64,000 bases of DNA from Dyella mobilis (GTDB lineage Bacteria; Pseudomonadota; Gammaproteobacteria; Xanthomonadales; Rhodanobacteraceae). The notes beneath the pieces were generated by a model. The model did no database searches. It saw only the letters and a list, made by a program, of their open reading frames with translations, and was not told the origin of the DNA. Below, piece after piece: positions 1 through 64,000 of the stretch. Location of the stretch: assembly GCF_016904945.1 (NCBI RefSeq), contig NZ_JADIKF010000039.1:620001-684000 (forward strand). The letters are read 5' to 3'. The number at the start of each line of letters is the position of its first letter. The first letter of the stretch is position 1. The translations under genes were made by a program, and so were the position numbers.

Positions 1-333
1 ACGGAACATCACGTCGATGGATGGGCGCGCGTAGTTCACGCGCGGGTCGACCGACAAGGCAAAGTGTTCGTCCTCTTCCACCAGCAAATGGTAGCCGCTT
101 GGAGCGAGATGGACAGTGCCGCGTTGGGCAGGATGGCGTTCGAGTGCTTCGATCACCGGCAACAGTGAAACGCGTCCCAATATTTCGCACAACAGGTCCA
201 CGGTATCCGAGCTGCTGTGGCAACAGGCCAGCACGACCTGCTCCAGCCTGGCGTCAAGTCCGCCGACCAGCACCTTGAGCGCGTCTACGCCGCCCGCGGA
301 ACAGCCGATCGCAATGGCTTGCGGTCTGTTCAC
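1..333 (-). CDS. cheB: CheB-type protein-glutamate methylesterase, C-terminal part missing (window edge)
   Basis: 111 codons are present, starting at a GTG that overlaps the stop of cheR (GTGA, 4-nt overlap), which indicates translational coupling. The product opens with an AIGCSAGGVDALK segment, the nucleophile-serine loop of the CheB esterase domain, and later shows LAPSGYHLLVE and RPSIDVMF, both typical of CheB. No receiver domain precedes the esterase domain, so this is a stand-alone methylesterase that would remove methyl groups from glutamates of chemoreceptor-like proteins. The rest of the gene, with the catalytic His and Asp, lies outside the window. Function is inferred from family motifs. 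Confidence 0.88.
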   Translation of the reverse strand, partial: MNRPQAIAIGCSAGGVDALKVLVGGLDARLEQVVLACCHSSSDTVDLLCEILGRVSLLPVIEALERHPAQRGTVHLAPSGYHLLVEEDEHFALSVDPRVNYARPSIDVMFR

Positions 334-1175
334 GTTAAATTGCGCTCCGGATGATTGTTCAGTCGATAGATGCGCAGGCGCTCGTCGAACGGCGTAAAAC
401 TGGTCGACGCGGAAGCGAAGTCCAGGCTTTCGCGCAAACCAAGGCACAGAAAGCCGCTGCGTACCAGGCTGTCGCGGAACAGCGACAGCACGCGGTCCTG
501 CAAGGTGTTGGAAAAATAGATCATCACGTTGCGGCACAGAATCAGGTGCGCCTCGCAGAACACGCTGTCTGCTACCAGGTTGTGCTGGGCAAAGGTGACG
601 TTGCGGCGCAGCCGCTTGTCGAGTTTCAGCAAGTTGTAGCGGGCGCTGTAGTAGTCGGCTAACGACTGGGTGCCGCCGGAAGCCTGGTAATTGCGTGACC
701 ACTGTTGCGCTTCGCGCGAGGGATAGATGCCTTCCTCGGCTTGTTGCAGGGCGCGCTCGCTGAGATCGGTGGCGAAAATCTGCGTGCGATCGTAAAGGCC
801 CGCCTCTTCCAGCAGGATCGCCAGCGAATACACCTCCTGTCCGTGCGCGCAGCCGGCCTGCCAGATATTGATCTGGGGGTAGGAGGCGAGCAGTGGCATC
901 ACCTGTTCGCGCAAGCCGCGGAACATGTCCGGGTCGCGGAACATGTCCGAGGCAGGCACCGTAAGACCGTCGAGTATGCGCGGCAGCAATTGCGGCTGGT
1001 GCATCATCTGCTCGATCAGGCCGCTGATGGTTTTGCATTGCATGTGCTCGGCCAGCTGCTGTATGCGCCGCTTCAACGAAGCGGGGGCATACTCGCTGAA
1101 GTCGTAGCCGTGGCGGCGCTGCAGCGCCTGCACGAACAGCTCCACTTCAATGTTGTCGAGCTCGGTTGCATCCAT
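330..1175 (-). CDS. cheR: CheR-type protein-glutamate O-methyltransferase
   Basis: 281 aa. A short N-terminal helical domain is followed by a Rossmann-fold methyltransferase domain. The SAM-binding segment reads GCAHGQEVYSLA, matching the CheR GCxxGxExYS motif, and CRNVMIYF is the usual CheR late motif. It would methylate receptor glutamates using S-adenosylmethionine, opposed by the overlapping cheB. The hybrid kinase ends 16 nt upstream, so kinase, cheR and cheB look like one operon. Such orphan CheR/CheB plus hybrid kinase sets are common in Xanthomonadales and need not control flagellar chemotaxis; no cheA, cheW or receptor gene is visible. Confidence 0.9.
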   Translation of the reverse strand: MDATELDNIEVELFVQALQRRHGYDFSEYAPASLKRRIQQLAEHMQCKTISGLIEQMMHQPQLLPRILDGLTVPASDMFRDPDMFRGLREQVMPLLASYPQINIWQAGCAHGQEVYSLAILLEEAGLYDRTQIFATDLSERALQQAEEGIYPSREAQQWSRNYQASGGTQSLADYYSARYNLLKLDKRLRRNVTFAQHNLVADSVFCEAHLILCRNVMIYFSNTLQDRVLSLFRDSLVRSGFLCLGLRESLDFASASTSFTPFDERLRIYRLNNHPERNLT

Positions 1176-1191
1176 GGTTAGGTTCCTTGCG

Positions 1192-4100
1192 TCATCCGCG
1201 CAGCCAGACGTGCATCATCGATGCCAGCTTGTCCAGGTCGATCGGCTTGGACAGGTAATCGTTGGCACCGGCTTCCAGGCACTGCTCGCGATCGCCGCGC
1301 ATGGCCTTGGCCGTAAGCGCAATCACCGGCAGATGGCTGAGCGAGGGTTTCGCGCGGATCGCTCGGGTTACCTCGTAGCCATCCATGCCCGGCATCATGA
1401 TGTCCATCAGCACCAGCTCCACTTCGCCATGCTCTTCGAGCTGTTGCAGCGCCTTGTTGCCGTCTTGTGCCATGGTCACGTTCAGGCCCCAGCTGCGCAG
1501 CACCTTGGACAGCGCGAACAGGTTGCGCATGTCATCGTCGACCAGCATCACGTGGTGCCCGCTGAGACCATCGTAGGTGGGCGAGGGCGAGGTGGGCTCC
1601 GATGCCGAAGCCTGGCGGATGCTGTGCAGGAACAGGCTGACTTCATCCAGCAGGCGCTCCGGCGAGCGCACGCCCTTGATCACGATGCTGTCGGTGTATT
1701 GGCGGATGCGCAGGTTTTCCTCGCGGCTGAGTTCGCGTCCCGAATACACCACCACTGGTGGAAGGCTGCCGCCGCGTGCGAGTTTTTCCAGCATTTCCAA
1801 TCCGGAGATGCCGGGCAGGCCGAGATCGAGCACGATGCAGTCGTAGCCGGTCTCCGCGATTTTTTGCAGGGCTTCCTCGCCGGAGCCGGCCTCGTCGATA
1901 CGTACGTCGTCCTGATTGAGCAGGGAGCGCACGGCAGCGCGTGCGCTCGCATCGTCATCGACCACCAGCAGGTGTCGGGTACGGCCCTTGGCAAAGTGCA
2001 GCAGTCGCTCGAATGCGTCGTTGATGGATTCGCGAGTGACCGGCTTGGTCAGAAAGCCGACCGCGCCCAGCTCGCGTCCGCGCGAGGCCTCGTCGGTGGC
2101 GGAAAGGAAGTGCACGGGGATGTGGCGGGTCGCCGGGTCTGCTTTCAGCCGCTCGATCACCGTCCAGCCGTCCATGCCGGGCAGCATCACGTCGAGCAGA
2201 ATACCGACCGGACGATAGCGGCGCGCCAGCGCCAGGCCTTCCTCGCCGTCGAGCGAGTGCAGTGCGCGATGTCCTTTCTGGCGCACGGTGTCGGCGAGGA
2301 TGCGCGCAAAGGCGGGGTCGTCTTCCACGATCAGGATCACGCTATCGCCGGGTGCGATGCGTTCGCGGTCGTCCGCCACGCCTTCGGCGGGCAGCAGCGA
2401 GCGCGTCACGGGCCGCATCGCCGGCGGCTGTGCGGCGGCCGGCGCGGGGCTGGTACCGGCCTCGCCCTGCGCACTGCGTTCGGGCAGCAGCAAAACGAAT
2501 TCGCTGCCTTGGCCTACTTCGCTGCGCAGCACGATATCGCCTCCCAGCAGCGAGGCCATGCGGCGGGAAATGCTCAAGCCCAGTCCGGTGCCGCCAAACT
2601 GGCGGCTGGTACTGCTGTCCGCCTGTTCGAAGGCGTTGAAGATGCGTTCCAGCTTGTCGGGCGGAATGCCGATGCCGCTGTCCTTCACGCTGATCGCCAG
2701 CAGGCTCTGGTCTTTCAACGCCTCCGGCACGGGCAGGTCGCCTGCGGGACGGCCGATGTGCACGCGAATGCCGCCCTTGGCGGTGAATTTGAAGGCATTG
2801 GCCAGCAGGTTGTTGACGATCTGTTCGAGCCGGTTGGGGTCGGTGTAAATCTCTGCCGGCAGGCCGTCGTCCAGCTTCACTTCGTAGTTGAGCTTCTTTT
2901 CGCGCGCTACGTGATCGAACGTGCGCCGCAGGCTGCGCGCCATGTTTTGCAAGGGGAGGTCGATCAGCGACAACTCCATCTTGCCCGCTTCGATCTTGGA
3001 AAGGTCGAGGATGTCGTTGATCAGCCGCAACAGGCTGGAACCTGCATCGTGAATGATGCGTGCGGACTCCACCTGTTCGGAGTCCAGGTTGCCTTCGCGA
3101 TTGTCGGCCAGGCTGCGCGAGAGAATCAGCAGGCTGTTGAGCGGCGTGCGCAGTTCGTGCGACATGTTGGCGAGAAACTCGCTCTTGTACTGGCTTGCGC
3201 GCGCCAGCTCTTCCGCCTTCTGCTCCGTCTCGCGCTGCAGTCCTTCCACCTGCTGCTTCTGCTGGCGCAGGGTATCGGTTTTCAGGCGAAGCTCTTCGTT
3301 GGATGCCTGCAGCTCATCGGCCTGTACGCGCAGTTCTTCTTCGGAGGCCTGCAAGCGCTGCGACTGTTCTTCCAGTTCGATGGTCTTGCCTTGCAGGGTG
3401 TCGTTGGCGTTGCGCAACGCTTCCTGCTGCTGCTTCATGGTGAGTGCGGAAATGCGCAGCTCGTCGGCCTGTTCGCGGGTCTGCTCGAGCAGGTCCTGGG
3501 TGTTTACCGCGCGATTGAGGTTTTCCAGGGTCAGCGCCGCCATCGGCAGCAGCTCGTTGAGCAGTTCCTCGTGCCACGGCGAGGGTGAGGCAAAGCCGGC
3601 GAATTCCAGCACGCCAACCAGTTGGTCACGCAACAGCAGCGGGCGGATGGTGATGTGATGGGGCAGCGAAGCACCGCTGCCGGAGTCCACGTGCAAGTAG
3701 TTGTCCGGGATATCGGTCAGCGTTATCGGTTTGCGCATGAGCGCGCTCTGGCCGACCAATCCTTCGCCGGGCATGTAGGCATCGGGGCTGATTTGCAGGC
3801 GCATGCCGTAGCTGCCCAGCAGGTCCAGCCGCTGGCGCGCTTCGTCGAAACCGTAGAACAGTGCTACGCCAGCGTGCAGCAATGGCGTGAGTTGCGTAGT
3901 GAGGCGCTCGGCGAAATCGCGATGGTTGGTAGCCTGCTGCAGGCTGTTGGAGATCGTCGCCGCCTGGCTTTTCAGCAGTGCCTGTTCTTCGGAGTCGATC
4001 ACCATCTGCTTGAAGACGTTCAGTGCACGTGCAATCTCGCCGATTTCGTCGCCGCGGCCCATGCTGCGCACTTCGATGTCGCGATCATGCGCCGCCAGGC

Positions 4101-4842
4101 GCGTCATCTGGTTGGTCAGGCGGCGGATCGGGCGCGTGACCAGGCGCGAAGTAAGGTCGATCACCATCAGGCCCAGGATCAGCCCGACCAGGCCGCTGAC
4201 GATATTGACGTATTTGGTGGTGCGTACCAGTTTTTCGACCTCCTGGGTGCGCACATCGAGCAACTGGCGCTCGGTGGCGCTCATGTCGTCCATGAGATCG
4301 GTAAAGTCTTCCGTCTTGACCGTGCGCTTGGCCAGGTAGTCGGTCTGGATTTGCAACAACTGCGCCACGCCCGCAGCTGAACCCGGATTGCCGATTGCGG
4401 CATCCGGAGCCAGCAGCTTGTCGTGCAGCTCTTCGTTCCATTGCGCGATCATTGCCTTGATGCGGTCGATGCGTACCTGCTGCAGCGGGTTGTCCACGGT
4501 GAGTTCGCGCAATTGCGCCAACTGTTCCTGGAACAGCTTTTCGTCGTGGTTGATGCGGTCCAGGTCGCTGCTTTTGTGCGCAATCAGATAACCGCGCAAC
4601 CCCAGTTGCGCGGAAAGCGCCGAGCGCTGCAACGACTGGATCTGCAGCAGCACCTGGTAAGTGTGGTCGGACCAGTGCCGCGTCTGCGCCTCTTTGGCTT
4701 GCGAGGCGACGTTGACCATGCTGTTGATCAAGAACAGGCCCAGCAACAGGCCGATCGCAAGAGCGATCTTGTATCGGATGGGCAGGTTGGCCAGCCACGA
4801 ATACTTTTTCTGGGGTATCGGCGTTGCAGTGAAGCTGACCAT
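1192..4842 (-). CDS. Membrane hybrid histidine kinase with HAMP, GAF and three receiver domains
   Basis: 1216 aa from the ATG at 4842; a GTG at 4878 would add 12 residues. The ATG has GGGA at a usable distance. Order: TM1 (about 23-43), a helical periplasmic CHASE3-like sensor (45-205), TM2 (212-232), HAMP (235-290), GAF (310-445), a long coiled coil (450-550), HisKA with phospho-acceptor His562 in the NMSHELRTPLN motif, HATPase (GTGLGLS near 753), and three receivers with predicted phospho-Asp 884, 1006 and 1147. All three receiver aspartates are present, so an intramolecular phosphorelay is plausible. It is co-transcribed with cheR and cheB. The input signal cannot be read from the sequence. 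Confidence 0.93.
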   Translation of the reverse strand: MVSFTATPIPQKKYSWLANLPIRYKIALAIGLLLGLFLINSMVNVASQAKEAQTRHWSDHTYQVLLQIQSLQRSALSAQLGLRGYLIAHKSSDLDRINHDEKLFQEQLAQLRELTVDNPLQQVRIDRIKAMIAQWNEELHDKLLAPDAAIGNPGSAAGVAQLLQIQTDYLAKRTVKTEDFTDLMDDMSATERQLLDVRTQEVEKLVRTTKYVNIVSGLVGLILGLMVIDLTSRLVTRPIRRLTNQMTRLAAHDRDIEVRSMGRGDEIGEIARALNVFKQMVIDSEEQALLKSQAATISNSLQQATNHRDFAERLTTQLTPLLHAGVALFYGFDEARQRLDLLGSYGMRLQISPDAYMPGEGLVGQSALMRKPITLTDIPDNYLHVDSGSGASLPHHITIRPLLLRDQLVGVLEFAGFASPSPWHEELLNELLPMAALTLENLNRAVNTQDLLEQTREQADELRISALTMKQQQEALRNANDTLQGKTIELEEQSQRLQASEEELRVQADELQASNEELRLKTDTLRQQKQQVEGLQRETEQKAEELARASQYKSEFLANMSHELRTPLNSLLILSRSLADNREGNLDSEQVESARIIHDAGSSLLRLINDILDLSKIEAGKMELSLIDLPLQNMARSLRRTFDHVAREKKLNYEVKLDDGLPAEIYTDPNRLEQIVNNLLANAFKFTAKGGIRVHIGRPAGDLPVPEALKDQSLLAISVKDSGIGIPPDKLERIFNAFEQADSSTSRQFGGTGLGLSISRRMASLLGGDIVLRSEVGQGSEFVLLLPERSAQGEAGTSPAPAAAQPPAMRPVTRSLLPAEGVADDRERIAPGDSVILIVEDDPAFARILADTVRQKGHRALHSLDGEEGLALARRYRPVGILLDVMLPGMDGWTVIERLKADPATRHIPVHFLSATDEASRGRELGAVGFLTKPVTRESINDAFERLLHFAKGRTRHLLVVDDDASARAAVRSLLNQDDVRIDEAGSGEEALQKIAETGYDCIVLDLGLPGISGLEMLEKLARGGSLPPVVVYSGRELSREENLRIRQYTDSIVIKGVRSPERLLDEVSLFLHSIRQASASEPTSPSPTYDGLSGHHVMLVDDDMRNLFALSKVLRSWGLNVTMAQDGNKALQQLEEHGEVELVLMDIMMPGMDGYEVTRAIRAKPSLSHLPVIALTAKAMRGDREQCLEAGANDYLSKPIDLDKLASMMHVWLRG

Positions 4843-4961
4843 GAGAAATCCCGCGTAGGTGGCCCATGGCGAACCCACAAGTCTCGGGGTGGATTTCTTA
4901 CAGACAGGGTCGCCAGAGGCCAGATTAGCGAGATGGAGGCGCGGGTGGTAGCTAGCGCCGG

Positions 4962-4992
4962 CAGCAGCCTCGTCAGTGCGACGAGGCTGCTG
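4962..4992 (-). terminator. Stem-loop directly downstream of the FAD/NAD(P) oxidoreductase
   Basis: A perfect 13-bp inverted repeat (4962-4974 and 4980-4992) with a 5-nt loop starts 5 nt after the stop of the minus-strand oxidoreductase at 4997. It lacks a clear U tract, as is common in high-GC genomes, so it may act as an mRNA 3' stabiliser or a weak intrinsic terminator. Confidence 0.5.
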
Positions 4993-4996
4993 TTGC

Positions 4997-6397
4997 TCAG
5001 GCGACGGCGGGGGAGGCCCGTCCTGTGCCTTGGGCTTGCTGCCCGTTGCTCAACGCATGGGCGAGCGAGTGCGCGGCCGCGCGTATTTCAGGCATGGCCG
5101 TGCACTCCCACAGGTTGCCGCGCAGCAACGATCCGATCGCATAAAGGCCCGCCTGGGCCTGGCCGGCGGCATCGATCAGGCGCCCATCGGGGAGTGCCGA
5201 TACGCCCAGTTGCAACGGATCGGCCACGGCGAGGCCGTCGGCCATCATTTGCGACAAAAGTGCATGTTCCGTGAAGGCCACGGCCGTATCCAGTCCGGTC
5301 GCTTGCACCACCAAGTCGGCCTGCAGGCGCGAGGTCACTTGGCTGGCCCGGTTGCGCACGGTCATTTCCAGCGGTCCGTGCCCGTCCACGCCGAGTACGC
5401 GTGCGGCGAGAATCTGCAAACGACCTTCGTCGCGCAATTGCTGGATGCTCTGGGCCGATCCCGGTGCGGTGCGGTGGCGCGCCGCCTCCCAGATCCAACG
5501 CGCGTGACGCAGGAACTGCCGCCGCCGCGCCAGCGTCAACCCTTGCCACAGCGAAGCATTGATCGGCCGCATGCCATCGATAAAGCTGCGCCAGTCGACA
5601 TCGGGCGCCTCGTTCGCGGCCTGGCGGATGGCGTGCAACATGTCCGCGGTGCCTTCGCAGCCGAGCAAGGTGGCATTGAGCCGGCTTTGCAACGAGTACG
5701 GCTGGGCCGGCAACGGCGGGTGCACGAACGGCAGCTGCCCGTGGCGCGAAACCGCCACCAGTTCGGCATGGGGCCACTGCGTCGATGCCGAAAGCAGGGT
5801 GTCGACGGCAGTAAGCCCGGTGCCGATCACGATCAGCCGACGCGGTGCGCGCACGTGCTGCGGCAGATTCCACGGGTTGAGTTCATAAGCGCCGCTGGCC
5901 AGTGCCTCCGCGGCGACCGTGCGCAACGGACGCGGCGACAGGGCGCCAACCGCCAGCACCACTTTGCCTGCTCGCAGTACTTCGCGATTGGCAAGCAACA
6001 CGTCATAGCCGTGCTGGCGCGGTTCGACCCGCACCGCTTCGGCGGCATGCAGAGCAAAACGCCGCCCGCGTTTCTCCGCCGCGTCGATGCGCGAGCGCAG
6101 CTGCGCTTCGACGAAATCGCCGAACCATCTGCGCGGCAGGAAATCGGTGCCGCAGGCATCTTGGTGATCGCTCTGGGCGTGCTGCAGGAAATCCTCTTCC
6201 GGGTCCACGTAGAGGCCCATGCCGCTGGCACGCACGTTGAGCAGATGGCGGTCGTCGCGCGTGGCATAAGCCACGCCGCGCCCAGCGGTGGAAGCACCGG
6301 TGATCCAGTGCACCGTGGCGGCACTGTCCTGTTTCAGCAGTGCGCCGAACAAGGCCGCGCCCGCTGCGCCGCCACCGATAATTGCGACATCAGTCAT
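4997..6397 (-). CDS. FAD/NAD(P)-binding oxidoreductase (NAD_binding_9 type)
   Basis: 466 aa. The N-terminus has the dinucleotide-binding motif AIIGGGAAGAALFGALL, and residues 40-70 contain GRGVAYATRD and LLNVRASGMG, typical of the FAD-NAD(P)-binding family of COG4529. A second nucleotide-binding segment (VIGTGLTAVDTLLS) lies near residue 190, as in flavin monooxygenase-like folds. The start has GAGGA 7 nt upstream. It sits 75 nt downstream of a cysteine dioxygenase on the same strand, so the two are probably co-expressed and may act on a sulfur or amino-acid substrate, which is inference. The substrate is unknown. The protein is not a canonical Baeyer-Villiger monooxygenase. Confidence 0.82.
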   Translation of the reverse strand: MTDVAIIGGGAAGAALFGALLKQDSAATVHWITGASTAGRGVAYATRDDRHLLNVRASGMGLYVDPEEDFLQHAQSDHQDACGTDFLPRRWFGDFVEAQLRSRIDAAEKRGRRFALHAAEAVRVEPRQHGYDVLLANREVLRAGKVVLAVGALSPRPLRTVAAEALASGAYELNPWNLPQHVRAPRRLIVIGTGLTAVDTLLSASTQWPHAELVAVSRHGQLPFVHPPLPAQPYSLQSRLNATLLGCEGTADMLHAIRQAANEAPDVDWRSFIDGMRPINASLWQGLTLARRRQFLRHARWIWEAARHRTAPGSAQSIQQLRDEGRLQILAARVLGVDGHGPLEMTVRNRASQVTSRLQADLVVQATGLDTAVAFTEHALLSQMMADGLAVADPLQLGVSALPDGRLIDAAGQAQAGLYAIGSLLRGNLWECTAMPEIRAAAHSLAHALSNGQQAQGTGRASPAVA

Positions 6398-6472
6398 GAG
6401 ACATCCTCAAGCAAAATTCTGGAACCCTGCAAACTCGCCGCGCATCCGGCGCGGCGTGCGTCTTTGATGAAA

Positions 6473-7060
6473 TCAGGCCCGCGCAGGTTCGCGCACGGTT
6501 TGATGCGTTTGGCTGCTCCAGCGCCCGTCGTCTTGCGGGTGATAACTGCGGTAGTTGTCCAGCGCGCCGCCATAAACGTGCAGCGACAGCGCGGCCCGGT
6601 TTGAAGAAAGATTGCGGCAGCGATGCGCGTAATCGGCATGGGAAAAGGCCAGGTGATCGCCGATGCCGATAACCGAAACCGCGCGCGAAACCAGATGGGG
6701 CCGATCCTGTAGCGAAAGGTCGAACGCCTCCACCTGCAGCACGCCGTCGAGCATGATTTCCATGCCCCACAAGCCGTCGTGGTCGTGAATGGGTGTCTCG
6801 TGGCCAGGTGGCCACGAGATCAGCAAGGCTTCGTAGCCGTTGCGGGTGTGATCGGCCAGCACCACGCGCCGATAGGATGCGGTCGAGCCGTCCTCGGTGA
6901 AATCCGCTGCGCGGGGACATCCCGGACAGGTCGTGGCCGCAGTCAACGCTTGCGCGAGTCGTTGCAAATGGACGTTGCCGTCATGGTCGATACACGTATC
7001 GATGGTGCCGACGATGCGTTGCATCCAATCGTTGGCGAAAGGTTTGAGTGCGTCGTGCAT
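6473..7060 (-). CDS. Cysteine dioxygenase family protein
   Basis: 195 aa from the ATG at 7060, chosen because AGGGG lies 6 nt upstream; an in-frame start 45 nt earlier lacks this. The product is a cupin of the type I cysteine dioxygenase family. The iron-binding HxH is in PIHDHDGLWGMEIMLDG, a third candidate His is in YAHRC, and SLHVYGGALDNY carries the conserved Tyr region near the C-terminus. The family oxidises a thiol (cysteine to cysteine sulfinate, or 3-mercaptopropionate in relatives) with O2 and Fe(II). A conserved CPGC pair near residue 63 is unusual for the core fold and may be structural. It precedes the FAD oxidoreductase on the same strand. Confidence 0.85.
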   Translation of the reverse strand: MHDALKPFANDWMQRIVGTIDTCIDHDGNVHLQRLAQALTAATTCPGCPRAADFTEDGSTASYRRVVLADHTRNGYEALLISWPPGHETPIHDHDGLWGMEIMLDGVLQVEAFDLSLQDRPHLVSRAVSVIGIGDHLAFSHADYAHRCRNLSSNRAALSLHVYGGALDNYRSYHPQDDGRWSSQTHQTVREPARA

Positions 7061-7566
7061 GGGGAGCCCCTGAAGTGTTGGCGTACTCGATTTCGAAGGA
7101 AACACAGAGGGCGTTAAAGATCCGCTATACCTTCATGGCCAAAACTCACTTGCACGTGACGAAAGTGCCGGGTGTTAGCCTGGTACGTGAAAAAACCACT
7201 TTAAAATAGCGATAAGCGCTTGCCGAATAGGCGTAAGACGGATTTCGTCTTACGAGTGCGGGTCGCGCGAATAAGATATTTTCTGCGTGCGTGAATGGTT
7301 CTCTTCTTTGTGATGTTTTTGCAAAGTTTCCGGCTGCGCCACCTTGCGCGACCAGGTCGCATGCGTTCTCGTGGTCTTCGAAACCGGCCTGCAGGTAGTC
7401 GGGCATCCCCTCGATGCGGCAAGACGCCAGCGTAAAGATGGGCGGTCTTGGGAATTGAGACAGGTCGTCGGGTACGATGCTCGCGCTGCGAACCAAGGCT
7501 CGCGAGATCCTGCTTGCACGGATATAGCGAGATCGTCAAAACACTTTTGTTTCGACAAGGATGCCC
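7061..7566. other. Intergenic region between divergent cdo and ATPase genes
   Basis: About 500 bp between two divergently read genes. It must contain both promoters, but I cannot place convincing -35/-10 boxes. The only clear structure is the inverted repeat at 7232-7254. Short open frames on the minus strand here have no ribosome-binding site and no recognisable product, so I call no gene. Confidence 0.5.
7232..7254. repeat. Perfect 9-bp inverted repeat, 5-nt spacer
   Basis: CGTAAGACG, GATTT, CGTCTTACG. It lies in the divergent cdo/ATPase intergenic region, about 170 nt from the cdo start and 310 nt from the ATPase start. It could be an operator for a dimeric regulator or an RNA hairpin. 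No T tract follows. Confidence 0.5.
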
Positions 7567-8733
7567 ATGCTTACGACGCTCGCCGTTGCCAACTACCGCT
7601 CGTTGCGCTCATTGGTTGCACCGCTGGGGCGCTTGAACCTGATTACCGGCCCGAACGGTTGCGGCAAATCGAACCTGTATCGCGCACTGCGCTTGCTGGG
7701 AGAGGCGGCGCAGGGCGGGGTGATCCATGCGTTGGCGCGCGAGGGCGGGCTGTCTTCCACTTTGTGGGCCGGTCCGGAAAATTTTTCGCCGGGCATGTTG
7801 CGCGGCGAAGTGCCCATCCAAGGCACCGTGCGGCAGGAACCTGCCGCGTTGAAGCTGGGCTTTGCCGGCGACGATTTCGGTTATGCCGTCGATTTCGGAT
7901 TTCCGCCGCAGCCGCCACCTGCCACGGCGTTTTCGCTGGACCCGATGATCAAGCGCGAGGCGATCTGGGCCGGCCCGTTTCTGCGCATGTCCAATCTGCT
8001 GGTGGATCGCAATCACGCCCTGGTCCGCGTGCGCGACGGCCGCCAATGGCGCGTGCTGACGGACCACCAAAGCCATTTCGAAAGTATCTTCACCCAGCTG
8101 GCCGATCCGCAGCGCGCTGCCGAGGTGCTGGCCTTGCGCGAATCGATTCGCGGCTGGCGCTTCTATGATCACTTTCGTTCCGATGCGGACGCGCCTGCGC
8201 GCATACCGCAATTGGGAACGCGTACCACCGTGCTGAGTCACGACGGACGGGATCTTGCGGCAGCGTGGCAGACCATCCTGGAAATCGGCGATCCGGCATC
8301 ATTGCAAGAATCCGTGCAGGATGCCTTTCCGGGCGCGCAGGTGGACGTGTCGATCAGCGATGGCCGCTTCGGCCTGTGCTTTCGCCAGCACGGTTTGTTG
8401 CGCGCGCTTTCCGCCGCGGAGTTGTCGGACGGTACCTTGCGCTACCTGCTGTGGATCGCCGCCCTGCACACGCCGCGGCCACCGTCGTTGATGGTATTGA
8501 ATGAACCGGAGACCAGCCTGCATCCCGATCTGCTGCCGGCGCTGGCGCGGCTCATCGTGCGCGCATCCAGGCACAGCCAGATCTGGGTGGTTTCGCACGC
8601 CCAGCGGTTGATCGCGGCGCTGGAAGAAGCGCCCGATTGCAACAGCGTCCACCTGGAAAAGGAACTTGGCCAGACGCGCATCGTCGGCCAGCGTGCACTG
8701 GACGAGCCGGCCTGGCACTGGCCTGCGCGCTGA
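7567..8733 (+). CDS. AAA family ATPase (AAA_21, RecF/OLD-like)
   Basis: 388 aa starting at the second of two close ATGs, which has AAGG 6 nt upstream. The Walker A motif GPNGCGKSN lies near residue 30, after a RecF-like start (LAVANYRSLRSL). The C-terminal half has an ABC-like signature (ELSDGTLRYL), Walker B with catalytic glutamate (LMVLNEPETSLHP) and a switch His in VVSHAQ. This is the architecture of predicted SMC/RecF-like ATPases, COG4637 type. No TOPRIM or nuclease domain is fused and no partner nuclease gene is adjacent, so a defence role as in OLD/Gabija systems is not supported. The cellular role is unknown. Confidence 0.85.
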   Translation: MLTTLAVANYRSLRSLVAPLGRLNLITGPNGCGKSNLYRALRLLGEAAQGGVIHALAREGGLSSTLWAGPENFSPGMLRGEVPIQGTVRQEPAALKLGFAGDDFGYAVDFGFPPQPPPATAFSLDPMIKREAIWAGPFLRMSNLLVDRNHALVRVRDGRQWRVLTDHQSHFESIFTQLADPQRAAEVLALRESIRGWRFYDHFRSDADAPARIPQLGTRTTVLSHDGRDLAAAWQTILEIGDPASLQESVQDAFPGAQVDVSISDGRFGLCFRQHGLLRALSAAELSDGTLRYLLWIAALHTPRPPSLMVLNEPETSLHPDLLPALARLIVRASRHSQIWVVSHAQRLIAALEEAPDCNSVHLEKELGQTRIVGQRALDEPAWHWPAR

Positions 8734-8741
8734 GCAGTCCG

Positions 8742-9887
8742 TCAGTCCGGCGTCGGGATCAGCGTTACCTTGCGCGCGTCGAACAGCGTGGCGACGAGTG
8801 TGTGTCCATCCGGCAGAAAGGCCACTTCGCGCGGAAAACCCGCGGCCGGAGCAGAAAGCAGTTTGCTTGGCGACATCGTGCTTGCATCGGCCAGGCCGGC
8901 GACGCGTCCGTCGCTGTCCGGGCCGAAACGACTGGATAGCGCCACCCACACTTGCTTGCCATCCGGGCGAACCGCCACGCCTACCGGACTGGTGCCGATC
9001 GCGAAGCGATCAGTCTGCGCGTGCTTGGGCGAGGCGATCCAGTCGTCCGCCTGAAAACGCAGCAGGGTGTTGTCGCCTCGGGCGGTCACCCAGATCTGCT
9101 TTCCGCCCGGCGACAGGGTCACGCGCACGGGATTGCATCCGGCTGGTAGCGCGGCGGCGATGACGTGTCCATCGCCAGCCACGACCTTGCTTACGTCGAT
9201 CCGGTAGAGCACGCCTTGCGGATGCATGCGGCCATCGCTTTGTTCCGGTCTGCAGGTCGGTGCCAGGCCCGAGCCGGCGCCGGCATTCTGGCTGGTGGCG
9301 TACAGCCAACGGCCGTCGGGGGAAAACACCAGCCCTACCGGAGCGATCGCCACGGCAATGTGCCTGCTCGCTGCGACATTCTGAAAGTTGCCGGCACGGG
9401 CCTTGGCCAGGTCGAACACGTCGATGCGACGTTCCGCTTCGTCGCTTACCACCAGCAGCTTGTCGTCGGGGCTGATCGCTTCGTAGGTCGCTTCGGCATC
9501 CACGCCGTCGGGCAGTTTTCCGAGCACGGCATTCGCATCGCCGCGCTCCAGTGCGGCGACATCCACGGCAAAGGTGTCGTCGCCGGCGGCCACCAGCAAT
9601 AGGCGGCCGTCGTGGGAAAGCGATGCGCCAAGACCGGCGTGATCCAGTGCTGCGGTGTGCTGCAGAACGAAGTTTCCATCCTGGTTGTGCAACACGGCAA
9701 CGCCGCCGCTCTTGCCTTGATCGAGCGAGACGAACAGCCAGCAATTGTCGGCGGTTGCGGCGGCGGCGAAGGGATGTCCGGGAACGGCGACGTCGGCGGT
9801 TTTAGCTGGTGCGGCACACGTGGATGCGTGGGAAGTGGCGGCAAGTGACAGTGCGATGACAGCAAGCAGTGCAACCGGAAGCCTCAT
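8742..9887 (-). CDS. Secreted YncE-like beta-propeller protein
   Basis: 381 aa with a clear Sec signal peptide (MRLPVALLAVIALSLAATSHA). Repeated blades carry SPDGRWLYATSQNAG, SPGGKQIWVTARGDN, RPDGKQVWVALSS and LPDGHTLVATLFDA, which is the pattern of YncE/lactonase seven-bladed propellers. Location is periplasmic or extracellular. Stand-alone propellers of this kind bind ligands or act as lactonases, but no catalytic signature can be assigned. It converges with the ATPase gene, with 8 nt between the stop codons, and is not in an operon with it. Confidence 0.78.
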   Translation of the reverse strand: MRLPVALLAVIALSLAATSHASTCAAPAKTADVAVPGHPFAAAATADNCWLFVSLDQGKSGGVAVLHNQDGNFVLQHTAALDHAGLGASLSHDGRLLLVAAGDDTFAVDVAALERGDANAVLGKLPDGVDAEATYEAISPDDKLLVVSDEAERRIDVFDLAKARAGNFQNVAASRHIAVAIAPVGLVFSPDGRWLYATSQNAGAGSGLAPTCRPEQSDGRMHPQGVLYRIDVSKVVAGDGHVIAAALPAGCNPVRVTLSPGGKQIWVTARGDNTLLRFQADDWIASPKHAQTDRFAIGTSPVGVAVRPDGKQVWVALSSRFGPDSDGRVAGLADASTMSPSKLLSAPAAGFPREVAFLPDGHTLVATLFDARKVTLIPTPD

Positions 9888-10077
9888 GGCGTGCTCTTAG
9901 TCCTTGAACTGGAGGCAAAGGATAGCCGCAAATCAGGTGACAGCTGCCATCGCGGCAGCGGCCATGCGCCGCTGTAAACGTTCCTGCGCGAGGCGGCATC
10001 CCATCCGGTGTTGAAGCAAAACCGGCCGCCATGCCCGCGGCCGGACGGGTAAGGCTGTGCCATTCGGAGACCTCATC

Positions 10078-10446
10078 ATGCGCAATGCATTGTTTGTGCT
10101 TGGATCGATCGTGGCGTCGCAGTCGGCGAGCGCCGCTTCGGCATGCTACGTCGACTTCATCAATCGCGGGGACGATTCGGTCGTTTCGATCGAACTGGCA
10201 ACACCGGGGCAGCACGACTGGAAGCCCGTTGCGTTGCGTGGCGTAACGAACGGCGGTTGGGTCAGCGATGCCGGTGGCTATGTGGGAGACGCCATGGTCG
10301 GCATCGACGTCGAACGTGGCTATGTGTATGACGTGCTGGTCGAATTCGCGACAGAGAAGGCCCTGCTGGTCAAGGCGTTCGACGTTTGTCACGTACATGC
10401 ACTGGATATCGACAAGGTGCGACGACAGGCACGGCCGATTTCCTGA
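10078..10446 (+). CDS. Small secreted protein of unknown function
   Basis: 122 aa from the ATG at 10078, which has GGAG about 8 nt upstream; an in-frame ATG 21 nt earlier is less likely. The N-terminus (MRNALFVLGSIVASQSASA) is a signal peptide. The mature protein has two cysteines, probably disulfide-linked (ACYVDF and DVCHVH), and Gly/Val-rich predicted beta strands. No family was recognised. Confidence 0.7.
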   Translation: MRNALFVLGSIVASQSASAASACYVDFINRGDDSVVSIELATPGQHDWKPVALRGVTNGGWVSDAGGYVGDAMVGIDVERGYVYDVLVEFATEKALLVKAFDVCHVHALDIDKVRRQARPIS

Positions 10447-10580
10447 CAGGGCGTCTCAACCGGCAAAGGCTTCCGGCATCTTGCTGGCGCATCGGAGATG
10501 CGTCACAGTTGCCGCCCGCGGAAATGTGGCATCGTATCCGCCGAAAATTCAAATACCAGCATCGACGACAGGGGGGCCTA

Positions 10581-11546
10581 ATGATCGAGCTGGAAGTACA
10601 GGCTCTCTCGGTAACACGAGAGGGGCTGCTCATCGACGTCGGCCGGGTCGTCGTAGCAAGCGGGTTTACGTTGCTGCGGCAGCGGTTAGTACAAGATCCG
10701 AACGGCGTGCTCGTCACGCTGGTGGTGCGTGGGCCGGAACGCAAGCAACGAGTGCTGGAAGCAGCACTGGATGCACACGAGCGCCTGATCAGTTTCCAGG
10801 TGCTGCCTTTCGAAGAAGGCGTCGCCAGGTCGCATTTCGCGGCGGAACGCACGTTCGCCAGGGAGGCGCCGCCCGCGCCACCGGCGCCTGAACCCGTCGT
10901 GGAGGCAGTGGTTTTGCCGTCGCCGGCCAAGGCCGAACCGACGCAAGCTGTGGTTGTTCCGCAGGAAGCACCGCAAGCTTCCAAGCCCATGGTTGCACCG
11001 GAGCCCGACCCGGATTTCACGTTCCTGCTCGAGCCCAAGCCGTCGCCCGCGCCGTCGCCGATGCCGATACCGGTAGAGCCGTACGTCGAGCCCATGTCAT
11101 TGGGGCCGGATCTGGAGACGATCGAAAAGCTGATGCCGCGCCTGCAAAGCGATTACCCCGGCATTTTCCCGGCGTTGCACGCGTTGGAAAAATCGGTGGC
11201 CGCTGCAGCGCTCGAATCATCGTTGCACGCGATGGGACAACGCACCGGCACTTGGCTCTTCATGCAGCACTACCGGGCCAACGGCAAGCTCGGCTTGAAT
11301 GAAGCGATCCGACGCATCGGCGTGCCGGCGCTTGGGTCCATGCTGGAAGTGGAATACAAGGGCGAAGGGCTGCACATCCGCAACAGTCCGCTGTGCCGGC
11401 CGGATCATCCCTCCGGCTGCAAGTTCTTTATCGGCTATCTGGAAGGACTGCTAGGCCCGGTGCTGCCGCCCGACAGCCTGTCGATTTTCGAGGTCTGCTG
11501 CCGTAGCTACGGCGCCGACGACTGCGTGCTGGCCATTTCCGACTGA
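10581..11546 (+). CDS. V4R-domain protein with N-terminal ACT-like region
   Basis: 321 aa, start supported by AGGGGGG just upstream. Residues 1-85 look like a small regulatory alpha/beta domain resembling ACT (VTREGLLIDVGRVV). A long Pro/Ala/Glu-rich linker (95-180) follows. The C-terminal 130 residues end in EVCCRSYGADDCVLAI, the cysteine-bearing signature of the V4R (4-vinyl reductase) domain, a small-molecule-binding fold. Proteins of this kind are usually sensors or effectors. It is monocistronic, followed by a stem-loop and then the NsrR-controlled hmp gene; shared regulation is not suggested. Confidence 0.72.
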   Translation: MIELEVQALSVTREGLLIDVGRVVVASGFTLLRQRLVQDPNGVLVTLVVRGPERKQRVLEAALDAHERLISFQVLPFEEGVARSHFAAERTFAREAPPAPPAPEPVVEAVVLPSPAKAEPTQAVVVPQEAPQASKPMVAPEPDPDFTFLLEPKPSPAPSPMPIPVEPYVEPMSLGPDLETIEKLMPRLQSDYPGIFPALHALEKSVAAAALESSLHAMGQRTGTWLFMQHYRANGKLGLNEAIRRIGVPALGSMLEVEYKGEGLHIRNSPLCRPDHPSGCKFFIGYLEGLLGPVLPPDSLSIFEVCCRSYGADDCVLAISD

Positions 11547-11551
11547 ACCGC

Positions 11552-11583
11552 GCGACGCCTTGCCCGCCGTGGCAAGGCGTCGC
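11552..11583 (+). terminator. Stem-loop after the V4R gene
   Basis: A perfect 13-bp inverted repeat with a 6-nt loop begins 5 nt after the V4R stop codon. There is no U tract. It probably separates the V4R transcript from the hmp promoter. Confidence 0.6.
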
Positions 11584-11595
11584 AGCGGGACGGGG

Positions 11596-11638
11596 CTCGC
11601 TCTTAAAGATGCATAATATATGCATCTTTAAGAGCGAG
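11596..11638 (+). promoter_or_regulatory. NsrR operator in the hmp promoter, embedded in a 43-bp palindrome
   Basis: Two 20-nt arms (11596-11615 and 11619-11638) are perfect inverted repeats around a 3-nt centre. The core at 11606-11628 is AAGATGCAT, 5 nt, ATGCATCTT, which is the classical NsrR site (two 9-bp halves with a 5-nt spacer). It ends 12 nt before the hmp ATG, and the nsrR gene is the next gene on the other side of hmp. Repression of hmp by [Fe-S]-NsrR, relieved by nitric oxide, is the expected mode. An AT-rich -10-like stretch (CATAAT/TAATAT) lies inside the operator. Confidence 0.9.
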
Positions 11639-11650
11639 AGTGCACGACCC

Positions 11651-12859
11651 ATGCTGACCCAAGCCCAGCGCGACATCGTCAAGAGCTGCGTACCGGCGCT
11701 GAAAGCTCACGGACTGGCGCTGACCAGAAATTTCTACACGCGCATGTTCGAGGGAAATCCCGAACTCAAGCATCTGTTCAACATGAGCCACCAGGCCAGC
11801 GGCGAGCAGCAGCAGGCGCTGGCCATGGCGGTGCTCGGCTACGCGCAGAACATCGACGATCCCTCGGTGCTGGCGCCGGTGATCGGCGTGATCACCGCCA
11901 AGCACGTCAGCATGGGCATCCGCGCCGAGCACTACCCGATTGTCGGGCACCATTTGCTGGCCGCCATCGGCGAAGTGATGGGCGAGGCCGCCACCGCGGA
12001 AGTGCTGGACGCCTGGGCCGCCGCATACGGCCAGCTTGCCGACCTGCTGATTGCCGCCGAGCAGGCTTTGTACACGCAAGCGGCCAGCGTGCCGGGTGGC
12101 TGGAGCGGTTGGCGCCCGTTCCACGTGCAGCAGGTGGTACGCGAAAGCAGCGAGATCGTGTCCTTCTACCTGAAGCCCACCGATGCCGGAGCGTTGCCGC
12201 CGTTCCAGCCCGGCCAGTTTGTCTCGGTACGCATCGTGGATGCCGAAGGCATGGCGCGCATCCGGCAATACAGTTTGTCGGATGCGCCGCATCAGGAACA
12301 TCTGCGCCTTACCGTGAAGCGCGAAGACGGACACGGCGACGCGCCTTCAGGACGGGTTTCCACGATGCTGCACGTGGATGTCGCCGAGGGCGACGTGATC
12401 GAACTGTCCTTCCCGCAGGGCCACTTCGTGGTGGATCAGCAAAAGGCGACGCCGCTGGTGTTGTTGAGCGGCGGGGTTGGCATCACGCCGATGCTCGGCA
12501 TGCTCGGCCACGTAACCCGGCAGCAACCCGAGCGCACCATCCACTTTGCGCATGCCGCGCGCAATCGCGAAGTGCACGCCATGAACGACTGGCTCCGCGC
12601 GATGGCCGCACGGCACGAGCGTCTCGACGTGGAAATTTATTACGAGAACGTCGGTGTCCATGACGTAGCCGGCGTGCACTACGACAAGCACGGACGCATG
12701 GATGCTGCGCAGATTGCCGCGAACGATCGCCTTGCTGACGCGGACTACTACGTCTGCGGCCCACGCGGATTCATGACCACGCAGATCGATGCGTTGAAGC
12801 AGGCGGGCATACCGGATACGCGCATCCATGCCGAATTCTTCGGCGCGGCGTTGGCTTAA
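11651..12859 (+). CDS. hmp: Flavohemoprotein, nitric oxide dioxygenase
   Basis: 402 aa from ATG 11651, close to the usual Hmp length of about 396. Residues 1-140 are a globin domain; the proximal heme His is expected in the KHVSMGIRAEHYPIVG segment. Residues 150-250 are the FAD domain (RQYSLSD motif for FAD binding), followed by the NAD(P) domain (LLSGGVGITPML; CGPRGFM near the C-terminus). It oxidises NO to nitrate using O2 and NAD(P)H. The upstream palindrome is an NsrR operator and nsrR is the convergent neighbour; the two coding regions overlap by 4 nt at their 3' ends. Confidence 0.96.
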   Translation: MLTQAQRDIVKSCVPALKAHGLALTRNFYTRMFEGNPELKHLFNMSHQASGEQQQALAMAVLGYAQNIDDPSVLAPVIGVITAKHVSMGIRAEHYPIVGHHLLAAIGEVMGEAATAEVLDAWAAAYGQLADLLIAAEQALYTQAASVPGGWSGWRPFHVQQVVRESSEIVSFYLKPTDAGALPPFQPGQFVSVRIVDAEGMARIRQYSLSDAPHQEHLRLTVKREDGHGDAPSGRVSTMLHVDVAEGDVIELSFPQGHFVVDQQKATPLVLLSGGVGITPMLGMLGHVTRQQPERTIHFAHAARNREVHAMNDWLRAMAARHERLDVEIYYENVGVHDVAGVHYDKHGRMDAAQIAANDRLADADYYVCGPRGFMTTQIDALKQAGIPDTRIHAEFFGAALA

Positions 12860-13290
12860 GAAACGATGTTTAGCGCGATCCGCAGCTTACCGGGTCGCGC
12901 CACCAACTGCTTCAGCGTATAGCTATCCAATACATCGAGAAAGCTCGTGCGCGCTTCGTCCAGCACGTGGCGCAGCGTGCAGCTGGGTGTGATCGCGCAT
13001 TGGTTGTCCGTGCCGAAGCACTCCACGATGGCGAGGTCCGGTTCGATGGCGCGAACGACGTCGCCGATGCGGATATCCTCCGCCCGGCCCGCCAACTTCA
13101 GTCCGCCGCTGCGCCCGCGCAGGGCGTCGACGTAGCCGAGCGCGGCCAGCCGCTGCGTGACCTTCATCAGATGGTTTTCGGAAATCGCGTATCGAGTGGC
13201 GATTTCGTGGATCGAAGAGCGGCGCTCGCCTTGCACCGCCAGGAACATGAGCAGGCGCAGCGCGTAATCGGTCTGATAGGTGAGGCGCAT
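12856..13290 (-). CDS. nsrR: Rrf2 family nitric-oxide-sensing repressor NsrR
   Basis: 144 aa from ATG 13290, with GGAG 8 nt upstream. MRLTYQTDYALRLLMFLA opens an Rrf2 winged helix, with the recognition segment in AISENHLMKVTQRLAALGYV. Three cysteines sit in ECFGTDNQC and TPSC, the position of the Fe-S cluster ligands of NsrR rather than IscR; the first gap is 6 residues, slightly longer than the 4 I recall for the E. coli protein. The neighbouring hmp has a textbook NsrR operator. Its own upstream segment (63 nt) shows no NsrR site, so it may be transcribed with the two upstream genes. Confidence 0.93.
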   Translation of the reverse strand: MRLTYQTDYALRLLMFLAVQGERRSSIHEIATRYAISENHLMKVTQRLAALGYVDALRGRSGGLKLAGRAEDIRIGDVVRAIEPDLAIVECFGTDNQCAITPSCTLRHVLDEARTSFLDVLDSYTLKQLVARPGKLRIALNIVS

Positions 13291-13353
13291 GGTTGAACTC
13301 CGGCAAGCTCTCCATGCTACACGTGTGTTGCCCACCGGGCGAATCTTTCTGCG

Positions 13354-14139
13354 CTATATAAAACGCTGCAGCAAACTCAGCACCAGCGCCGGCTGTTCGC
13401 GGTGCGGCACGTGTCCGCAGCCTTCAACAATTTCCATCCGGGATACACCTGGCGAAAGTCCGACGATGCGTTCCGGATGGTGGATGGAGCCATATTCATC
13501 CCCATCGCCGTGGATGGCGAGCACGGGGCAGGCGACGCGACGCAGGTCTTCGTCGAGGCACCAGTTGGCAAAACCGGCGCCGAGCCAGGTGTCGATCCAT
13601 GCGTGCAAGGCCCAAGCGGCTTTCTCGCCGTGGTATTTCTTCAAGCGTTCGAGCTGGCCGGGCTGCTGGAAAGCCACCCTCGCTTGCTCGATGCCGGCGA
13701 TCGTGCGGTCCTCGACGAAAGCCTGAGCCGATTCGGTGATCAGCATTTTGCAGTCGTCCGGATACTCCGCCGCGCAACCCACGGCCATGCCGCCGCCCAC
13801 GCTGTGGCCAAAGGCGATGAACGCACCGATACCCAGATGGCGCCGCAAGGCCAGAAAATCGCCGCGCGCTTCCTCGTGGATGAAGCCGTTGCCCAATGTT
13901 CCGGGGTGCGCATCGGATTGGCCGAAGCCCAGGCGGTCGTAGGCGATCACTGTGCGCGATGCGGTATCGGCGAGTTGCTGCGGAAAATCCCGCCACAATT
14001 CAACGCAACCCAGCGAGTCGTGGAACAGCACGATGGGAATGTCGTCAACGACGTGCCCCGACACAGGCTGCCACTGTTTCGCGTAGAGCTTGCCGCGCTC
14101 GGTGGGTATCCAATGCTCGCGGATGGGTGTCGGGTTCAC
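13354..14139 (-). CDS. Alpha/beta-fold hydrolase
   Basis: 261 aa. The start is a GTG 14 nt after the stop of the upstream monooxygenase gene. The product has the nucleophile elbow GHSVGGG, an oxyanion-region segment (IVLFHDSLGCVELW), a catalytic acid candidate in IHGDGDEYG and a His in EGCGHVPHREQP near the C-terminus, so the triad looks complete. The family hydrolyses esters, lactones or C-C bonds; the substrate is unknown. Position between a nitronate monooxygenase and nsrR suggests co-transcription with both. Confidence 0.82.
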   Translation of the reverse strand: MNPTPIREHWIPTERGKLYAKQWQPVSGHVVDDIPIVLFHDSLGCVELWRDFPQQLADTASRTVIAYDRLGFGQSDAHPGTLGNGFIHEEARGDFLALRRHLGIGAFIAFGHSVGGGMAVGCAAEYPDDCKMLITESAQAFVEDRTIAGIEQARVAFQQPGQLERLKKYHGEKAAWALHAWIDTWLGAGFANWCLDEDLRRVACPVLAIHGDGDEYGSIHHPERIVGLSPGVSRMEIVEGCGHVPHREQPALVLSLLQRFI

Positions 14140-14153
14140 GTGTGTCGCGTCTT

Positions 14154-15230
14154 TCAAGACAGGGCCTGCTCCAGTTCGTTCTTCAATACCTGCATCAGCG
14201 CATGCGCCGACATCGCACGCGCCAGCGGCGCGCCCTGGCCTGCCCACTGCGCGCCGTAGCCGGGCATGCCCGCGGCTTTGCCTGCGGCGTTCAATGCTTT
14301 GCCGGCATCGTAGGTGATCGGATATGCGGGAATTGCCTCGTCGGGTACGTCGGCGCCCCACTGCGTGAAGGCATTGGCGAGGCACCGCGCGGGACGCCCC
14401 GAAATCACGCGCGTCATGGTGGTGTGATGCGCAGAGTCGCTGAACAGCGCACGCCGGTAGCCCGTATCGGCGAGCGATTCGTCGGTGCCGACGAATGCCG
14501 TGCCCAACTGCGCGGCGCCTGCACCCAGCGCCAGGGCAGCGGCAATACCTGCGCCATCCATGATGCCGCCGGAGGCAATCACCGGAACCTTGGTCTTTCG
14601 CGCCAGCAGACGGGTCAGTGCGAAGGTGCCCAGGCGACTGTCCTCGGCATCCGGATCGAAGACGCCGCGATGGCCGCCGGCTTCGTAACCTTGGGCAACG
14701 ATGACGTCGATCCCGGCCGCTTCCAGCGCAAGCGCCTCCTGCACATTCGTGGCACTGGCCAACAGCACGATGCCGGCGCGGCGCAGGGCATCGATCTGCG
14801 CCGCGCGCGGTACGCCGAAGTGAAAGCTGACCACGCGCGGTTTCTCTTCGCGCAAGGTGGCCAGCATGTCGTCGTCGACCAGGAACGACGTGTAGATTTC
14901 GTGCAAGGCTTCCGGCGGTTTGGCATCCGCACGTTCGAACTCCGGATTCAGACGCTTCAGCCAGGCGGCCTGTTTTTGCGCATCGCCCCGCGCCGGCTGG
15001 TGCACGAATACGTTGACGTTGAGCGAACCGTTGCTCAACGCACGAAACTGCCGAATGGCCTCGCGCGCCTTGGTCGCCGTCATCGCACCCACACCCAGCG
15101 AACCCAGGCCGCCCTGGTTGCTCACCGCGGCGGCCATCGCCGGCGAGGAAACTCCCGCCATCGGCGCCTGGACAATCGGGACGGTAATGTCGAGCAGGCT
15201 GAGCAGGGAAGCGTGGGAGCGGGTTGCCAT
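14154..15230 (-). CDS. Nitronate monooxygenase (2-nitropropane dioxygenase family)
   Basis: 358 aa from ATG 15230, with AGGAG 9 nt upstream. It is a TIM-barrel FMN enzyme: VPIVQAPMAGVSSPAMAAAVSNQGGLGSLG at the start, VIAQGYEAGGHRG with the catalytic His, and VIASGGIMDGAG for FMN phosphate binding, as in class I NMO. It oxidises alkyl nitronates such as propionate-3-nitronate, releasing nitrite and related nitrogen oxides. It precedes the hydrolase and nsrR on the same strand, with 14 nt to the hydrolase, which links nitro-compound detoxification with a nitrosative-stress regulator. No NsrR site is seen upstream. Confidence 0.88.
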   Translation of the reverse strand: MATRSHASLLSLLDITVPIVQAPMAGVSSPAMAAAVSNQGGLGSLGVGAMTATKAREAIRQFRALSNGSLNVNVFVHQPARGDAQKQAAWLKRLNPEFERADAKPPEALHEIYTSFLVDDDMLATLREEKPRVVSFHFGVPRAAQIDALRRAGIVLLASATNVQEALALEAAGIDVIVAQGYEAGGHRGVFDPDAEDSRLGTFALTRLLARKTKVPVIASGGIMDGAGIAAALALGAGAAQLGTAFVGTDESLADTGYRRALFSDSAHHTTMTRVISGRPARCLANAFTQWGADVPDEAIPAYPITYDAGKALNAAGKAAGMPGYGAQWAGQGAPLARAMSAHALMQVLKNELEQALS

Positions 15231-15374
15231 GATCGATGACTCCTGCAAAGGCGCGGGGAGAAGGGCAGCCGCTCGAAGGGGGATCGCGGCTGTCGCTTCC
15301 CTCATTTTGCAGGATGCGGCGGTGCGCAGGTAAGTGCGCTGACGCGCCGGACGACAAGCTTGACGTGGGATCTA

Positions 15375-15854
15375 TCAGCCGCCCTGCAACGGCTTGCTCA
15401 TGGCCAGGCACGCAAGGCTCACGCCGAGCGAGGATTCATAGAGTCTTTCGCCTTCGTCCTGGAACCCCAGGGCTCGATAAAATGGTGCGGCATTCAACGT
15501 GGCTTCCAGGTGTACGTGGGAGAGCCCGGCGCGCAGCGCAAGCCGTTCCAGATGATCCACGATAGTTCGCCCCACACCGCGCCGCATGCAATCGGGGCGC
15601 ACGAAAACGGCGTCGATCTTGCCGGTGGAAAGATCGATCATGCCGCTTCCAGCAGTGCATCCCTCCACGTCGGCGACGTAGAACAGTTCGCCGACGCGAC
15701 GGGCAAACGTGTCCGACATCGCACCGGAGGTCCAGATTTCAAGATCGCGTACCGGATAGTGCCCGGCGCATTGAGCAAGGATGGCCTCGCGCCGCAGCGC
15801 AAACACCGTTGGTGCGTCTTTGATGGTTGCCTTTCTCATCTGCGCGTTGGTCAC
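15375..15854 (-). CDS. GNAT family N-acetyltransferase
   Basis: 159 aa. The GTG start has AAGGA 6 nt upstream, better than the ATG five codons later. The acetyl-CoA-binding motif A is FVRPDCMRRGVGRTIVDHL (RxxGxG), followed by HLEATLNAAPFYRALGF, typical of GNAT motif B. It transfers an acetyl group from acetyl-CoA to an unknown amine. The strand matches the neighbouring minus genes, but it is separated from the nitronate monooxygenase and the GGDEF gene by intergenic gaps and is probably independent. Confidence 0.85.
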   Translation of the reverse strand: MTNAQMRKATIKDAPTVFALRREAILAQCAGHYPVRDLEIWTSGAMSDTFARRVGELFYVADVEGCTAGSGMIDLSTGKIDAVFVRPDCMRRGVGRTIVDHLERLALRAGLSHVHLEATLNAAPFYRALGFQDEGERLYESSLGVSLACLAMSKPLQGG

Positions 15855-15910
15855 CGGGTTTCCTTCGTTGCGCCGAGGTGGCGATGCTCGTTACGGACCG
15901 TTTCAGACGC

Positions 15911-17677
15911 TTATCCGGCCCCCGCTGCCGATATCGCGATCACGCGATTGCGTCCGGTTCGCTTGGCCTTGTAGAGCGCCGTGTCCGCTTCCCGGCACAG
16001 GCGCTGCAGGTCGTAGCCGGCCGTTTCGGTGCAAGCCATGCCTACGCTGGCGGAAAACGATATGACGCATCCATCGGCATCGAGCGGGCTGGCTTCGATG
16101 GCCCTGCGGATGCGGTCGGCGGTAGCAATGCCTTGCTCGCGCTGGCAATCCGCCAACAGGATGCCGAACTCCTCGCCGCCGAGACGCCCGAACAAGTCGC
16201 TCGAGCGCAATTGGCGCCGGCAGATGGCGACGGTATGCCGTAGCACGGAGTCGCCAACGGCGTGTCCGTAGTTGTCGTTGACTTGTTTGAAGTAATCCAG
16301 GTCGATGGATATCAGGCAGGCCGGGCTGCGCTTTTTTTCCAGCATGCCAAGCATGCGCATGGCCTCGCTCATGAAATGCTGGTGATTGCTGATGCCGGTC
16401 AACCCGTCCAGGCAGGAGAGCTGCTTGAAGCGCATTTGCGAGCGCTTGAGCCGAAGCAGCCAAAAAGCGATGAAGACCAGCGCCATCAGCAGCATGGCGA
16501 TATAGAGCCTGCTGGTTTCCATGGCTTTGGTGTTGAGGGCCTGTTGCAGCTCGAGGATGTTGTTCTGCTTGCTGAGCTTTTCCGTCTCGAGTTTTTGCGC
16601 CAGCGTGTGCTGCTGCGCCTCGTCGTAAGCCAGTGCCGTTGCGCTTACGTTGTTCAGATAGCCGATGTCCTGCTCTACGTAGCGTTCGTAATAGCCCAGT
16701 GCCGTCGCTGCGTTACCGTGCTTTTTCTCGATGCTGTAAAGCACTTGGTAGGCGTCTCTGAGGAATTCGCTGGTATCGCCCGGATCGCTGATGGCAATGG
16801 CTGCGAGCGCGGATTCGCGCGCCTTGTCGTCGTCTCCCAGTTTCAGGTAAGCCTGGGCGAGCTGCGTTTGGGCAACCAGTACGTGGGTATGGTATTGGTC
16901 CGCGCGAATATTGGGCATGACGCGGTCAAGCAGGGAAATGGCTTTTTCGGCCTGATTTTCATCCAGATACAGACCGCTCTTCACCAGCCAGACCGAGTCC
17001 AAGAATACGGATTGTCCCGATGCTCGGCATGCATCGATGGCTTGCTGAAATACGGGGTTGGAAGAGTTCAGCTTGTGACCGGCATACAGCGTAGTTAGAA
17101 GCACCGTTTTGGGTGCGCACTGTGTTTCTCCTGGCGCGCGAACTTCCGTCGTTTGAAGAGCGTAGCTAGCTGCAAGGTCGTATTGCCCGGCTGCCGTGAG
17201 CAGTTGGGATACATAGAAAAGGACCATGAAGCGAGCCGTTTCGTCCTGGATGTTCGGGAGATTGGCGACCAAGCGGTTGGCGAGTTCAAAAGCCTGCTCG
17301 TAGTGCTTGGAGGTGCGCATGTCATCCATGAGCAGTGCGGATGCTTTCGTTGCGATGACTTGATCGTTGGAATGATCGATGAGGTCCCGCAGCGCGAGGT
17401 CGGCGTTGGCGTAGTCACCTTGGTAAGAGGCCTGCCATGCGTCCAGATAGCGCAATTGCCACCGCTCACGCGTAGACATGTGCGGAGCTTGCTGATCGAG
17501 CTGTCCAAGAAGGCGAAGAAAGCGCGGGTGATCAACGGTGCGCAGACTTTCGGTTTGTGCCAGCAATACGGCGGTATCGGACGGCGCCGTCGTCGTAACC
17601 GCAGGCTGCGCGGAAACACCAAAAGCCACGGCCCCGATCAAGAGCCATGGCTTGGTGTGAAGCCTCCTTGGCGACAT
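15911..17677 (-). CDS. Membrane diguanylate cyclase with periplasmic TPR-like sensor
   Basis: 588 aa from ATG 17677. An N-terminal signal peptide (WLLIGAVAFGVSAQPA) is followed by about 340 residues of helical TPR-like repeats predicted to be periplasmic, a coiled segment, one TM helix (LYIAMLLMALVFIAFWLL, near 390-410) and a C-terminal GGDEF domain. The active site is GGEEF (starting at residue 500) and the product-inhibition site RxxD is intact (RSSD, five residues earlier), so it should make c-di-GMP from two GTP and be feedback-controlled. There is no EAL domain. It starts 14 nt after the stop of the putative borosin precursor, an unusual linkage. Confidence 0.9.
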   Translation of the reverse strand: MSPRRLHTKPWLLIGAVAFGVSAQPAVTTTAPSDTAVLLAQTESLRTVDHPRFLRLLGQLDQQAPHMSTRERWQLRYLDAWQASYQGDYANADLALRDLIDHSNDQVIATKASALLMDDMRTSKHYEQAFELANRLVANLPNIQDETARFMVLFYVSQLLTAAGQYDLAASYALQTTEVRAPGETQCAPKTVLLTTLYAGHKLNSSNPVFQQAIDACRASGQSVFLDSVWLVKSGLYLDENQAEKAISLLDRVMPNIRADQYHTHVLVAQTQLAQAYLKLGDDDKARESALAAIAISDPGDTSEFLRDAYQVLYSIEKKHGNAATALGYYERYVEQDIGYLNNVSATALAYDEAQQHTLAQKLETEKLSKQNNILELQQALNTKAMETSRLYIAMLLMALVFIAFWLLRLKRSQMRFKQLSCLDGLTGISNHQHFMSEAMRMLGMLEKKRSPACLISIDLDYFKQVNDNYGHAVGDSVLRHTVAICRRQLRSSDLFGRLGGEEFGILLADCQREQGIATADRIRRAIEASPLDADGCVISFSASVGMACTETAGYDLQRLCREADTALYKAKRTGRNRVIAISAAGAG

Positions 17678-17691
17678 CCGGATACCGCCTA

Positions 17692-17988
17692 TTAGAAGTG
17701 CGCGGATTCGCTCTGATCGGGATGAGGTCTCCGGCTGGGATCTTCTTTGGCAGGCTCGCGTTCCGGTACGTCTTCTTCCTCGCGGCATGGAGCATGGGAA
17801 TCGACCACTCGCATGGTCTTGTAGCCGAATTCCTCGCCGAGCAAGGAGCCATCACCTGCTTTTGCTGCAGCTTTCAGGGCATCCGAGGCGTCGGCTCGTT
17901 CCAATTCACGCATCAGTTCTTCGGTGGGTGCGTGGCGCAGCACGGCACTTTTGCCAATGGTTTCCAGCAATTCAATCGTATCTGTCAC
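17692..17988 (-). CDS. Putative split borosin precursor peptide
   Basis: 98 aa from a GTG at 17988, chosen because AGGGGA lies 6 nt upstream; an in-frame ATG 18 nt earlier has no such site. Residues 1-50 are predicted helical (TDTIELLETIGKSAVLRHA and EELMRELERADASDALKAA), the size and character of the borosin-binding domain of split borosin precursors. Residues 51-69 (FGYKTMRVVDSHAPC) are the likely core region, followed by an acidic, Pro-rich hydrophilic tail to residue 98. No signal peptide is present. The OphMA-like methyltransferase gene ends 149 nt upstream on the same strand. Identification rests on size, layout and neighbour, not on a homology search. Alternative: a small regulatory protein. 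Confidence 0.7.
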   Translation of the reverse strand: MTDTIELLETIGKSAVLRHAPTEELMRELERADASDALKAAAKAGDGSLLGEEFGYKTMRVVDSHAPCREEEDVPEREPAKEDPSRRPHPDQSESAHF

Positions 17989-18137
17989 GGTTTTCCCCTG
18001 TTCCATGTGATGTACGTGCATCGGTGCGATGCGGGCTAAAAATCCTGGTTACGAGACTGCATCAATGTGCGGCACAAAACGAATCGTAGGTGCCGCGTCC
18101 CCGGCGATCGCTGGATGATGAGGGCGGGGTGCGAAAT

Positions 18138-18965
18138 TCACGTGAATGCCTCGGCCCCTTCCAAGGCCTGCAAACGCTCCAGCATGGCGACGTTCTGTTT
18201 CATCTCGGCTGCGGGTGGCAGGATAACCGTTTCGGCCGTGGTCAACGGGACGTGCGGCAACTCATGCAAGGCAATGCGCCGGATTTGTGGCTTGTCGATC
18301 GGTAGCGTTGCACAGCGATAGATGATGATTTCGTGTGTCAGCGGGTAATCATTGCTGAGCAGGTCCACCAACAATTGCCGATGCTCGGATCCTGTCTGAA
18401 GTTTCTTCGACGACCAGTCTCCCACTACACCGACCTGCCACAGCACGAGATAGGCAGTGGGATCGATGCGGCGTTCAAAAAAAAGCAGCTGGCTGGCTTC
18501 AAAATGCTGGCAACCGAGACGGCCAGGGTCGATACCCAAGTCTGCGTAAAGGCAATCCTCCGCAGAAATGCCAGGCTCCATGTGCGCTTCGAAGCCCTCG
18601 GCACGCGCTACTTTGATTACTTTGTGAGGCGACCAGGCAAACACGCCGGGGTGTCCGTAAAACACGGCGCACACGCGCTTGCCGGCGCGCACTTCGCCCA
18701 TGAACAGCTCGACCCATTCCTGGTAAGTCTTCATTCGCGGCTTGCCGTCGCCGTAATAGGGCTGAAGACTGCGCACATCCGGGTGCATGCGTTCCAGCCA
18801 TACCTCTACGACGCTATCGGAAACCGCCGCAAACACCACGTCGGCCTGCTCGATATAGCTTCGCGCCAATGGCGTGAGGTGCGAGCCGAGCGTCATGCCC
18901 AGGCCGACGCAGGCGATGCTGCCGCGGCGGACATTGTTGGATGTTTCTGAAGAGGATGTAGTCAT
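18138..18965 (-). CDS. Borosin-type peptide backbone alpha-N-methyltransferase (OphMA/SonM-like, tetrapyrrole methylase fold)
   Basis: 275 aa from ATG 18965; an in-frame TTG 54 nt earlier is possible. It has the tetrapyrrole-methylase fold: VGLGMTLGSHLT at the N-terminus, then YYGDGKPRMKTY, VFYGHPGVFAWSPH and PGISAEDCLYADLGIDPG. Y71, R77, Y81 and Y103 have exactly the spacing I recall for the catalytic Y66, R72, Y76 and Y98 of the omphalotin enzyme OphMA. The family methylates backbone amides of a precursor peptide with SAM. It lacks a fused C-terminal precursor, so it is the split (trans-acting) form, and the small protein next door is the likely substrate. A cobalt-precorrin methylase is unlikely: no cobalamin genes are near. 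Confidence 0.87.
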   Translation of the reverse strand: MTTSSSETSNNVRRGSIACVGLGMTLGSHLTPLARSYIEQADVVFAAVSDSVVEVWLERMHPDVRSLQPYYGDGKPRMKTYQEWVELFMGEVRAGKRVCAVFYGHPGVFAWSPHKVIKVARAEGFEAHMEPGISAEDCLYADLGIDPGRLGCQHFEASQLLFFERRIDPTAYLVLWQVGVVGDWSSKKLQTGSEHRQLLVDLLSNDYPLTHEIIIYRCATLPIDKPQIRRIALHELPHVPLTTAETVILPPAAEMKQNVAMLERLQALEGAEAFT

Positions 18966-19310
18966 TGCGTGATAGTAAGCAATTTTCGTGACGTTGAGCA
19001 GGCGGCGCGAGACATTCAAATGGACCGGGAAGGCGTTTTCCGCCGGTGCGTGCCGTGACGACTGAAATCGATATCAATGAATTTGGCGCGACGCGATTTG
19101 AAACAAACTGTCATGACAAGTGACAGGTCTTGTGCTGGTATTGTCTGTGCGTCTCAGAATTGAGATTTTTGGCATGGCTGATGCTTCAGGCGAGGCACTT
19201 CGTCGCGGCAGCGATCCGGCACTGCCGTCGCGCTAAGCTCGCCGGGATATTTTCCAGGGATGGGGAAGTGAAGAGCTTCCCGCCGAATCGAGATGCAGAG
19301 GCAGGCAAGG
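18966..19310. other. Divergent intergenic region of the methyltransferase and ASCH genes
   Basis: About 345 bp holding the promoters of the minus-strand methyltransferase and the plus-strand ASCH gene. It contains an inverted repeat at 19108-19126 and one 20-codon open frame starting near 19174 without a ribosome-binding site, which I do not call. Confidence 0.5.
19108..19126. promoter_or_regulatory. Inverted repeat, candidate operator between the borosin-like and ASCH genes
   Basis: CTGTCA, TGACAAG, TGACAG. The left arm also forms the 10-bp palindrome TGTCATGACA with the spacer. It lies about 145 nt upstream of the methyltransferase start and about 185 nt upstream of the ASCH gene. No regulator can be assigned. 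Confidence 0.4.
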
Positions 19311-19715
19311 ATGAACCGAAGAAAGCGATTGACGTTCTGGGGCGCCGACGAGAACGACGACAGTCTTCCGCGCAGCGTAATGGATGGCCGGAAGACGGTT
19401 ACGGCCGATACCGTCGAGGACTACTACAAGCCGTACAACGAGTATTGCGATGGCAGCTACGAGCCGGGCGACGTCATTGAAGTGTATGACCTGAAACAAC
19501 GCCTGCGCTGCATCATCCGGGCCACCAAGGTCTATACGATCGAATTCGGCAACATTCCGGAAGAAGTCTGGCGCGGCGAAACGTTTTCCAACGCCGAAGA
19601 ATTTCGCCAATGCCACATCCGCTGCATGCCGCACCTGGATCTGCACGACCGGTTTCAACTGGTGACGCTGCACTTCGAACTGGTGGAGATCGTTGCGCGG
19701 GATATTGCGGATTGA
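19311..19715 (+). CDS. ASCH domain protein
   Basis: 134 aa from ATG 19311. The pattern fits the ASCH fold: an N-terminal Lys/Arg-rich strand, GRKTVTADTVEDYY, a strand with PGDVIEVYDLKQRLRCIIRATKV, and a helix NAEEFRQCH before the final strand FELVEIVA. ASCH domains are PUA-like RNA-binding folds; some hydrolyse N4-acetylcytidine. The catalytic Lys/Thr/Glu of YqfB-type amidohydrolases cannot be assigned with confidence here. It is transcribed away from the borosin-like genes. Confidence 0.72.
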   Translation: MNRRKRLTFWGADENDDSLPRSVMDGRKTVTADTVEDYYKPYNEYCDGSYEPGDVIEVYDLKQRLRCIIRATKVYTIEFGNIPEEVWRGETFSNAEEFRQCHIRCMPHLDLHDRFQLVTLHFELVEIVARDIAD

Positions 19716-19810
19716 GGGTTTTAGACCATGGCGAGCCCAGCTTTTCAAAAAGGAGGGCTTGGTGGATCGACTTTACGACGGATCGGTCATTTCAGGGAGG
19801 CATTGAACAC

Positions 19811-20932
19811 GTGCGCGCAATTCAATTTACTTTTTCGCTCTTGGTATGCGTGGCCGCGTCGGCCATGGCTGATGCACCCGCCACATCAAAAAATGTGCAA
19901 GACGCTTTCGCCGCCTCGGGTTTGCCCGGCGGTTGTGCAATGTCTTTTGACGGAAGCCACGTGCTTACGCAATATGCCGACGGTTATGCCGATGCCGCGA
20001 GGCAAAAGAAATACGGCGTGGACACCATCCAGCCGATCGCCTCGGTCAGCAAGACCGTCATCGGCCTGGTGCTGGCGCAGCTCGCATTGAAAAAGCAGAT
20101 CGACCTGGATGCGCCGATCGACAACTACCTGCCCTGGAAAGTGCGCAACCCCCGGTTCCCGAATACGCCCATCACCTTGCGCGAATTGGCTACGCATACT
20201 TCCGGTCTGGTCGACGGGCCGATATACGACAAGAGCTACCAGGACGGCCATACGCCGAGCATGAGCATGCGGGACTTCGTGCGGCGCTATACCGATCCTC
20301 GTGGCGAGTGGTTCAGTGCCGCCAATTTCAGCGACAACGAGCCGGGCGCCCACTACGAATACAGCAACCTGGGAGCCGACCTTGCCGCGGTGATCATCGG
20401 ATACAAGACGGGTGAGCCGTTCAGCCGCTACGCTAGCGAGCACGTGTTTCAGCCGCTCGGCATGCAGGACACCTCTTTTGCCTATCACCAATCGCCGCGC
20501 GACACCGCCTTGTTCGACGGCAAGGGAAAGGCCCTGAAGCCGTATACGGAAGTCACCTATGCCGATGGCAGCATGCACACGACGTGTCGGGACGTGACGA
20601 AATATCTGCAAGCCGTGTTGCGCGCCCGCGCCGGGGAGTCGTCTCCCCTCGATGCCGCGGTCGTGGCGATGGCGTTGGCGCCGCAGTATCAGCCGGGCAA
20701 ATTGCCCTCGGGCTTGAAGCATCCCAACCAGGGGCTGTTCTGGTCTTATAACGAGCTAGTGGCGGGTGTGGGCCACAACGGCAGCGACCCGGGTGTCACG
20801 TCATATGCGTATGTGTCGCTGCACGGCGATCGTGGTTTTGTCTTCATCGCCAACTCCAGCGTCGAAGACAATCCAGCCTATGGCAAGGGCATCATGGCGA
20901 TCTGGAAAGCGTGGTCGCCATTGCAGCAGTAG
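19811..20932 (+). CDS. Secreted serine hydrolase, class C beta-lactamase/penicillin-binding fold
   Basis: 373 aa from a GTG at 19811, chosen for the AGGGAGG 10 nt upstream and because it places a signal peptide at the N-terminus (FTFSLLVCVAASAMA). The SxxK motif is in SVSKTVIG and YSN is in YEYSNLGAD, so the serine-lysine-tyrosine set is present; a HNG in GHNGSDPG takes the KTG position. Such proteins are D-amino-acid carboxypeptidases, esterases or AmpC-like enzymes; true cephalosporinase activity is not implied. Location is periplasmic. Confidence 0.85.
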   Translation: MRAIQFTFSLLVCVAASAMADAPATSKNVQDAFAASGLPGGCAMSFDGSHVLTQYADGYADAARQKKYGVDTIQPIASVSKTVIGLVLAQLALKKQIDLDAPIDNYLPWKVRNPRFPNTPITLRELATHTSGLVDGPIYDKSYQDGHTPSMSMRDFVRRYTDPRGEWFSAANFSDNEPGAHYEYSNLGADLAAVIIGYKTGEPFSRYASEHVFQPLGMQDTSFAYHQSPRDTALFDGKGKALKPYTEVTYADGSMHTTCRDVTKYLQAVLRARAGESSPLDAAVVAMALAPQYQPGKLPSGLKHPNQGLFWSYNELVAGVGHNGSDPGVTSYAYVSLHGDRGFVFIANSSVEDNPAYGKGIMAIWKAWSPLQQ

Positions 20933-20937
20933 GTGCA

Positions 20938-21783
20938 TCAACCCGCAGGCGCCTGCGCCGCGATGAGCGAATGGATGCGCTCGGCGTCCGCAGGTGTCGC
21001 CGGGTTGTACACCACCATGCTGAGATCCTGTCGGCCGTCGACCGCGAAGGCCGAATACTCAAAAGCGATTGGGCCGAGCACCGGATGGCGCAGATGCTTG
21101 ACCGCTTCAATGCCGGGCTTGCGCACGTCGTTGTCGCGCCACATGGCATTGAATTCGGGGCTCAGCCGGCAGAGTTCTTCGATCAGCGGTTCCACTTCTG
21201 CAGCGGCCCCGGCACGAACTGCTTCCACGCGGAACGTGCTCAACACGACGCGCGCCACGCTTTCCCAATCGTAATGCGCGACCCGTGCGCGCGGATCGAG
21301 AAAGATAAAGCGCAACACGTTGCGTTGCTCGGGCGGTAGCGAGGAATAGTCCATCAGCATCACGGTGGCTGCATGGTTCCAGGCGACCACGTCCCATGCA
21401 GCGGTTCTGATCAATGCTGGGCTGGGATCCAGCGCATCGAGCACACGTTGCAACCGTGGCGTGACGCCGTCGCTTTTTTGATAGCGAGCCTCCGGCGGGC
21501 GGCCCAGGCCCAGCAGAAACAGATGTTCGCGCTCGATCTCCGTCAGCATCAGCGCGCCGGCGATACGATCGAGCACATCCGCCGAGGCGGCGCCGCCGCG
21601 TCCTTGTTCCAGCCAGGTGTACCAGGTCGGGCTGATGTTGGCGCGCTGCGCGACCTCTTCGCGGCGCAGGCCCGGTGTGCGGCGGCGCTGGGGCGGATAG
21701 CCGAAGGCCGCCGGATCGAGTTTCATCCGGCAGTTCTTCAAATAGGTTCCGAGCGCGTTCTCGTGGGTGGTCTGGGCGTCCAT
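20938..21783 (-). CDS. XRE family regulator with MmyB-like ligand-binding domain
   Basis: 281 aa. An N-terminal helix-turn-helix (TPGLRREEVAQRANISPTWYTWLEQGRG) has the RTPGLRREE signature of the MmyB-type family, and a C-terminal PAS-like ligand domain follows (WDVVAWNHAA; LRFIFLDPRAR). These regulators often control a divergent oxidoreductase gene. Here the SDR/epimerase gene starts 93 nt away in the opposite direction, so it is the likely target. The ligand is unknown, possibly a fatty acid by analogy. Confidence 0.9.
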   Translation of the reverse strand: MDAQTTHENALGTYLKNCRMKLDPAAFGYPPQRRRTPGLRREEVAQRANISPTWYTWLEQGRGGAASADVLDRIAGALMLTEIEREHLFLLGLGRPPEARYQKSDGVTPRLQRVLDALDPSPALIRTAAWDVVAWNHAATVMLMDYSSLPPEQRNVLRFIFLDPRARVAHYDWESVARVVLSTFRVEAVRAGAAAEVEPLIEELCRLSPEFNAMWRDNDVRKPGIEAVKHLRHPVLGPIAFEYSAFAVDGRQDLSMVVYNPATPADAERIHSLIAAQAPAG

Positions 21784-21876
21784 CCTATTAATCTCTATAA
21801 CAGGATAATTTCACTACTTTACTAGCATAATCCCGGGGTAGAGATTTGTCGCCAGCGAACCTTGGAGACTTAGCTC

Positions 21877-22773
21877 ATGCGCGTATTCGTAACAGGTGCC
21901 ACCGGATTCATCGGCTCAGCGGTGGTGAAGGAATTGATCGCGGCGGGCCATCAGGTGCTTGGCCTTTGCCGTTCCGAGGACAAGGCAGCGGCGCTCGCAG
22001 CCACCGGCGCACAAGTGCATCGCGGCTCCGTGAACGACCTGGACGGCCTCAAACAGGTTGCGGCTCAGTGCGATGGCGTGATCCACCTGGCTTTCAACCA
22101 CGACTTCTCGACCTTCGCGGCCAATTGCGAAGACGACCGGCGCGTGATCGCCGCGCTGGGTTCGGCGCTTGCCGGTTCCAACCGTCCGTTGATCGTCACC
22201 TCCGGAACGGGTATCGCCAATACCGTCCCCGGTCAGCCGGCGCGCGAAGACAATACGACCGTCGGCGCCGACGTGATTCCGCGCGCGGCATCGGAAGAGG
22301 CGGCCGCCGCGGTAGCCGCCGAGGGCGTCAACGTGTCAGTGGTGCGCCTGCCGCAAGTGCATGATCCAGTCCGGCAGGGGCTGATCAGTTACGCGATCAC
22401 CGTCTATCGCGAGAAGGGTGCATGCGTCTATATCGACGAGGGACGCACGCGCTGGTCGGCTGCACACGTGCTCGATGTGGCGCGCTTGTATCGGCTGGCG
22501 CTCGAAAAGGCGGAGCCGAATGCCAAGTATCACGCCGTGGCGGAGGAGGGCGTGTCGATGCACGATATCGCACATACCCTTGGCCGCCGTTTGAACCTTC
22601 CGGTGAAATCCATCACGGCAGACGAAGCGCAAGGCTTTTTCGGTTGGCTGGCGATGTTCACCAGCCACGACATGACTGCTTCAAGCGAGCAGACGCGGAA
22701 AAAATTGGGATGGCAGCCGACTGGTCCGAGCCTGATTGCCGACCTGGAACAGCTGAGTCTTTCCGAAAGTTGA
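21877..22773 (+). CDS. NAD-dependent epimerase/dehydratase family SDR
   Basis: 298 aa. The N-terminus MRVFVTGATGFIGSAVV is the extended-SDR nucleotide-binding motif. An HLAFNHD segment follows, and the active-site region lacks an obvious YxxxK in the standard place, which makes it an atypical extended SDR of the YwnB/NAD-binding type. GGAG precedes the start. It is divergent from the MmyB-type regulator, which probably controls it. The substrate is unknown. Confidence 0.85.
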   Translation: MRVFVTGATGFIGSAVVKELIAAGHQVLGLCRSEDKAAALAATGAQVHRGSVNDLDGLKQVAAQCDGVIHLAFNHDFSTFAANCEDDRRVIAALGSALAGSNRPLIVTSGTGIANTVPGQPAREDNTTVGADVIPRAASEEAAAAVAAEGVNVSVVRLPQVHDPVRQGLISYAITVYREKGACVYIDEGRTRWSAAHVLDVARLYRLALEKAEPNAKYHAVAEEGVSMHDIAHTLGRRLNLPVKSITADEAQGFFGWLAMFTSHDMTASSEQTRKKLGWQPTGPSLIADLEQLSLSES

Positions 22774-22812
22774 GTGAATTTTTGCAAATCTGTGATTGCG
22801 AATTGATTTGCT

Positions 22813-22836
22813 CCTCCCCCTGCGCGCAGGGGGAGG
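22813..22836. terminator. 24-bp perfect palindrome after the SDR gene
   Basis: CCTCCCCCTGCG followed directly by its reverse complement, 40 nt after the SDR stop and 45 nt before the convergent ene-reductase stop. It can serve as a bidirectional terminator. Its base composition resembles the REP-like repeats at 31503-31790. Confidence 0.5.
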
Positions 22837-22880
22837 TTGGGAGGGGGTAACGCTTTTGCTCTTGTGGAGCCGTGCCGCCC

Positions 22881-23954
22881 TCAAGCCGCCACCGCTTCGC
22901 TCAATGTCGGGTAATCGATATAACCCCGCTCATTTCCACCAAAGAACGTCGCGCGATCGGCATCATTCATCGGCGCATCGTTCTTCAGTCGCGTCACGAA
23001 ATCCGGGTTGGCAAGAATCATCTGGCCGTAAGACTCCAGGTCGGCAAGCCCTGCGGTGATATCGCTGCCGATCTGCTCGCGCAAGCGGCCGGGACGGTTG
23101 AGGATCAGCGGCTGCTGCCAGCGTTCGCGGATGTTGGCGAGCAGTGCGTCGTTGCCCTGGTGCAGCAGATGCAGATAGGCCAGTCCCAGCGCGTCGAGTT
23201 TGCCGACCAGGTAGCGATACAGCTCCGGGCCGTCGGGGCCTTCGTCGATACCCCACATCGTGGTGCCGGGAGACAGGCGGATGGCCGTGCGATCGGCGCC
23301 GATCTCCTCGGCAATCGCGGTCACGACTTCGATGGCAAAGCGCGCACGGTTTTCGATCGAGCCGCCGTATTCGTCGGTGCGTACGTTGGCGCTCGGTGCA
23401 AAGAACTGCTGCACCAGGTACGCGTTCGCACCATGGATCTCCACGCCATCGGCACCGGCTTCAATCGCGCGCCGCGCAGCATGCCGAAAATCGGCAACGG
23501 TCTGCCGCACTTCGTCAGTGCTCAAGGCGCGCGGTGCGGGGATGTCCTGCATACCCTTGGCGGTAAACATCGGCGCGCCCGGGGCAATGGCCGAAGGCGC
23601 AACACCTTGGCGATGGTGTGACGTGTTGTCCGGATGCGACATGCGCCCGGCATGCATCAGCTGGATAAACAGGCGGCTGCCTTTGGCATGCACGGCGTCG
23701 GCAATCGTGCGCCAACCGGCGACGTGCGCATCGGTATAAATGCCCGGCGTGGTGAGATAACCCTGGCCGTCGTCGGAAGGCTGCGTGCCCTCGGTCACGA
23801 TCAGGCCGAGCCCGGCGCGCTGCGCATAGTATTCGGCGGCCAATGTGCCTGGTGTGCCATCAACTTGGGCGCGGCTGCGCGTCATCGGCGCCATCGCCAG
23901 GCGATTGGAGAGGGTGTGGCGGCCAACGCGAACGGGTGTGAACAAGGTGCTCAT
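22881..23954 (-). CDS. Old Yellow Enzyme family alkene reductase
   Basis: 357 aa from ATG 23954, with AGGA 7 nt upstream. The FMN barrel is evident: LSNRLAMAPMTRSRA (FMN and the Thr that tunes its potential), HAGRMSHP, DGVEIHGANAYLVQQFFAP (GxxIHxAxGYL type), NVRTDEYGGSIENRARF, and a late LANPDFVTRL phosphate-binding region. These are the hallmarks of NemA/OYE proteins that reduce activated alkenes, nitrate esters and N-ethylmaleimide with NAD(P)H. It is divergent from a LysR regulator 100 nt away that probably controls it. Confidence 0.93.
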   Translation of the reverse strand: MSTLFTPVRVGRHTLSNRLAMAPMTRSRAQVDGTPGTLAAEYYAQRAGLGLIVTEGTQPSDDGQGYLTTPGIYTDAHVAGWRTIADAVHAKGSRLFIQLMHAGRMSHPDNTSHHRQGVAPSAIAPGAPMFTAKGMQDIPAPRALSTDEVRQTVADFRHAARRAIEAGADGVEIHGANAYLVQQFFAPSANVRTDEYGGSIENRARFAIEVVTAIAEEIGADRTAIRLSPGTTMWGIDEGPDGPELYRYLVGKLDALGLAYLHLLHQGNDALLANIRERWQQPLILNRPGRLREQIGSDITAGLADLESYGQMILANPDFVTRLKNDAPMNDADRATFFGGNERGYIDYPTLSEAVAA

Positions 23955-23995
23955 GGGAAGTCCTCGGAAGCGGGTTGAGGACATCATGCGGTACG

Positions 23996-24016
23996 CCATC
24001 CATGGGATAAAGATGG
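23996..24016. promoter_or_regulatory. Candidate LysR box between the ene-reductase and LysR genes
   Basis: CCATC, 11 nt, GATGG, an interrupted inverted repeat of the T-N11-A type bound by LysR-type regulators, located centrally between the two divergent starts at 23954 and 24055. Confidence 0.45.
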
Positions 24017-24054
24017 TATGGTGGATAACATTGATCCATTTATGGAGCAATATC

Positions 24055-24930
24055 GTGGAGCTTTTGAACGACATGGCGCTGTTTGTGGAAGTCGTCAAAG
24101 CCAAGGGCTTTCGCGGCGCATCCGAAGCGACCGGCGTCCCCAATTCCACCTTGTCGCGACGGATCGGCGCGCTCGAAAAAGCGATCGGCCTGCGCCTATT
24201 GCATCGCACGACCCGCAAGGTGGAGTTGACCGAAGCGGGCCAGATTTATTTTGAGCGCTGCAAGCGCATCGTTGACGAAGCCCGATTGGCGCACGAGCAA
24301 TTGGGCGATCTGCTGGCTCAGCCAAGCGGCGTCTTGCGCGCATCGTTGCCGGTGGACTTTACGGTGATTTACCTGGCGCCGTTGATCGCGGAGTTCGCCG
24401 AGCGTTATCCAGGCATCAGCTTCGAGTTCGATCTCACGCCAAGGCAGGTGGACCTGATCAGCGAACCGTTCGATGTCGCCATTCGCATGGGCGAGCCGAG
24501 CAACTCCAACTTGATCGCGCGTCCGCTGGTGTCGCTGGTGCCGCGCCTCTACGCCGCGCCTCGCTATCTGAAACGCATGGGCGAACCGGAGAAGCCGGCG
24601 GACCTCAAGCGGCACGAATGCCTGAACGTTCAGAAGGGCGGTATCTGGACGCTGCGTAAAAACGCGCAATCGGTGCAGCTCAGCATCGGCAGCCGATTCA
24701 CCATCAACAACGTCGGCTTGATTCGCCGCATGGCGACATTGGGTATGGGCATCATGCTGATGCCCGAAGAAGTCGTCGCCGAAGACGTGGCTGCCAAGCG
24801 CCTGGTCCGCGTGCTGCCCGACTGGCACGGCAAGCCCATGCCGGTCTACGCGCTGACCGAAACCCGTTTGCTGCCGGCGAAAACGCAGCGCTTCATCGAA
24901 TTTCTCAAGGAGCGCCTGGCGCAGGCATAA
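24055..24930 (+). CDS. LysR family transcriptional regulator
   Basis: 291 aa from GTG 24055, which has GGAG 9 nt upstream. A winged helix (MALFVEVVKAKGFRGASEATGVPNSTLSRR) is followed by the periplasmic-binding-like effector domain (LASLPVDFTVIYLAPLIAEFAERYPGISFE and later GMGIMLMPEEV). It is divergent from the Old Yellow Enzyme gene with a LysR-type dyad between, so it probably activates that gene on electrophile stress. Confidence 0.93.
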   Translation: MELLNDMALFVEVVKAKGFRGASEATGVPNSTLSRRIGALEKAIGLRLLHRTTRKVELTEAGQIYFERCKRIVDEARLAHEQLGDLLAQPSGVLRASLPVDFTVIYLAPLIAEFAERYPGISFEFDLTPRQVDLISEPFDVAIRMGEPSNSNLIARPLVSLVPRLYAAPRYLKRMGEPEKPADLKRHECLNVQKGGIWTLRKNAQSVQLSIGSRFTINNVGLIRRMATLGMGIMLMPEEVVAEDVAAKRLVRVLPDWHGKPMPVYALTETRLLPAKTQRFIEFLKERLAQA

Positions 24931-24944
24931 GGCCGTTCAGCGCC

Positions 24945-25457
24945 TCATCCGGGCTGCCAAAGTTCGATCGGGTTTCCTTCCGGGTCGTGCAAATGCGCAA
25001 AGCGCCCATGCGGATAAGCCTGCGGATCGACCTTCACCTCGATCCCCGCGGCCTGTAGCTGGGCGACCAGCTTGTCCAGGTGATGCACGCGGAAGTTGAT
25101 CATCCACATCTTGCTGGGATCGCCGAAGTAACCCGTTTTTTCCGGAAAAGGCGCAAACACGGTCTGTCCCGCTTCCTGCTCCCAGACGGGGGCGCCTTCG
25201 CGTGTGGGCATGAGTTCGATGCCCAGGTGCTGCAAATACCACTGCCCCAGGGTGTCGGGGTCGTGCGCGCGGAAAAACAACCCTCCGATGCCGGCTACCT
25301 TTTCCATTTCCGTTCCTCCCGATGGACGTTTGGCGGTGGCTTTTGCAGGTGGGGCAGGGGTCTGCGCCGACGCGGCTGCGCTACGTCGAGGCAAAAAGAG
25401 GCTGGTCCCGAAGGCATACGACAGGACCTGAAGTATCTGGCGCCGTTGAAAGCCCAT
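24945..25457 (-). CDS. VOC (glyoxalase/bleomycin resistance) family protein
   Basis: 170 aa. The VOC domain begins at residue 51 (MEKVAGIGGLFFRAHDPD) and ends with YPHGRFAHLHDPEGNPIELWQP, the typical C-terminal strand with metal-ligand Glu. Residues 1-50 form a twin-arginine-like or Sec-like signal (QRRQILQVLSYAFG, AAASA). Both the first ATG (GGGAGGGG upstream) and the internal ATG at 25307 (GGGAGG 7 nt upstream) have good ribosome-binding sites, so a secreted and a cytoplasmic form could both be made. The usual family length is about 120 aa, which favours the internal start. Confidence 0.82.
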   Translation of the reverse strand: MGFQRRQILQVLSYAFGTSLFLPRRSAAASAQTPAPPAKATAKRPSGGTEMEKVAGIGGLFFRAHDPDTLGQWYLQHLGIELMPTREGAPVWEQEAGQTVFAPFPEKTGYFGDPSKMWMINFRVHHLDKLVAQLQAAGIEVKVDPQAYPHGRFAHLHDPEGNPIELWQPG

Positions 25458-25636
25458 TTCATTCCCCTCCCGTGTCGTTGCGCGCTTCTTGACACTACCG
25501 CTGGGCGCAAGGAGCTATTTGTACAACCGGAACCCGTGCCGGCGCCACCTATGGCAGACGTTAAAATGTTGCAGAACGGTGTCGATTTTCAAAAACGCGG
25601 TTCGTCGCTCCCACATCAGGCCCCAGGAGACGGACC

Positions 25637-26014
25637 ATGCGCGTTTTGGTGTTGGTGAAGGCGACCGAAGCCAGCGAAAAGGAGAGTGCCTCGCCGGAGT
25701 GGATGGCCCAGATGATGGACGCGATGGGCAAGTTCAACGACAAGTTGCGCGATGCCGGTGTCCTGCTGATGGCCGAAGGCCTCCAGCCGACGTCGCGGGC
25801 CAAGCGCGTCGGGTTCAAGGGCACCGCCCGCACCGTTACCGACGGCCCTTTTGCCGAGACCCACGAGCTGATCGCCGGCTTCTGGATCTGGGACGTCAAA
25901 GACCTGGATGAAGCGGTCGCCTGGGTAAAGCTCTGCCCCAATCCCATGCCGGGCCCGAGCGACATCGAGATTCGGCCGTTTTATGAAATGGCCGACTTGC
26001 CGTCAGGGCAGTGA
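25637..26014 (+). CDS. YciI/DGPF domain protein
   Basis: 125 aa. MRVLVLVKAT at the start and TVTDGPFAETHELIAGFWIWD in the middle give the DGPF signature of the YCII-related family, which has a ferredoxin-like fold of unknown reaction. Members are often encoded with RNA polymerase ECF sigma factors, but none is present here. Its 3' end overlaps the convergent SDR gene by 12 nt. Confidence 0.88.
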   Translation: MRVLVLVKATEASEKESASPEWMAQMMDAMGKFNDKLRDAGVLLMAEGLQPTSRAKRVGFKGTARTVTDGPFAETHELIAGFWIWDVKDLDEAVAWVKLCPNPMPGPSDIEIRPFYEMADLPSGQ

Positions 26015-26767
26015 TACGCCGGTCATCTCCGCCAGTTTTGCGATAAGCCGATCCTGAAAGCGGCGATCGGATACTTCCGCGGCAGGCTGCCGCGGTTCGC
26101 GATGATGCCAATAACCGCCACTGGTTTTTGCCGGCGCATCGTCGCTGGCCGCAAGCCAGGTCTGGGTGAGGTGTCCCATCTGCAGATCGTCCGGCGCGCC
26201 GCGGCCGCCCATCTTGGTCGGCACCCAGCCCGGATCGACAGCGTTGCTCAGCACATCCGGCCAGCGCCGCGCCAGCGCGAAGGCGAATGCGGTGAGATAC
26301 AGCTTGCTTTCCGAATAAGCCTGGCTTGCATTCCAGCGTCGCTCGATCCAATCGATGTCGTGCAGCGAATCGTCGCCGCCGTGATGCATGCCGCTGCTGA
26401 GATAGATCAATCGGCCGGGCCGCTGCATCAGCGCCGTCAGCACGTAGGGTGCAAGCGTGTTGATGGCGAGGGTTCTGGCATGCCCTTCGGGCGTGGCGTC
26501 GCGATCGCCAAGGTAGATGCCGGCATTGTGGATCACCGCATCCATCCGGCCCATGGCGTTGACCTGATCGGCGATGTTCCGTGTCTCGACGGCGCTGCTG
26601 AGATCGCCGACGACCACGCCCGCCGATTGCCTGGCAAGATCGGTCAGCGTCGCGGCGCGCTCGCGCGAGCGTGCATGCAGAACGACCTGGTGGCCTTCAT
26701 CCGCGAGAGTCTGCGCCGCCGCGCGGCCGAGTCCATCGGTACTGCCGGTGATGAAAATACGGGCCAT
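26003..26767 (-). CDS. Short-chain dehydrogenase/reductase
   Basis: 254 aa from ATG 26767, supported by AAGGAAGG upstream. TGSTDGLGRAAAQTLADEGH is the NAD(P)-binding motif (TGxxxGxG) and NAGIYL the NNAG-type motif. LIYLSSGMH holds the active Ser, and YSESKLYLTAFAFALA carries the YxxxK pair (Tyr followed three residues later by Lys), so the catalytic set is complete. It is divergent from a GlxA-type regulator. The substrate is unknown. Confidence 0.9.
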   Translation of the reverse strand: MARIFITGSTDGLGRAAAQTLADEGHQVVLHARSRERAATLTDLARQSAGVVVGDLSSAVETRNIADQVNAMGRMDAVIHNAGIYLGDRDATPEGHARTLAINTLAPYVLTALMQRPGRLIYLSSGMHHGGDDSLHDIDWIERRWNASQAYSESKLYLTAFAFALARRWPDVLSNAVDPGWVPTKMGGRGAPDDLQMGHLTQTWLAASDDAPAKTSGGYWHHREPRQPAAEVSDRRFQDRLIAKLAEMTGVSLP

Positions 26768-26838
26768 GAAACCTTCCTTTCTTGAGCGACGCTGCCGGCG
26801 CCGAATGTCCGTGACGAGTTTCGGCGCACCCGAAAATA

Positions 26839-26851
26839 ATAGTGCGACTAT
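26839..26851. promoter_or_regulatory. Palindrome ATAGT-GCG-ACTAT in the SDR/GlxA divergent promoter
   Basis: A perfect 13-bp interrupted palindrome about 72 nt upstream of the SDR start and next to an 8-T run. Read on the minus strand it overlaps a TATTAT -10-like sequence, so it is a candidate operator for the divergent regulator. Confidence 0.45.
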
Positions 26852-26991
26852 CGTTTTTTTTAGGTCATGGCTTGGTTTGGGATACGACAAGGCGGATTTT
26901 GCGATGCGCCAACCATGACGTATTCACCTTGACGTCCACCGCATGCTTACGCCACTTTCGGGCAACTGGATCAAGGGATGCGCCTGCCACC

Positions 26992-27927
26992 ATGCGACGC
27001 GAGATCGCCATCGTCGTTTTTCCGGGATTCCAACTGCTGGATGCTGCCGGCCCGATTGCCGTATTCGAAATGGCGGAGCGGTTCCGGCCGGACAGTTATG
27101 CCATCCACGTGCTCGCTCCGGGTGGCGGCGTGGTGCGCAGTTCGTCCGGCGTGTGCCTGGCTGCCGCGCCGATTGAACAGCGGCATTTCGATACGGTGAT
27201 CGTATCGGGCGGCAATCTGGCGCAGGTCGAAGAGGGCCAGGCCGATATCGCGGCGATGCTCGGCAACGATACCTGGCGCCGCGCGGCGGGCGTCTGCTCC
27301 GGCGCTTTTCTGCTCGCGGATGCCGGTTTGCTCGACGGCCGGCGCGCGACCACGCATTGGGCCGCGGCCGAGCGTTTCCGCCAGCGTTATCCCAAGGTAC
27401 GGCTCGACGCCGACCGGATGTTCGTGAGAGACGGAAACACCTGGACCTCTGCCGGCATTTCCGCGGGAATCGATCTTGCACTGGCGCTGGTCGAAGACGA
27501 TCTCGGCCCCGGCATCGCGCGGCGAGCGGCGCAGCAACTGGTCGTGCACCAGCGGCGGCACGGTGGACAATCGCAGTATTCCGTTCTGGTGGAGCAGGGC
27601 GGCAAGACCGGACGGTTCGGCGATCTCATCAGCTGGATGCGCGCACGCATCGGCGAACCGATGACGGTGGAGCGCCTGGCCGAGCGCGCCGCGATGAGCC
27701 CGCGGAATTTTGCGCGCGCCTTTGCCGCGGAAATCGGTGCAACGCCCGCGAAAGTGGTGGAGGGCCTGCGGCTGGAAGCTGCCCGCGTCGCGGTCGAGAC
27801 CAGCCACGCCCATCTGGATCACATCGCCGCATCGACCGGCTTTGGCGATTCCAATCGCATGCGCCGTGCTTTCGTGCGCGCCTTCGGCTCGTCGCCGCAA
27901 TCGCTGCGCCGAAGTGCAAGCGCCTGA
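26992..27927 (+). CDS. GlxA family transcriptional regulator (DJ-1/PfpI plus AraC)
   Basis: 311 aa. The N-terminal 170 residues are a DJ-1/PfpI-like domain (IAIVVFPGFQLLDAAGPIAVFE; AAGVCSGAFLLADAG with the nucleophile-elbow Cys). The C-terminal 100 residues are an AraC DNA-binding domain with two HTH motifs (MTVERLAERAAMSPRNFARAF and LDHIAASTGFGDSNRMRRAF). The order is that of GlxA/FtrA regulators. The ribosome-binding site is weak. It probably controls the divergent SDR gene. Confidence 0.92.
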   Translation: MRREIAIVVFPGFQLLDAAGPIAVFEMAERFRPDSYAIHVLAPGGGVVRSSSGVCLAAAPIEQRHFDTVIVSGGNLAQVEEGQADIAAMLGNDTWRRAAGVCSGAFLLADAGLLDGRRATTHWAAAERFRQRYPKVRLDADRMFVRDGNTWTSAGISAGIDLALALVEDDLGPGIARRAAQQLVVHQRRHGGQSQYSVLVEQGGKTGRFGDLISWMRARIGEPMTVERLAERAAMSPRNFARAFAAEIGATPAKVVEGLRLEAARVAVETSHAHLDHIAASTGFGDSNRMRRAFVRAFGSSPQSLRRSASA

Positions 27928-28069
27928 TGGCGGCGATGCCAGGCGCGGCGTGCTGCATGCATTGGCCGTTTTCGCACGGAACTTGTCCTTGCAGGCAACG
28001 CGTGAAACGCACATAAAAGAGTGCGCCGCACTAGTCGCGGCCTCCGTCATCTTATTTTCGAGGATACGC

Positions 28070-29062
28070 ATGCGCCTGACTCTGGTCATTTCGGCATGGT
28101 TTTTGTGTCTGGGTGTCGCGCAGGCTTCCACGCCTTCGCCCGCACCCGCAGCGTCCACCACCCAGCTCGAACACATCCTGCTGTGGGGGCGCAGCATCGA
28201 TCAGGTCACGTCGATCATGGCGGTCAAGCTTGGCTTCCAGGTGCGGCCCGGACACGATCCCGATGGGGTCGCCAATCGCTATGTCCGTTTTTCGGATGGC
28301 AGCTATATCGAACTGCTCGGCATCACCCGGCCCAATCCCACCTTCGATCCGGGCATGCAAGCAGATCAGGAAGCCTTGAAGGGTGGACCGGGTTCGCGCA
28401 CCTTTGGTTTTCGCACCTCGTCATTGGATGCCATCCACCGCTCGCTGCAGTTGCTGCACTACGCCGTTACGCCGTTCTTCTCCGGCCCCGATAGCAAAAA
28501 GCCGGGCTGGCGCTTGTTTGCATTCACCCGTGCGCCGCTGTCGAGCAACACTTTCTTTATCGATTACGCCAGCGGCTATGCGCCCGACCAGTTCGATCCT
28601 TCCAATAAAGACGACTACCGCGTAACGCGCGAGCACCCCAACGGTGCGCAAATGCTCTCGTCGATATGGCTGGTATCGGCCGATGCCAATGCCGATCGCC
28701 AACAGCTGGAGAAGATGGGCTTCGGCCACGCAGTGCCGGTGACCTTGCCGGAAGTCGGCGCACAGGGATTCTGCGTGCCGGTGGGCCCGACCGCGTTGCT
28801 GGTACTTCAACCACAAGGCGCCGGCCTGGCCGGGCAGGTCATGGCCAGCGGCGGTCCGCGCATTCTGGGCGCGAGTTACGGCGTGATCGATCTTGGACGT
28901 GCGCAGCGCTGGGTCGAGCGCGGCTACGAGCGTTCGCTTGCCACCTACCGCGGCGTGTACGGTGAATCCTTTCTCGCCCCCACGCAGGACGACCTTGGCA
29001 TGACCATCGAATTCCATGCGATGCAGCCGGGTACCTCAGTGTGTCCGGCGGCAAGCCCGTAG
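28070..29062 (+). CDS. Secreted VOC/glyoxalase-like domain protein
   Basis: 330 aa from ATG 28070, with GAGG 6 nt upstream. A signal peptide (LTLVISAWFLCLGVAQA) is followed by a glyoxalase-like domain (PF13468 type): LEHILLWGRSIDQVTSIMAVKLGFQV, then the RYVRFSDGSYIELLGI strand, and repeated helix-strand units such as SSIWLVSADANADRQQLEKMGFG. Metal-binding residues are plausible but not certain. It lies downstream of the GlxA regulator on the same strand but 140 nt away. Confidence 0.78.
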   Translation: MRLTLVISAWFLCLGVAQASTPSPAPAASTTQLEHILLWGRSIDQVTSIMAVKLGFQVRPGHDPDGVANRYVRFSDGSYIELLGITRPNPTFDPGMQADQEALKGGPGSRTFGFRTSSLDAIHRSLQLLHYAVTPFFSGPDSKKPGWRLFAFTRAPLSSNTFFIDYASGYAPDQFDPSNKDDYRVTREHPNGAQMLSSIWLVSADANADRQQLEKMGFGHAVPVTLPEVGAQGFCVPVGPTALLVLQPQGAGLAGQVMASGGPRILGASYGVIDLGRAQRWVERGYERSLATYRGVYGESFLAPTQDDLGMTIEFHAMQPGTSVCPAASP

Positions 29063-29087
29063 GCACCGACCGCCGGATACGTGCCGG

Positions 29088-29432
29088 TCATTTGCGCGGC
29101 TTGCGTGGTGCGGCCGCTTTCTTGGGCTTGGGCACAGGCATCAACGCCGCCGTTTCGAGAATCAGGCGGCGAATCGCGTCGGAGTCGTCCAGCAGCTCGT
29201 CGGCAACCGGATAATCCTTGGCGCCCGGATAGGGCGGGCGCTGCGGCAGATCGGGGGCGAGCGTCGCTGCCGCCTTCGATGGCTTGACGAAGAGACTGTT
29301 GTCGCAGGCAAACGCCACCACTTTCTCGTCTACGTAGAGGGCGTATTCGCCAAACATCTTCTTGTGGGTGAAGCGATCGCCAAGGGCCACTTGCTCGGTT
29401 ACGTAGTCGACGAAATCCTGGTGGGTAGCCAT
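29088..29432 (-). CDS. TfoX N-terminal domain protein
   Basis: 114 aa from ATG 29432. The segment ATHQDFVDYVTEQVALGDRFTHKKMFGEYALYVDEKVVAF matches the TfoX_N fold (KKMFGxYxxY). The C-terminus is Lys/Pro/Ala-rich (PKPKKAAAPRKPRK). There is no C-terminal TfoX domain, so it is a short relative of the competence regulator TfoX/Sxy rather than a full one. No clear ribosome-binding site was seen. Confidence 0.85.
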   Translation of the reverse strand: MATHQDFVDYVTEQVALGDRFTHKKMFGEYALYVDEKVVAFACDNSLFVKPSKAAATLAPDLPQRPPYPGAKDYPVADELLDDSDAIRRLILETAALMPVPKPKKAAAPRKPRK

Positions 29433-29521
29433 ATCAGTGAAAGTCCAAGGTGTGAATAGAGTCGCGCACCGGTGCTGAAAGAAGTTTTTGGTCGGAAGCG
29501 TTTGTCTGTGAGCCACCCACG

Positions 29522-30385
29522 TCAGGCCGTTTCCTTTGCTATGGATGGCTTGCTACGACGCCATTGCAGCGCAAGCCAGATGCAGGGAATTACCAGAACG
29601 AAAAGCGAGAAGATGCTCCCCTCGGGCCCCGTGCTTCCGCCACTCCACAAGGGGTTGCCATGGGAAGACTCCGTCAACAACCGATACCCGAAACGCATGC
29701 CGCTGTTGGCGGTACCGTAGAAAAACGATTCTGCCCAATCCCACGACGCATGGAAACCGATCGCCCACCAGAGCGATCCGGTAATGCGCAAACTCAGGCA
29801 GAAAAACAGCGCCATGATGCCCGTTTGCGCAAGCCCTAACGGCGTTTCACCGTCGTTGCCCGTGTGCATCCAGATAAAAATGGCACTCCACCACAACGCC
29901 GCCCACCAGAAACCAATGCGCCGGCCCAACGCATACTGGAGATAGCCGCGAAGCAGTAGCTCCTCAAAAAACGCTACCGCGTAAAACGCGAGCAGCCAAG
30001 CAATGCCGGCCAGGATTATCCATGCCAGGGTGGTTGGCTCTTTCGCGAACGTGGCGTAACCGCCAAACAGGAGTGTCGCAACGAGTGCGGAAAGCGTCGC
30101 GAATCCCAGGGCCGAACCCACGGCTAGCAGCTTGGTTCGGGATGCGCCGCCGAGCCCGTAGGTCAGCCAGCTACGGCCTTCGACGCGCGCCATGACGCAC
30201 GTTGCAAAGATCACGATGCCCGCGCGAAGGGCTTCTTCCAGCAGGAAGTCGGGTGGATGGGTCAACGTGAGGTGGCGCGTAAGAACGAAATACTGGGCAA
30301 GCCGCAGGGAAACCACGATGAACACAAAAAGCAGGATTCCCCAGCCGGTTCGAAGCTCGCCGTTTTTGAAGAAGATCTTCCGCAT
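29522..30385 (-). CDS. CPBP family intramembrane metalloprotease
   Basis: 287 aa with about seven predicted TM helices. The catalytic EExxxR motif is FFEELLLRGYLQ, followed by WMHTGN and GFHASWDWAE with the two conserved histidines, as in CAAX prenyl protease-like Abi proteins. GAGGGGG precedes the start. The substrate is unknown. CPBP genes often accompany bacteriocin or RiPP clusters, but no precursor is adjacent here; the borosin-like locus is about 11 kb away. Confidence 0.9.
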   Translation of the reverse strand: MRKIFFKNGELRTGWGILLFVFIVVSLRLAQYFVLTRHLTLTHPPDFLLEEALRAGIVIFATCVMARVEGRSWLTYGLGGASRTKLLAVGSALGFATLSALVATLLFGGYATFAKEPTTLAWIILAGIAWLLAFYAVAFFEELLLRGYLQYALGRRIGFWWAALWWSAIFIWMHTGNDGETPLGLAQTGIMALFFCLSLRITGSLWWAIGFHASWDWAESFFYGTANSGMRFGYRLLTESSHGNPLWSGGSTGPEGSIFSLFVLVIPCIWLALQWRRSKPSIAKETA

Positions 30386-30618
30386 GATGCCCCCTCATTC
30401 GCCAATCCGATGCCTATCGCGTGCGGATCGCTGGACGGCTCGGCGGCAAAGCTTGCCGCTGCCATGCATGCGATGGGTCATGAGCCGCTTTGTAGCGAAT
30501 GCGCCAGGCCATGTACAGCACCTCGACGCACGATCCGGCGGTGCAATGATCGGTCGCGGTCGCTTCACGCGCCAGCGCGACCTGCACGTTGCACTGAGTT
30601 TGGCGGAATCGGGGTGCG

Positions 30619-31377
30619 CTAATCGTGTAGCGTAGAACGCGGCGTGGGGACCAGCCGCATGGATTGGGTGCCATCCCTCAGCCACGCATCAAGAGTGGGC
30701 GCGACCCGTTGATGCCAGGCCCCCGATTCGATAAACGCGCCGTAATGCTGCGTATCGCGAAACACGGCGATGCCGACCAATACGTGTTCGCCAGTGCGGA
30801 CCGGTAGCCCCGGAAAGTTATTGGGCGCATCCTCGGTGACATACCACGCGATATCGTGCGCACCGGCGTTTTCCAGCACGCCGGTCATTTCCTGTTTGCA
30901 GAAATCCAGCAGTGGCTGGTCGGCGGCGGCTTTCAGTGCGAATACGGTTACATCGATAAGGCCTGGCGGCTGCGCCTGGCTGCCAACGGGCGCGCGACCA
31001 AGCGGGCGGTGCACCAGGCCCGAACCGTTCCAGGCTGGCTTGAGCAATAGCACGTTGTCGGAGTCGATCATCGTGTCATTGGCGGTATTCCGGTTTGCCA
31101 TCCAGACCGGGCCAGTATAAAACCCGGTCAGCCCTTCCAGGCGCGACGGCATGTCCTTGAATCCGCGCAGCCACACAAAGGTGTCGGGGTTGTCCAGGTT
31201 GCGGAACTGCCCAAGCAGCCGCATGCCAAGCACCTCCTGCGACTCGACGAATTCGCGCTCGAACACGTCGATCAAAACATCGCGCTTGCCTGGATGCAGC
31301 GTGTATTGGCGCAGCTCGATGACCGCGCATTCGGTGTTGTCGTCATGGCTAGCGGAAGGCGAGGCGGGCGAAGTCAT
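30619..31377 (-). CDS. NIPSNAP family protein
   Basis: 252 aa from ATG 31377, with AGGA 7 nt upstream. Two ferredoxin-like repeats are visible: VIELRQYTLHPGKRDVLIDVFEREF with GMRLLGQFRNLDNPDTFVWLRGF, then VTVFALKAAADQPLLDFCKQEM with HVLVGIAVF. This is the NIPSNAP pattern, a dimeric alpha+beta barrel fold without an assigned reaction. No co-transcribed partner is visible. Confidence 0.85.
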   Translation of the reverse strand: MTSPASPSASHDDNTECAVIELRQYTLHPGKRDVLIDVFEREFVESQEVLGMRLLGQFRNLDNPDTFVWLRGFKDMPSRLEGLTGFYTGPVWMANRNTANDTMIDSDNVLLLKPAWNGSGLVHRPLGRAPVGSQAQPPGLIDVTVFALKAAADQPLLDFCKQEMTGVLENAGAHDIAWYVTEDAPNNFPGLPVRTGEHVLVGIAVFRDTQHYGAFIESGAWHQRVAPTLDAWLRDGTQSMRLVPTPRSTLHD

Positions 31378-31502
31378 GGGGCATCCTGCAATGGCGAGCG
31401 GGAGGCAAGGCCGGGCTAACCCTAACCTGGCGAGCGGGCATTCGGTATAGCCAGTTGACGCGTATATCCGCAGCCACCGCATATCCAAAGTGAGACCGCT
31501 CC

Positions 31503-31697
31503 ACTCCCTCTCCCCTCCGGGGAGAGGGGCCACTCTTGCGCAACGCCACGTTAGTGCGCGCTCTACTCCCTCTCCCCTCCGGGGAGAGGGGCCACTCTTG
31601 CGCAACGCCACGTTAGTGCGCGCTCTACTCCCTCTCCCCTCCGGGGAGAGGGCTGGGGTGAGGGGCCGCTCTTGCGCGACGTTGCGTTAGTGCGAGA
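31503..31697. repeat. 62-bp tandem repeats with a palindromic REP-like core, 3 units
   Basis: Units start at 31503, 31565 and 31627. Each contains CCCTCTCCCCTCCGGGGAGAGG, read as two arms of a palindrome, followed by a conserved spacer with CACTCTTGCGC and TTAGTGCG. The third unit has a 9-nt insertion (CTGGGGTGA) after the core and diverges afterwards. The array lies in the intergenic region upstream of the NIPSNAP gene. Confidence 0.88.
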
Positions 31698-31740
31698 GCA
31701 AAAATCACTCGCGCCACGCAAGCACATACCTCGTCGCAAG

Positions 31741-31790
31741 CCCCGACCCCTCACCCCAACCCTCTCCCCGGAGGGGAGAGGGAGCACGTC
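31741..31790. repeat. Inverted copy of the REP-like repeat
   Basis: CCCCTCACCCCAACCCTCTC then CCCGGAGGGGAGAGGG is the reverse complement of the third 62-bp unit including its CTGGGGTGA insertion. Units 3 and 4 therefore face each other, as in BIME-type paired REP elements. Confidence 0.82.
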
Positions 31791-31984
31791 GCGCGAGATA
31801 AACCGTAGCGCTTTATCAGCTTCTACTGACAGCGCCCAAACGGCAGGGAACGCGACAATAGAAACGTCGGGCGAGCCTCTGCAGATGAGAACCGCATCGC
31901 CCGACAAGCAGTGAAGAACGCGGATCGCACGGGGTGCAACCCATACGACCCGCTAACCACCATTAACTTATGTAGGAGTTAATC

Positions 31985-32104
31985 ATGGCTACGCCCGATG
32001 ATACGTCACGCGCCCACGCGCGTCCTCGCTCCCGAGCACCCCTCCCGTATTTCTTCACCACCGTAAGGCTGATGCGATGTCGGGCCATCGGGGCGTCCGA
32101 CTGA
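31985..32104 (+). CDS. Short ORF, 39 aa, possible leader peptide
   Basis: It starts at an ATG with AGGAG 6 nt upstream, a near-ideal spacing that is the main argument for translation. The product (MATPDDTSRAHARPRSRAP, then PYFFTTVRLMRC) is Arg-rich and has no known family. Two hairpins follow its stop codon. It could be a leader peptide for the downstream genes. Confidence 0.45.
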   Translation: MATPDDTSRAHARPRSRAPLPYFFTTVRLMRCRAIGASD

Positions 32105-32130
32105 TCCGGTCAGCCCATTCCGATTAGTCG

Positions 32131-32180
32131 TGCAGGATTTTTCCTGCAAGCCCTTCACGCCGTACGCAATGTACGGCGTG
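32131..32180 (+). promoter_or_regulatory. Two consecutive stem-loops in the leader region
   Basis: The first is TGCAGGA, TTTT, TCCTGCA (32131-32148). The second is CACGCCGTAC, GCAAT, GTACGGCGTG (32156-32180), a perfect 10-bp stem. They lie between two short ORFs with good ribosome-binding sites, suggesting attenuation or mRNA processing. Neither has a U tract, so simple termination is unlikely. Confidence 0.5.
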
Positions 32181-32202
32181 ATCTAACCGTGTGGAGAAAA
32201 CC

Positions 32203-32313
32203 GTGAACCCTTCGAAGCATTCTCGTGCGACAGGCCTTCTATTGCCCGAAGCCAGCCGTTCGTTCGTGCAACCGGCAACGCATGCATCGATCACCGCAAG
32301 GAGCCACCCATGA
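32203..32313 (+). CDS. Short ORF, 36 aa, translationally coupled to the next gene
   Basis: GTG start with GGAG 8 nt upstream. The stop TGA overlaps the ATG of the following gene (ATGA). The product (MNPSKHSRATGLLLPEASRS...) is unknown. Coupling suggests it sets translation of the downstream gene, or that it is the remains of a fused N-terminus. Confidence 0.45.
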   Translation: MNPSKHSRATGLLLPEASRSFVQPATHASITARSHP

Positions 32314-32609
32314 AGAAGCGCGCCCAAGGTGCCTGGATCACCCTCAACGCCAGCTACTACTGCGCCCCCGTTTGCCATCCCCTGAAACTCGTGGACGACG
32401 CCAGCCTGCTGCTGGAAGGTGCACGCGGCATCACCCAAAGCCTTGCCGATCTGTTGAGCCAGGACGTGGACATCAACCCAGAGGATCTCGCCAAAGCCCT
32501 ATGGGCGGCTTCCGTGCTGATGGAAATGGGGCAGAGCAGCGCCGAGATAGCGTATGGGCGTATTCGCAAAATGCGAAAAGAGCTCGGCAAGACGGAAGTT
32601 GCGCCCTGA
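32310..32609 (+). CDS. Hypothetical protein, 99 aa
   Basis: The start has AAGGAG 7 nt upstream. The product is mostly helical (LVDDASLLLEGARGITQSLADLL; EDLAKALWAASVLMEMGQSS) and has two Cys near residues 18-22 (YYCAPVC). The layout recalls the DUF3077/DUF6124 type of small proteins, but I cannot confirm this. It opens the plus-strand series of small genes that continues to 42670. Confidence 0.65.
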   Translation: MKKRAQGAWITLNASYYCAPVCHPLKLVDDASLLLEGARGITQSLADLLSQDVDINPEDLAKALWAASVLMEMGQSSAEIAYGRIRKMRKELGKTEVAP

Positions 32610-33020
32610 TGGATGACGCCTGAAAGAGTTTCGTGTAGCCGGCTGCGCCTGTCGATTGCCTGGCGTCGTATTGGAATGGCTACACGAATTTTTCTTGTTG
32701 ACGATGTGTGCAGCTTTGCATTATTTCTACCCGCACACCTGCGCGCAAAGCGCTGGCCTCAGGGGACAATGCGATGAGTACACGTTGGCAAAGGAACTGC
32801 CTGTGGGCAGTCGCGTTTTGGGGCCGAATCGGGGCGGCATCGGGGCTGCTCATCAATTGACCCATCGCTGGCAACGTGGCGCGACAGGTGCGGATAACGC
32901 TCTCCATGGCCCCGGCGCAAAGAAGGGGCTATGTATAAGCCTGCGCGCGGGTGTCGACCGTGGCGCGTTGAGCATTTCGTTTAAATAGTGGATGTCCACG
33001 ATCTGGTGATGGTTTAAAAA
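32610..33020. other. Intergenic region with repeat copy A of the array element
   Basis: About 410 bp without a supported gene. From roughly 32845 to 33000 it carries the intergenic element also found before 35383 and 37281 (shared landmarks CTCATCA, GGATAACGC, AAGAAGGGG, ATGTATA and AATAGTGGAT). The first 200 bp hold an open frame with a CDEY segment, too weak to call. Confidence 0.6.
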
Positions 33021-33413
33021 ATGGCTGACCTTGACAAGCACTACGACATGAATGTGTCCGCGTCATGGAAGAGAGAGGAGATGATTGGTCTGCTTGAAGA
33101 ACTATCCGATAGAAGCACGCAGGAACGCCTGTGGATAAGGCTTGAAAGCTACCCACTTTCGTCCGGGATAGATGACGTTTTTCATTTTTTCTTCGATGAC
33201 ACAGATCTGGCTCAAGACGTTAATTCTGAGATCGGGCACATATTGAGCAATGCGAGCGAGGCTGTTGCAATCAGGAATCTATGCAACGCGCTGGATAACT
33301 TATGTCAGGATTTGGGGGATGTTGGTTCAGGTGCGTATATTTCACATCCCGATTGGCCGTCATTGGTGCACCTTGCGCAGGCCGCGCTGATCGTCTTGCA
33401 AAAGCCGAGTTAG
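33021..33413 (+). CDS. Immunity-type small protein resembling the SCO4402 family
   Basis: 130 aa, acidic and cytoplasmic. EMIGLLEELSDRSTQERLW, a DDVFHFFFDDTDLAQD segment, EIGHILSNASEAVAIRNLCNALDNL and a late HPDWPSLVHLAQAAL give the outline of the SCO4402-like family, often found among polymorphic-toxin immunity genes. This is pattern recognition, not a search result. It is the first gene of the AT-richer array. AT-rich sequence precedes it and no strong ribosome-binding site is visible. Confidence 0.65.
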   Translation: MADLDKHYDMNVSASWKREEMIGLLEELSDRSTQERLWIRLESYPLSSGIDDVFHFFFDDTDLAQDVNSEIGHILSNASEAVAIRNLCNALDNLCQDLGDVGSGAYISHPDWPSLVHLAQAALIVLQKPS

Positions 33414-33560
33414 CGCCTTGCGAATGCGGGTCGCGGTGAATCGCAAACCGAATTTCCTAAGAATGTTGATCGGGTTGACTAGACGGACGACCTTTCAAGG
33501 GCGCAAGAGCACGCCCATTTCAAAGATGGCGCGCCGAAAAAAAGGATGGGACGATTTGTG

Positions 33561-34169
33561 ATGCTCACAAAGGAACTCCAGATCCTTCAGGAAAAACTGA
33601 ACAGGGGCTGGAAAAGCATGGTTGGCTTATCGGGTCTCAACAACAATGAGGGATCGGCGATTGGCTTGCACGATTTCTATGAGATTTACTGGGACGATCC
33701 GCCGGTCTTATTTTTAAAGGATGGGGAGGCGGAACGGCTGGGCTTCTCGCCCCTGGACGCGAAGATCATCGAGGAGGTCGGACTTCCCGAGTGGGCTGCG
33801 CCTAATATGTTTTTCCACAAACCTGAATTATTGAGCAAGGAGATAATACTTATTGGCGAGGATCGAGAAGATAGACCCATTCATTACAGAATTAATGACC
33901 GTTGGGTCTACGCGATGGGCGATGGATCTATTAAGTTGATTTCGGTAGGCCTAGATGGGCTAGTTTTTACGCTCGTGATTTATGCGGCGATGGTTGAGCT
34001 TGCCATTGAGAAAGATCGGGATGCTTGCAGGCTGAATAGAATTCCATCCTTTTTGATCGATAGACTTCGCTTAGCCTATTGCAGGGAATTCGGCGACCTG
34101 TATGAGAACGGCTTTGTTGAGGAGCAAGTTATGAGACTGAGCGATCGGCGGGACCCTGGTTTTGAGTGA
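33561..34169 (+). CDS. Putative SUKH-type immunity protein
   Basis: 202 aa from ATG 33561, with GGGA 9 nt upstream; an ATG 15 nt earlier is possible. A GLPEWAAPNMFF segment followed by strands IILIGEDREDRPIHYRINDRWVYAMGDGSIKLISVGLDGLVFTLVIYAAMVE resembles SUKH-4 family immunity proteins, which have a GLP motif followed by alternating short strands. Cytoplasmic. Base composition is lower in GC than the flanking housekeeping genes. Confidence 0.6.
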   Translation: MLTKELQILQEKLNRGWKSMVGLSGLNNNEGSAIGLHDFYEIYWDDPPVLFLKDGEAERLGFSPLDAKIIEEVGLPEWAAPNMFFHKPELLSKEIILIGEDREDRPIHYRINDRWVYAMGDGSIKLISVGLDGLVFTLVIYAAMVELAIEKDRDACRLNRIPSFLIDRLRLAYCREFGDLYENGFVEEQVMRLSDRRDPGFE

Positions 34170-34424
34170 TTTTCAGCGATGTCGGCCTATGGAATGAGTT
34201 TCCTCTGAATTTGTCGCTTGATGTGTTGAAGCTGAAGTTTGAAGCGTTCTCGCCGGCTGTATGGGGGCGTCTAGCAGCTAATCCATGGCTATCATTGTGG
34301 CGCAACAGAGGTGGGCCATGGGGAATCATGGGTCAGCGATAAGTTGATAGATGTGCCATGAGAATTATGGGCGAAACGGAAAAAGGTGCCCGTTTTATCC
34401 CTTGGCTTGATCTTCGGGGGAGCG
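34170..34424. other. Intergenic region, 255 bp
   Basis: No gene called. The composition is AT-richer. A short stretch (GTGGCGCAACAGAGGTGGGCC) near 34300 may be a remnant of the repeated intergenic element, but the match is too short to claim. Confidence 0.4.
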
Positions 34425-34823
34425 ATGATTAGGAAAACATTGTGTTCGGTCGCATTTGCAGCGTTGAGCATTTTCAGTGGAGAGCTTGCCGCTCAATCAG
34501 ATAGGGACTTCACGTATCATTACGCGCCAAGCAAATCCAAATTGCATGGGTTCATGCATGCCGAAAATGTGAAGCTTGATGATCCTAAGATGACGTTTAC
34601 CGCCTACATACTGGTGTTAGATAAGGCAATCTCTGTGCCTGAAAGTGGCTCTTACGAATCGGTTTCTGGCGAAACGCGTATTCAGTTGCAGTTTCAGCAC
34701 CATCTTGCCGCCCCTTCGTCGGGAACTTGTATCGATGTTGCAGGAGACTTGTTCGGGGCAGAAACGGCATCTGATGTTCTTCCACTGACCATGCAAGTCG
34801 ACTCTTACAGTACGTGTAAATGA
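34425..34823 (+). CDS. Small secreted protein of unknown function
   Basis: 132 aa from ATG 34425, with GGGGGAG just upstream. The signal peptide is RKTLCSVAFAALSIFSGELAA. The mature part is beta-rich and has two cysteines (SGTCIDVAG and the C-terminal STC), perhaps forming a disulfide. A periplasmic immunity protein is one possibility given the location in the array; no family was recognised. Confidence 0.65.
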   Translation: MIRKTLCSVAFAALSIFSGELAAQSDRDFTYHYAPSKSKLHGFMHAENVKLDDPKMTFTAYILVLDKAISVPESGSYESVSGETRIQLQFQHHLAAPSSGTCIDVAGDLFGAETASDVLPLTMQVDSYSTCK

Positions 34824-34882
34824 GGGCGCATCGGCTCGGACGGATCGCCATGGGTGGATTGCAATTTTCAGTTGGATTAATA

Positions 34883-34892
34883 GGGGGGGGGG
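34883..34892 (+). repeat. G10 homopolymer between ribosome-binding site and ATG of the next gene
   Basis: Ten consecutive G residues followed by CACAAA and the ATG at 34899. In this position the tract itself serves as the ribosome-binding site, so slippage would change its distance from the start codon. Confidence 0.8.
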
Positions 34893-34898
34893 CACAAA

Positions 34899-35225
34899 AT
34901 GCCAACAATATTTGCCTATGCGATCGTGATTTTCATTCCTATTTTATTCTTGAGTGCTATTTCGTACTATGTGGTGCTTTTTATTCTAAAAAATAAACTT
35001 AAAAGACATGGCGCGGATATTTGGGCGGATTTTCGAAATAACGCTAAGCCCTTTGAGTCCGAGTTGGCGACTACGTACAAAATAATCATGGATCGGCGGG
35101 CGGGGCAGGGGATGCGCAGTTCGGAAAGAGCCTTGGCAAAAGCAGCCAAATGCAACCTTTATGTATCTATGTCCTTGTTTATGGTTGCGTTAGCGGTTGG
35201 CCTTTATGCTTCGGTGAACAAGTAG
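34899..35225 (+). CDS. Small membrane protein, two TM helices
   Basis: 108 aa. TM1 is IFAYAIVIFIPILFLSAISYYVVLFIL, near residues 4-30, and TM2 is LYVSMSLFMVALAVGLYAS near the C-terminus. The cytoplasmic loop between is basic. No family was recognised; inner-membrane immunity proteins often have this layout. A G10 tract lies just upstream. Confidence 0.65.
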   Translation: MPTIFAYAIVIFIPILFLSAISYYVVLFILKNKLKRHGADIWADFRNNAKPFESELATTYKIIMDRRAGQGMRSSERALAKAAKCNLYVSMSLFMVALAVGLYASVNK

Positions 35226-35239
35226 CAGCTCGCGAATGG

Positions 35240-35370
35240 CGGCGGCAGTCGCGGATAAAGCCTTTCGTGACCTCGCTGAAGAGAAGGGGGTGATGTATAG
35301 GTTTGAGCCAGGCAGATCTCGAGCTGGGCGTTTTGGACGTTTCGTTCAATAGTGGATATCCCTGATATGG
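35240..35370. repeat. Repeat copy B of the intergenic array element
   Basis: It shares with copy A (32845-33000) the landmarks GCGGATAA, AGAAGGGG, ATGTATA, TTTCGTT and AATAGTGGAT in the same order and similar spacing, with many substitutions. It precedes the gene at 35383. Confidence 0.65.
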
Positions 35371-35382
35371 AATTTAAAGGCC

Positions 35383-36108
35383 ATGGATAAGCGTTTAGCC
35401 AAGCGAATTCTCTCGAGTCTTCCGACGGGGTATGCATATGCTGACGGGGTGTTCTATTGGCGTGACTTTAAAAGCGTTCTGGTGGGCTTTGCTTTTGATA
35501 GTTCTCCGTCGTACATAATGTCTTATAAGTACGCATTGCCATTATTTCTTCCACGTGAAGGCCATCACTTTGGATATTCTGAAATTATCGCAATGCAAAA
35601 CAAGAGGTTGGGCGAGAGAAACGAGGAATTTGAGAGATTTTATATAGATAGCATTGCCCCGTATCACGAGACTGTGAAAGAGTTGGGTGATTTGAGCCAT
35701 TTCATTGACTATGTTCAAGAAAAAATAGAATCGAACCTCCGTAGCGGTCACGGTAGCCAGATTCAAGTCGCTGATTTGCGATATTGTTACGCCTGTGGCC
35801 TCGTTTTGCAGGGTGATTATCGGTCTGCAAGGATTCAAGTGGAATCGATTGTCACGGCATACGCCGACTATTCAAGGGAATTGACGGGTGAGGATAAGGA
35901 GATCGCTATCTTGGAGCGCAGCGGAGTTCGTGTAACGGAATTCAGGAGTGGCTCTCTACGCCCATCCGAAATTGCATTCTTGGAGAGAGTCAAAAAACTT
36001 GGCAACGCACTTGATCAAGGTGGCGATCAGGCGAAGTCGCTTGTCCTTGAAGTTGAAGAAGCTAATCGCAGCGGCATATTCGGGAGCAAGTCTACGATTT
36101 GCGGCTAG
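35383..36108 (+). CDS. Hypothetical protein, 241 aa
   Basis: Soluble, no signal peptide. A beta-rich N-terminal half (YAYADGVFYWRDFKSVLVGFAFD) is followed by a long helical region (HFIDYVQEKIESNL; YACGLVLQGDYRSARIQVESIV). The layout could suit a large immunity protein, but no family is recognised. The start has weak purine content upstream. Base composition is AT-richer than the flanking chromosome. Confidence 0.65.
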   Translation: MDKRLAKRILSSLPTGYAYADGVFYWRDFKSVLVGFAFDSSPSYIMSYKYALPLFLPREGHHFGYSEIIAMQNKRLGERNEEFERFYIDSIAPYHETVKELGDLSHFIDYVQEKIESNLRSGHGSQIQVADLRYCYACGLVLQGDYRSARIQVESIVTAYADYSRELTGEDKEIAILERSGVRVTEFRSGSLRPSEIAFLERVKKLGNALDQGGDQAKSLVLEVEEANRSGIFGSKSTICG

Positions 36109-36347
36109 CGGGCGTGAAGGGAATCGGGACTACGTTAGGCGATTTTTGTATTCCAAGGACGCCCGAGATCGAAGGCGATACTTGCCCTAAGGTGTTCGTT
36201 GGAAAAGTGGCAAAGGCTCAGTGCAGAATTCAAGCGCGGTTGTTCCGCCTGATACAAACGAGCGACAGGCCTGTTGCCGCAACAGTAGTTGCCTTTGGTT
36301 TTCTGATCTGTCAGCAGCGCGACGGGAAATGCTTAGAGGAGACTGAT

Positions 36348-36584
36348 GTGGAAAGGGTTTGGATTTTGGACCACGTCCGCGAGTGGGACGATGGACACGA
36401 GGACGTTAAGTTGATTGGCGTCTTTGCCTCAGAGAAGGATGCACAGTCGGCACTTGCGACTGTTCGGCACAAGCCGGGTTTCTGCGATCTTCCCGACGGT
36501 TTCTGCATCAGCGAAAAGGTGCTTGGCCGCATCGGTTGGACTGACGGTTATGTCACGCTTCAACCTGGTGAAGAATTCACATAA
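36348..36584 (+). CDS. DUF7336-type small protein
   Basis: 78 aa from GTG 36348, chosen for GAGGAG 7 nt upstream; the longer open frame to the left has no supported start. VWILDHVREWDDGHEDVKLIG, then VFASEKDAQSALATVRHKPGFCDLPDGFCI, is the pattern of a small domain I associate with DUF7336, found among toxin-immunity arrays. Function unknown. Confidence 0.62.
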   Translation: MERVWILDHVREWDDGHEDVKLIGVFASEKDAQSALATVRHKPGFCDLPDGFCISEKVLGRIGWTDGYVTLQPGEEFT

Positions 36585-36765
36585 AAACTGAAGCGGCAGA
36601 AATAAGCCGCCCATCAGCTGACTCATCGTTGGCAACGCAGTGGTAGGGGGTGTTGCCGTGGCTCCGGCGCGCCGTCTTTGCGATTCGATGTGGTTTTTGC
36701 TGATCATATTGCAGTGAGGGTGACGACACGGTCTCATCCTCTTCCACAGTTACCAATGAGAAAAA

Positions 36766-37095
36766 ATGAGCAAATCACTTAGTTACCTGAAGGCGGCTTG
36801 TCGGGAGCTTGGGTTACAGATTGAGCCTGGCTTTGTCATCAAGACACAAGCTGGAGCAGTCCAGGCGGAAGCAAGGATCGTACATCTCGGCAGCGTCAAT
36901 GGCATGCTGATATTTTCGAACTACAGTCAACTCCGCGAACACCAAAGCGAGCTCTTGACGGGCGGATATGGCTTTTCGGTTCTAGATACTCCACTTCACA
37001 ACGAGACATACGACCTGGAGTCGTATATTGAAATGTTTCGCGATTGGGGTTGGGCTGGACCAGAAGCGGAACGGCCAGAATGGATGGATGAGTAG
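36766..37095 (+). CDS. Hypothetical protein, 109 aa
   Basis: Soluble. Mixed alpha/beta: SYLKAACRELGLQIEPGFVIKTQAG, then IVHLGSVNGMLIFSNYSQL, and an acidic Trp-rich C-terminus (WGWAGPEAERPEWMDE). The 36607-36680 stretch before it carries a partial copy of the repeated element. No family was recognised. Confidence 0.62.
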   Translation: MSKSLSYLKAACRELGLQIEPGFVIKTQAGAVQAEARIVHLGSVNGMLIFSNYSQLREHQSELLTGGYGFSVLDTPLHNETYDLESYIEMFRDWGWAGPEAERPEWMDE

Positions 37096-37109
37096 AGAGA
37101 AATCGAGGC

Positions 37110-37245
37110 CGCTCATCATTTAGGTCATTGCTCACAAGGTGGCGACAGACTCGGATAACGCAGCCTATGGCTCACAGGCTTGGATCAGCGCTGGTGCCAG
37201 GCAGGGCGTTTCGGGCGGTTCGCCTAAATACCGGGGGTTCCAGGT
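37110..37245. repeat. Repeat copy D of the intergenic array element
   Basis: It aligns with copy A over CTCATCA-TT...GTGGCG...CGGATAACGC...TATGGCTC, then GCGTTTCGGGCGGTTCG and AAATA. It precedes the gene at 37281. Confidence 0.68.
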
Positions 37246-37280
37246 CTGTCTGATCTGTGCTTCATTTAAGGGAAAAATTA

Positions 37281-37550
37281 ATGAGTCGATTGTATCAAGA
37301 GCTGAAAATTTGGCGAGATGTAAGTGATTCTACAGCGATACGATATTCTTGCTTTATCGACTTGGCGACGGGAAAGTTTGCTGTCCAAAACGCCGACTTT
37401 TTTCATTTGCCTATAACGCTGGATCAAATTAAGTTTCTCGACGCGCAGTTCGTTGAGCTGTTTATCGAGACCTCACCAAAAGATCGCTGCGAATGGTTTG
37501 AGACGTTGGAGCAGGCTATCGACGCGCATGACCGGGATTTTGACAATTAA
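37281..37550 (+). CDS. Hypothetical small protein, 89 aa
   Basis: The start at 37281 has AAGGG and AT-rich spacing. The product is acidic and soluble (SRLYQELKIWRDVSDS; FFHLPITLDQIKFLDAQFVELFIE; ETLEQAIDAHDRDFDN). It has the size and composition of an immunity protein. No family was recognised. Confidence 0.62.
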   Translation: MSRLYQELKIWRDVSDSTAIRYSCFIDLATGKFAVQNADFFHLPITLDQIKFLDAQFVELFIETSPKDRCEWFETLEQAIDAHDRDFDN

Positions 37551-37606
37551 TCAATGGCAGTGCGAATACTAGGGATCCCTGACCTGCATCTAGGAGGAGT
37601 GGGGCA

Positions 37607-37899
37607 GTGAATGGTGAAGTGACGACCTTGAAATTCAAATGCCCCGTTTTTGGTTCGGACGGAGACGAGCAGATTTTTTAAGCTGGCTGCACGTGTTCTC
37701 TTTTGAGGTCGTCGGCGTGCTGGACAGTATTGAGATCAAGTTCCGCAATGATGAGGACACTTTGAGGGAAATTATTGCGATATGTCATAGGTACAACATT
37801 TCCATGGAAGATCTGGCTTCACTGGAAAATGAAGGCAATTCGCAGTGGTTTAATTGTGAAGGAAAATTTTGGTACGAAAAAGTGTTTGGTAAGGCTTGA
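37607..37899 (+). pseudogene. Small gene interrupted by a frameshift at a T6 tract
   Basis: A GTG at 37607 with a strong AGGAGGAG upstream opens a natural-looking frame (NGEVTTLKFKCPVFGSDGD...) that stops after 24 codons just past T6 at 37674-37679. One more T restores a continuous frame into LSWLHVFSFEVVGVLDSIE and on to 37899. The in-frame alternative from 37639 has an Arg-rich N-terminus and no ribosome-binding site. Either a pseudogene, a sequencing error, or a slippage-controlled gene. Confidence 0.6.
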
Positions 37900-38026
37900 A
37901 ATTTCAGGATGAAGGCCTGGAAGCGAACTGGCAAAGCGAATCGATGCCATTCGTTTGTCATGATGTTCATGATCTTCTTGGCTTGTGGTCCTTGGCAGGC
38001 TCGCTTATTTCGACGGGGAGGGGCTG

Positions 38027-38524
38027 GTGCAATACATTGATCCGAGATTTCGAGCCGGAGTCGCCGCCCTGGCTGTTCTGGTATTTGCCTTCGGTGCATC
38101 CGTTTGCCTGGGTCAAGACAGTTCGATGGAGCAGCTGAACCTCGTTAGGGGAACCTGGGTGCTCAAGTCCATCTACAAAACTCAGAATGTCCAAGGTCCT
38201 GGCGTTTCTGAGCAGGAAAAGCTGCTGGGTACAACTGTCAGCGTAAGCGGTTCTGTGCTTAGTTCCTGCGGTCAATCAGTGCCAGTCAAGTCCATTAAGG
38301 TCTTGGAGATATCGCCGGACGACTTTTTGACTGACACGCGAACACGGTTTAACGAAGTCGGTGTTGACGCTTCAAGTATTGAGGAAGTCGTCTTGAACGA
38401 TCGGAGGTCGGGTGCGTGCTTTGCCGCATTTCCCCTTCCTGGCCAGGATATCTACATCAAGAGTCGGGACGAATTGCTAATCGACTTCGAGGGCGTGTTT
38501 TATCGTGCGGTGAGGACGAAATAG
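38027..38524 (+). CDS. Secreted protein of unknown function
   Basis: 165 aa from GTG 38027, with GGGGAG 7 nt upstream. A hydrophobic N-terminal segment (VAALAVLVFAFGASVCLG) looks like a signal peptide, with a Cys near the cleavage site (weak lipobox). The mature part begins with LNLVRGTWVLKSIYKTQN, a lipocalin-like strand pattern, and has cysteines in SSCGQS and SGACFA. Periplasmic. Confidence 0.62.
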   Translation: MQYIDPRFRAGVAALAVLVFAFGASVCLGQDSSMEQLNLVRGTWVLKSIYKTQNVQGPGVSEQEKLLGTTVSVSGSVLSSCGQSVPVKSIKVLEISPDDFLTDTRTRFNEVGVDASSIEEVVLNDRRSGACFAAFPLPGQDIYIKSRDELLIDFEGVFYRAVRTK

Positions 38525-38612
38525 CAGCCAGGAAGGCATCTTCAGTAACAGCATATAGATCGTAAGATTCGGACCAACGAAACGAGACACCTCAAGGTTC
38601 CAAGGATCCGTT

Positions 38613-38978
38613 ATGTGGTATTGCGCCCACGGCATTTTTTACTTCAAGGTCGAACATCAAGAAACCTACCTGGTTCAGGAAAATGTCTATTTGATCGACG
38701 CTGGGAACGAGAAGGATGCGCTACAGCAAGCCGAGGCAATTTGTCGCGGGAATGAGGATCTCAGCGAAGATGGGCATTTGGAGCTCAATGGCGAAAAGGC
38801 TCAGTACCTGTTTGCAGGCATCAGGAAGCTCATTGAAATTGAGCATGATCCGGAAACGGCCAGAGGCCATCTTCGCTCGGGCGTTGAGGTTACCTACTCC
38901 GAGTTGGAAGTAGATACGATGGAAGAGGTCCGGGGTTTGGCGAAAGGGGCGTTTGTGAACGTCCTATACCGCGAGTAG
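38613..38978 (+). CDS. DUF4288 family protein, immunity-like
   Basis: 121 aa. MWYCAHGIFYFKVE at the start, ENVYLIDAGNEKDALQQAEAICRG, then GHLELNGEKAQYLFAGIRKLIEI and VEVTYSELEVDTMEEVRGLAKG match the pattern of the DUF4288 family (WY start, E, GIRK, TYSE). The family occurs in polymorphic-toxin immunity arrays. Soluble, acidic. Confidence 0.72.
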   Translation: MWYCAHGIFYFKVEHQETYLVQENVYLIDAGNEKDALQQAEAICRGNEDLSEDGHLELNGEKAQYLFAGIRKLIEIEHDPETARGHLRSGVEVTYSELEVDTMEEVRGLAKGAFVNVLYRE

Positions 38979-39207
38979 CTAACGGACCTGGTTTGAGAGC
39001 GTTGGGGCGTTGATCAATTCGGGGGAGTTGGTTGTGGGGTTGGCGTGATCCTTTGCGATGTGTGGTCATGGACTCGGGACCGCAACCGCTGCTCGCATTT
39101 CTTCCCGGTGATTTGACGTGCGCTCGAAGGCGAGGTTGGCATCAATTGACCAAAGCCAACGAGCTTGCCAGGTATCCATCCGGTCGTCCTCCTGGAGAAT
39201 GTTGGCG

Positions 39208-39753
39208 ATGAAGCCTAAGAGTCGTGCAAGGTGGAAAATAAAAGCGGGGGTGCTCTTTCTCTTCGCACTCAACGCGCCGGTTTTGCTCGCGCAAAGTGCA
39301 TGCGTTCCGCCGTTACTGAATGCTAGCCTTGGGAAGCAATTTGAAGGATGGCACGTCGTCGACGTTTCGGATCTACGGGTGGACGACCAGCACATTTGGA
39401 GGGCTCGAAACGTTGGAAATTGCCCGGGAATAACGAGTGGTCACTTCGAGTCTTCCGCGAGAGAAATGATCGCCATTAGCCTATATAAAAGTCGGGCAAA
39501 TGGCGCCTATTTACAGATGCTTCTGGTGGCAGATGAGCATGGTGGTCACTACAAGCTGACCGTGCTCAGTCCTCCGCAGGACGTGGCCTATCTGGGGGTG
39601 ATTTCAAAGTGGCCGCCCGGCATTTATTCAAGCGTAACCGATAAAAAACTAGACATCCGACTGGACTCCATCGAGTACGAGGCGATCGAGGCGGGTTCAT
39701 TGCTCTTCTTCTATGACAATGGAAGTTTTCATTCAGAGGTGGTCGTTCAATAG
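39208..39753 (+). CDS. Secreted protein of unknown function
   Basis: 181 aa from ATG 39208; an ATG 9 nt earlier is an alternative. The signal peptide has a basic N-region (KPKSRARWKIKAG) then VLFLFALNAPVLLAQSA. The mature part is beta-rich with Cys in SACVPP and GNCPG. Periplasmic; no family recognised. Part of the small-gene array. Confidence 0.62.
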   Translation: MKPKSRARWKIKAGVLFLFALNAPVLLAQSACVPPLLNASLGKQFEGWHVVDVSDLRVDDQHIWRARNVGNCPGITSGHFESSAREMIAISLYKSRANGAYLQMLLVADEHGGHYKLTVLSPPQDVAYLGVISKWPPGIYSSVTDKKLDIRLDSIEYEAIEAGSLLFFYDNGSFHSEVVVQ

Positions 39754-39828
39754 ATCCACGACCCTAGGTACCTCGCTGGGGTAGTGGCGAGGTATAAGCT
39801 GGGTCGGCGCAGATGCCGATGTGATGGG

Positions 39829-40194
39829 ATGAAAAATACTATCTTGAATTTAACAGAGACTTATTTGCAGCTTGTCGAAGCGCCGCCGACTTTGATTCGT
39901 AGGGTGGGTCTTTTTCATAGAGAAAAGCTGCCTCTTGGTGACGTTCTTGAAATTCATTCAATCAATCGCGATGCCGTCACCTGTGATGAGGTCATGATTT
40001 ATTTCAGTTGTGCAGATGATCGAGAATTTCTGATATCTGAGTTTGATAAAAACTTCAGCAACGTTATGAAATTTCTCAGGGAAAAGTTTCCGGGGATCGA
40101 GAATTGGCGCGAAGTAATCAAGGGACCGCCATTTGAGCATCGGATAGTGACGCTATGGAAAAATGCTGATGGATCCGATCCGAAGGGAGCTTGA
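39829..40194 (+). CDS. Hypothetical soluble protein, 121 aa
   Basis: Starts at ATG 39829. Mixed alpha/beta (TILNLTETYLQLVEAPPTLIRR; GDVLEIHSINRDAVTCDEVMIYFSC; EFLISEFDKNFSNVMKFLREKFPGIENWREVI). The AT-rich coding style resembles its array neighbours. No family recognised. Confidence 0.62.
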   Translation: MKNTILNLTETYLQLVEAPPTLIRRVGLFHREKLPLGDVLEIHSINRDAVTCDEVMIYFSCADDREFLISEFDKNFSNVMKFLREKFPGIENWREVIKGPPFEHRIVTLWKNADGSDPKGA

Positions 40195-40322
40195 GTCCAG
40201 TAGGCTGAAGGGCTCGCTCGTGGCCCGTCATCTTTAATCCATCATTGACAAAGGTGGTTCGGCTGGCGCGACACACGCGCACGAACGATCGGAATGACGC
40301 ATTCCAAGGGCAGGCAACATCT

Positions 40323-40787
40323 ATGCAAGAGCTTCGGGTTGAAATGATAGAGCAGTCAATGGCTTTATCAGGCAGCGGTGCGATAAGCGGAAACATATAT
40401 TTCGACTTCGGAATATTTCAGTTTCCGGAACGAGCTTGGAGTGACACAGCGGTCGTAATCGTCGAATGGTGGCTTACGGCCCTCAACGGTTTGGTGATGG
40501 GCAGAACAGACGAAGTCGAGCTCCGCTTTATGGATGGACCATTTTGGCTGTCAGTTCAAAGAGCATCGGGTGATGAATGCCAGGTGCGGTGCGAAGATGG
40601 TTTGCGCGAGCAGATACAGTTTCAGTGCCGAACCTCTGCTTTGGAACTTTTGAGATCAACCTTTGGCGTTGCCACGAGATTGCTGCAAGTCTGTTATCAG
40701 AGGCAATGGAGTTCGGCGGACGTAGAAACCCTTGAGCGTCAAGTCATTACCGTTCGGGAGCTGGCAGGAGATTGGCGGCTACATTGA
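40323..40787 (+). CDS. WapI-type immunity-like protein
   Basis: 154 aa from ATG 40323. SGAISGNIYFDFGIFQFPERAWSDTAVVIVEWWLTAL recalls WapI-family/DUF5959 immunity proteins, which have an N-terminal F-x-FP...W..D pattern. This is a weak identification. The intergenic stretch before it (40205-40322) shows a partial copy of the array repeat. Confidence 0.6.
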   Translation: MQELRVEMIEQSMALSGSGAISGNIYFDFGIFQFPERAWSDTAVVIVEWWLTALNGLVMGRTDEVELRFMDGPFWLSVQRASGDECQVRCEDGLREQIQFQCRTSALELLRSTFGVATRLLQVCYQRQWSSADVETLERQVITVRELAGDWRLH

Positions 40788-40871
40788 TGATAAGTGTTGC
40801 AACAGGGGTGCCGATCTAGGAGTCCTGGCAATTGGATTCAAAGAAATATGCCATCATCGAGCCAACGTTAA

Positions 40872-41219
40872 ATGAGAACGTCAAAGATGCTAAAAGAACT
40901 TTTAGTTCCACCATCCGCCCTGGATGATCCTCATGCCGTGGAAATGGTGCGGGTCTGGATCGCCCAGGGAAAGCTCGAAAGCTCGATAAAAGTCGGCATG
41001 TACGCAGAATCTACGGACATAGCAGAAGATTTTGCCTGGGGCGTAATACTTGCGGATCTGGCTAGACACATTTCCAATGCGCTGCAATCTGGCTACGGTT
41101 TTACAGGGGATGTGCTGGAGCGAATCAAGACCAGCTTTCTTGACGAGCTCGGCGCGCCTACCTCGGCGGTTCAAGGAGCGTTTGTGGATGAGGGTTCTCT
41201 TCAGTCCAAGGATCGCTAA
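40872..41219 (+). CDS. DUF5076 family protein
   Basis: 115 aa. MLKELLVPPSALDDPHAVEMVRVWIAQGKLESSIKVGMYAE and AWGVILADLARHISNAL match the DUF5076 family as I know it. Function unknown; members are frequently found in immunity-type arrays in Xanthomonadales and relatives. Length is close to the family norm. Confidence 0.72.
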   Translation: MRTSKMLKELLVPPSALDDPHAVEMVRVWIAQGKLESSIKVGMYAESTDIAEDFAWGVILADLARHISNALQSGYGFTGDVLERIKTSFLDELGAPTSAVQGAFVDEGSLQSKDR

Positions 41220-41380
41220 CACGGCAAAAACCGAGAGGGCAAGTCAAGCATGCATGGTCATCGGTGCTGGTTGTTGCTTGGCCTTCTGCTCAAACGCACC
41301 GCCATGGCATCGCCAACCAGAACATCTGCCGCTGGATGACTCGAATGATGATGGTCTCACTTGGTTTATACGACTAGTCA

Positions 41381-41630
41381 ATGTTGAAAAAATTGATAGC
41401 GATCTCATTGATGTTGCCATCTTTTTTTTGCGGGTGAGTCGTTGGCCTCGGCTTTCTTTGAAGGCAAGCCTGTTCCCTATAATCTGATTGTGTTTCTGTG
41501 GTCGGTGCTGAGTCTTTTCGTGATGTTCCGTTTCTGCTTCAACGGGGAGAAGACAGTAGTTCATAGAATGATGAATTTTGTCTTCTTTCAAATTTTGATC
41601 ATTGTTGTCGCAAGTTGGTTGTACGCTTAA
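41381..41630 (+). pseudogene. Small membrane protein gene interrupted at a T8 tract
   Basis: The frame MLKKLIAISLMLPSFF starts at 41381 and stops at a TGA just after T8 (41422-41429). Deleting one T joins it to AGESLASAFFEGKPVPY and two further TM segments ending ...IIVVASWLYA at 41630, giving an 82-residue protein with an N-terminal hydrophobic segment. Inserting one T instead would join a frame from 41254 to the same 3' part. No good ribosome-binding site precedes 41381. Likely pseudogene or slippage-switched gene. Confidence 0.55.
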
Positions 41631-41673
41631 AGGAGCCCGGAAACCGGGATTCCGCCTGAACTGAGGTAAGGCA

Positions 41674-42084
41674 ATGAAGGAATCAGAAGTGATCAGGAAG
41701 CACTTCGGGCTTCGAGTGATGAAATTGTATGGTGTGTTCGCAAGCGTATTGTTGCTGTTTACGGTCGTTGCTCGTGCTGGTGAAGCGCCTGGCACATCGC
41801 AGTGGATTCCTACGGCGCAGCAAATCAGCGCGGTGGAAGCTCAACTGGTCATGCCTTCAGGTAGTAAGCCGCTTCCCGTCTATACGCGTTATTACTATGG
41901 CCAGATCGTGCTAGGGCGGCACCTCCTGATAGGAGAGTTTGTGCTTGGCAAGGGACGCGGTTTTAGAATTGTGAGCCCGAATAAAGCTCCTCAAGTTCTC
42001 GATGGCGGTTGCTCAGTGGTCAATTTGAAATATGACATTGAGCGGAAGAAGGCGGTTGCCATTTTCTGTAATGGGATGGGCTAG
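41674..42084 (+). CDS. Secreted protein of unknown function
   Basis: 136 aa from ATG 41674, which has GAGGTAAGG upstream; ATG 41719 would give a shorter signal peptide. The signal sequence is LYGVFASVLLLFTVVARA. The mature part has beta-strands (PVYTRYYYGQIVLGRHLLIGEFVLGKG) and cysteines in DGGCSVV and IFCNGMG. Periplasmic. Confidence 0.62.
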   Translation: MKESEVIRKHFGLRVMKLYGVFASVLLLFTVVARAGEAPGTSQWIPTAQQISAVEAQLVMPSGSKPLPVYTRYYYGQIVLGRHLLIGEFVLGKGRGFRIVSPNKAPQVLDGGCSVVNLKYDIERKKAVAIFCNGMG

Positions 42085-42139
42085 CGCCATCCCGGTCAAC
42101 TCGCGTCCTCAAACTATTTGCACTCATCTACCAAGAGTC

Positions 42140-42670
42140 ATGAAGACATTTTCTGTGAAGATTCCATTGCTCGTGACTGTCGTTTGTTTCAGCTGTGGCC
42201 TCCATGCTCAACAGCCTGAGCCAACGCTCATGCGTCAGGCAACCCATTGCCTGGCCAAAAAGGGGTTTCTCCCATACTCGGAATCCAAGGCATTGACCTT
42301 CGGCTACCTTGTTGACGATAAGTCCTACCCGGGCAAGACACTGCTTTATGTCGTGAATTATCCGAATCGCTCCAAATCGGAAGGATCCGTATTTACGCTC
42401 GTTCTGGCAAATTCGGGTGGCCGTCAGGATTTTTCCATACAAAATAATGCTCGTTTCGTCGAGCCGGCAGGTGGACGTGGAGACGTGTCTTTCGTAGCTC
42501 CCCCGCTTGGCGGCAGCTGGACCCAGGCGCACCTTGTCTCTGCCATTCGGAAGATAGAGAAGCAGCCGAACCTGGCGATTTCGGCCAGGGACATGCGTGC
42601 GGTCGACTCTTCTGCGGACTGCGAGGCATATTCCGATGCCCTGCCAGGGCAGGGGGAGCCCAAAGAATGA
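42140..42670 (+). CDS. Secreted protein of unknown function
   Basis: 176 aa from ATG 42140. The signal peptide is VKIPLLVTVVCFSCGLHA. Mature part starts QQPEPTLMRQATHCLAKKGFLPY; strands YPGKTLLYVVNYPNRSKSEGSVFTLVLANSGG. Cys residues at THC and ADCEAY. No family recognised. Last plus-strand gene of the array. Confidence 0.65.
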   Translation: MKTFSVKIPLLVTVVCFSCGLHAQQPEPTLMRQATHCLAKKGFLPYSESKALTFGYLVDDKSYPGKTLLYVVNYPNRSKSEGSVFTLVLANSGGRQDFSIQNNARFVEPAGGRGDVSFVAPPLGGSWTQAHLVSAIRKIEKQPNLAISARDMRAVDSSADCEAYSDALPGQGEPKE

Positions 42671-42837
42671 GTGGCGGTGTGTAAAGCAATTTTATTTTCA
42701 ATGGGGCAAATTGATCTGCTTGCGAGAGGCGGTGTGCTAGCAGAAGTGATTGCCCCTGGTTTCATGCGATGCGGGAAAAATGCCGATCATGCTTCCTGCA
42801 GAATTGGGGGCAGCGATGTCGACGGGATCGGCCCGCT

Positions 42838-43323
42838 TCAGCCACTGCCGGAGCCATGCCAGCGTCGTATGTCCGTGAGAAAAGCTTCCCTGGAGGCTTC
42901 GCTCTGGAACGCTCGCTTGGGAATGATCAATGCGTTACCCGAAGTGCTGACGATGAAGATGGATTCATCGTTGCTTTGAATGGCCCCGACCATGCGCCAG
43001 GTTCTGGAACCGCTCTTTTTGGCTATGCGAGTGGACCAGCCTTCGGGGCCAACCTCCAGGGTCCGCTCTTGGCGTTTAAATGCGATCTGCGGCCAGGCGG
43101 CGCAGATGGCAATGATTGTTGGTGTAATCCAGATGAATCGGACCAGGCATCTAGATAGTGAAAGCTCGCCGCCCTCGACCGCTAACGTTTCCCACGTTGC
43201 GGCCGCTCCGATGAGCAGGTGCCACCACCAATATTTGGAGCGCCACGCGCTCCAGTACCAATGCCAGACTTCGGCGCGGCTTGATTTGTAATGAAGCGAA
43301 TGTGACTTCTCGTCCGCGTCCAC
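42838..43323 (-). CDS. YcxB-like membrane protein
   Basis: 161 aa from GTG 43323, with AGGGGA upstream. The N-terminal part has a TM region (YWWWHLLIGAAA; LVRFIWITPTIIAICAAWPQIAF) and the C-terminal domain reads RTLEVGPEGWSTRIAKKSGSRTWRMVGAIQSNDESIFIV, then ALIIPKRAFQSEASREAF, the pattern of the YcxB-like domain. Function unknown. First minus-strand gene after the plus-strand array. Confidence 0.78.
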   Translation of the reverse strand: MDADEKSHSLHYKSSRAEVWHWYWSAWRSKYWWWHLLIGAAATWETLAVEGGELSLSRCLVRFIWITPTIIAICAAWPQIAFKRQERTLEVGPEGWSTRIAKKSGSRTWRMVGAIQSNDESIFIVSTSGNALIIPKRAFQSEASREAFLTDIRRWHGSGSG

Positions 43324-43481
43324 TCGTTGTCCCCTGGGTTGCAAAATAAATTTTCCGGAGCATGCAGTGTGTGCGCTCCGATTTGTGCCATCAGCCGGTC
43401 TTCAAAGGCGGAACGGCGGTTATTCGTTGTGATGATGTTTGTGATGCGGCCCGTAAAAAGATAGCCAAGGACTGCCAGTGC

Positions 43482-43829
43482 CTAAGATCCAGTGTTCTTG
43501 GTCTGTATCACCAATGCCTTGATGTCTGCATCCGTCAAGCGCTGAAGATCGTCGTAGGCGGCATCGGTAGCCGCTTTGTTGCCGGTTCCCTCGCCACTAA
43601 GGCGGCCGCCGTTAAATGTGAAATAGAACGGCGCAGCAGGGCTTCCGGGGGCGGTAACGACGACGATACTCTGCCCGTCATCGCAGCTGTATACGAGCCA
43701 TGGCGTTTTGCCGTACGTCTTTTTCACGGGGCCTGTCACGCAATTCAGGTTTGTTTGCTGCGCAAAAAGCGAACCGCAGGGCGAACTTGCTATCAATAGA
43801 ACGGCAAACAATTTGGCGAAATACTTCAT
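43482..43829 (-). CDS. Secreted protein of unknown function
   Basis: 115 aa with signal peptide KYFAKLFAVLLIASSPCGSLFA. Mature part has Cys in LNCVTGP and YSCDDG, then SIVVVTAPGSPAAPFYFTFNGG. GGGA lies upstream. No family recognised. Confidence 0.65.
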   Translation of the reverse strand: MKYFAKLFAVLLIASSPCGSLFAQQTNLNCVTGPVKKTYGKTPWLVYSCDDGQSIVVVTAPGSPAAPFYFTFNGGRLSGEGTGNKAATDAAYDDLQRLTDADIKALVIQTKNTGS

Positions 43830-43891
43830 CGTTTTTCCCGGTTGTTTTTAAGGAAGTATTTTGGGGTCAAGAGTAAGTCTTTCCGCTTCGG

Positions 43892-44278
43892 CTACGTGGC
43901 GCCGGAGGCACCATCCTTCAATAATTTCTTGGGCTTGATCACACGCCGAAATTCGAGTGCCGAGGCTACTAGGTAGGCTAATGAGCTGACTGAGTACGCG
44001 TACCAGCCCACCAGTAAGTTGGTCGCCCAGGAGGGCGCAGTAAACGTTACGAAGTACAGTCCTGCCAGACACGCGCCAGCACCAGTGAGAATGGCTGAAA
44101 TTCGATACTTGATGCGCAAGAAGGCGGTCAGTGGAAGCAGGTAAATTGCGGCCATGGCGAGGTTGCCAGGTAAGTCGCCCGAGAGCGGATATAAGATTTC
44201 GGTTTGGCCGTGATACGTGCACGACTGCAACGGTAATAGCAGACATAGCGCGATAATGATGGCGGATATCTTGCGCAT
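43892..44278 (-). CDS. Small lipoprotein-like membrane protein
   Basis: 128 aa. The N-terminus (KISAIIIALCLLLPLQSC) resembles a lipoprotein signal with Cys after LQS, followed by three more hydrophobic helices (LAMAAIYLLPLTAFL; ILTGAGACLAGLYFVTF; LVGWYAYSVSSLAYLVAS). Inner-membrane, unknown function. Confidence 0.6.
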   Translation of the reverse strand: MRKISAIIIALCLLLPLQSCTYHGQTEILYPLSGDLPGNLAMAAIYLLPLTAFLRIKYRISAILTGAGACLAGLYFVTFTAPSWATNLLVGWYAYSVSSLAYLVASALEFRRVIKPKKLLKDGASGAT

Positions 44279-44410
44279 GCCTAGTCCTTGACTAGTCTTC
44301 GTTGAGAGTGCCCCTTTCGGGTTTCGGTCTTAGTCGACAGCAAGCGTTTCACGGTCCACGCTTGGAGTTGAACGCCTTCGTGTGCGCCACTTCAGGCTAG
44401 CCTTAGGTGG

Positions 44411-45184
44411 TTAGGTGGCTCCCCGCTTTACAAAACTGCAAAGCTCAGGCCTTTCCCATACCCCATTGTGGGACGTGGGTACGTGGAGCCAGCGGACGGG
44501 CTTGCTGGGAAATGCCGCCACCAGGGCTTGCGTGCGCGCCGCCGAAATAATTTCATCCTGGTCGGCCTGCAAAATGGCTACGGGTACGTTGCGAAGGTTC
44601 GCGGCGGCAGCGGCGCTGTCGTAGGTATCTCTCATCAGCCATCGCACCGGCAGGTAGGGGTAGTGATCCTGTGCGACGAGGTCCAGGCGGTCGTAGGGGG
44701 TGACCAGAAGCAGTTGGTCCGGTTGTGTCTGCGCTGCAACCTGGGTGGCAACGCCCGTGCCCAGGCTGACGCCGATAATGCCGACCCTGCGATGCGCTTG
44801 CTCCACCTGCTTGACGAGTGCGATGCCGTCGGCAACCAGGGCTTTTTCGCCGGGGGATCCCGCCTGGCCCTCGTAGCCCCGGTATGGCATGAGGTAAATC
44901 GCGCGATCGGTGCAGTCCCGCCATTGGTCGCCGACTGGATTGAGCGCCAGCGCATTGCCGCCGAACACGACCCAGGCGGAGTCCGCTTCCGGATGGACAA
45001 TCCAACCGTGAAGGGTGATATCGGGACGCTTGAGAACGAGCTTGCCCCACGGTGCCGATGGCGGTGGGGCAGGGTAAATGAGCCGATTCTGGGCGAAGAA
45101 CAGCACTGCGAAGAAAATGCCGACGATGACGACGATGGCCAGGATCATTTCCAATAGCCTGCTTGCCGCTCGGTTCCTTGGCAT
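44411..45184 (-). CDS. Membrane-anchored alpha/beta hydrolase
   Basis: 257 aa from ATG 45184. A TM anchor (MILAIVVIVGIFFAVLFFA) precedes a hydrolase domain like the BEM46/YqkD type: WVVFGGNALAL, the nucleophile elbow GVSLGTG, an acid candidate in ILQADQDEIIS, and His in VPTSHNGVW, so the triad looks complete. Probably periplasmic-facing; substrate unknown. Confidence 0.82.
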   Translation of the reverse strand: MPRNRAASRLLEMILAIVVIVGIFFAVLFFAQNRLIYPAPPPSAPWGKLVLKRPDITLHGWIVHPEADSAWVVFGGNALALNPVGDQWRDCTDRAIYLMPYRGYEGQAGSPGEKALVADGIALVKQVEQAHRRVGIIGVSLGTGVATQVAAQTQPDQLLLVTPYDRLDLVAQDHYPYLPVRWLMRDTYDSAAAAANLRNVPVAILQADQDEIISAARTQALVAAFPSKPVRWLHVPTSHNGVWERPELCSFVKRGAT

Positions 45185-45299
45185 GATCCCCATCCTGCGT
45201 TTGTGAACTCGCCTCTTGCCGAGAGTAGACAAGAGGCTGGGTCGCCTGGCAAGTGAGTCGGCTCCATCTGTCGCCCGGTCCCTGGGCGACGGGAAGCGC

Positions 45300-46145
45300 T
45301 TATACGATGGGCACCTGATTCACGTTGTTCTTCGGATCCATCCAGAACGCCTCGTTCGCAAAGCGCCCAAAAATCTCGCGCGGCAGCACCGGCTGGCGTT
45401 CGATCGATGCCACCTTGGGCCGCACGGCATGCAGCCCGGGCATGCCTACGCGGGCGTCGAATTCGTCGGCGTTGTACTGGATGTTGTCGAAGTCGTGCTC
45501 GAACCAGGGCTCGCCCAGGAATTGGTAGACCGCGCGCATGGCCGTGGCGGGATCGCGCACCAGGCTTTCGTAGGTGAGCATCAGCAGGTGCTCTTGCGCG
45601 TGCTGGCCGTAGAACGCTTCCTTGGTGGCCTGGTAGGCAAAGCCCACCATGCCGCGCGGATCGGTCATCGCCTCCACCCGCGAGTACACCGTGGTGTTGG
45701 TGTCGAACCGGAACACCTTGCTGACGCTTACCGGTTGCCGCTGCACCAGCCGCTCCATGCTATCGAGCACCCATGCCAGCTGGCGCACGCAGGCGATTAC
45801 CTTCACGCCGGGAAACAGCAGGCTGAGCAACTGCATGCGGCTGCACCACAGCCGGCTGGTGTCGAACACCACGCTGGCGTCCGCCTGTAACGAATAGAAG
45901 TTTTCAACCAGGCCGCGCAGCAGCGCAACGCGTTGTTCGTCGGATACATCGAAGGAGAAGTCATTCTTGCTGCTCGCTTCGGCCATCACCACGCCCATGA
46001 TGTCGGCCAGCGGGCTGGTCATGCCGGCGCGAAAACGCGGGTTCTGGTTGAGGATGGCGGCCAGCAGGGTGGTGCCGGCGCGCGGCAGCCCGGAGATGAA
46101 ATGGAACTTCCGTGGCGCGTGGCTGGCGTCTGGCGTGGCGGGCAT
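45300..46145 (-). CDS. Sulfotransferase family protein
   Basis: 281 aa. The PAPS 5'-phosphosulfate-binding loop is FISGLPRAGTTLLAAIL (GxPRxGTT). A later CVRQLAWVLDSMERLV segment is in the position of the 3'-phosphate-binding motif. AGGAG lies upstream. The ORF is the last of the minus-strand amino-sugar series, 58 nt after the LacI gene, and may be co-transcribed. It transfers sulfate from PAPS to an unknown hydroxyl or amine. Known to be frequent next to TonB-dependent receptor loci in this group. Confidence 0.85.
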   Translation of the reverse strand: MPATPDASHAPRKFHFISGLPRAGTTLLAAILNQNPRFRAGMTSPLADIMGVVMAEASSKNDFSFDVSDEQRVALLRGLVENFYSLQADASVVFDTSRLWCSRMQLLSLLFPGVKVIACVRQLAWVLDSMERLVQRQPVSVSKVFRFDTNTTVYSRVEAMTDPRGMVGFAYQATKEAFYGQHAQEHLLMLTYESLVRDPATAMRAVYQFLGEPWFEHDFDNIQYNADEFDARVGMPGLHAVRPKVASIERQPVLPREIFGRFANEAFWMDPKNNVNQVPIV

Positions 46146-46202
46146 GCGAGCAGTCTCCTGTGGATCGATGGCCTGGATGGCAAAGGCGTTGCTGCAAAGG
46201 GT

Positions 46203-47210
46203 TCAGGGCGCGGGAGCCGTCGATGCGCGCATGCGCATTTCGTAGCCGACTTCGACCATGCTGGCTTCGCCTTTGCCGAGCACGCGAAGCAACAGTTCTT
46301 CGGTGGCGCGCTTGCCCATTTCGCGCACGGGCTGGTGGACGGTAGTCAACGGCGGCCACACCTGGGTGGCGATGTTGGTGTCGTCGAAGCCGCAGATGGA
46401 CATCTCGCCGGGAATCGATACGCCGGCTTCCGCAGCCGCCCAGATCGCGCCGACGGCCATGTCGTCGTCGGCCGCGAAGATGGCGGTCGGGCGGTTCTTG
46501 AGCGCCAGCAGGCGACGCGCGGCGGCCACGCCGGATTCGAAAGAAAACCGGCCCTGGACCATGTACGCGGGGTTTTCTTTCAAGCCCGCGCGCTTCATGC
46601 CGTCGCGGTAACCGGCCAGGCGCCAGATGCCGGCGCCGTGCTTGGGGTCGCCGATGATGTGCGCAATGCGGTGATGGCCCAACGAGACCAGGTGCTCCAC
46701 CATCGCCGCGGCGGCTTCGCGTTCGCGCAGCATCACGCCGATGCAACCCTTGGGTTGGCGCGGAGCGATCGAGGCAAACGGCAGGTCGCTGTTGCGCAGG
46801 TGGTTGAGCAGCTTCGCGTGGTCGGTGATGGGCGGCGTAAGGATCAGCCCATCGGGCCGGTGCCGCGAGAGAATGCCCTCGACACGTTCGACGAAGTCCG
46901 GCGCGGTGGAGACCAGCGGCTGCACGATCATGCTGTACTGGCGGGCTTCGCAGGCCTCCAGCACGCCGGCCTGCACTTCCATGATGTAGCTGGGCGACAG
47001 GTTGTCGTAGAGCAGGCCGATCATGAAGGATCGATTCGTCGCCAGGCTGCGCGCCGAGGTGAGCGGCCGGTAGTTGAGTTCCGCTACGGCGGCCAGCACG
47101 CGCTCGCGCACTGAGTCGCGTACGTTCGGCTCGTTGTTGAGCACGCGCGATACGGTTTTCTTCGAGGTGTTCGACGCGCGGGCGACATCGTTGATGGTTA
47201 CGCGCGACAT
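46203..47210 (-). CDS. LacI family repressor of the amino-sugar locus
   Basis: 335 aa from ATG 47210, with AAAGG 5 nt upstream. MSRVTINDVARASNTSKKTVSRVLNNEPNV is the LacI helix-turn-helix with the hinge (SARSLATNRSF), followed by the periplasmic-binding-like sugar domain (TAIFAADDDMAVGAIWAAAEAG; ICGFDDTNIATQVWPPLTTVHQP). It lies inside the locus, so it most likely controls it. The palindrome at 58378 with a central CG is the candidate operator. Confidence 0.93.
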   Translation of the reverse strand: MSRVTINDVARASNTSKKTVSRVLNNEPNVRDSVRERVLAAVAELNYRPLTSARSLATNRSFMIGLLYDNLSPSYIMEVQAGVLEACEARQYSMIVQPLVSTAPDFVERVEGILSRHRPDGLILTPPITDHAKLLNHLRNSDLPFASIAPRQPKGCIGVMLREREAAAAMVEHLVSLGHHRIAHIIGDPKHGAGIWRLAGYRDGMKRAGLKENPAYMVQGRFSFESGVAAARRLLALKNRPTAIFAADDDMAVGAIWAAAEAGVSIPGEMSICGFDDTNIATQVWPPLTTVHQPVREMGKRATEELLLRVLGKGEASMVEVGYEMRMRASTAPAP

Positions 47211-47226
47211 GGAAGCCTTTGCGTCT

Positions 47227-49923
47227 TCAATGGTCCGTCCCCTGCTTGGCGGAAGCTGGAATGCTCCGGGTCGGAACGTTCCAGCCACTTACTTCGACGA
47301 CAGGACCCGCCGTTCCCTTCGCTTCGTATCGCGCGGTCAGGACGATCGATTCACCAGGCCAAAGCGTGATGTCATTGTCATTCCAGCGTATCGGCAGCGC
47401 AAGCTCGCCACCGGCGCCGCGCCTGATCGAAACGTGCTGGAATAGCGCCACGGCCTTGGACGATGCGGGCACCGACAGGGTGACCGTGGTGACCTCGTCA
47501 TTTCCCTCGCGCCGCGTGCTTGCCTGGACGTCGCCGGTTGCGGCCGGCAACGCGTGCAGAGCGGTCAGGTCGGCATACTGCGTAACGGGGGTGAGGTACC
47601 AGTTGGAACGCGGCCAGTCGAGCGTGTCCGGCCGCGTGGACAGCCAATAGACGTTGCGGCTGACCGGCTTGCCGTCGGCGGAGGCGAGGTCGAGCTCGAT
47701 GAAGTAAACGCGCGACAGATCCGCCACGGCCGGCAGGGTAGCCAGGGCCAGCGTGTGATTTCCCACAAGGTCGATACCTTGCAGGTGCTTTTGATAGCGC
47801 ACGCTGCCGTCCAGGTTGCGCACGCGGATGTCCGCCTGCAGGCCGTGGATATCGTCCAGCGTGTGGTTCACCAGCACGATGCCGTTGGCATCGTAGGCAT
47901 ATTGGATGTGCACCGGCTCGTTGGCTTTCTTGGCGCCGAAATAGGCGCCGGCGGGATTCATGAAGTAGTCGTACAGATGCCAGTGCAGGGAAGGCCAGGC
48001 ATTGTTGAGCATCCAGTAGATGACGCCGGTTGCCGGCTTGGCGGCATCCATCTTCGCGTTGAACGCCTCGAACTGCGCGCGCACGTTGTCGTAGTTGTCG
48101 AGCTGGGCCTTGGCGACATAGTCGGCAAGGCTGGTGGGCGCGCCGTAGCGCTGGGCCAGGGCCTTGTCGAACGGTGTAAGCACGGCGAACGGCGACCAGT
48201 CCGCGGATGCGTGGTATTGCCGCGCATCCGGGTATTTCCACAGCGCTTCCTGCTCCTGCGGCGACAGCATGCGCGTGATGTCTTCCAGTCGCGGGATGTC
48301 GGCGCCTGCGCTGACTTCGGAGTCGAAGCCGAATGCGCCGCCTAGTTGATCGGCATACCAGTAGGAGGGCGGTATCCACGCATACGGCCCGGCCATCTTC
48401 ATGCCGGAGGGGCCGGTTTCGGCTGTGGCCTGGTCGCTGGCCGCGGCGACGATGGGCAGGGACCAGTCCGCCGCGTGCAGCGCATCAACGTACATCTTCG
48501 CGATGGCCGGCGGCGGTGCGTTGTCGCTGCCGATCAGAAAGCCGATCACTGATGGGTGATTGCGAAGCAGGCGCGCTTCGCTGGCGATGGAATCTTGCGC
48601 CACTTTTTCATCGGCGGCCGTCCAGGGCGCGCCGCCGGTCTTGGCAGCCGACTCCCATTTGTCGCAGCACTCCCAGCCCGGCAGGATCAGGATGCCGTTG
48701 CGGTCGGCAAGATCGTAGAAGCGCTGGTTTTCCAGCTTGCCTTCGCTACGGATGGTGTTGAGGCCGAGGTTGGCGACGTAGCTGAATTCGGCTTGCATGC
48801 GCGCAGGGTCGTCGCGCAGGAACATGTCCGGCGCCCAGCCTGCGCCGCGAATCAGTAGCGGTTTGCCATTGATGAAGAACTGCCGATAACCCTGTTTCGT
48901 GAGATTCGAACTGACGCTGCGGATGCCGAACGTCGCGGTGGCCCGGTCGGAGCTTGTCCCGTCGACCGTGGCAGTCATCTCCAGCTGATACAGCGGATGA
49001 TCGCCCATGCCGACGGGCCACCAGATCTTCGGGTGATTCAGCGCAAGGCCCGGCGTTGTGTTGGACGTGAACGAAACGACTTGCGTTTGCCCTGGCGCGA
49101 GATGAACGGTCTGCTGCAACGGAACGCCGGCTACCGTGCCGGCGATCGTCGCATCGTGTGCCACTGTGTCGAGGTTCTTCGCTTCCACGTTTACCGCCAG
49201 CGTGGCGCGTGAAAGATCAGGCAGCGATAGCGTGGAAACGACTTGCGGAAAGCTCAGCTCGACCGGGCCGGTCTGCACGATATCCACGCCGCGCCACGGA
49301 CCCATGTTGTTGTCGGGCGGTGTGGGGTTCCAGTCCACCCAGCCGATCGACAGGCTCTTTCTCGGATCGGCCGGATGCACTTCCATGGCGAGGGTGTTGC
49401 CGCCCGCGTGCACCCACTGCGTTACGTCGAGCTCATGTACGGGATAGGCGCCGGCGATGTCAGCGTGATCGGCGACCTGATGTCCGTTCACCCACACGTC
49501 GGCGCTCGCGATCATGCCGTTGGTGCGCAGCAGGGTGTGCATGCCCGATTTCGGTAGCGTGAATTGGGCGCGGTACCACCAGGGCGTAACGAACAGATTG
49601 CCGCTGGCATCGGGCACCTGCACCGCGCGCAGGTTGTCGCCGTAGAACACGTCGTTCTTGTAGACGCCGTTTTCCAGCAGTCCGGCCATCACCGTGGCCC
49701 GGCCGCTTACCGGGAACCAGCCTTCGGTGGAAAAGCCGTTGGAAGATATCTCGGCGCCGCCCTGTTGCGCCTTCGCACTGTCCTGGATCTGCCAGTGCGC
49801 GATGGCGATGGTGGAACCGGCGCCGGCAGCGACCGGAGTAGGGGAGTAGCTGGTTTGCGCGTACGCGACGGACATCGCCATCGCGGCCATCATCCCCATT
49901 ACGTGCGTGGCTGGCGTTTTCAT
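47227..49923 (-). CDS. GH2 family exo-beta-D-glucosaminidase-like enzyme
   Basis: 898 aa from ATG 49923, with signal peptide AAMAMSVAYAQ. The sugar-binding N-domain (WFPVSGRATVMAGLLENGVY; WYRAQFTLPKSG), an Ig-like domain and a TIM barrel are present. Near residue 467 the general acid is Asp in FLIGSDNAPP instead of the usual Asn-Glu of GH2, and the nucleophile Glu536 is in GFDSEVSAG. These two positions and spacing match the exo-glucosaminidase CsxA as I recall it (Asp469, Glu541). It should remove non-reducing GlcN from chitosan-type oligomers. A beta-mannosidase is the main alternative. The permease ends 4 nt upstream. Confidence 0.8.
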   Translation of the reverse strand: MKTPATHVMGMMAAMAMSVAYAQTSYSPTPVAAGAGSTIAIAHWQIQDSAKAQQGGAEISSNGFSTEGWFPVSGRATVMAGLLENGVYKNDVFYGDNLRAVQVPDASGNLFVTPWWYRAQFTLPKSGMHTLLRTNGMIASADVWVNGHQVADHADIAGAYPVHELDVTQWVHAGGNTLAMEVHPADPRKSLSIGWVDWNPTPPDNNMGPWRGVDIVQTGPVELSFPQVVSTLSLPDLSRATLAVNVEAKNLDTVAHDATIAGTVAGVPLQQTVHLAPGQTQVVSFTSNTTPGLALNHPKIWWPVGMGDHPLYQLEMTATVDGTSSDRATATFGIRSVSSNLTKQGYRQFFINGKPLLIRGAGWAPDMFLRDDPARMQAEFSYVANLGLNTIRSEGKLENQRFYDLADRNGILILPGWECCDKWESAAKTGGAPWTAADEKVAQDSIASEARLLRNHPSVIGFLIGSDNAPPPAIAKMYVDALHAADWSLPIVAAASDQATAETGPSGMKMAGPYAWIPPSYWYADQLGGAFGFDSEVSAGADIPRLEDITRMLSPQEQEALWKYPDARQYHASADWSPFAVLTPFDKALAQRYGAPTSLADYVAKAQLDNYDNVRAQFEAFNAKMDAAKPATGVIYWMLNNAWPSLHWHLYDYFMNPAGAYFGAKKANEPVHIQYAYDANGIVLVNHTLDDIHGLQADIRVRNLDGSVRYQKHLQGIDLVGNHTLALATLPAVADLSRVYFIELDLASADGKPVSRNVYWLSTRPDTLDWPRSNWYLTPVTQYADLTALHALPAATGDVQASTRREGNDEVTTVTLSVPASSKAVALFQHVSIRRGAGGELALPIRWNDNDITLWPGESIVLTARYEAKGTAGPVVEVSGWNVPTRSIPASAKQGTDH

Positions 49924-49927
49924 GGCG

Positions 49928-51316
49928 TTACGGTTCCCCAAGATAGGTCTCGCGTATTTCAACGGGCGCGAACGGCCACGAACGATTGTGCTTGGCCCAT
50001 GCCACGAACACCACGAGGCCGGCAACGATCCAGATACCGGACAGGATCAGCGACAACGCGGAAGCGGACACGTACACGTAAATCCACCCCAGCAGCGCGA
50101 TCACGCACGGCACCGGGTAAAGCCATTGTTTGTACGGGCGAGCGAGCGTCGGTTGGCGCTTGCGCAGTACGACCAGCGCGGCGATCTGTGCAATCGACTG
50201 CACGATGATGGTGGCGGCGAGCAGCATGTTGATCACTTCGGTGAGGTCGAAGAACGTGCCGATGGCCGTCACCACACCCATCGTGAGCAGCGCCACGTGC
50301 GGGAAGCTGTATTTGGTGTGCAGGCGCGCGAACACCGATAGAAAAACCTTGTCCTGTGCAGCCTGGAACGGCACGCGCGATCCCCCCAGCAGGCCGGTGA
50401 ACACCGAGGCGAACGCCGTCACGATGATGAGCACGGTCATCACGGCGGCAGCGGCGTGCCCCCAGCTGCGTTCCACCACCATCGATGCGACGGATTTGGA
50501 CTGCGCGATGTCCTGCCACGGCGCCACGCCAAGCACGCTGATGTTGAGCAGCAGATAGACGAACATCATCGCGATCACCGAGACGATGATCGAGCCGGGC
50601 ATGGTCCGTCCCGGCTGACGCAGCTCGTCGCCGATATAGGCAGTGGTGTTGTAACCGAGGTAGTCGTAGATGCCGATGATCAGCCCCGCGCCCAGCCCCA
50701 CGAAGAAGTGGTTGCCGAACGCACCCGCCGGGTAGGTAAAGGCGAAGCCCGCGTGGAAGTGCGAGAAGCCCGCAGCAGCGACACCAACGACCGAGACCAG
50801 CATGATGACCCACAGCGCGACGGTGATCGTGCGCACCGATTCGATGCGGCGGTAGAGCATCCAGGTGACGATGGCCGTGGCCGCCAGGCTGATCAGGTGC
50901 ACCGGCCACCAGCCCAGTTTCGGGAAAAAGAACTCCAGGTACTCCACCATGCCGATGATGCCGGTCGACATGAGCAAGGGAATCGCCAGCAGCATCGTCC
51001 AGATGAACAGGAACGGCATCAGTTTGCCGGTGCGGTACTGGAACGCCTCGCGCAGGTAGACGTAGGTGCCGCCGGAGCCCGGCATGGCCGCACCGAGTTC
51101 GGCCCACACCAGACCATCGGCCATCGCCAGGATGGCGCCGGCGATCCAGCCGATGGCCGCCTGCGGACCGCCCATTGCCGCAACCATGATGGGAATGGTG
51201 ATGAACGGCCCGATGCCGCACATCTGGGTCATGTTGATCGCGGTTCCCGAAAACAGCCCGATGGAGCGGTGAAGGGTGTTGTCGCGAGCGGGTTGGGGCG
51301 TGGTGGAATCCTGCAT
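49928..51316 (-). CDS. APC superfamily permease
   Basis: 462 aa from ATG 51316, with AAGG upstream. Twelve hydrophobic segments are visible; the signature region is IGLFSGTAINMTQMCGIGPFITIPIMVAAMGG at TM1 and GAGLIIGIYDYLGYNTTAYIGDELRQPGRTMP in TM6-TM7. This is an amino-acid/polyamine/organocation permease. In this locus it replaces the usual major-facilitator (NagP) or PTS sugar importer, so it may import glucosamine or an amino-sugar, which is inference. Co-directional with GH2 (4 nt). Confidence 0.88.
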   Translation of the reverse strand: MQDSTTPQPARDNTLHRSIGLFSGTAINMTQMCGIGPFITIPIMVAAMGGPQAAIGWIAGAILAMADGLVWAELGAAMPGSGGTYVYLREAFQYRTGKLMPFLFIWTMLLAIPLLMSTGIIGMVEYLEFFFPKLGWWPVHLISLAATAIVTWMLYRRIESVRTITVALWVIMLVSVVGVAAAGFSHFHAGFAFTYPAGAFGNHFFVGLGAGLIIGIYDYLGYNTTAYIGDELRQPGRTMPGSIIVSVIAMMFVYLLLNISVLGVAPWQDIAQSKSVASMVVERSWGHAAAAVMTVLIIVTAFASVFTGLLGGSRVPFQAAQDKVFLSVFARLHTKYSFPHVALLTMGVVTAIGTFFDLTEVINMLLAATIIVQSIAQIAALVVLRKRQPTLARPYKQWLYPVPCVIALLGWIYVYVSASALSLILSGIWIVAGLVVFVAWAKHNRSWPFAPVEIRETYLGEP

Positions 51317-51525
51317 GCTTGCCTTGTGGTGATGGAGTGCGGTGGCGTATCGATGTGGCAACCACGGCGAGAGACGGGGCTTGAACAACCCCCGCTTAGT
51401 CGTCACCCCGGCGAAGGCCGGGGCCCAGTGTCTTTAGCACATCGACAGCCAAGACGCCGGGTCCCTGCCTTCGCTGCGACGATGAGTAGGAGGGGGCTAC
51501 TCAAGGTTTCCAACGTTTGCTCCGG
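51317..51525. other. Intergenic region with a REP-like element
   Basis: About 210 bp between the TonB-dependent receptor and the permease. It contains CCCCGGC, GAAG, GCCGGGG (51406-51423) followed by a GCCCAGTG stretch, a familiar proteobacterial REP-like unit. It may attenuate transcription between the receptor and permease genes. Confidence 0.5.
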
Positions 51526-54500
51526 TTACCACTGCCCGCGTATGCCCAACATGAACATGCGCTCCGAGAAAGTCGAGTGCGCAGGCTGGTCAGGCCATAC
51601 CAGGTAGTAGTGCTGGTACTCGTTGGTGAGGTTGGTGCCGTCCAGGAACACCTCGGCGTATTTGTTCAACTTGTAGGAAATCGATGCGTCCAGGTACTTC
51701 TGCGGCGCCTCATACATCTCCATGCCGGTGATGCCGCCCACGCTGTCCATCACCGCGCGCCGCGAACGGTAGTTGTACGCGAGACGCGCCTGGAAGTGGC
51801 CGTCCTGATACCACAGGATGAAGTTGCCCGATTCGGTGGAGTTGTCCTGGAACGGAATCTTGCGCCCGGACAGATCCGTCTCGCCCGAATTGCTCGGCGC
51901 ATACGTGGCGTTTACCTCCATGCCGGTCTTGGACAAAAAGCTAGGCAGGAACGTGAAACCCTGGCGATAATCGAATTCCGCACCCTGGATGCTGTTGCCG
52001 GTGCCTTGCACAGGTTCGGTGATCACGATGCAGTGATCGCGGACCACGCCGTCTTCATCCGGCAGGCTGCAGTTCACTACGCTGCCGTTCTTGATGAAGC
52101 TTTCCACGTTGATGCGGAACAGCGCCAGGCTGAGCATGCTGGTGGGGTTGATGTAGTACTCCAGCGATGCGCCGAAGTTGGTGGAACGCCACGGGTTGAG
52201 ATCCGGGTTGCCGGTGGATGTACCGTTTGCGACGCGAAAAATCGGCCCTTGCGGAGTTTCCGCCAACGAGTAGTTCAACTGCAGGCCGCCGCCCCAGGTG
52301 CTGAGGTCGAGCGGCATCATGTTCTTGGAATAGGCCAATCGCAACTTCAGCTCGTCGGTGAGATCCAGCGAGAAGTTGGCCGACGGCAGCACGTCCTGGT
52401 AAGTGCGCTTGGTGAGCGAGGTGCCTGCTTCGACCGGTTCGTCGCCATACGAACCCGGCGCGCCGCTCAAATACTGGGTGACGTCCAGGTTGGTGTGGAT
52501 CATGCGCACACCCACGTTGCCGCTATAGGGCATGTCGCCGATGGTGCCGTTGAAATCGCCTTGCACGTAGCCGGACAGCTCTTTCAGTCGCACCGCCCAG
52601 GTGGTGCCCGGTTCGCCCACCTCGACAGTATCGGGGTAGAGCGATTTCCAGTAAGAAATGGGATTGATCAAGGCGTTGGGATCGACCGCCCAGAAGTTGA
52701 TGCCCGAGCCGAGCAGGTTGGTGTATTCCCTGAAGTTGCTCGACAGCGGCGCCGCGGTATTGGGCATGGATATCGCCGAGAGCGGTCCTGCGCGGTAGTA
52801 GCCCAGCGCATTGCCTGCGGTGCAGGAGCCGCTGTCCATCACCACGTCGGCGCCGACATAGCGCACCAGGCATCCGTTCGGGTCGCTGGCGCCCATGCCG
52901 CCATAGACAGGGGTCTCCAATGTCCAGCCGACGTTGGAAGCATTGCGGATGCTGTTGCGCAGGCCGAATTCGAGCTTGAAGCCGTCCTGGAAATCGAATT
53001 GCCCGTCGAAGCGCAAGGCATTCAATGCCACCTGGCGGTTGTAGTCGCCGGAGGATTCCAGCGTCTTCATCGTCCAGCCATCGGGATTGGCGAAATCGGT
53101 TGCCAGCGAGGACGGCATGCTGACGGTAAGGTAGCGGCCTTCGAAGTTCGCGATAATCGGAATAGTGTTCTGCGGCACGCCGTTGGCATTGAACACGCGA
53201 TTGCCGCCCAGCTGCGCGGGGTAGATGAAGGTGCCGGGCGGTACGGCGTTGGAAGGCACGCCGGGCATCAGCACGTTGGGCCACAGCGCGCCGTCGGAGT
53301 CGGAAACGTTGATGTCGGTTTCCACGTTCGACTGCGATGCGATGTCGTGGATGCCGCGCACGCTGGCCGTGAACGGGCCGCCGTCGTCGTAATCCAATTG
53401 CAGGTTGTAGTTCTTCGCGACGGAGCTTTTCTGGGTGATCTGCGAGAACGACTCCACGTCGCCGGGCCACTTCTCGTAGACCTGCGTGGTGTAGATCTGC
53501 GAGCCCTGCCAGCCGGGTTCCGGCGTGCCGTAGGCGCCTAGGGCGGGGCTGCCGGTATCGCGCGATTGCAGCGGCACGTAGGTGGCGCCTTGCCAGTTGG
53601 TGGAGTTGAACTGGATGCCGAAATTGCGATCGAACTCGCGCTGTTGCGAATAGAAGTAGTCGGTGGTCAGGCTCAAGCCGTTGCCCAGGTCCATCTGGAA
53701 CGAGGCGTTGCCGGACTTGCGCTTGCGTTGGGTGGTGGTGTCGTACAGGCTGATGTCCTGGCTGCCCATGAACACGCCGTTGGATTTGCCGTCGCCATTG
53801 ACGTCCACGCTGCCGTCGGGGTTCTGCACGATCTTCGACGGAATGGGCGCGCCGTTCCACGGTGTGAGGAAGCCGTTGTAGCCGCCCGCGCTGGCTGCGT
53901 TCTCGCCGTTGAGCACCACGCCGTATTGATCCAGACCCTCGGTCGAGTTCATGCGTGTGGTGTTGGAGAAATCGGCGGAGACCAGCAGGCCCCAATGGCC
54001 GCTGTCGTTATACGAAATGAGGCCGTTGGCCTCGGGCCCGAAATGGTCGGTGCTGCTGCCACGCTCGCCGTTGGCGGAATAGCTGTAGGTGAATCCGCTG
54101 GGGAGATCCCAGGGGCGGTAGGTGTGCAGATCGATCGCGCCGCTGATGCCGCCGTCGGTCTCGTTGGCGGTGGACGACTTGACCACGTCCACGCCGTGAA
54201 ACAGCGTGGAAGGCAGCATGGTGAAATCGGGCTGCTGCGAATCGATCTGGTCGGCGGTGATGAATACTTCGCCGTTCAACATGGTGCCGACCTGGGGCAG
54301 GCCGCGTACGTCCACCGAGGTGCCAACGCCCGCATCGCGATTGATCTGCACGCCGGTGACGCGCTGCAGGGAGTCGGTGATGGTTGTGTCGGGCAGCGCG
54401 CCGATGTTTTCCGCCGTGATGCTGTCCTGGATGTTCGGCGCCTCGCGTTTGAGGTCGATGGCGCGCATCTGCGATGCGCGCACGCCGGAGACGGACACGG

Positions 54501-54744
54501 TCGACAGCGTCAGCGCGTTTTTCTGCGCGTCGGTGCTGCCGGGTTTTGCGTCGGTTTTCTTTGCATTGGGCGACGTTGCTGCCGGTGCCGGTGCCGGCGC
54601 GGTTTGCGCCGTGGTGGCCTGCGTGGCCTGGCCGCTTGCCTGGGCATCGGCGGACGTCGACGCCATGGCCGACGTCGACACGACGGCAAACAGCGAAACG
54701 GTAATGGCAAATGACAATGGATGCTTGCGAAGTGCGGTGGACAT
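51526..54744 (-). CDS. TonB-dependent receptor, carbohydrate type
   Basis: 1072 aa from ATG 54744, with GAGG 10 nt upstream. Signal peptide: SFAITVSLFAVVSTSAMA. A 45-residue Ala/Gln/Thr/Pro-rich linker precedes a TonB-box-like TLSTVSVSGV. The plug follows (DSITAENIGALPDTTITDSLQRVTGVQINR...RGLPQVGT) and the barrel ends in a C-terminal Trp (FMLGIRGQW). Closely placed with GH20, GH2 and glk, so it likely imports chitin/chitosan oligosaccharides over the outer membrane. It is the large-barrel type often encoded in CUT loci. Confidence 0.92.
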   Translation of the reverse strand: MSTALRKHPLSFAITVSLFAVVSTSAMASTSADAQASGQATQATTAQTAPAPAPAATSPNAKKTDAKPGSTDAQKNALTLSTVSVSGVRASQMRAIDLKREAPNIQDSITAENIGALPDTTITDSLQRVTGVQINRDAGVGTSVDVRGLPQVGTMLNGEVFITADQIDSQQPDFTMLPSTLFHGVDVVKSSTANETDGGISGAIDLHTYRPWDLPSGFTYSYSANGERGSSTDHFGPEANGLISYNDSGHWGLLVSADFSNTTRMNSTEGLDQYGVVLNGENAASAGGYNGFLTPWNGAPIPSKIVQNPDGSVDVNGDGKSNGVFMGSQDISLYDTTTQRKRKSGNASFQMDLGNGLSLTTDYFYSQQREFDRNFGIQFNSTNWQGATYVPLQSRDTGSPALGAYGTPEPGWQGSQIYTTQVYEKWPGDVESFSQITQKSSVAKNYNLQLDYDDGGPFTASVRGIHDIASQSNVETDINVSDSDGALWPNVLMPGVPSNAVPPGTFIYPAQLGGNRVFNANGVPQNTIPIIANFEGRYLTVSMPSSLATDFANPDGWTMKTLESSGDYNRQVALNALRFDGQFDFQDGFKLEFGLRNSIRNASNVGWTLETPVYGGMGASDPNGCLVRYVGADVVMDSGSCTAGNALGYYRAGPLSAISMPNTAAPLSSNFREYTNLLGSGINFWAVDPNALINPISYWKSLYPDTVEVGEPGTTWAVRLKELSGYVQGDFNGTIGDMPYSGNVGVRMIHTNLDVTQYLSGAPGSYGDEPVEAGTSLTKRTYQDVLPSANFSLDLTDELKLRLAYSKNMMPLDLSTWGGGLQLNYSLAETPQGPIFRVANGTSTGNPDLNPWRSTNFGASLEYYINPTSMLSLALFRINVESFIKNGSVVNCSLPDEDGVVRDHCIVITEPVQGTGNSIQGAEFDYRQGFTFLPSFLSKTGMEVNATYAPSNSGETDLSGRKIPFQDNSTESGNFILWYQDGHFQARLAYNYRSRRAVMDSVGGITGMEMYEAPQKYLDASISYKLNKYAEVFLDGTNLTNEYQHYYLVWPDQPAHSTFSERMFMLGIRGQW

Positions 54745-54870
54745 GGGCTTTAACCTCGTTGGTGTTGCCTGTCGAACTTCTGGTTCTCCGTGGTATTGCA
54801 AAAAAAACGTGTAGCCCGGCGCTGCCTGCTGGTGCGCATGCCGTCGTGATGCCGTTTCTTTGTCTTCCCC

Positions 54871-54893
54871 GGCCTTGGTTTCGTGCCAAGGCC
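54871..54893 (-). terminator. Stem-loop after the GH20 gene
   Basis: GGCCTTGG, TTTCGTG, CCAAGGCC: an 8-bp stem 45 nt downstream of the GH20 stop on the minus strand, before the receptor gene start. It may separate the glk-GH20 transcript from the receptor transcript. No U tract. Confidence 0.45.
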
Positions 54894-54937
54894 AACTGCT
54901 CAATCGCACTGCACGGGACGCAGGTCCCGCATTCCCC

Positions 54938-57274
54938 TCATTTCGAAAATGTCATTCGCGCCAACGCCCACTGGCCATCGCGCGGATCGCCGGTAGCGAA
55001 GACGCACAGATTGCGAACGCCGGCCCCCACCGGCGCGGCAAGCTTTGCATCGAGACGGATTTGCCCCTTTGCCTGCGCTGCGCTTTCCAGCGGCAAGCGA
55101 GCAAGCAACGGCCCGCTGCAGGTATCGAGGTGAATCTCGAAGTCGCCCGCGGTGCTGGTCTTGCGGCGCACGACGGCGTCTTTGGATTCGTCGCCGAAGC
55201 GCCAAGCGATGCGCTCGGCCGTTATCGCAACGTGCTTGACGCCATCCAGCGGTGCTTGCGGCCACAGCCAGCAAGCGTTGCCGATATCCACGGCGTAGAC
55301 CGGCTTCGATCCTTGCGCAGGCCTGCTGCCTTCCAGGCGCGAGGCTGGTTGCTTGGAGCACGTCGGCAGCACGTTGCTGTCGCGGCTCAGCAAGGTGGTT
55401 TCATCCAGCACCTGGGTGCGCGCTGCGGCAAGCTCGAAACCGTCCGGTGCAAAAGTCGCGGCGTGCACCGTTGCGTTACCCGGTAGCGTGAATGGCCCGG
55501 CATAGCTGGGCGATTGTTTGTCTGGGTTGCTGCCGTCCGTCGTGTAACGGATCGTGCCAAATCCGGTCTGGTTGGAGAGCTCGACCCGGAACGCACCGTT
55601 GGCCGCCGCGGTCACCTGGAAAACAGGTGCGAACGCACTGTCGGCGTAGTCGATGCCAAGGGCGCGGTAGCGCGCCAGTTCCGCCGGCATGCGGTGCAGA
55701 AAGCCGTTCCAGTCGTGCGCGCCAACGGGCGACCAGCCAAGTTCTGACAGTGCGGCGATACGCGGAAACACCGCGTGCTGGTCGTGGGCAAAGGTGGGCA
55801 TCTGCTCGGTCCACAACCCGGCCTGCACACCGATGACGCGCCGGGCTTCGGTCGCGCTCGCGCCGTTCGGAATGACGGCCGTGTCATAGGCTTGCTGCAA
55901 CGTTGCCGCGGGCGGCGGCCCTTGCCACTCGTCGGGCAGGTCGGACTGATAGTGGTCGAAGTACAGCGATTCCTGTGGCGTCATGACCACGTCGTGGCCT
56001 TGCCGGATCGCCGTCAGGGCGACACGTTCGTTGTCGTCGCCGTGCCACGACATCACCACTTCCGATGCTGGCAGCTTCGCGCCGGCCACCAGCTCGTCGT
56101 CCCAGCCGACCGGCGTGCGGCCGTGCTGGATGAGATGCGCGGCGACCTGGTTGGTGAACCAGCCTTGCAGTTGATCCGCATTGGCCAGGCCCAGCGCGCG
56201 CATCCTGGCTTGCACTTCCGGCGATGCGTTCCATTGCTGCTTGTCGGCTTCGTCGCCGCCAATGGAGACGTATCGCGAGGGGAACAGTCGCATCACGTCG
56301 TCGAGCACGTCGTCGACAAATTGCAGGGTTTTTTCGTCAGGCTTGAGCAGCCACGGACTCACGCCCCAGTCGGTCCACACGGAAGGACGCTGGCCGGTGA
56401 CACCCAGCCACGGGTAAGCGGCGATGGCGGCTTGCGAATGGCCGGGCAGATCGATTTCCGGCACCAGATCCACGTAGCGTTCGGCCGCATAACGCACGAT
56501 GTCGCGTACATCGGCTTGGGTGTAGAAACCGCAATAGGGCAGGTCGGCGGAGCCGGTCAGTTCGCTGTCCAGGCCCACGGACTTGCGGCACGTGCCGATT
56601 TTCGTGAGCTCGGGATATTTGGGGATTTCCAGGCGCCAGCCCTGGTCTTCGGTGAGATGCCAGAGCAGCACGTTGAGCTTGTTGAGCGACATCCAGTCGA
56701 TCAGCTGCTTGATCTGCGCCACGCTCTGGTAGTGCCGTCCGGAATCGAGCAGCAGCGCGCGCCACGCGAAACGCGGGTGGTCGTCGATCACGCCGTGGGC
56801 GACCTCGACCGGCGTGCCACGCGTCCATCCCGGTGGTGTGAGCAGTTGCCACAAGGTGACGCTGCCATAGAACGCGCCGCGCGGCGTGCGTGCGGTAACG
56901 AGGACGCCGGTGTCGTTCACGGTGATGCGATAGCCGGCGTCATCCGCGACATCGGCGCGTGGATTCACCTCGAAGGTGATCGCCGCGCGTGCGGTGCTCG
57001 CAGTCGCGAGTTGCAGGTGCAGGCCGTTGGTGTCGGCTACACGTTGCACGAGTCGCTCGGCGATGGATTGCACTTGCTGCCGATCCGCACCCCGCACCGC
57101 GACCACGGCGCCCCGTGCAATCTCGGTGGCGCCCGTTCCTGCGGGGCTGAGTGTTGCCGGTTGCGGCAGCAGCGACCAGGGCGGGACAGCCGGCCCGGCC
57201 ATGGCGACGCCAGTCGCCATCAACCAGGCGATGGCCAGGCCAGGGGAAATCCTGGATTTCCCGAGGTATTTCAT
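54938..57274 (-). CDS. GH20 beta-N-acetylhexosaminidase
   Basis: 778 aa from ATG 57274, whose ATGA overlaps the glk stop. Signal peptide region: SPGLAIAWLMATGVAMAG. An N-terminal GH20b domain is followed by the catalytic barrel, with FAWRALLLDSGRHYQSVAQIKQLIDWM and the acid-base pair Asp-Glu in SIGGDEADKQQW. A C-terminal chitobiase-like Ig domain (FGTIRYTTDGSNPDKQSPSYAGPF) and an additional 130-residue tail follow. It releases terminal GlcNAc or GalNAc from oligosaccharides, in the periplasm, feeding glucokinase. Confidence 0.94.
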   Translation of the reverse strand: MKYLGKSRISPGLAIAWLMATGVAMAGPAVPPWSLLPQPATLSPAGTGATEIARGAVVAVRGADRQQVQSIAERLVQRVADTNGLHLQLATASTARAAITFEVNPRADVADDAGYRITVNDTGVLVTARTPRGAFYGSVTLWQLLTPPGWTRGTPVEVAHGVIDDHPRFAWRALLLDSGRHYQSVAQIKQLIDWMSLNKLNVLLWHLTEDQGWRLEIPKYPELTKIGTCRKSVGLDSELTGSADLPYCGFYTQADVRDIVRYAAERYVDLVPEIDLPGHSQAAIAAYPWLGVTGQRPSVWTDWGVSPWLLKPDEKTLQFVDDVLDDVMRLFPSRYVSIGGDEADKQQWNASPEVQARMRALGLANADQLQGWFTNQVAAHLIQHGRTPVGWDDELVAGAKLPASEVVMSWHGDDNERVALTAIRQGHDVVMTPQESLYFDHYQSDLPDEWQGPPPAATLQQAYDTAVIPNGASATEARRVIGVQAGLWTEQMPTFAHDQHAVFPRIAALSELGWSPVGAHDWNGFLHRMPAELARYRALGIDYADSAFAPVFQVTAAANGAFRVELSNQTGFGTIRYTTDGSNPDKQSPSYAGPFTLPGNATVHAATFAPDGFELAAARTQVLDETTLLSRDSNVLPTCSKQPASRLEGSRPAQGSKPVYAVDIGNACWLWPQAPLDGVKHVAITAERIAWRFGDESKDAVVRRKTSTAGDFEIHLDTCSGPLLARLPLESAAQAKGQIRLDAKLAAPVGAGVRNLCVFATGDPRDGQWALARMTFSK

Positions 57275-58287
57275 GCGCCCAGGCCATCCGCCACGGCATG
57301 CCGCAGTGTTTCCGACGCAGCCATGCCGTGCCTGAGATACCACTTGGCCGCGCCCTGCACGCCGTGATGGCCGTGCTCCGTGACCCATACCGGTATCTGC
57401 GACAGCAACGCGCGTGCGCTGCGTCCGTGCAGGAACCGCTCCTCGAATGCGCTGCGCTGGAGCAGTTCGAAGGTGGACGAGAGAAAACCGCCGGCCAGAT
57501 ACACGCCGCCCGTTGCCATGAAGGCCATCGCGAGATTGCCGGTAAAGCTTCCCAGCGCGGCACAGAAAATTTCCACGGCTTCCACCGCCTGTGCGTCGCT
57601 GTGCGCGACGGCTGCGGCGGTAACTGCTTCGGGTGTCGCCAGCTTCGGCGCTTCCCCGCGCAACGTGCACAGGGTCGCGTAGATGATCAACAGTCCGGGG
57701 CCCGACACGATGTGCTCAAACGCCACGTAGCCGCCGTGCGGTGCCAGATGGGCGAGAACTTCGCGCTCGCGCACCGAATTGGGCGCGAAGTCCATCTGGC
57801 CTGCCTCGGTCGGCAGCACGAAACCGCCGACCGGCGCGGGGACGTGCACCGCGGCGCCGAGGCCTGTGCCCGGTCCGATCACCAGGGTAGGGCCCATGGC
57901 CGCCGTGGTCGGCCCGCACAGGTGGCGGCCGCCGTCGGCGAGAGGGCCGTCGAGTGCGTACGCCAGGGCCTCGAAATCGTTGAGTACGGCCACCTCGTCC
58001 AGGCCCAATGCGTTGCGCAGCTGCGTCAGGTGGATGGGCCAGGCGAGATTGTCGTTGACGACCTCATCGCCCATGATCTGGCCGGCGCAAGCGAGTACGC
58101 AGCGCTTCACCGGAGCGGATACGTGCGTATCGATGAAGGCTTGCAGCAACTGCGACAGCGCCGGGAATTCGGCGCAGGCGAATACGCGGTAGGCGAGTGT
58201 CTCCACCTTGCGGACCCCGTCGTGCGAGGCGCGCATCAGCGCAACACGCGCATGCGTGCCGCCAATATCGGCAGCCACAAACGGCAT
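57271..58287 (-). CDS. glk: Glucokinase
   Basis: 338 aa from ATG 58287. FVAADIGGTHARVALM carries the phosphate-1 motif; LVIGPGTGLGAAVHV and GGVYLAGG supply phosphate-2 and adenosine motifs; LNDFEALAYAL holds the substrate Asp region (LNDF). This is the Glk (not ROK) family, phosphorylating glucose or, in related loci, GlcNAc/GlcN with ATP. It overlaps the GH20 start by 4 nt and is the first gene of the minus-strand series, behind the operator at 58378. Confidence 0.9.
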   Translation of the reverse strand: MPFVAADIGGTHARVALMRASHDGVRKVETLAYRVFACAEFPALSQLLQAFIDTHVSAPVKRCVLACAGQIMGDEVVNDNLAWPIHLTQLRNALGLDEVAVLNDFEALAYALDGPLADGGRHLCGPTTAAMGPTLVIGPGTGLGAAVHVPAPVGGFVLPTEAGQMDFAPNSVREREVLAHLAPHGGYVAFEHIVSGPGLLIIYATLCTLRGEAPKLATPEAVTAAAVAHSDAQAVEAVEIFCAALGSFTGNLAMAFMATGGVYLAGGFLSSTFELLQRSAFEERFLHGRSARALLSQIPVWVTEHGHHGVQGAAKWYLRHGMAASETLRHAVADGLGA

Positions 58288-58643
58288 CGCCGCTATCCCC
58301 GACAATCGGTCTGAGTGATCAGTTGCCACGTCCCGCATGCCCCCCGGCATTGGCTCTGTTATCAGCCTGTAACGTGATTGACACCGGTGTCAAGCGGTGG
58401 CGCAACATGTCCGAAAAACCGAGGGACGGGTGATGCGGGTGCTGGTTCGGCGGCGCAAAGCCGGGTCGGGTCGCTGCGAAAGATGGCGGCGGCTGGAGAC
58501 ATTCGCCCCGCTTGGGCGGCACGAATTTCGCAAAGATCACAATGTCGAAGAGGTGAGATTGTTTGAGAAAACAGGCGGCCTTTGATGGCGCGGAAATCGG
58601 TTTGCGCTCAAGCCAGCGACGTTCGCTGGGCAGGTGAGGGTAG
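58288..58643. other. Promoter region of glk, 356 bp
   Basis: Between glk (minus) and the stop of mug (minus). It contains the palindrome at 58378-58393. The rest shows no supported gene; short plus-strand frames lack start signals. Confidence 0.5.
58378..58393 (-). promoter_or_regulatory. Candidate LacI-family operator upstream of glk
   Basis: TTGACACCGGTGTCAA is a perfect 16-bp palindrome with central CG, the shape of LacI-family operators. It lies 91 nt upstream of the glk start. On the minus strand its first six bases are also a consensus -35 (TTGACA), so bound repressor would block RNA polymerase. The LacI gene of the locus is the likely binder. Confidence 0.7.
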
Positions 58644-59168
58644 TTACGTACCTAAAGCCTCAAGGGCGACGCTTGCTTGAAGCTGGCGGTACGCGTCGAC
58701 CAGTTGGTCGAATCCGAACGCACGGTTTCGGCCGCTGGGATTGGGCAGGATCCAAACGGCAGCACCGTGCAGGCGAACCGGTTGCCGTCCCCAGGGGATA
58801 TCGCGTTGGCCTGAAATTCCGCGGTAGGCGGCTTTACCCAGAAACGCGACAAAGCGCGGTGCGTAGCGTGCGATCTTCTGTTCGAATTCGGCAGCAGCAA
58901 GCGTGAATTCCTCGGGCGAGAGTTGATCTGCACGCGCGGTGGGCCGCTTCACTACCGAGGTCAAACCGCATCCGCATCGAAGTATGGCGCGATCGTCCTT
59001 GGGCGAAATTTCGGTTGGGGTGAAACCTGCGCGATGTATCACACGCCAAAATCGGTTATTCCTGCCGGCAAAATGATGCCCGGTTGCCGCCGCCGTCATG
59101 CCGGGGTTGATCCCGCAAAAGAGCACGTCGAGGCGGTCGGCGATGATATCGGGGAGATCGTTTGTCAC
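58644..59168 (-). CDS. mug: Mismatch-specific G/T(U) DNA glycosylase
   Basis: 174 aa from a GTG start with AAGGA 7 nt upstream. VLFCGINPGMTAAATGHHFAGRNNRFW is the uracil-binding/catalytic region of Mug (GINPG with Asn) and ILPNPSGRN is the second signature (NPSGxN). It removes uracil or ethenocytosine opposite guanine. Length fits the family. Confidence 0.92.
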   Translation of the reverse strand: MTNDLPDIIADRLDVLFCGINPGMTAAATGHHFAGRNNRFWRVIHRAGFTPTEISPKDDRAILRCGCGLTSVVKRPTARADQLSPEEFTLAAAEFEQKIARYAPRFVAFLGKAAYRGISGQRDIPWGRQPVRLHGAAVWILPNPSGRNRAFGFDQLVDAYRQLQASVALEALGT

Positions 59169-59539
59169 GGCACATCCTTCAAGTGGGAGGGGGCAAACCT
59201 AAGCCTGGTTTCGGGTGAGCCGTTGCCGACGATGTACGCGTCATTTCGCTTGGAATTCAGTCGAAAATGTCTTTTTTGCGCTTCAGTGGGCGTTTCTTGA
59301 ATTCAGTAAGGGAGTCGCAGGAATGCACTTGGCTGATCGCGGTTTTTTTGTCGTATTTTAATTTTTATACGCAACTGCATAAAAACACTTGACCGGAAGC
59401 CACGTCGGTTCTTATTATTGTACTTTATGGTACAAAATTAAAATTTCAACGGGTGCGAACGGATGATCGATCGCGGATGGCCGGGTACCCATGCGCGTTC
59501 GCTCTTGCGTAGAGCCAATCATTGAGTGAGCGTGCCGAT
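59169..59539. other. AT-rich intergenic region before the aldo/keto reductase
   Basis: About 370 bp, clearly AT-richer at 59340-59450. It contains the dyad at 59418-59435. No gene called. Confidence 0.5.
59418..59435 (+). promoter_or_regulatory. Dyad TTGTAC-N6-GTACAA upstream of the aldo/keto reductase
   Basis: Perfect 6-bp arms around TTTATG, about 105 nt before the ATG at 59540. Its shape suits a TetR or GntR-type regulator; no such gene is adjacent. Confidence 0.45.
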
Positions 59540-60481
59540 ATGAATGCGACAAACGAGCTTCGTCATTCGAAAATTCCCCTGGCAGGCGGAGCCGGTGCCA
59601 TGCCGGTCGTCGGCTTCGGATCGTTGATTCCCGATCCGGCGGCAGCCAGGCGGGCCGTCAGGACCGCATTGGAAGTGGGGTTCCGGCACATCGATAGCGC
59701 GGAGCTCTACCGCACGGAAGATGCAGTCGGCGATGCGGTGAAAGAGGCCCTGGAGGCGGGTGTGCTGAAGCGGGAAGAGTTGTTCGTTACCACCAAATTG
59801 TGGAACAACAACCATCGCCCCGAACGGGTCAAGGCCGCCTTCGAAGCAAGTCTGCGTCGCCTTCAGCTCGACTATCTCGATTGCTACCTGGTGCATACGC
59901 CTTTCGCATTCAGACCCGGCGATGAGTTCTTTCCCGTGAACGACCGTGGAGAGCCGATCTACGACACGGAAGTGACGTTGTTGGAGACGTGGCGAGCCAT
60001 GGAACGCCTCGTGGACGATGGCAAATGCAGGTCTATCGGCTTGTCCGACATCACGCTGGACAAGCTCGAGGAGATCGTGGCCGCAGCGCGCATCAAACCT
60101 GTCGTCGTGCAGGTTGAGTGCCACCCTTATCTGCCCGAATGGGAATTGCTCGATTTCTGCCAGCGTCATGGCATTGTGCTCCTGGCATTCGCGCCCCTGG
60201 GGCACGGCATGGAGCCGAAAATAACCGATGATCCCGTGATCAAGTCCATTGCGCAGCGACTGGGCAAGACCCCGGCGCAGGTGGCGCTGGCTTGGGCTGC
60301 GCAGCGCGGCACGGCATTCCTGACCACATCGACCAACCCTGATCACATCAGGGAGAATTTCGACGTGCCCGTGCTTCCCGAGCAAGCCATGCGGGAGATG
60401 CAGGATCGCGTCGCTACGGGCGTTCGATTGAATGCCGTGGTGAATACCGGCGTTCCCGGATTTGTTCCGAGAACCCCGTGA
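59540..60481 (+). CDS. Aldo/keto reductase
   Basis: 313 aa from ATG 59540; an in-frame TTG 18 nt earlier is the alternative. VVGFGSLIPDPAAARRAVRTALEVGFRHIDSAELYRTE contains the Asp-Tyr of the tetrad, Lys is in FVTTKLWNN and His in YLVHTPF, so the catalytic set is complete. The NADPH site is in FLTTSTNPDHIRENFDV. It reduces aldehydes or ketones; substrate unknown. Confidence 0.93.
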   Translation: MNATNELRHSKIPLAGGAGAMPVVGFGSLIPDPAAARRAVRTALEVGFRHIDSAELYRTEDAVGDAVKEALEAGVLKREELFVTTKLWNNNHRPERVKAAFEASLRRLQLDYLDCYLVHTPFAFRPGDEFFPVNDRGEPIYDTEVTLLETWRAMERLVDDGKCRSIGLSDITLDKLEEIVAAARIKPVVVQVECHPYLPEWELLDFCQRHGIVLLAFAPLGHGMEPKITDDPVIKSIAQRLGKTPAQVALAWAAQRGTAFLTTSTNPDHIRENFDVPVLPEQAMREMQDRVATGVRLNAVVNTGVPGFVPRTP

Positions 60482-60502
60482 AGAGGTGTCGTCGTGGATG
60501 CC

Positions 60503-61900
60503 TCAACCGGCTTGATCGCCGCCAGCGGGCTTGAGGCCGCCAACCAGCGTGGGCAGCAATTCCGATACCGTGGGATGGATCGGCACCGCCCACTTCAAGG
60601 TGTCGAATGATGCATCGGCATTCATCAGGTCGATCACGCCATGGATGGCTTCGTCGCCGCTCGTGCCCAGGATGGCGGCACCGAGAATGCGCCGGGTTTC
60701 GGCATCGGCAACGGCCTTCATGAAACCCTGGGTCTCACCGCGTTCGACCGCGCGGCCGACGCGTGTCATGGGGCGCTTGGATGTCAGCAACGGCCTGCCG
60801 CTTGCGCGAGCCTGGGCGTCTGTCATGCCGACGCGGCCCAGCGGTGGATCGGTAAACAACGCATAGCAGGGAATGCGCGCCGAGACGCGCCGGTCCTCGC
60901 CATCGAGCACGTTGGCGGCGACGATTTCGAAGTCGTTGTACGCCGTATGCGTGAAGGCGCCACGGCCGTTGCAATCGCCCATGGCCCAGATGCCCGGCAC
61001 GTTGGTGGCCAGGGTGTCGTCAACGACGATGTAGCCGTGCTGATCGGTTTCGATCCCGGCACGTTGCAGTCCAAGATCGTCGGTATTCGGGCGGCGACCC
61101 ACGGCAAGCAATACGTGGCTGGCGACGATTTCCCTGCCGCCGGTATGGCAATCGACGGTCACCGCGGTTCCCTTGGTATGGCGTGCGAAAGCGATGCATT
61201 CGGCGCTGGTGCGCACGGTGATGCCTTCGGCTTCGAGGATGTCACGGATCGCTTCGGAGACATCTTCGTCTTCCCGTGCGATCAACCGCGATTGGCGCTC
61301 CACCACCGTAACCGCGCAACCAAAACGACGAAACATCTGCGCGAACTCCAGACCGATGTAGCTGCCGCCGATGACGGCGAGATGCTCGGGGAGTGAGGTG
61401 AGCTGGAGTATCGACGTATTGGTGAGATAGCTGATGTCGGCGACGCCGGGCATATCTTCCGGTATCCGTGCGCGACCGCCAACGTTGATGAAGATGCGCG
61501 GTGCGGAAATCGTCTCGTCGTTGATGCGCAGCGTATCGGGTTGCTCGAAGCGCGCGTGCCCGCGCAGCAGGGTCAGGCCTTTCATGCTCCCGAGCCAGCT
61601 CTCCACATTTCCGCGGGATGTCTCCGTCACCCCTCGCGCCCGTGCCATGACGTGCGGCAGATCGATGCTCACGTTGCCGTCCACCAGCACGCCGTAATCG
61701 GCGGAACGACGCACTTGATGCGCAACGCGTGCGCTGGCAACGAGCGTCTTGGTTGGCATGCAGCCTGTGTTGACGCAGGTACCGCCGACGAGATGGCGTT
61801 CTACCAATGCCACCGTCATGCCGGCATCTGTCAGGCGACCTGCCAGGGGTGGTCCTGCTTGTCCGGCGCCGATGACGATCGCATCAAAAGCACGGTTCAT
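60503..61900 (-). CDS. Pyridine nucleotide-disulfide oxidoreductase (mercuric reductase/Lpd-like)
   Basis: 465 aa from ATG 61900, with AGGGGG upstream. AIVIGAGQAGPPLAGRL binds FAD; the redox-active pair is in GGTCVNTGCMPTKTL; AVIGGSYIGLEFAQMF binds NAD(P)H; IWAMGDCNGRGAFTHTAYNDFEIVA and a C-terminal IHPTVSELLP dimer segment with the catalytic His complete the fold. There is no N-terminal HMA domain and no C-terminal Cys pair, so mercury reduction is unlikely; the substrate is unknown. It converges with the aldo/keto reductase (21 nt gap). Confidence 0.9.
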   Translation of the reverse strand: MNRAFDAIVIGAGQAGPPLAGRLTDAGMTVALVERHLVGGTCVNTGCMPTKTLVASARVAHQVRRSADYGVLVDGNVSIDLPHVMARARGVTETSRGNVESWLGSMKGLTLLRGHARFEQPDTLRINDETISAPRIFINVGGRARIPEDMPGVADISYLTNTSILQLTSLPEHLAVIGGSYIGLEFAQMFRRFGCAVTVVERQSRLIAREDEDVSEAIRDILEAEGITVRTSAECIAFARHTKGTAVTVDCHTGGREIVASHVLLAVGRRPNTDDLGLQRAGIETDQHGYIVVDDTLATNVPGIWAMGDCNGRGAFTHTAYNDFEIVAANVLDGEDRRVSARIPCYALFTDPPLGRVGMTDAQARASGRPLLTSKRPMTRVGRAVERGETQGFMKAVADAETRRILGAAILGTSGDEAIHGVIDLMNADASFDTLKWAVPIHPTVSELLPTLVGGLKPAGGDQAG

Positions 61901-62066
61901 GCTGCCCCCTTCGGATCGCTCAATGAGCGTTATCTCACAGGGGAGCCACACTACCTCGACGGATGAGGTTATCTGTTAAAGCTTTGCGACGATCCGCAAC
62001 CGGAATCGGCGCTCAGCCCCTGATTGAAAGGGGGCGATCCAGGCATCCGTGGTGGGTGCCCAGGTG

Positions 62067-62098
62067 CTTGGTGTCATGCCCGTAGGCATGACACCAAG
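62067..62098 (-). terminator. 14-bp stem-loop after the carboxypeptidase-regulatory-like gene
   Basis: CTTGGTGTCATGCC, CGTA, GGCATGACACCAAG. It starts 11 nt after the stop of the minus-strand gene at 62109. Long perfect stem, no U tract. Confidence 0.6.
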
Positions 62099-62108
62099 AC
62101 GTGCGCGG

Positions 62109-62504
62109 TCAGCGAGCCAGCGCCCCGGTGCATTGGTCGTTATCGCAGGCAAAGTCCACTTTGGAAGCCCTGCTTGCAAAGAGCGGAACACCTTGCACCT
62201 GGGCGACGGTCTGGCCGTCCTTTTCCAGCGATACCAGGTAGGTTCCGGGGATCAATGCGGGAAAGCGGTAGCGGCCCTTGCTGTCGGCGGACACGTGGCG
62301 GGTAAGGCCGTTGTCGCTGTGAATGGTGACGGTGCTTTCAGCGGGCGCCTTGCCGCCGATGCTGGAGCTCGTTTCCTGCGCGTACGCAGCGTTGAGCGCG
62401 GTGGCGCCGAATGCGCTCACGGCGATGGCCGCCAGGAGTTTCAGCGCGTAGCGGGAATGTTGATGAGCGTGCCCGACCGCTTGGGAATTTTTATTGGTTT
62501 TCAT
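62109..62504 (-). CDS. Secreted carboxypeptidase-regulatory-like domain protein (isolated)
   Basis: 131 aa from ATG 62504; a GTG 12 nt earlier is possible. Signal peptide: ALKLLAAIAVSAFGATALNAAYA. The mature segment begins QETSSSIGGKAPAESTVTI and continues GLTRHVSADSKGRYRFPALIPGTYLVSLEKDGQT, an N-terminal carboxypeptidase-regulatory-like (CarboxypepD_reg) domain. This domain normally precedes the plug of Oar-like TonB-dependent receptors; here the gene stops after the domain and a CDNDQC pair at the end. It may be a genuine small protein or a truncated receptor. Confidence 0.75.
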   Translation of the reverse strand: MKTNKNSQAVGHAHQHSRYALKLLAAIAVSAFGATALNAAYAQETSSSIGGKAPAESTVTIHSDNGLTRHVSADSKGRYRFPALIPGTYLVSLEKDGQTVAQVQGVPLFASRASKVDFACDNDQCTGALAR

Positions 62505-62943
62505 GTGGATGCTCACTTTTTTTGGGGGTGCAGCAAACCGTGCTACGACTTGCGCGGTAGCTGGCTTGCGATCGATGTCAACTGCATGGCGGCAGTGGGG
62601 TGGCTGCCGGGGTACTCGTCTTCCTTGTTTGAGAGGCTTCTGTCCTGCGACGCCTTGATTCGCACCAAATCGCCTGGATCAGTCCGTTGGATGATCCACG
62701 GCGACGGTAGGTTTAAATTAACCGAGCGGCGTTACGAGTACATGTGAAGGTCGTAATGCTTTGTCTGCGAGGTGTCCAATGCCTGTCGCGTCCTTTTCTG
62801 CCAGGGCGTCAGCCGGTGCGCGGTCGGGGCGGCTTTGCGGGAATGCAGGTGGTTCCCATAGCCCGGGCGCCCAGGCTGGGATTGTCCATTTCGCCCGACT
62901 GTTGAACCTGGAATGTCATTTGGTCGATGACACTCGCCGCCAC
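62505..62943. other. Intergenic region, about 440 bp
   Basis: No supported gene. It contains a T7 run near 62515-62522 (followed by a G run) just upstream of the secreted protein start on the minus strand. Confidence 0.4.
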
Positions 62944-63423
62944 TCATTGAACGGTGTTCTTGATGCTCAATACGAGAAGAAGCACCAAGGTGGCAGCAGT
63001 AGCCAGGTGCAATAAGCAATGAAGCGTGTTGGGAGCAATGCCGTTTCGCTGAGGCAACAACGTGTGAGTGTGGCCGAACAAGCCCTTGTAACGCTCAGTG
63101 CGCGCAGGCTCGGCACGAACCAGATACGGCCACCACCAGGCGCGGATCTCACCCGCGAACAACAGCCCATAACCTATCCACAACCACATCAGCGGCATGG
63201 CTTCAGGCCCTTGAGGAAGTCCAATGACACTGAGTATCAGCAGAAGAGTGTAAGGAACGCTCTGAATCAGCGTCACACGGATTAACCGATCAACGGTGTC
63301 GTGCCGCCGGATAGCGGCCACGTCATTCAAGCGGCCAAGCGGCACCCAATCATGGAGCCAGAGGAAGGCGACGTGAAATCCCTGAAGGAAGACCAGGCCA
63401 AAAAGTTCGCAACGTTCGATCAC
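62944..63423 (-). CDS. Integral membrane protein of unknown function
   Basis: 159 aa from GTG 63423. Four hydrophobic segments: LFGLVFLQGFHVAFLWL, VTLIQSVPYTLLLILSVIGL, MPLMWLWIGYGLLFAGEIRAWWW and LHLATAATLVLLLVLS. Trp-rich. No family recognised. Weak ribosome-binding site. The downstream neighbour is a short ORF of unknown function. Confidence 0.68.
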   Translation of the reverse strand: MIERCELFGLVFLQGFHVAFLWLHDWVPLGRLNDVAAIRRHDTVDRLIRVTLIQSVPYTLLLILSVIGLPQGPEAMPLMWLWIGYGLLFAGEIRAWWWPYLVRAEPARTERYKGLFGHTHTLLPQRNGIAPNTLHCLLHLATAATLVLLLVLSIKNTVQ

Positions 63424-63492
63424 GAATGAGGGTTCCCTGGTTCACGGTGAATGTGCTCTTTTTAGTGCGTCGGTTTTGGGTGGACGTGGGTG

Positions 63493-63840
63493 CTATGGGG
63501 CCAGTTGCTCAGCCCGTTCCAGGAACAAGCTCTGCAATTCCCCGGCGAGATTTCGTGCGCCATAGGTCAAGCGGAATTCGCCGTCCGCTCCCTCCAATGC
63601 ATGCTTTCCATCGATGACACCCAGCACATTGGCGGCCGTATCGATCGCGACCTGACGCGTCAGCTCTATGAGCACTTCGCGCTGATCGGAGTTGAGGTCA
63701 TTGAAGACCGCCAGGACGCGCTTCCAGTACGGGTCGGAAGCCCTGCTGGAGTCGGTGTTCAATAAGAGTGCGCGATAGACCGCGTTGTTCTCCTCCACGA
63801 CAGCGACGTTGAGTTTCGAAACAAAGCTTTCTGGTGTCAT
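63493..63840 (-). CDS. Hypothetical small protein, 115 aa
   Basis: ATG at 63840 with GAGGAAG 7 nt upstream. Soluble, helical: SFVSKLNVAVVEENNAVYRALLL, DPYWKRVLAVFNDLNSDQREVLIELTRQVAIDTAANVLGVIDG, ARNLAGELQSLFLERAEQL. It begins 27 nt after the stop of the partial gene at the window edge, so the two are likely co-transcribed. An immunity-protein role next to an unseen toxin is possible but unproven. Confidence 0.65.
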   Translation of the reverse strand: MTPESFVSKLNVAVVEENNAVYRALLLNTDSSRASDPYWKRVLAVFNDLNSDQREVLIELTRQVAIDTAANVLGVIDGKHALEGADGEFRLTYGARNLAGELQSLFLERAEQLAP

Positions 63841-63867
63841 ATCAGCTTCCTCGCTACATCGAGATCG

Positions 63868-64000
63868 TTAGCCTTGCATCCCACGGGCGTGTTTTGGGTG
63901 GAAGGCAGACCCTTCCCATGCACCTGCTTCGGCGAAACGCGTCGGTAAGGCTTGGAAACCCGCCGCCCAAGCCTCCAGCCTCGCCATCTCGGGCTCAAGA
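63868..64000 (-). CDS. 3' end of an unidentified gene (window edge)
   Basis: 44 codons of open frame run in from the window edge to a TAA at 63868-63870. The end reads MARLEAWAAGFQALP and ends in HPKHARGMQG. It is followed after 27 nt by a gene with a good ribosome-binding site, which supports it being real. The family cannot be named from this fragment. Confidence 0.4.
   Translation of the reverse strand, partial: LEPEMARLEAWAAGFQALPTRFAEAGAWEGSAFHPKHARGMQG

Follow-up and report, generated by a model that had tools for sequence, protein, structure and literature searches.

The closest described relatives of the locus considered here are the SonM-SonA pair of Shewanella oneidensis, a type IV split borosin (PMC8429565), and the fused fungal borosin OphMA (PMC6108569). 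SonM is a discrete methyltransferase in which Y58, R67, Y71 and Y93 are the core-binding and oxyanion residues (PMC8429565); their counterparts in OphMA are Y66, R72, Y76 and Y98, with a spacing of 6-4-22 (PMC6108569). The enzymatic mechanism of the bacterial split borosins is solved, and a constant gene for a cognate receptor would directly supply their biological role.

The window (the whole stretch of Dyella mobilis DNA that was analyzed, 64,000 nucleotides long) contains a comparable pair of genes followed by a third one, with the following features:

18138..18965, minus strand: methyltransferase, 275 aa, of the SonM/OphMA type of peptide backbone (alpha-N) methyltransferases, with predicted core-binding/catalytic residues Y71, R77, Y81 and Y103
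17692..17988, minus strand: 98-aa precursor of the borosin type, starting with GTG behind the ribosome-binding site AGGGGA
17824..17988, minus strand: borosin binding domain (BBD), precursor residues 1-55, five predicted helices
17779..17823, minus strand: linker and putative core, precursor residues 56-70, YKTMRVVDSHAPCRE, the variable region right after the BBD
17695..17778, minus strand: acidic, Pro-rich C-terminal tail, precursor residues 71-98, predicted to be disordered (pLDDT about 50)
15911..17677, minus strand: TPR-sensor/transmembrane/GGDEF diguanylate cyclase, 588 aa, ATG 14 bases past the precursor stop
16511..17608, minus strand: probably periplasmic sensor domain that follows the signal peptide, a TPR-like alpha solenoid (AF2, Foldseek, profile)
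17117..17119, minus strand: invariant cysteine 1, C187 of the 588-aa protein, Cys in 129 of 129 sensors
17027..17029, minus strand: invariant cysteine 2, C217 of the 588-aa protein, Cys in 129 of 129 sensors
15944..16411, minus strand: GGDEF domain with the motif GGEEF and an RSSD I-site (Pfam, residues 423-578)

The best match of the 275-aa methyltransferase in the PDB is SonM (phmmer, E 9e-75, residues 15-265 of 275), the OphMA group is next (E about 4e-48), and corrin methyltransferases match at E 0.002 at best. The protein is also recognized by the Pfam TP_methylase model (3.6e-18), and all NCBIfam equivalog models of corrin and siroheme enzymes score far under their cut-offs. Residues Y71, R77, Y81 and Y103 align with the four SonM residues, reproduce the 6-4-22 spacing of OphMA, and are conserved in at least 146 of the 147 aligned relatives. 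The locus shares with SonM-SonA a discrete methyltransferase, identical active-site residues and gene order, and a discrete precursor in which an N-terminal five-helix BBD precedes the core (PMC8429565). The likeness to OphMA is confined to the methyltransferase fold and the Y-R-Y-Y spacing, whereas the fused clasp and core are absent from the Dyella enzyme and the precursor is encoded by a separate gene (PMC6108569). The first-pass annotation of this DNA had called two open reading frames on the same strand, an OphMA/SonM pattern in the larger protein, the exact spacing of the OphMA catalytic residues, and the lack of a fused core peptide. All these calls stand: both frames are found on the minus strand (18965..18138 and 17988..17692), neither core nor clasp is present in the 275-aa protein, and the latter does not cluster with cobalamin or siroheme enzymes, which score far lower.

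An in-frame ATG upstream would extend the precursor to 109 aa; the GTG start is favored because nearly all relatives begin with M-x-DTI at that position. A phmmer search of the PDB with the single precursor sequence does not reach SonA and gives no useful match; a profile built from 13 members of the precursor family does find SonA there (E 1.9e-4, residues 1-57). The helical N-terminal part described in the first-pass annotation is also borne out, with five predicted helices (residues 2-12, 14-17, 21-30, 35-43 and 46-53) in a model of modest confidence (pLDDT 66 overall, 70-85 within the BBD). When Foldseek matches of this model were realigned with VIA-align, all eight of the best matches listed were SonA chains (Z 5.6-7.0). 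In the 29 same-family loci fetched first from other genomes (L007-L035), a precursor homolog is invariably located just downstream of the methyltransferase, and the same holds for the presence of a precursor homolog beside the methyltransferase in nearly all loci from other families of the order, which excludes chance adjacency. The BBD further covaries with the methyltransferase (0.435, p 0.002; partial Mantel test on 42 same-family modules, in which ancestry is incompletely removed). The SonM match, the BBD profile, the predicted fold, the structural matches to SonA and the BBD-methyltransferase covariation all support the split borosin locus that was originally proposed; judging from sequences and models, the methyltransferase and the 98-aa protein almost certainly form a split (type IV-like) borosin pair, and by its sequence this pair is a new addition to the type IV split borosins.

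Members of the precursor family combine a conserved N-terminal segment of 55 residues with a variable stretch behind it and an acidic tail. The cores vary by lineage: most of the family has PPQSTQTPGHEEE or a related core, the subgroup that includes the window protein has MRVDHDTHSPGH-like cores, other families and orders have NVVCGVFPAEEP, and Shewanella has YLVISHGNGD or FLLVNHGNN. The window precursor differs from SonA in its polar core (RVVDSHAPC) and an acidic tail of roughly 30 residues, whereas SonA ends at a hydrophobic core (YLVISHGNGD in a close ortholog). The tail was rightly described as acidic and Pro-rich but is not unusual, being family-wide in the order. The V-x-SH likeness to the SonA core does not survive comparison with the nearest relatives of the window protein, in which the motif is not conserved (RVDHDTHSPGH, KVDHNPHTGGH, RVNHDVHTGGH), and the correspondence of VDSH with VISH is treated here as a coincidence. 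By register with L63/I65 of SonA, candidate methylated residues would lie near V61-S64. The precursor begins with the BBD and contains no signal peptide.

What the first-pass annotation missed is the extent of the locus: it correctly described the biosynthetic pair but not the third gene of what turns out to be a conserved module, encoding the 588-aa protein. The latter is matched by the Pfam GGDEF model (4e-40) along with TPR models, and contains the GG[D/E]EF motif of diguanylate cyclases in the form GGEEF. In a high-confidence AF2 model (pLDDT 90, pTM 0.81), the window sensor forms an alpha solenoid that carries a long helix at its C-terminal end; the model resembles peptide-binding TPR structures, namely the LGN-peptide, Rap-pheromone and NprR-NprX complexes (Foldseek, with TPR matches being generic). 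Among the 131 linked cyclases, the profile of the sensor part matches 129 and the GGEEF motif is present in 127; the TPR domain is preceded by a signal peptide or by a hydrophobic segment at the N terminus, and a transmembrane segment is located just before the GGDEF domain in 127 of the 131 proteins. By this predicted topology, the TPR domain is probably periplasmic.

The methyltransferase, the precursor and the TPR-GGDEF protein constitute a conserved three-gene unit. When the neighborhoods of the window locus, 19 relatives and the second locus of the same genome were compared, only these three genes were conserved (the second-locus precursor is too divergent to cluster in this comparison but is present), and the remaining shared frames are antisense to or overlap the module genes. 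A GGDEF gene is encoded on the same strand within 5.5 kb downstream in 132 of the 146 methyltransferase loci and upstream in 22, some of the latter belonging to neighboring tandem modules; it is also found downstream in 41 of 41 further loci from several families of the order. In nearly all modules, the TPR-GGDEF gene is the very next gene downstream. Shewanella loci, those of the SonM and SonA orthologs among them, likewise have a GGDEF gene downstream, which is a further likeness to SonM-SonA, and so do loci of Colwellia, Rheinheimera, Alkalimonas, Steroidobacter, Burkholderiaceae and others; in Undibacterium, a Burkholderiaceae MAG and some other lineages, the gene order is precursor, sensor-GGDEF, methyltransferase. 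The Dyella mobilis genome contains 28 GGDEF matches in 5.2 Mb, so that the probability of adjacency by chance is on the order of a fraction of one percent for each locus, and both of its borosin methyltransferases have a GGDEF gene directly downstream.

Among the genomes of relatives, the methyltransferase and the sensor co-occur in 92, with 21 genomes containing the methyltransferase only, 3 the sensor only and 81 neither (counts uncorrected for phylogeny). The sensor family is rare, and a class-wide sample of 273 other genomes yielded no member of it. A methyltransferase is encoded no more than 6 kb away from 119 of the 150 sensor matches listed, including all of the best 50, and a BBD precursor is encoded directly upstream of 6 of the 10 inspected sensors without a nearby methyltransferase. 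In three genomes, a single open reading frame of 857-893 aa comprises the sensor, the GGDEF domain and the methyltransferase, and the precursor gene immediately precedes it (L204, L205, L208). In several arrays, one methyltransferase gene is accompanied by two or three precursors, each followed by its own TPR-GGDEF gene (L180, L184, L162, L169, L174); one precursor per sensor is the pattern expected of a ligand and its receptor. The linkage, the co-occurrence and the fusions rule out a generic regulator placed here by chance, and the cyclase is very probably coupled functionally to the methyltransferase/precursor pair.

Several loci are counted against this picture. Four divergent class-level methyltransferase loci lack both the sensor and the BBD; a sensor protein of Parashewanella (L116, 7015-8856) contains a degenerate GGDEF domain that has lost the active-site motif; and in Kangiella (L158, 7171-9369; L159, 5089-6563), tandem sensor-only frames without a GGDEF domain follow the methyltransferase and the precursor.

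The second complete module of Dyella mobilis (G000, contig C31:822505-825645; L055, L209) encodes a methyltransferase 60% identical to that in the window, a precursor whose tail is Ser-Pro/Pro-rich, and a TPR-GGDEF protein of the two-cysteine type. Pairs of a BBD precursor and a TPR-GGDEF protein without a methyltransferase nearby are observed in L194-L199; in one of these genomes, G014 (86% complete), no methyltransferase scored above the threshold applied. In about nine Rheinheimera-type loci, a GNAT acetyltransferase gene is inserted between the methyltransferase and the precursor (L162, 6734-7339) and possibly contributes a further tailoring step. Downstream of the module in the window (11609-13335), a flavohemoglobin-like gene is located beside an Rrf2-type regulator, as identified by eye; these genes are not considered part of the module, hmp being common to only 1 of 100 related loci, and neither is the upstream ASCH gene, which is not conserved. 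A promoter scan of the locus detected no sigma-70-like site, and terminator-like sites are no more frequent there than in shuffled sequence.

A more specific link between the precursor and the cyclase is suggested by covariation. In partial Mantel tests on the 42 same-family modules, the core covaries with the sensor (0.285, p 0.002) after controlling for the methyltransferase, GGDEF and BBD, whereas the correlations of the core with the methyltransferase (-0.12) and with the BBD (0.095) are not significant; a weak covariation of the core with the GGDEF domain (0.22) is counted against the preferred interpretation. Resolved by position, the core signal is strongest mid-sensor (up to 0.46) and is absent from the end of the BBD (-0.06) and from the sensor leader segment (0.06). 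Since no other segments lie as near to the core on the DNA as these two, simple linkage is an unlikely source of the signal, and mere proximity was rejected on these grounds, although the Shewanella replicate is less clean. There, the core again covaries with the sensor (0.20, p 0.002) and not with the methyltransferase (-0.11), but the BBD strongly covaries with the sensor as well (0.57), so that the whole precursor-sensor unit may travel together. Given that shared ancestry is imperfectly handled, the Mantel covariation is supporting evidence, not proof.

The presence of the TPR-GGDEF gene in the module shifts the likely function of the peptide from a natural product to a signal for a dedicated receptor. 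The favored interpretation, to which a probability of about 60% is assigned, is that the operon encodes an N-methylated peptide signal together with its own membrane receptor that controls c-di-GMP. The more specific proposal that the periplasmic TPR sensor takes the methylated core as its ligand is given slightly better than even odds. In this scheme, by homology with SonM-SonA, the methyltransferase dimer would dock the precursor BBD in the cytoplasm and methylate backbone amides in the adjoining core. The modified core would then be freed and reach the periplasm by means of a protease and a route encoded outside the operon: no conserved exporter or protease was detected within 6-8 kb of the module loci. 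N-methylation could aid the crossing by making the peptide protease-stable and membrane-permeable, which are stated properties of such peptides (PMC8429565); nevertheless, the window core differs from the known methylated cores in its polarity and charge, so that passive crossing is doubtful. In the periplasm, the core would bind the TPR solenoid of the 588-aa protein, which might relay the signal through the transmembrane helix to the GGEEF cyclase and alter the c-di-GMP level, and this shift may in turn change surface-attachment or motility behavior.

Two alternatives to a periplasmic peptide signal deserve consideration. In one of these, the complex of the precursor and the methyltransferase acts inside the cell, no peptide is secreted, and the BBD protein, methylated or unmethylated, binds the membrane cyclase or modulates it from within the cytoplasm; it could, for instance, be a switch that reports the SAM level. 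Such an arrangement would accommodate the fusions, in which the methyltransferase is C-terminal to the GGDEF domain and hence cytoplasmic, the lack of an exporter and of a signal peptide in the precursor, the covariation of the BBD with the sensor in Shewanella, and the existence of precursor-sensor pairs without a nearby methyltransferase. It is nonetheless considered unlikely: the core covariation is maximal in the middle of the TPR domain and not in the GGDEF domain, the TPR domain lies between the signal peptide or hydrophobic segment and the transmembrane helix and so would be out of reach of a cytoplasmic precursor, and a variable core on a conserved leader resembles a ligand. The other alternative, an ordinary split-borosin natural product with a defensive or metal-related role, the production or use of which is merely co-regulated with c-di-GMP, the cyclase being an accessory regulator rather than its receptor, appears quite improbable. 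Regulators are common in biosynthetic operons, and linkage alone is no proof of binding; however, one precursor per sensor in the arrays, the fusion of the sensor and GGDEF domains with the methyltransferase, and the core-sensor covariation would all be unexpected for a general regulator. Finally, the methyltransferase could belong to the corrin or siroheme enzymes and have no connection with the small protein. This possibility is compatible with the Pfam assignment to the tetrapyrrole methylase superfamily but is refuted in practice by the SonM match, the scores of the corrin and siroheme models far below the cut-offs, and the constant presence of a BBD gene next to the methyltransferase.

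If the peptide signal interpretation is correct, the role of these borosins becomes testable by core-sensor binding and c-di-GMP measurement, a class of orphan diguanylate cyclases acquires its ligands, and a peptide signaling system is added to those of Gram-negative bacteria. It would also provide a handle for genome mining, with borosin precursors to be sought directly upstream of two-cysteine TPR-GGDEF genes, even where no methyltransferase is encoded nearby. The main text of the SonM-SonA paper (PMC8429565) does not mention coupling to a cyclase, and no open-access paper containing both "borosin" and "diguanylate" was found, although subscription papers on split borosins may list the neighbor gene. 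It can be suggested tentatively, at somewhat less than even odds, that the proteobacterial split borosins, including those of Shewanella, are mainly the ligand half of a widespread class of peptide-to-c-di-GMP signaling systems rather than natural products that stand alone; in that class, just as tentatively, a backbone-N-methylated ribosomal peptide would be read by a cognate periplasmic two-cysteine TPR cyclase, as a Gram-negative counterpart of RRNPP.

The resemblance to the RRNPP systems, such as Rap-Phr and NprR-NprX (PMC10075063), consists in the juxtaposition of a propeptide gene with that of a TPR receptor, with one propeptide per receptor, and, at the level of models, in the TPR domain itself. 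The RRNPP receptors are intracellular and Gram-positive (PMC10075063), whereas the window receptor is predicted to possess a signal peptide and a transmembrane helix; furthermore, the output of the window system is a diguanylate cyclase, and its propeptide, for which backbone methylation is predicted, has no secretion signal. Although it would function much as RRNPP signaling does, the system is not classed as RRNPP because two defining features, the intracellular receptor and the secreted propeptide, do not apply. With the periplasmic-sensor diguanylate cyclases, the 588-aa protein shares the succession of a signal peptide, a predicted periplasmic sensor, a transmembrane helix and a GGDEF domain; it is set apart by its sensor, which belongs to a specific TPR family with two cysteines that occurs almost exclusively in borosin modules, and by its likely ligand, which is encoded by the neighboring gene.
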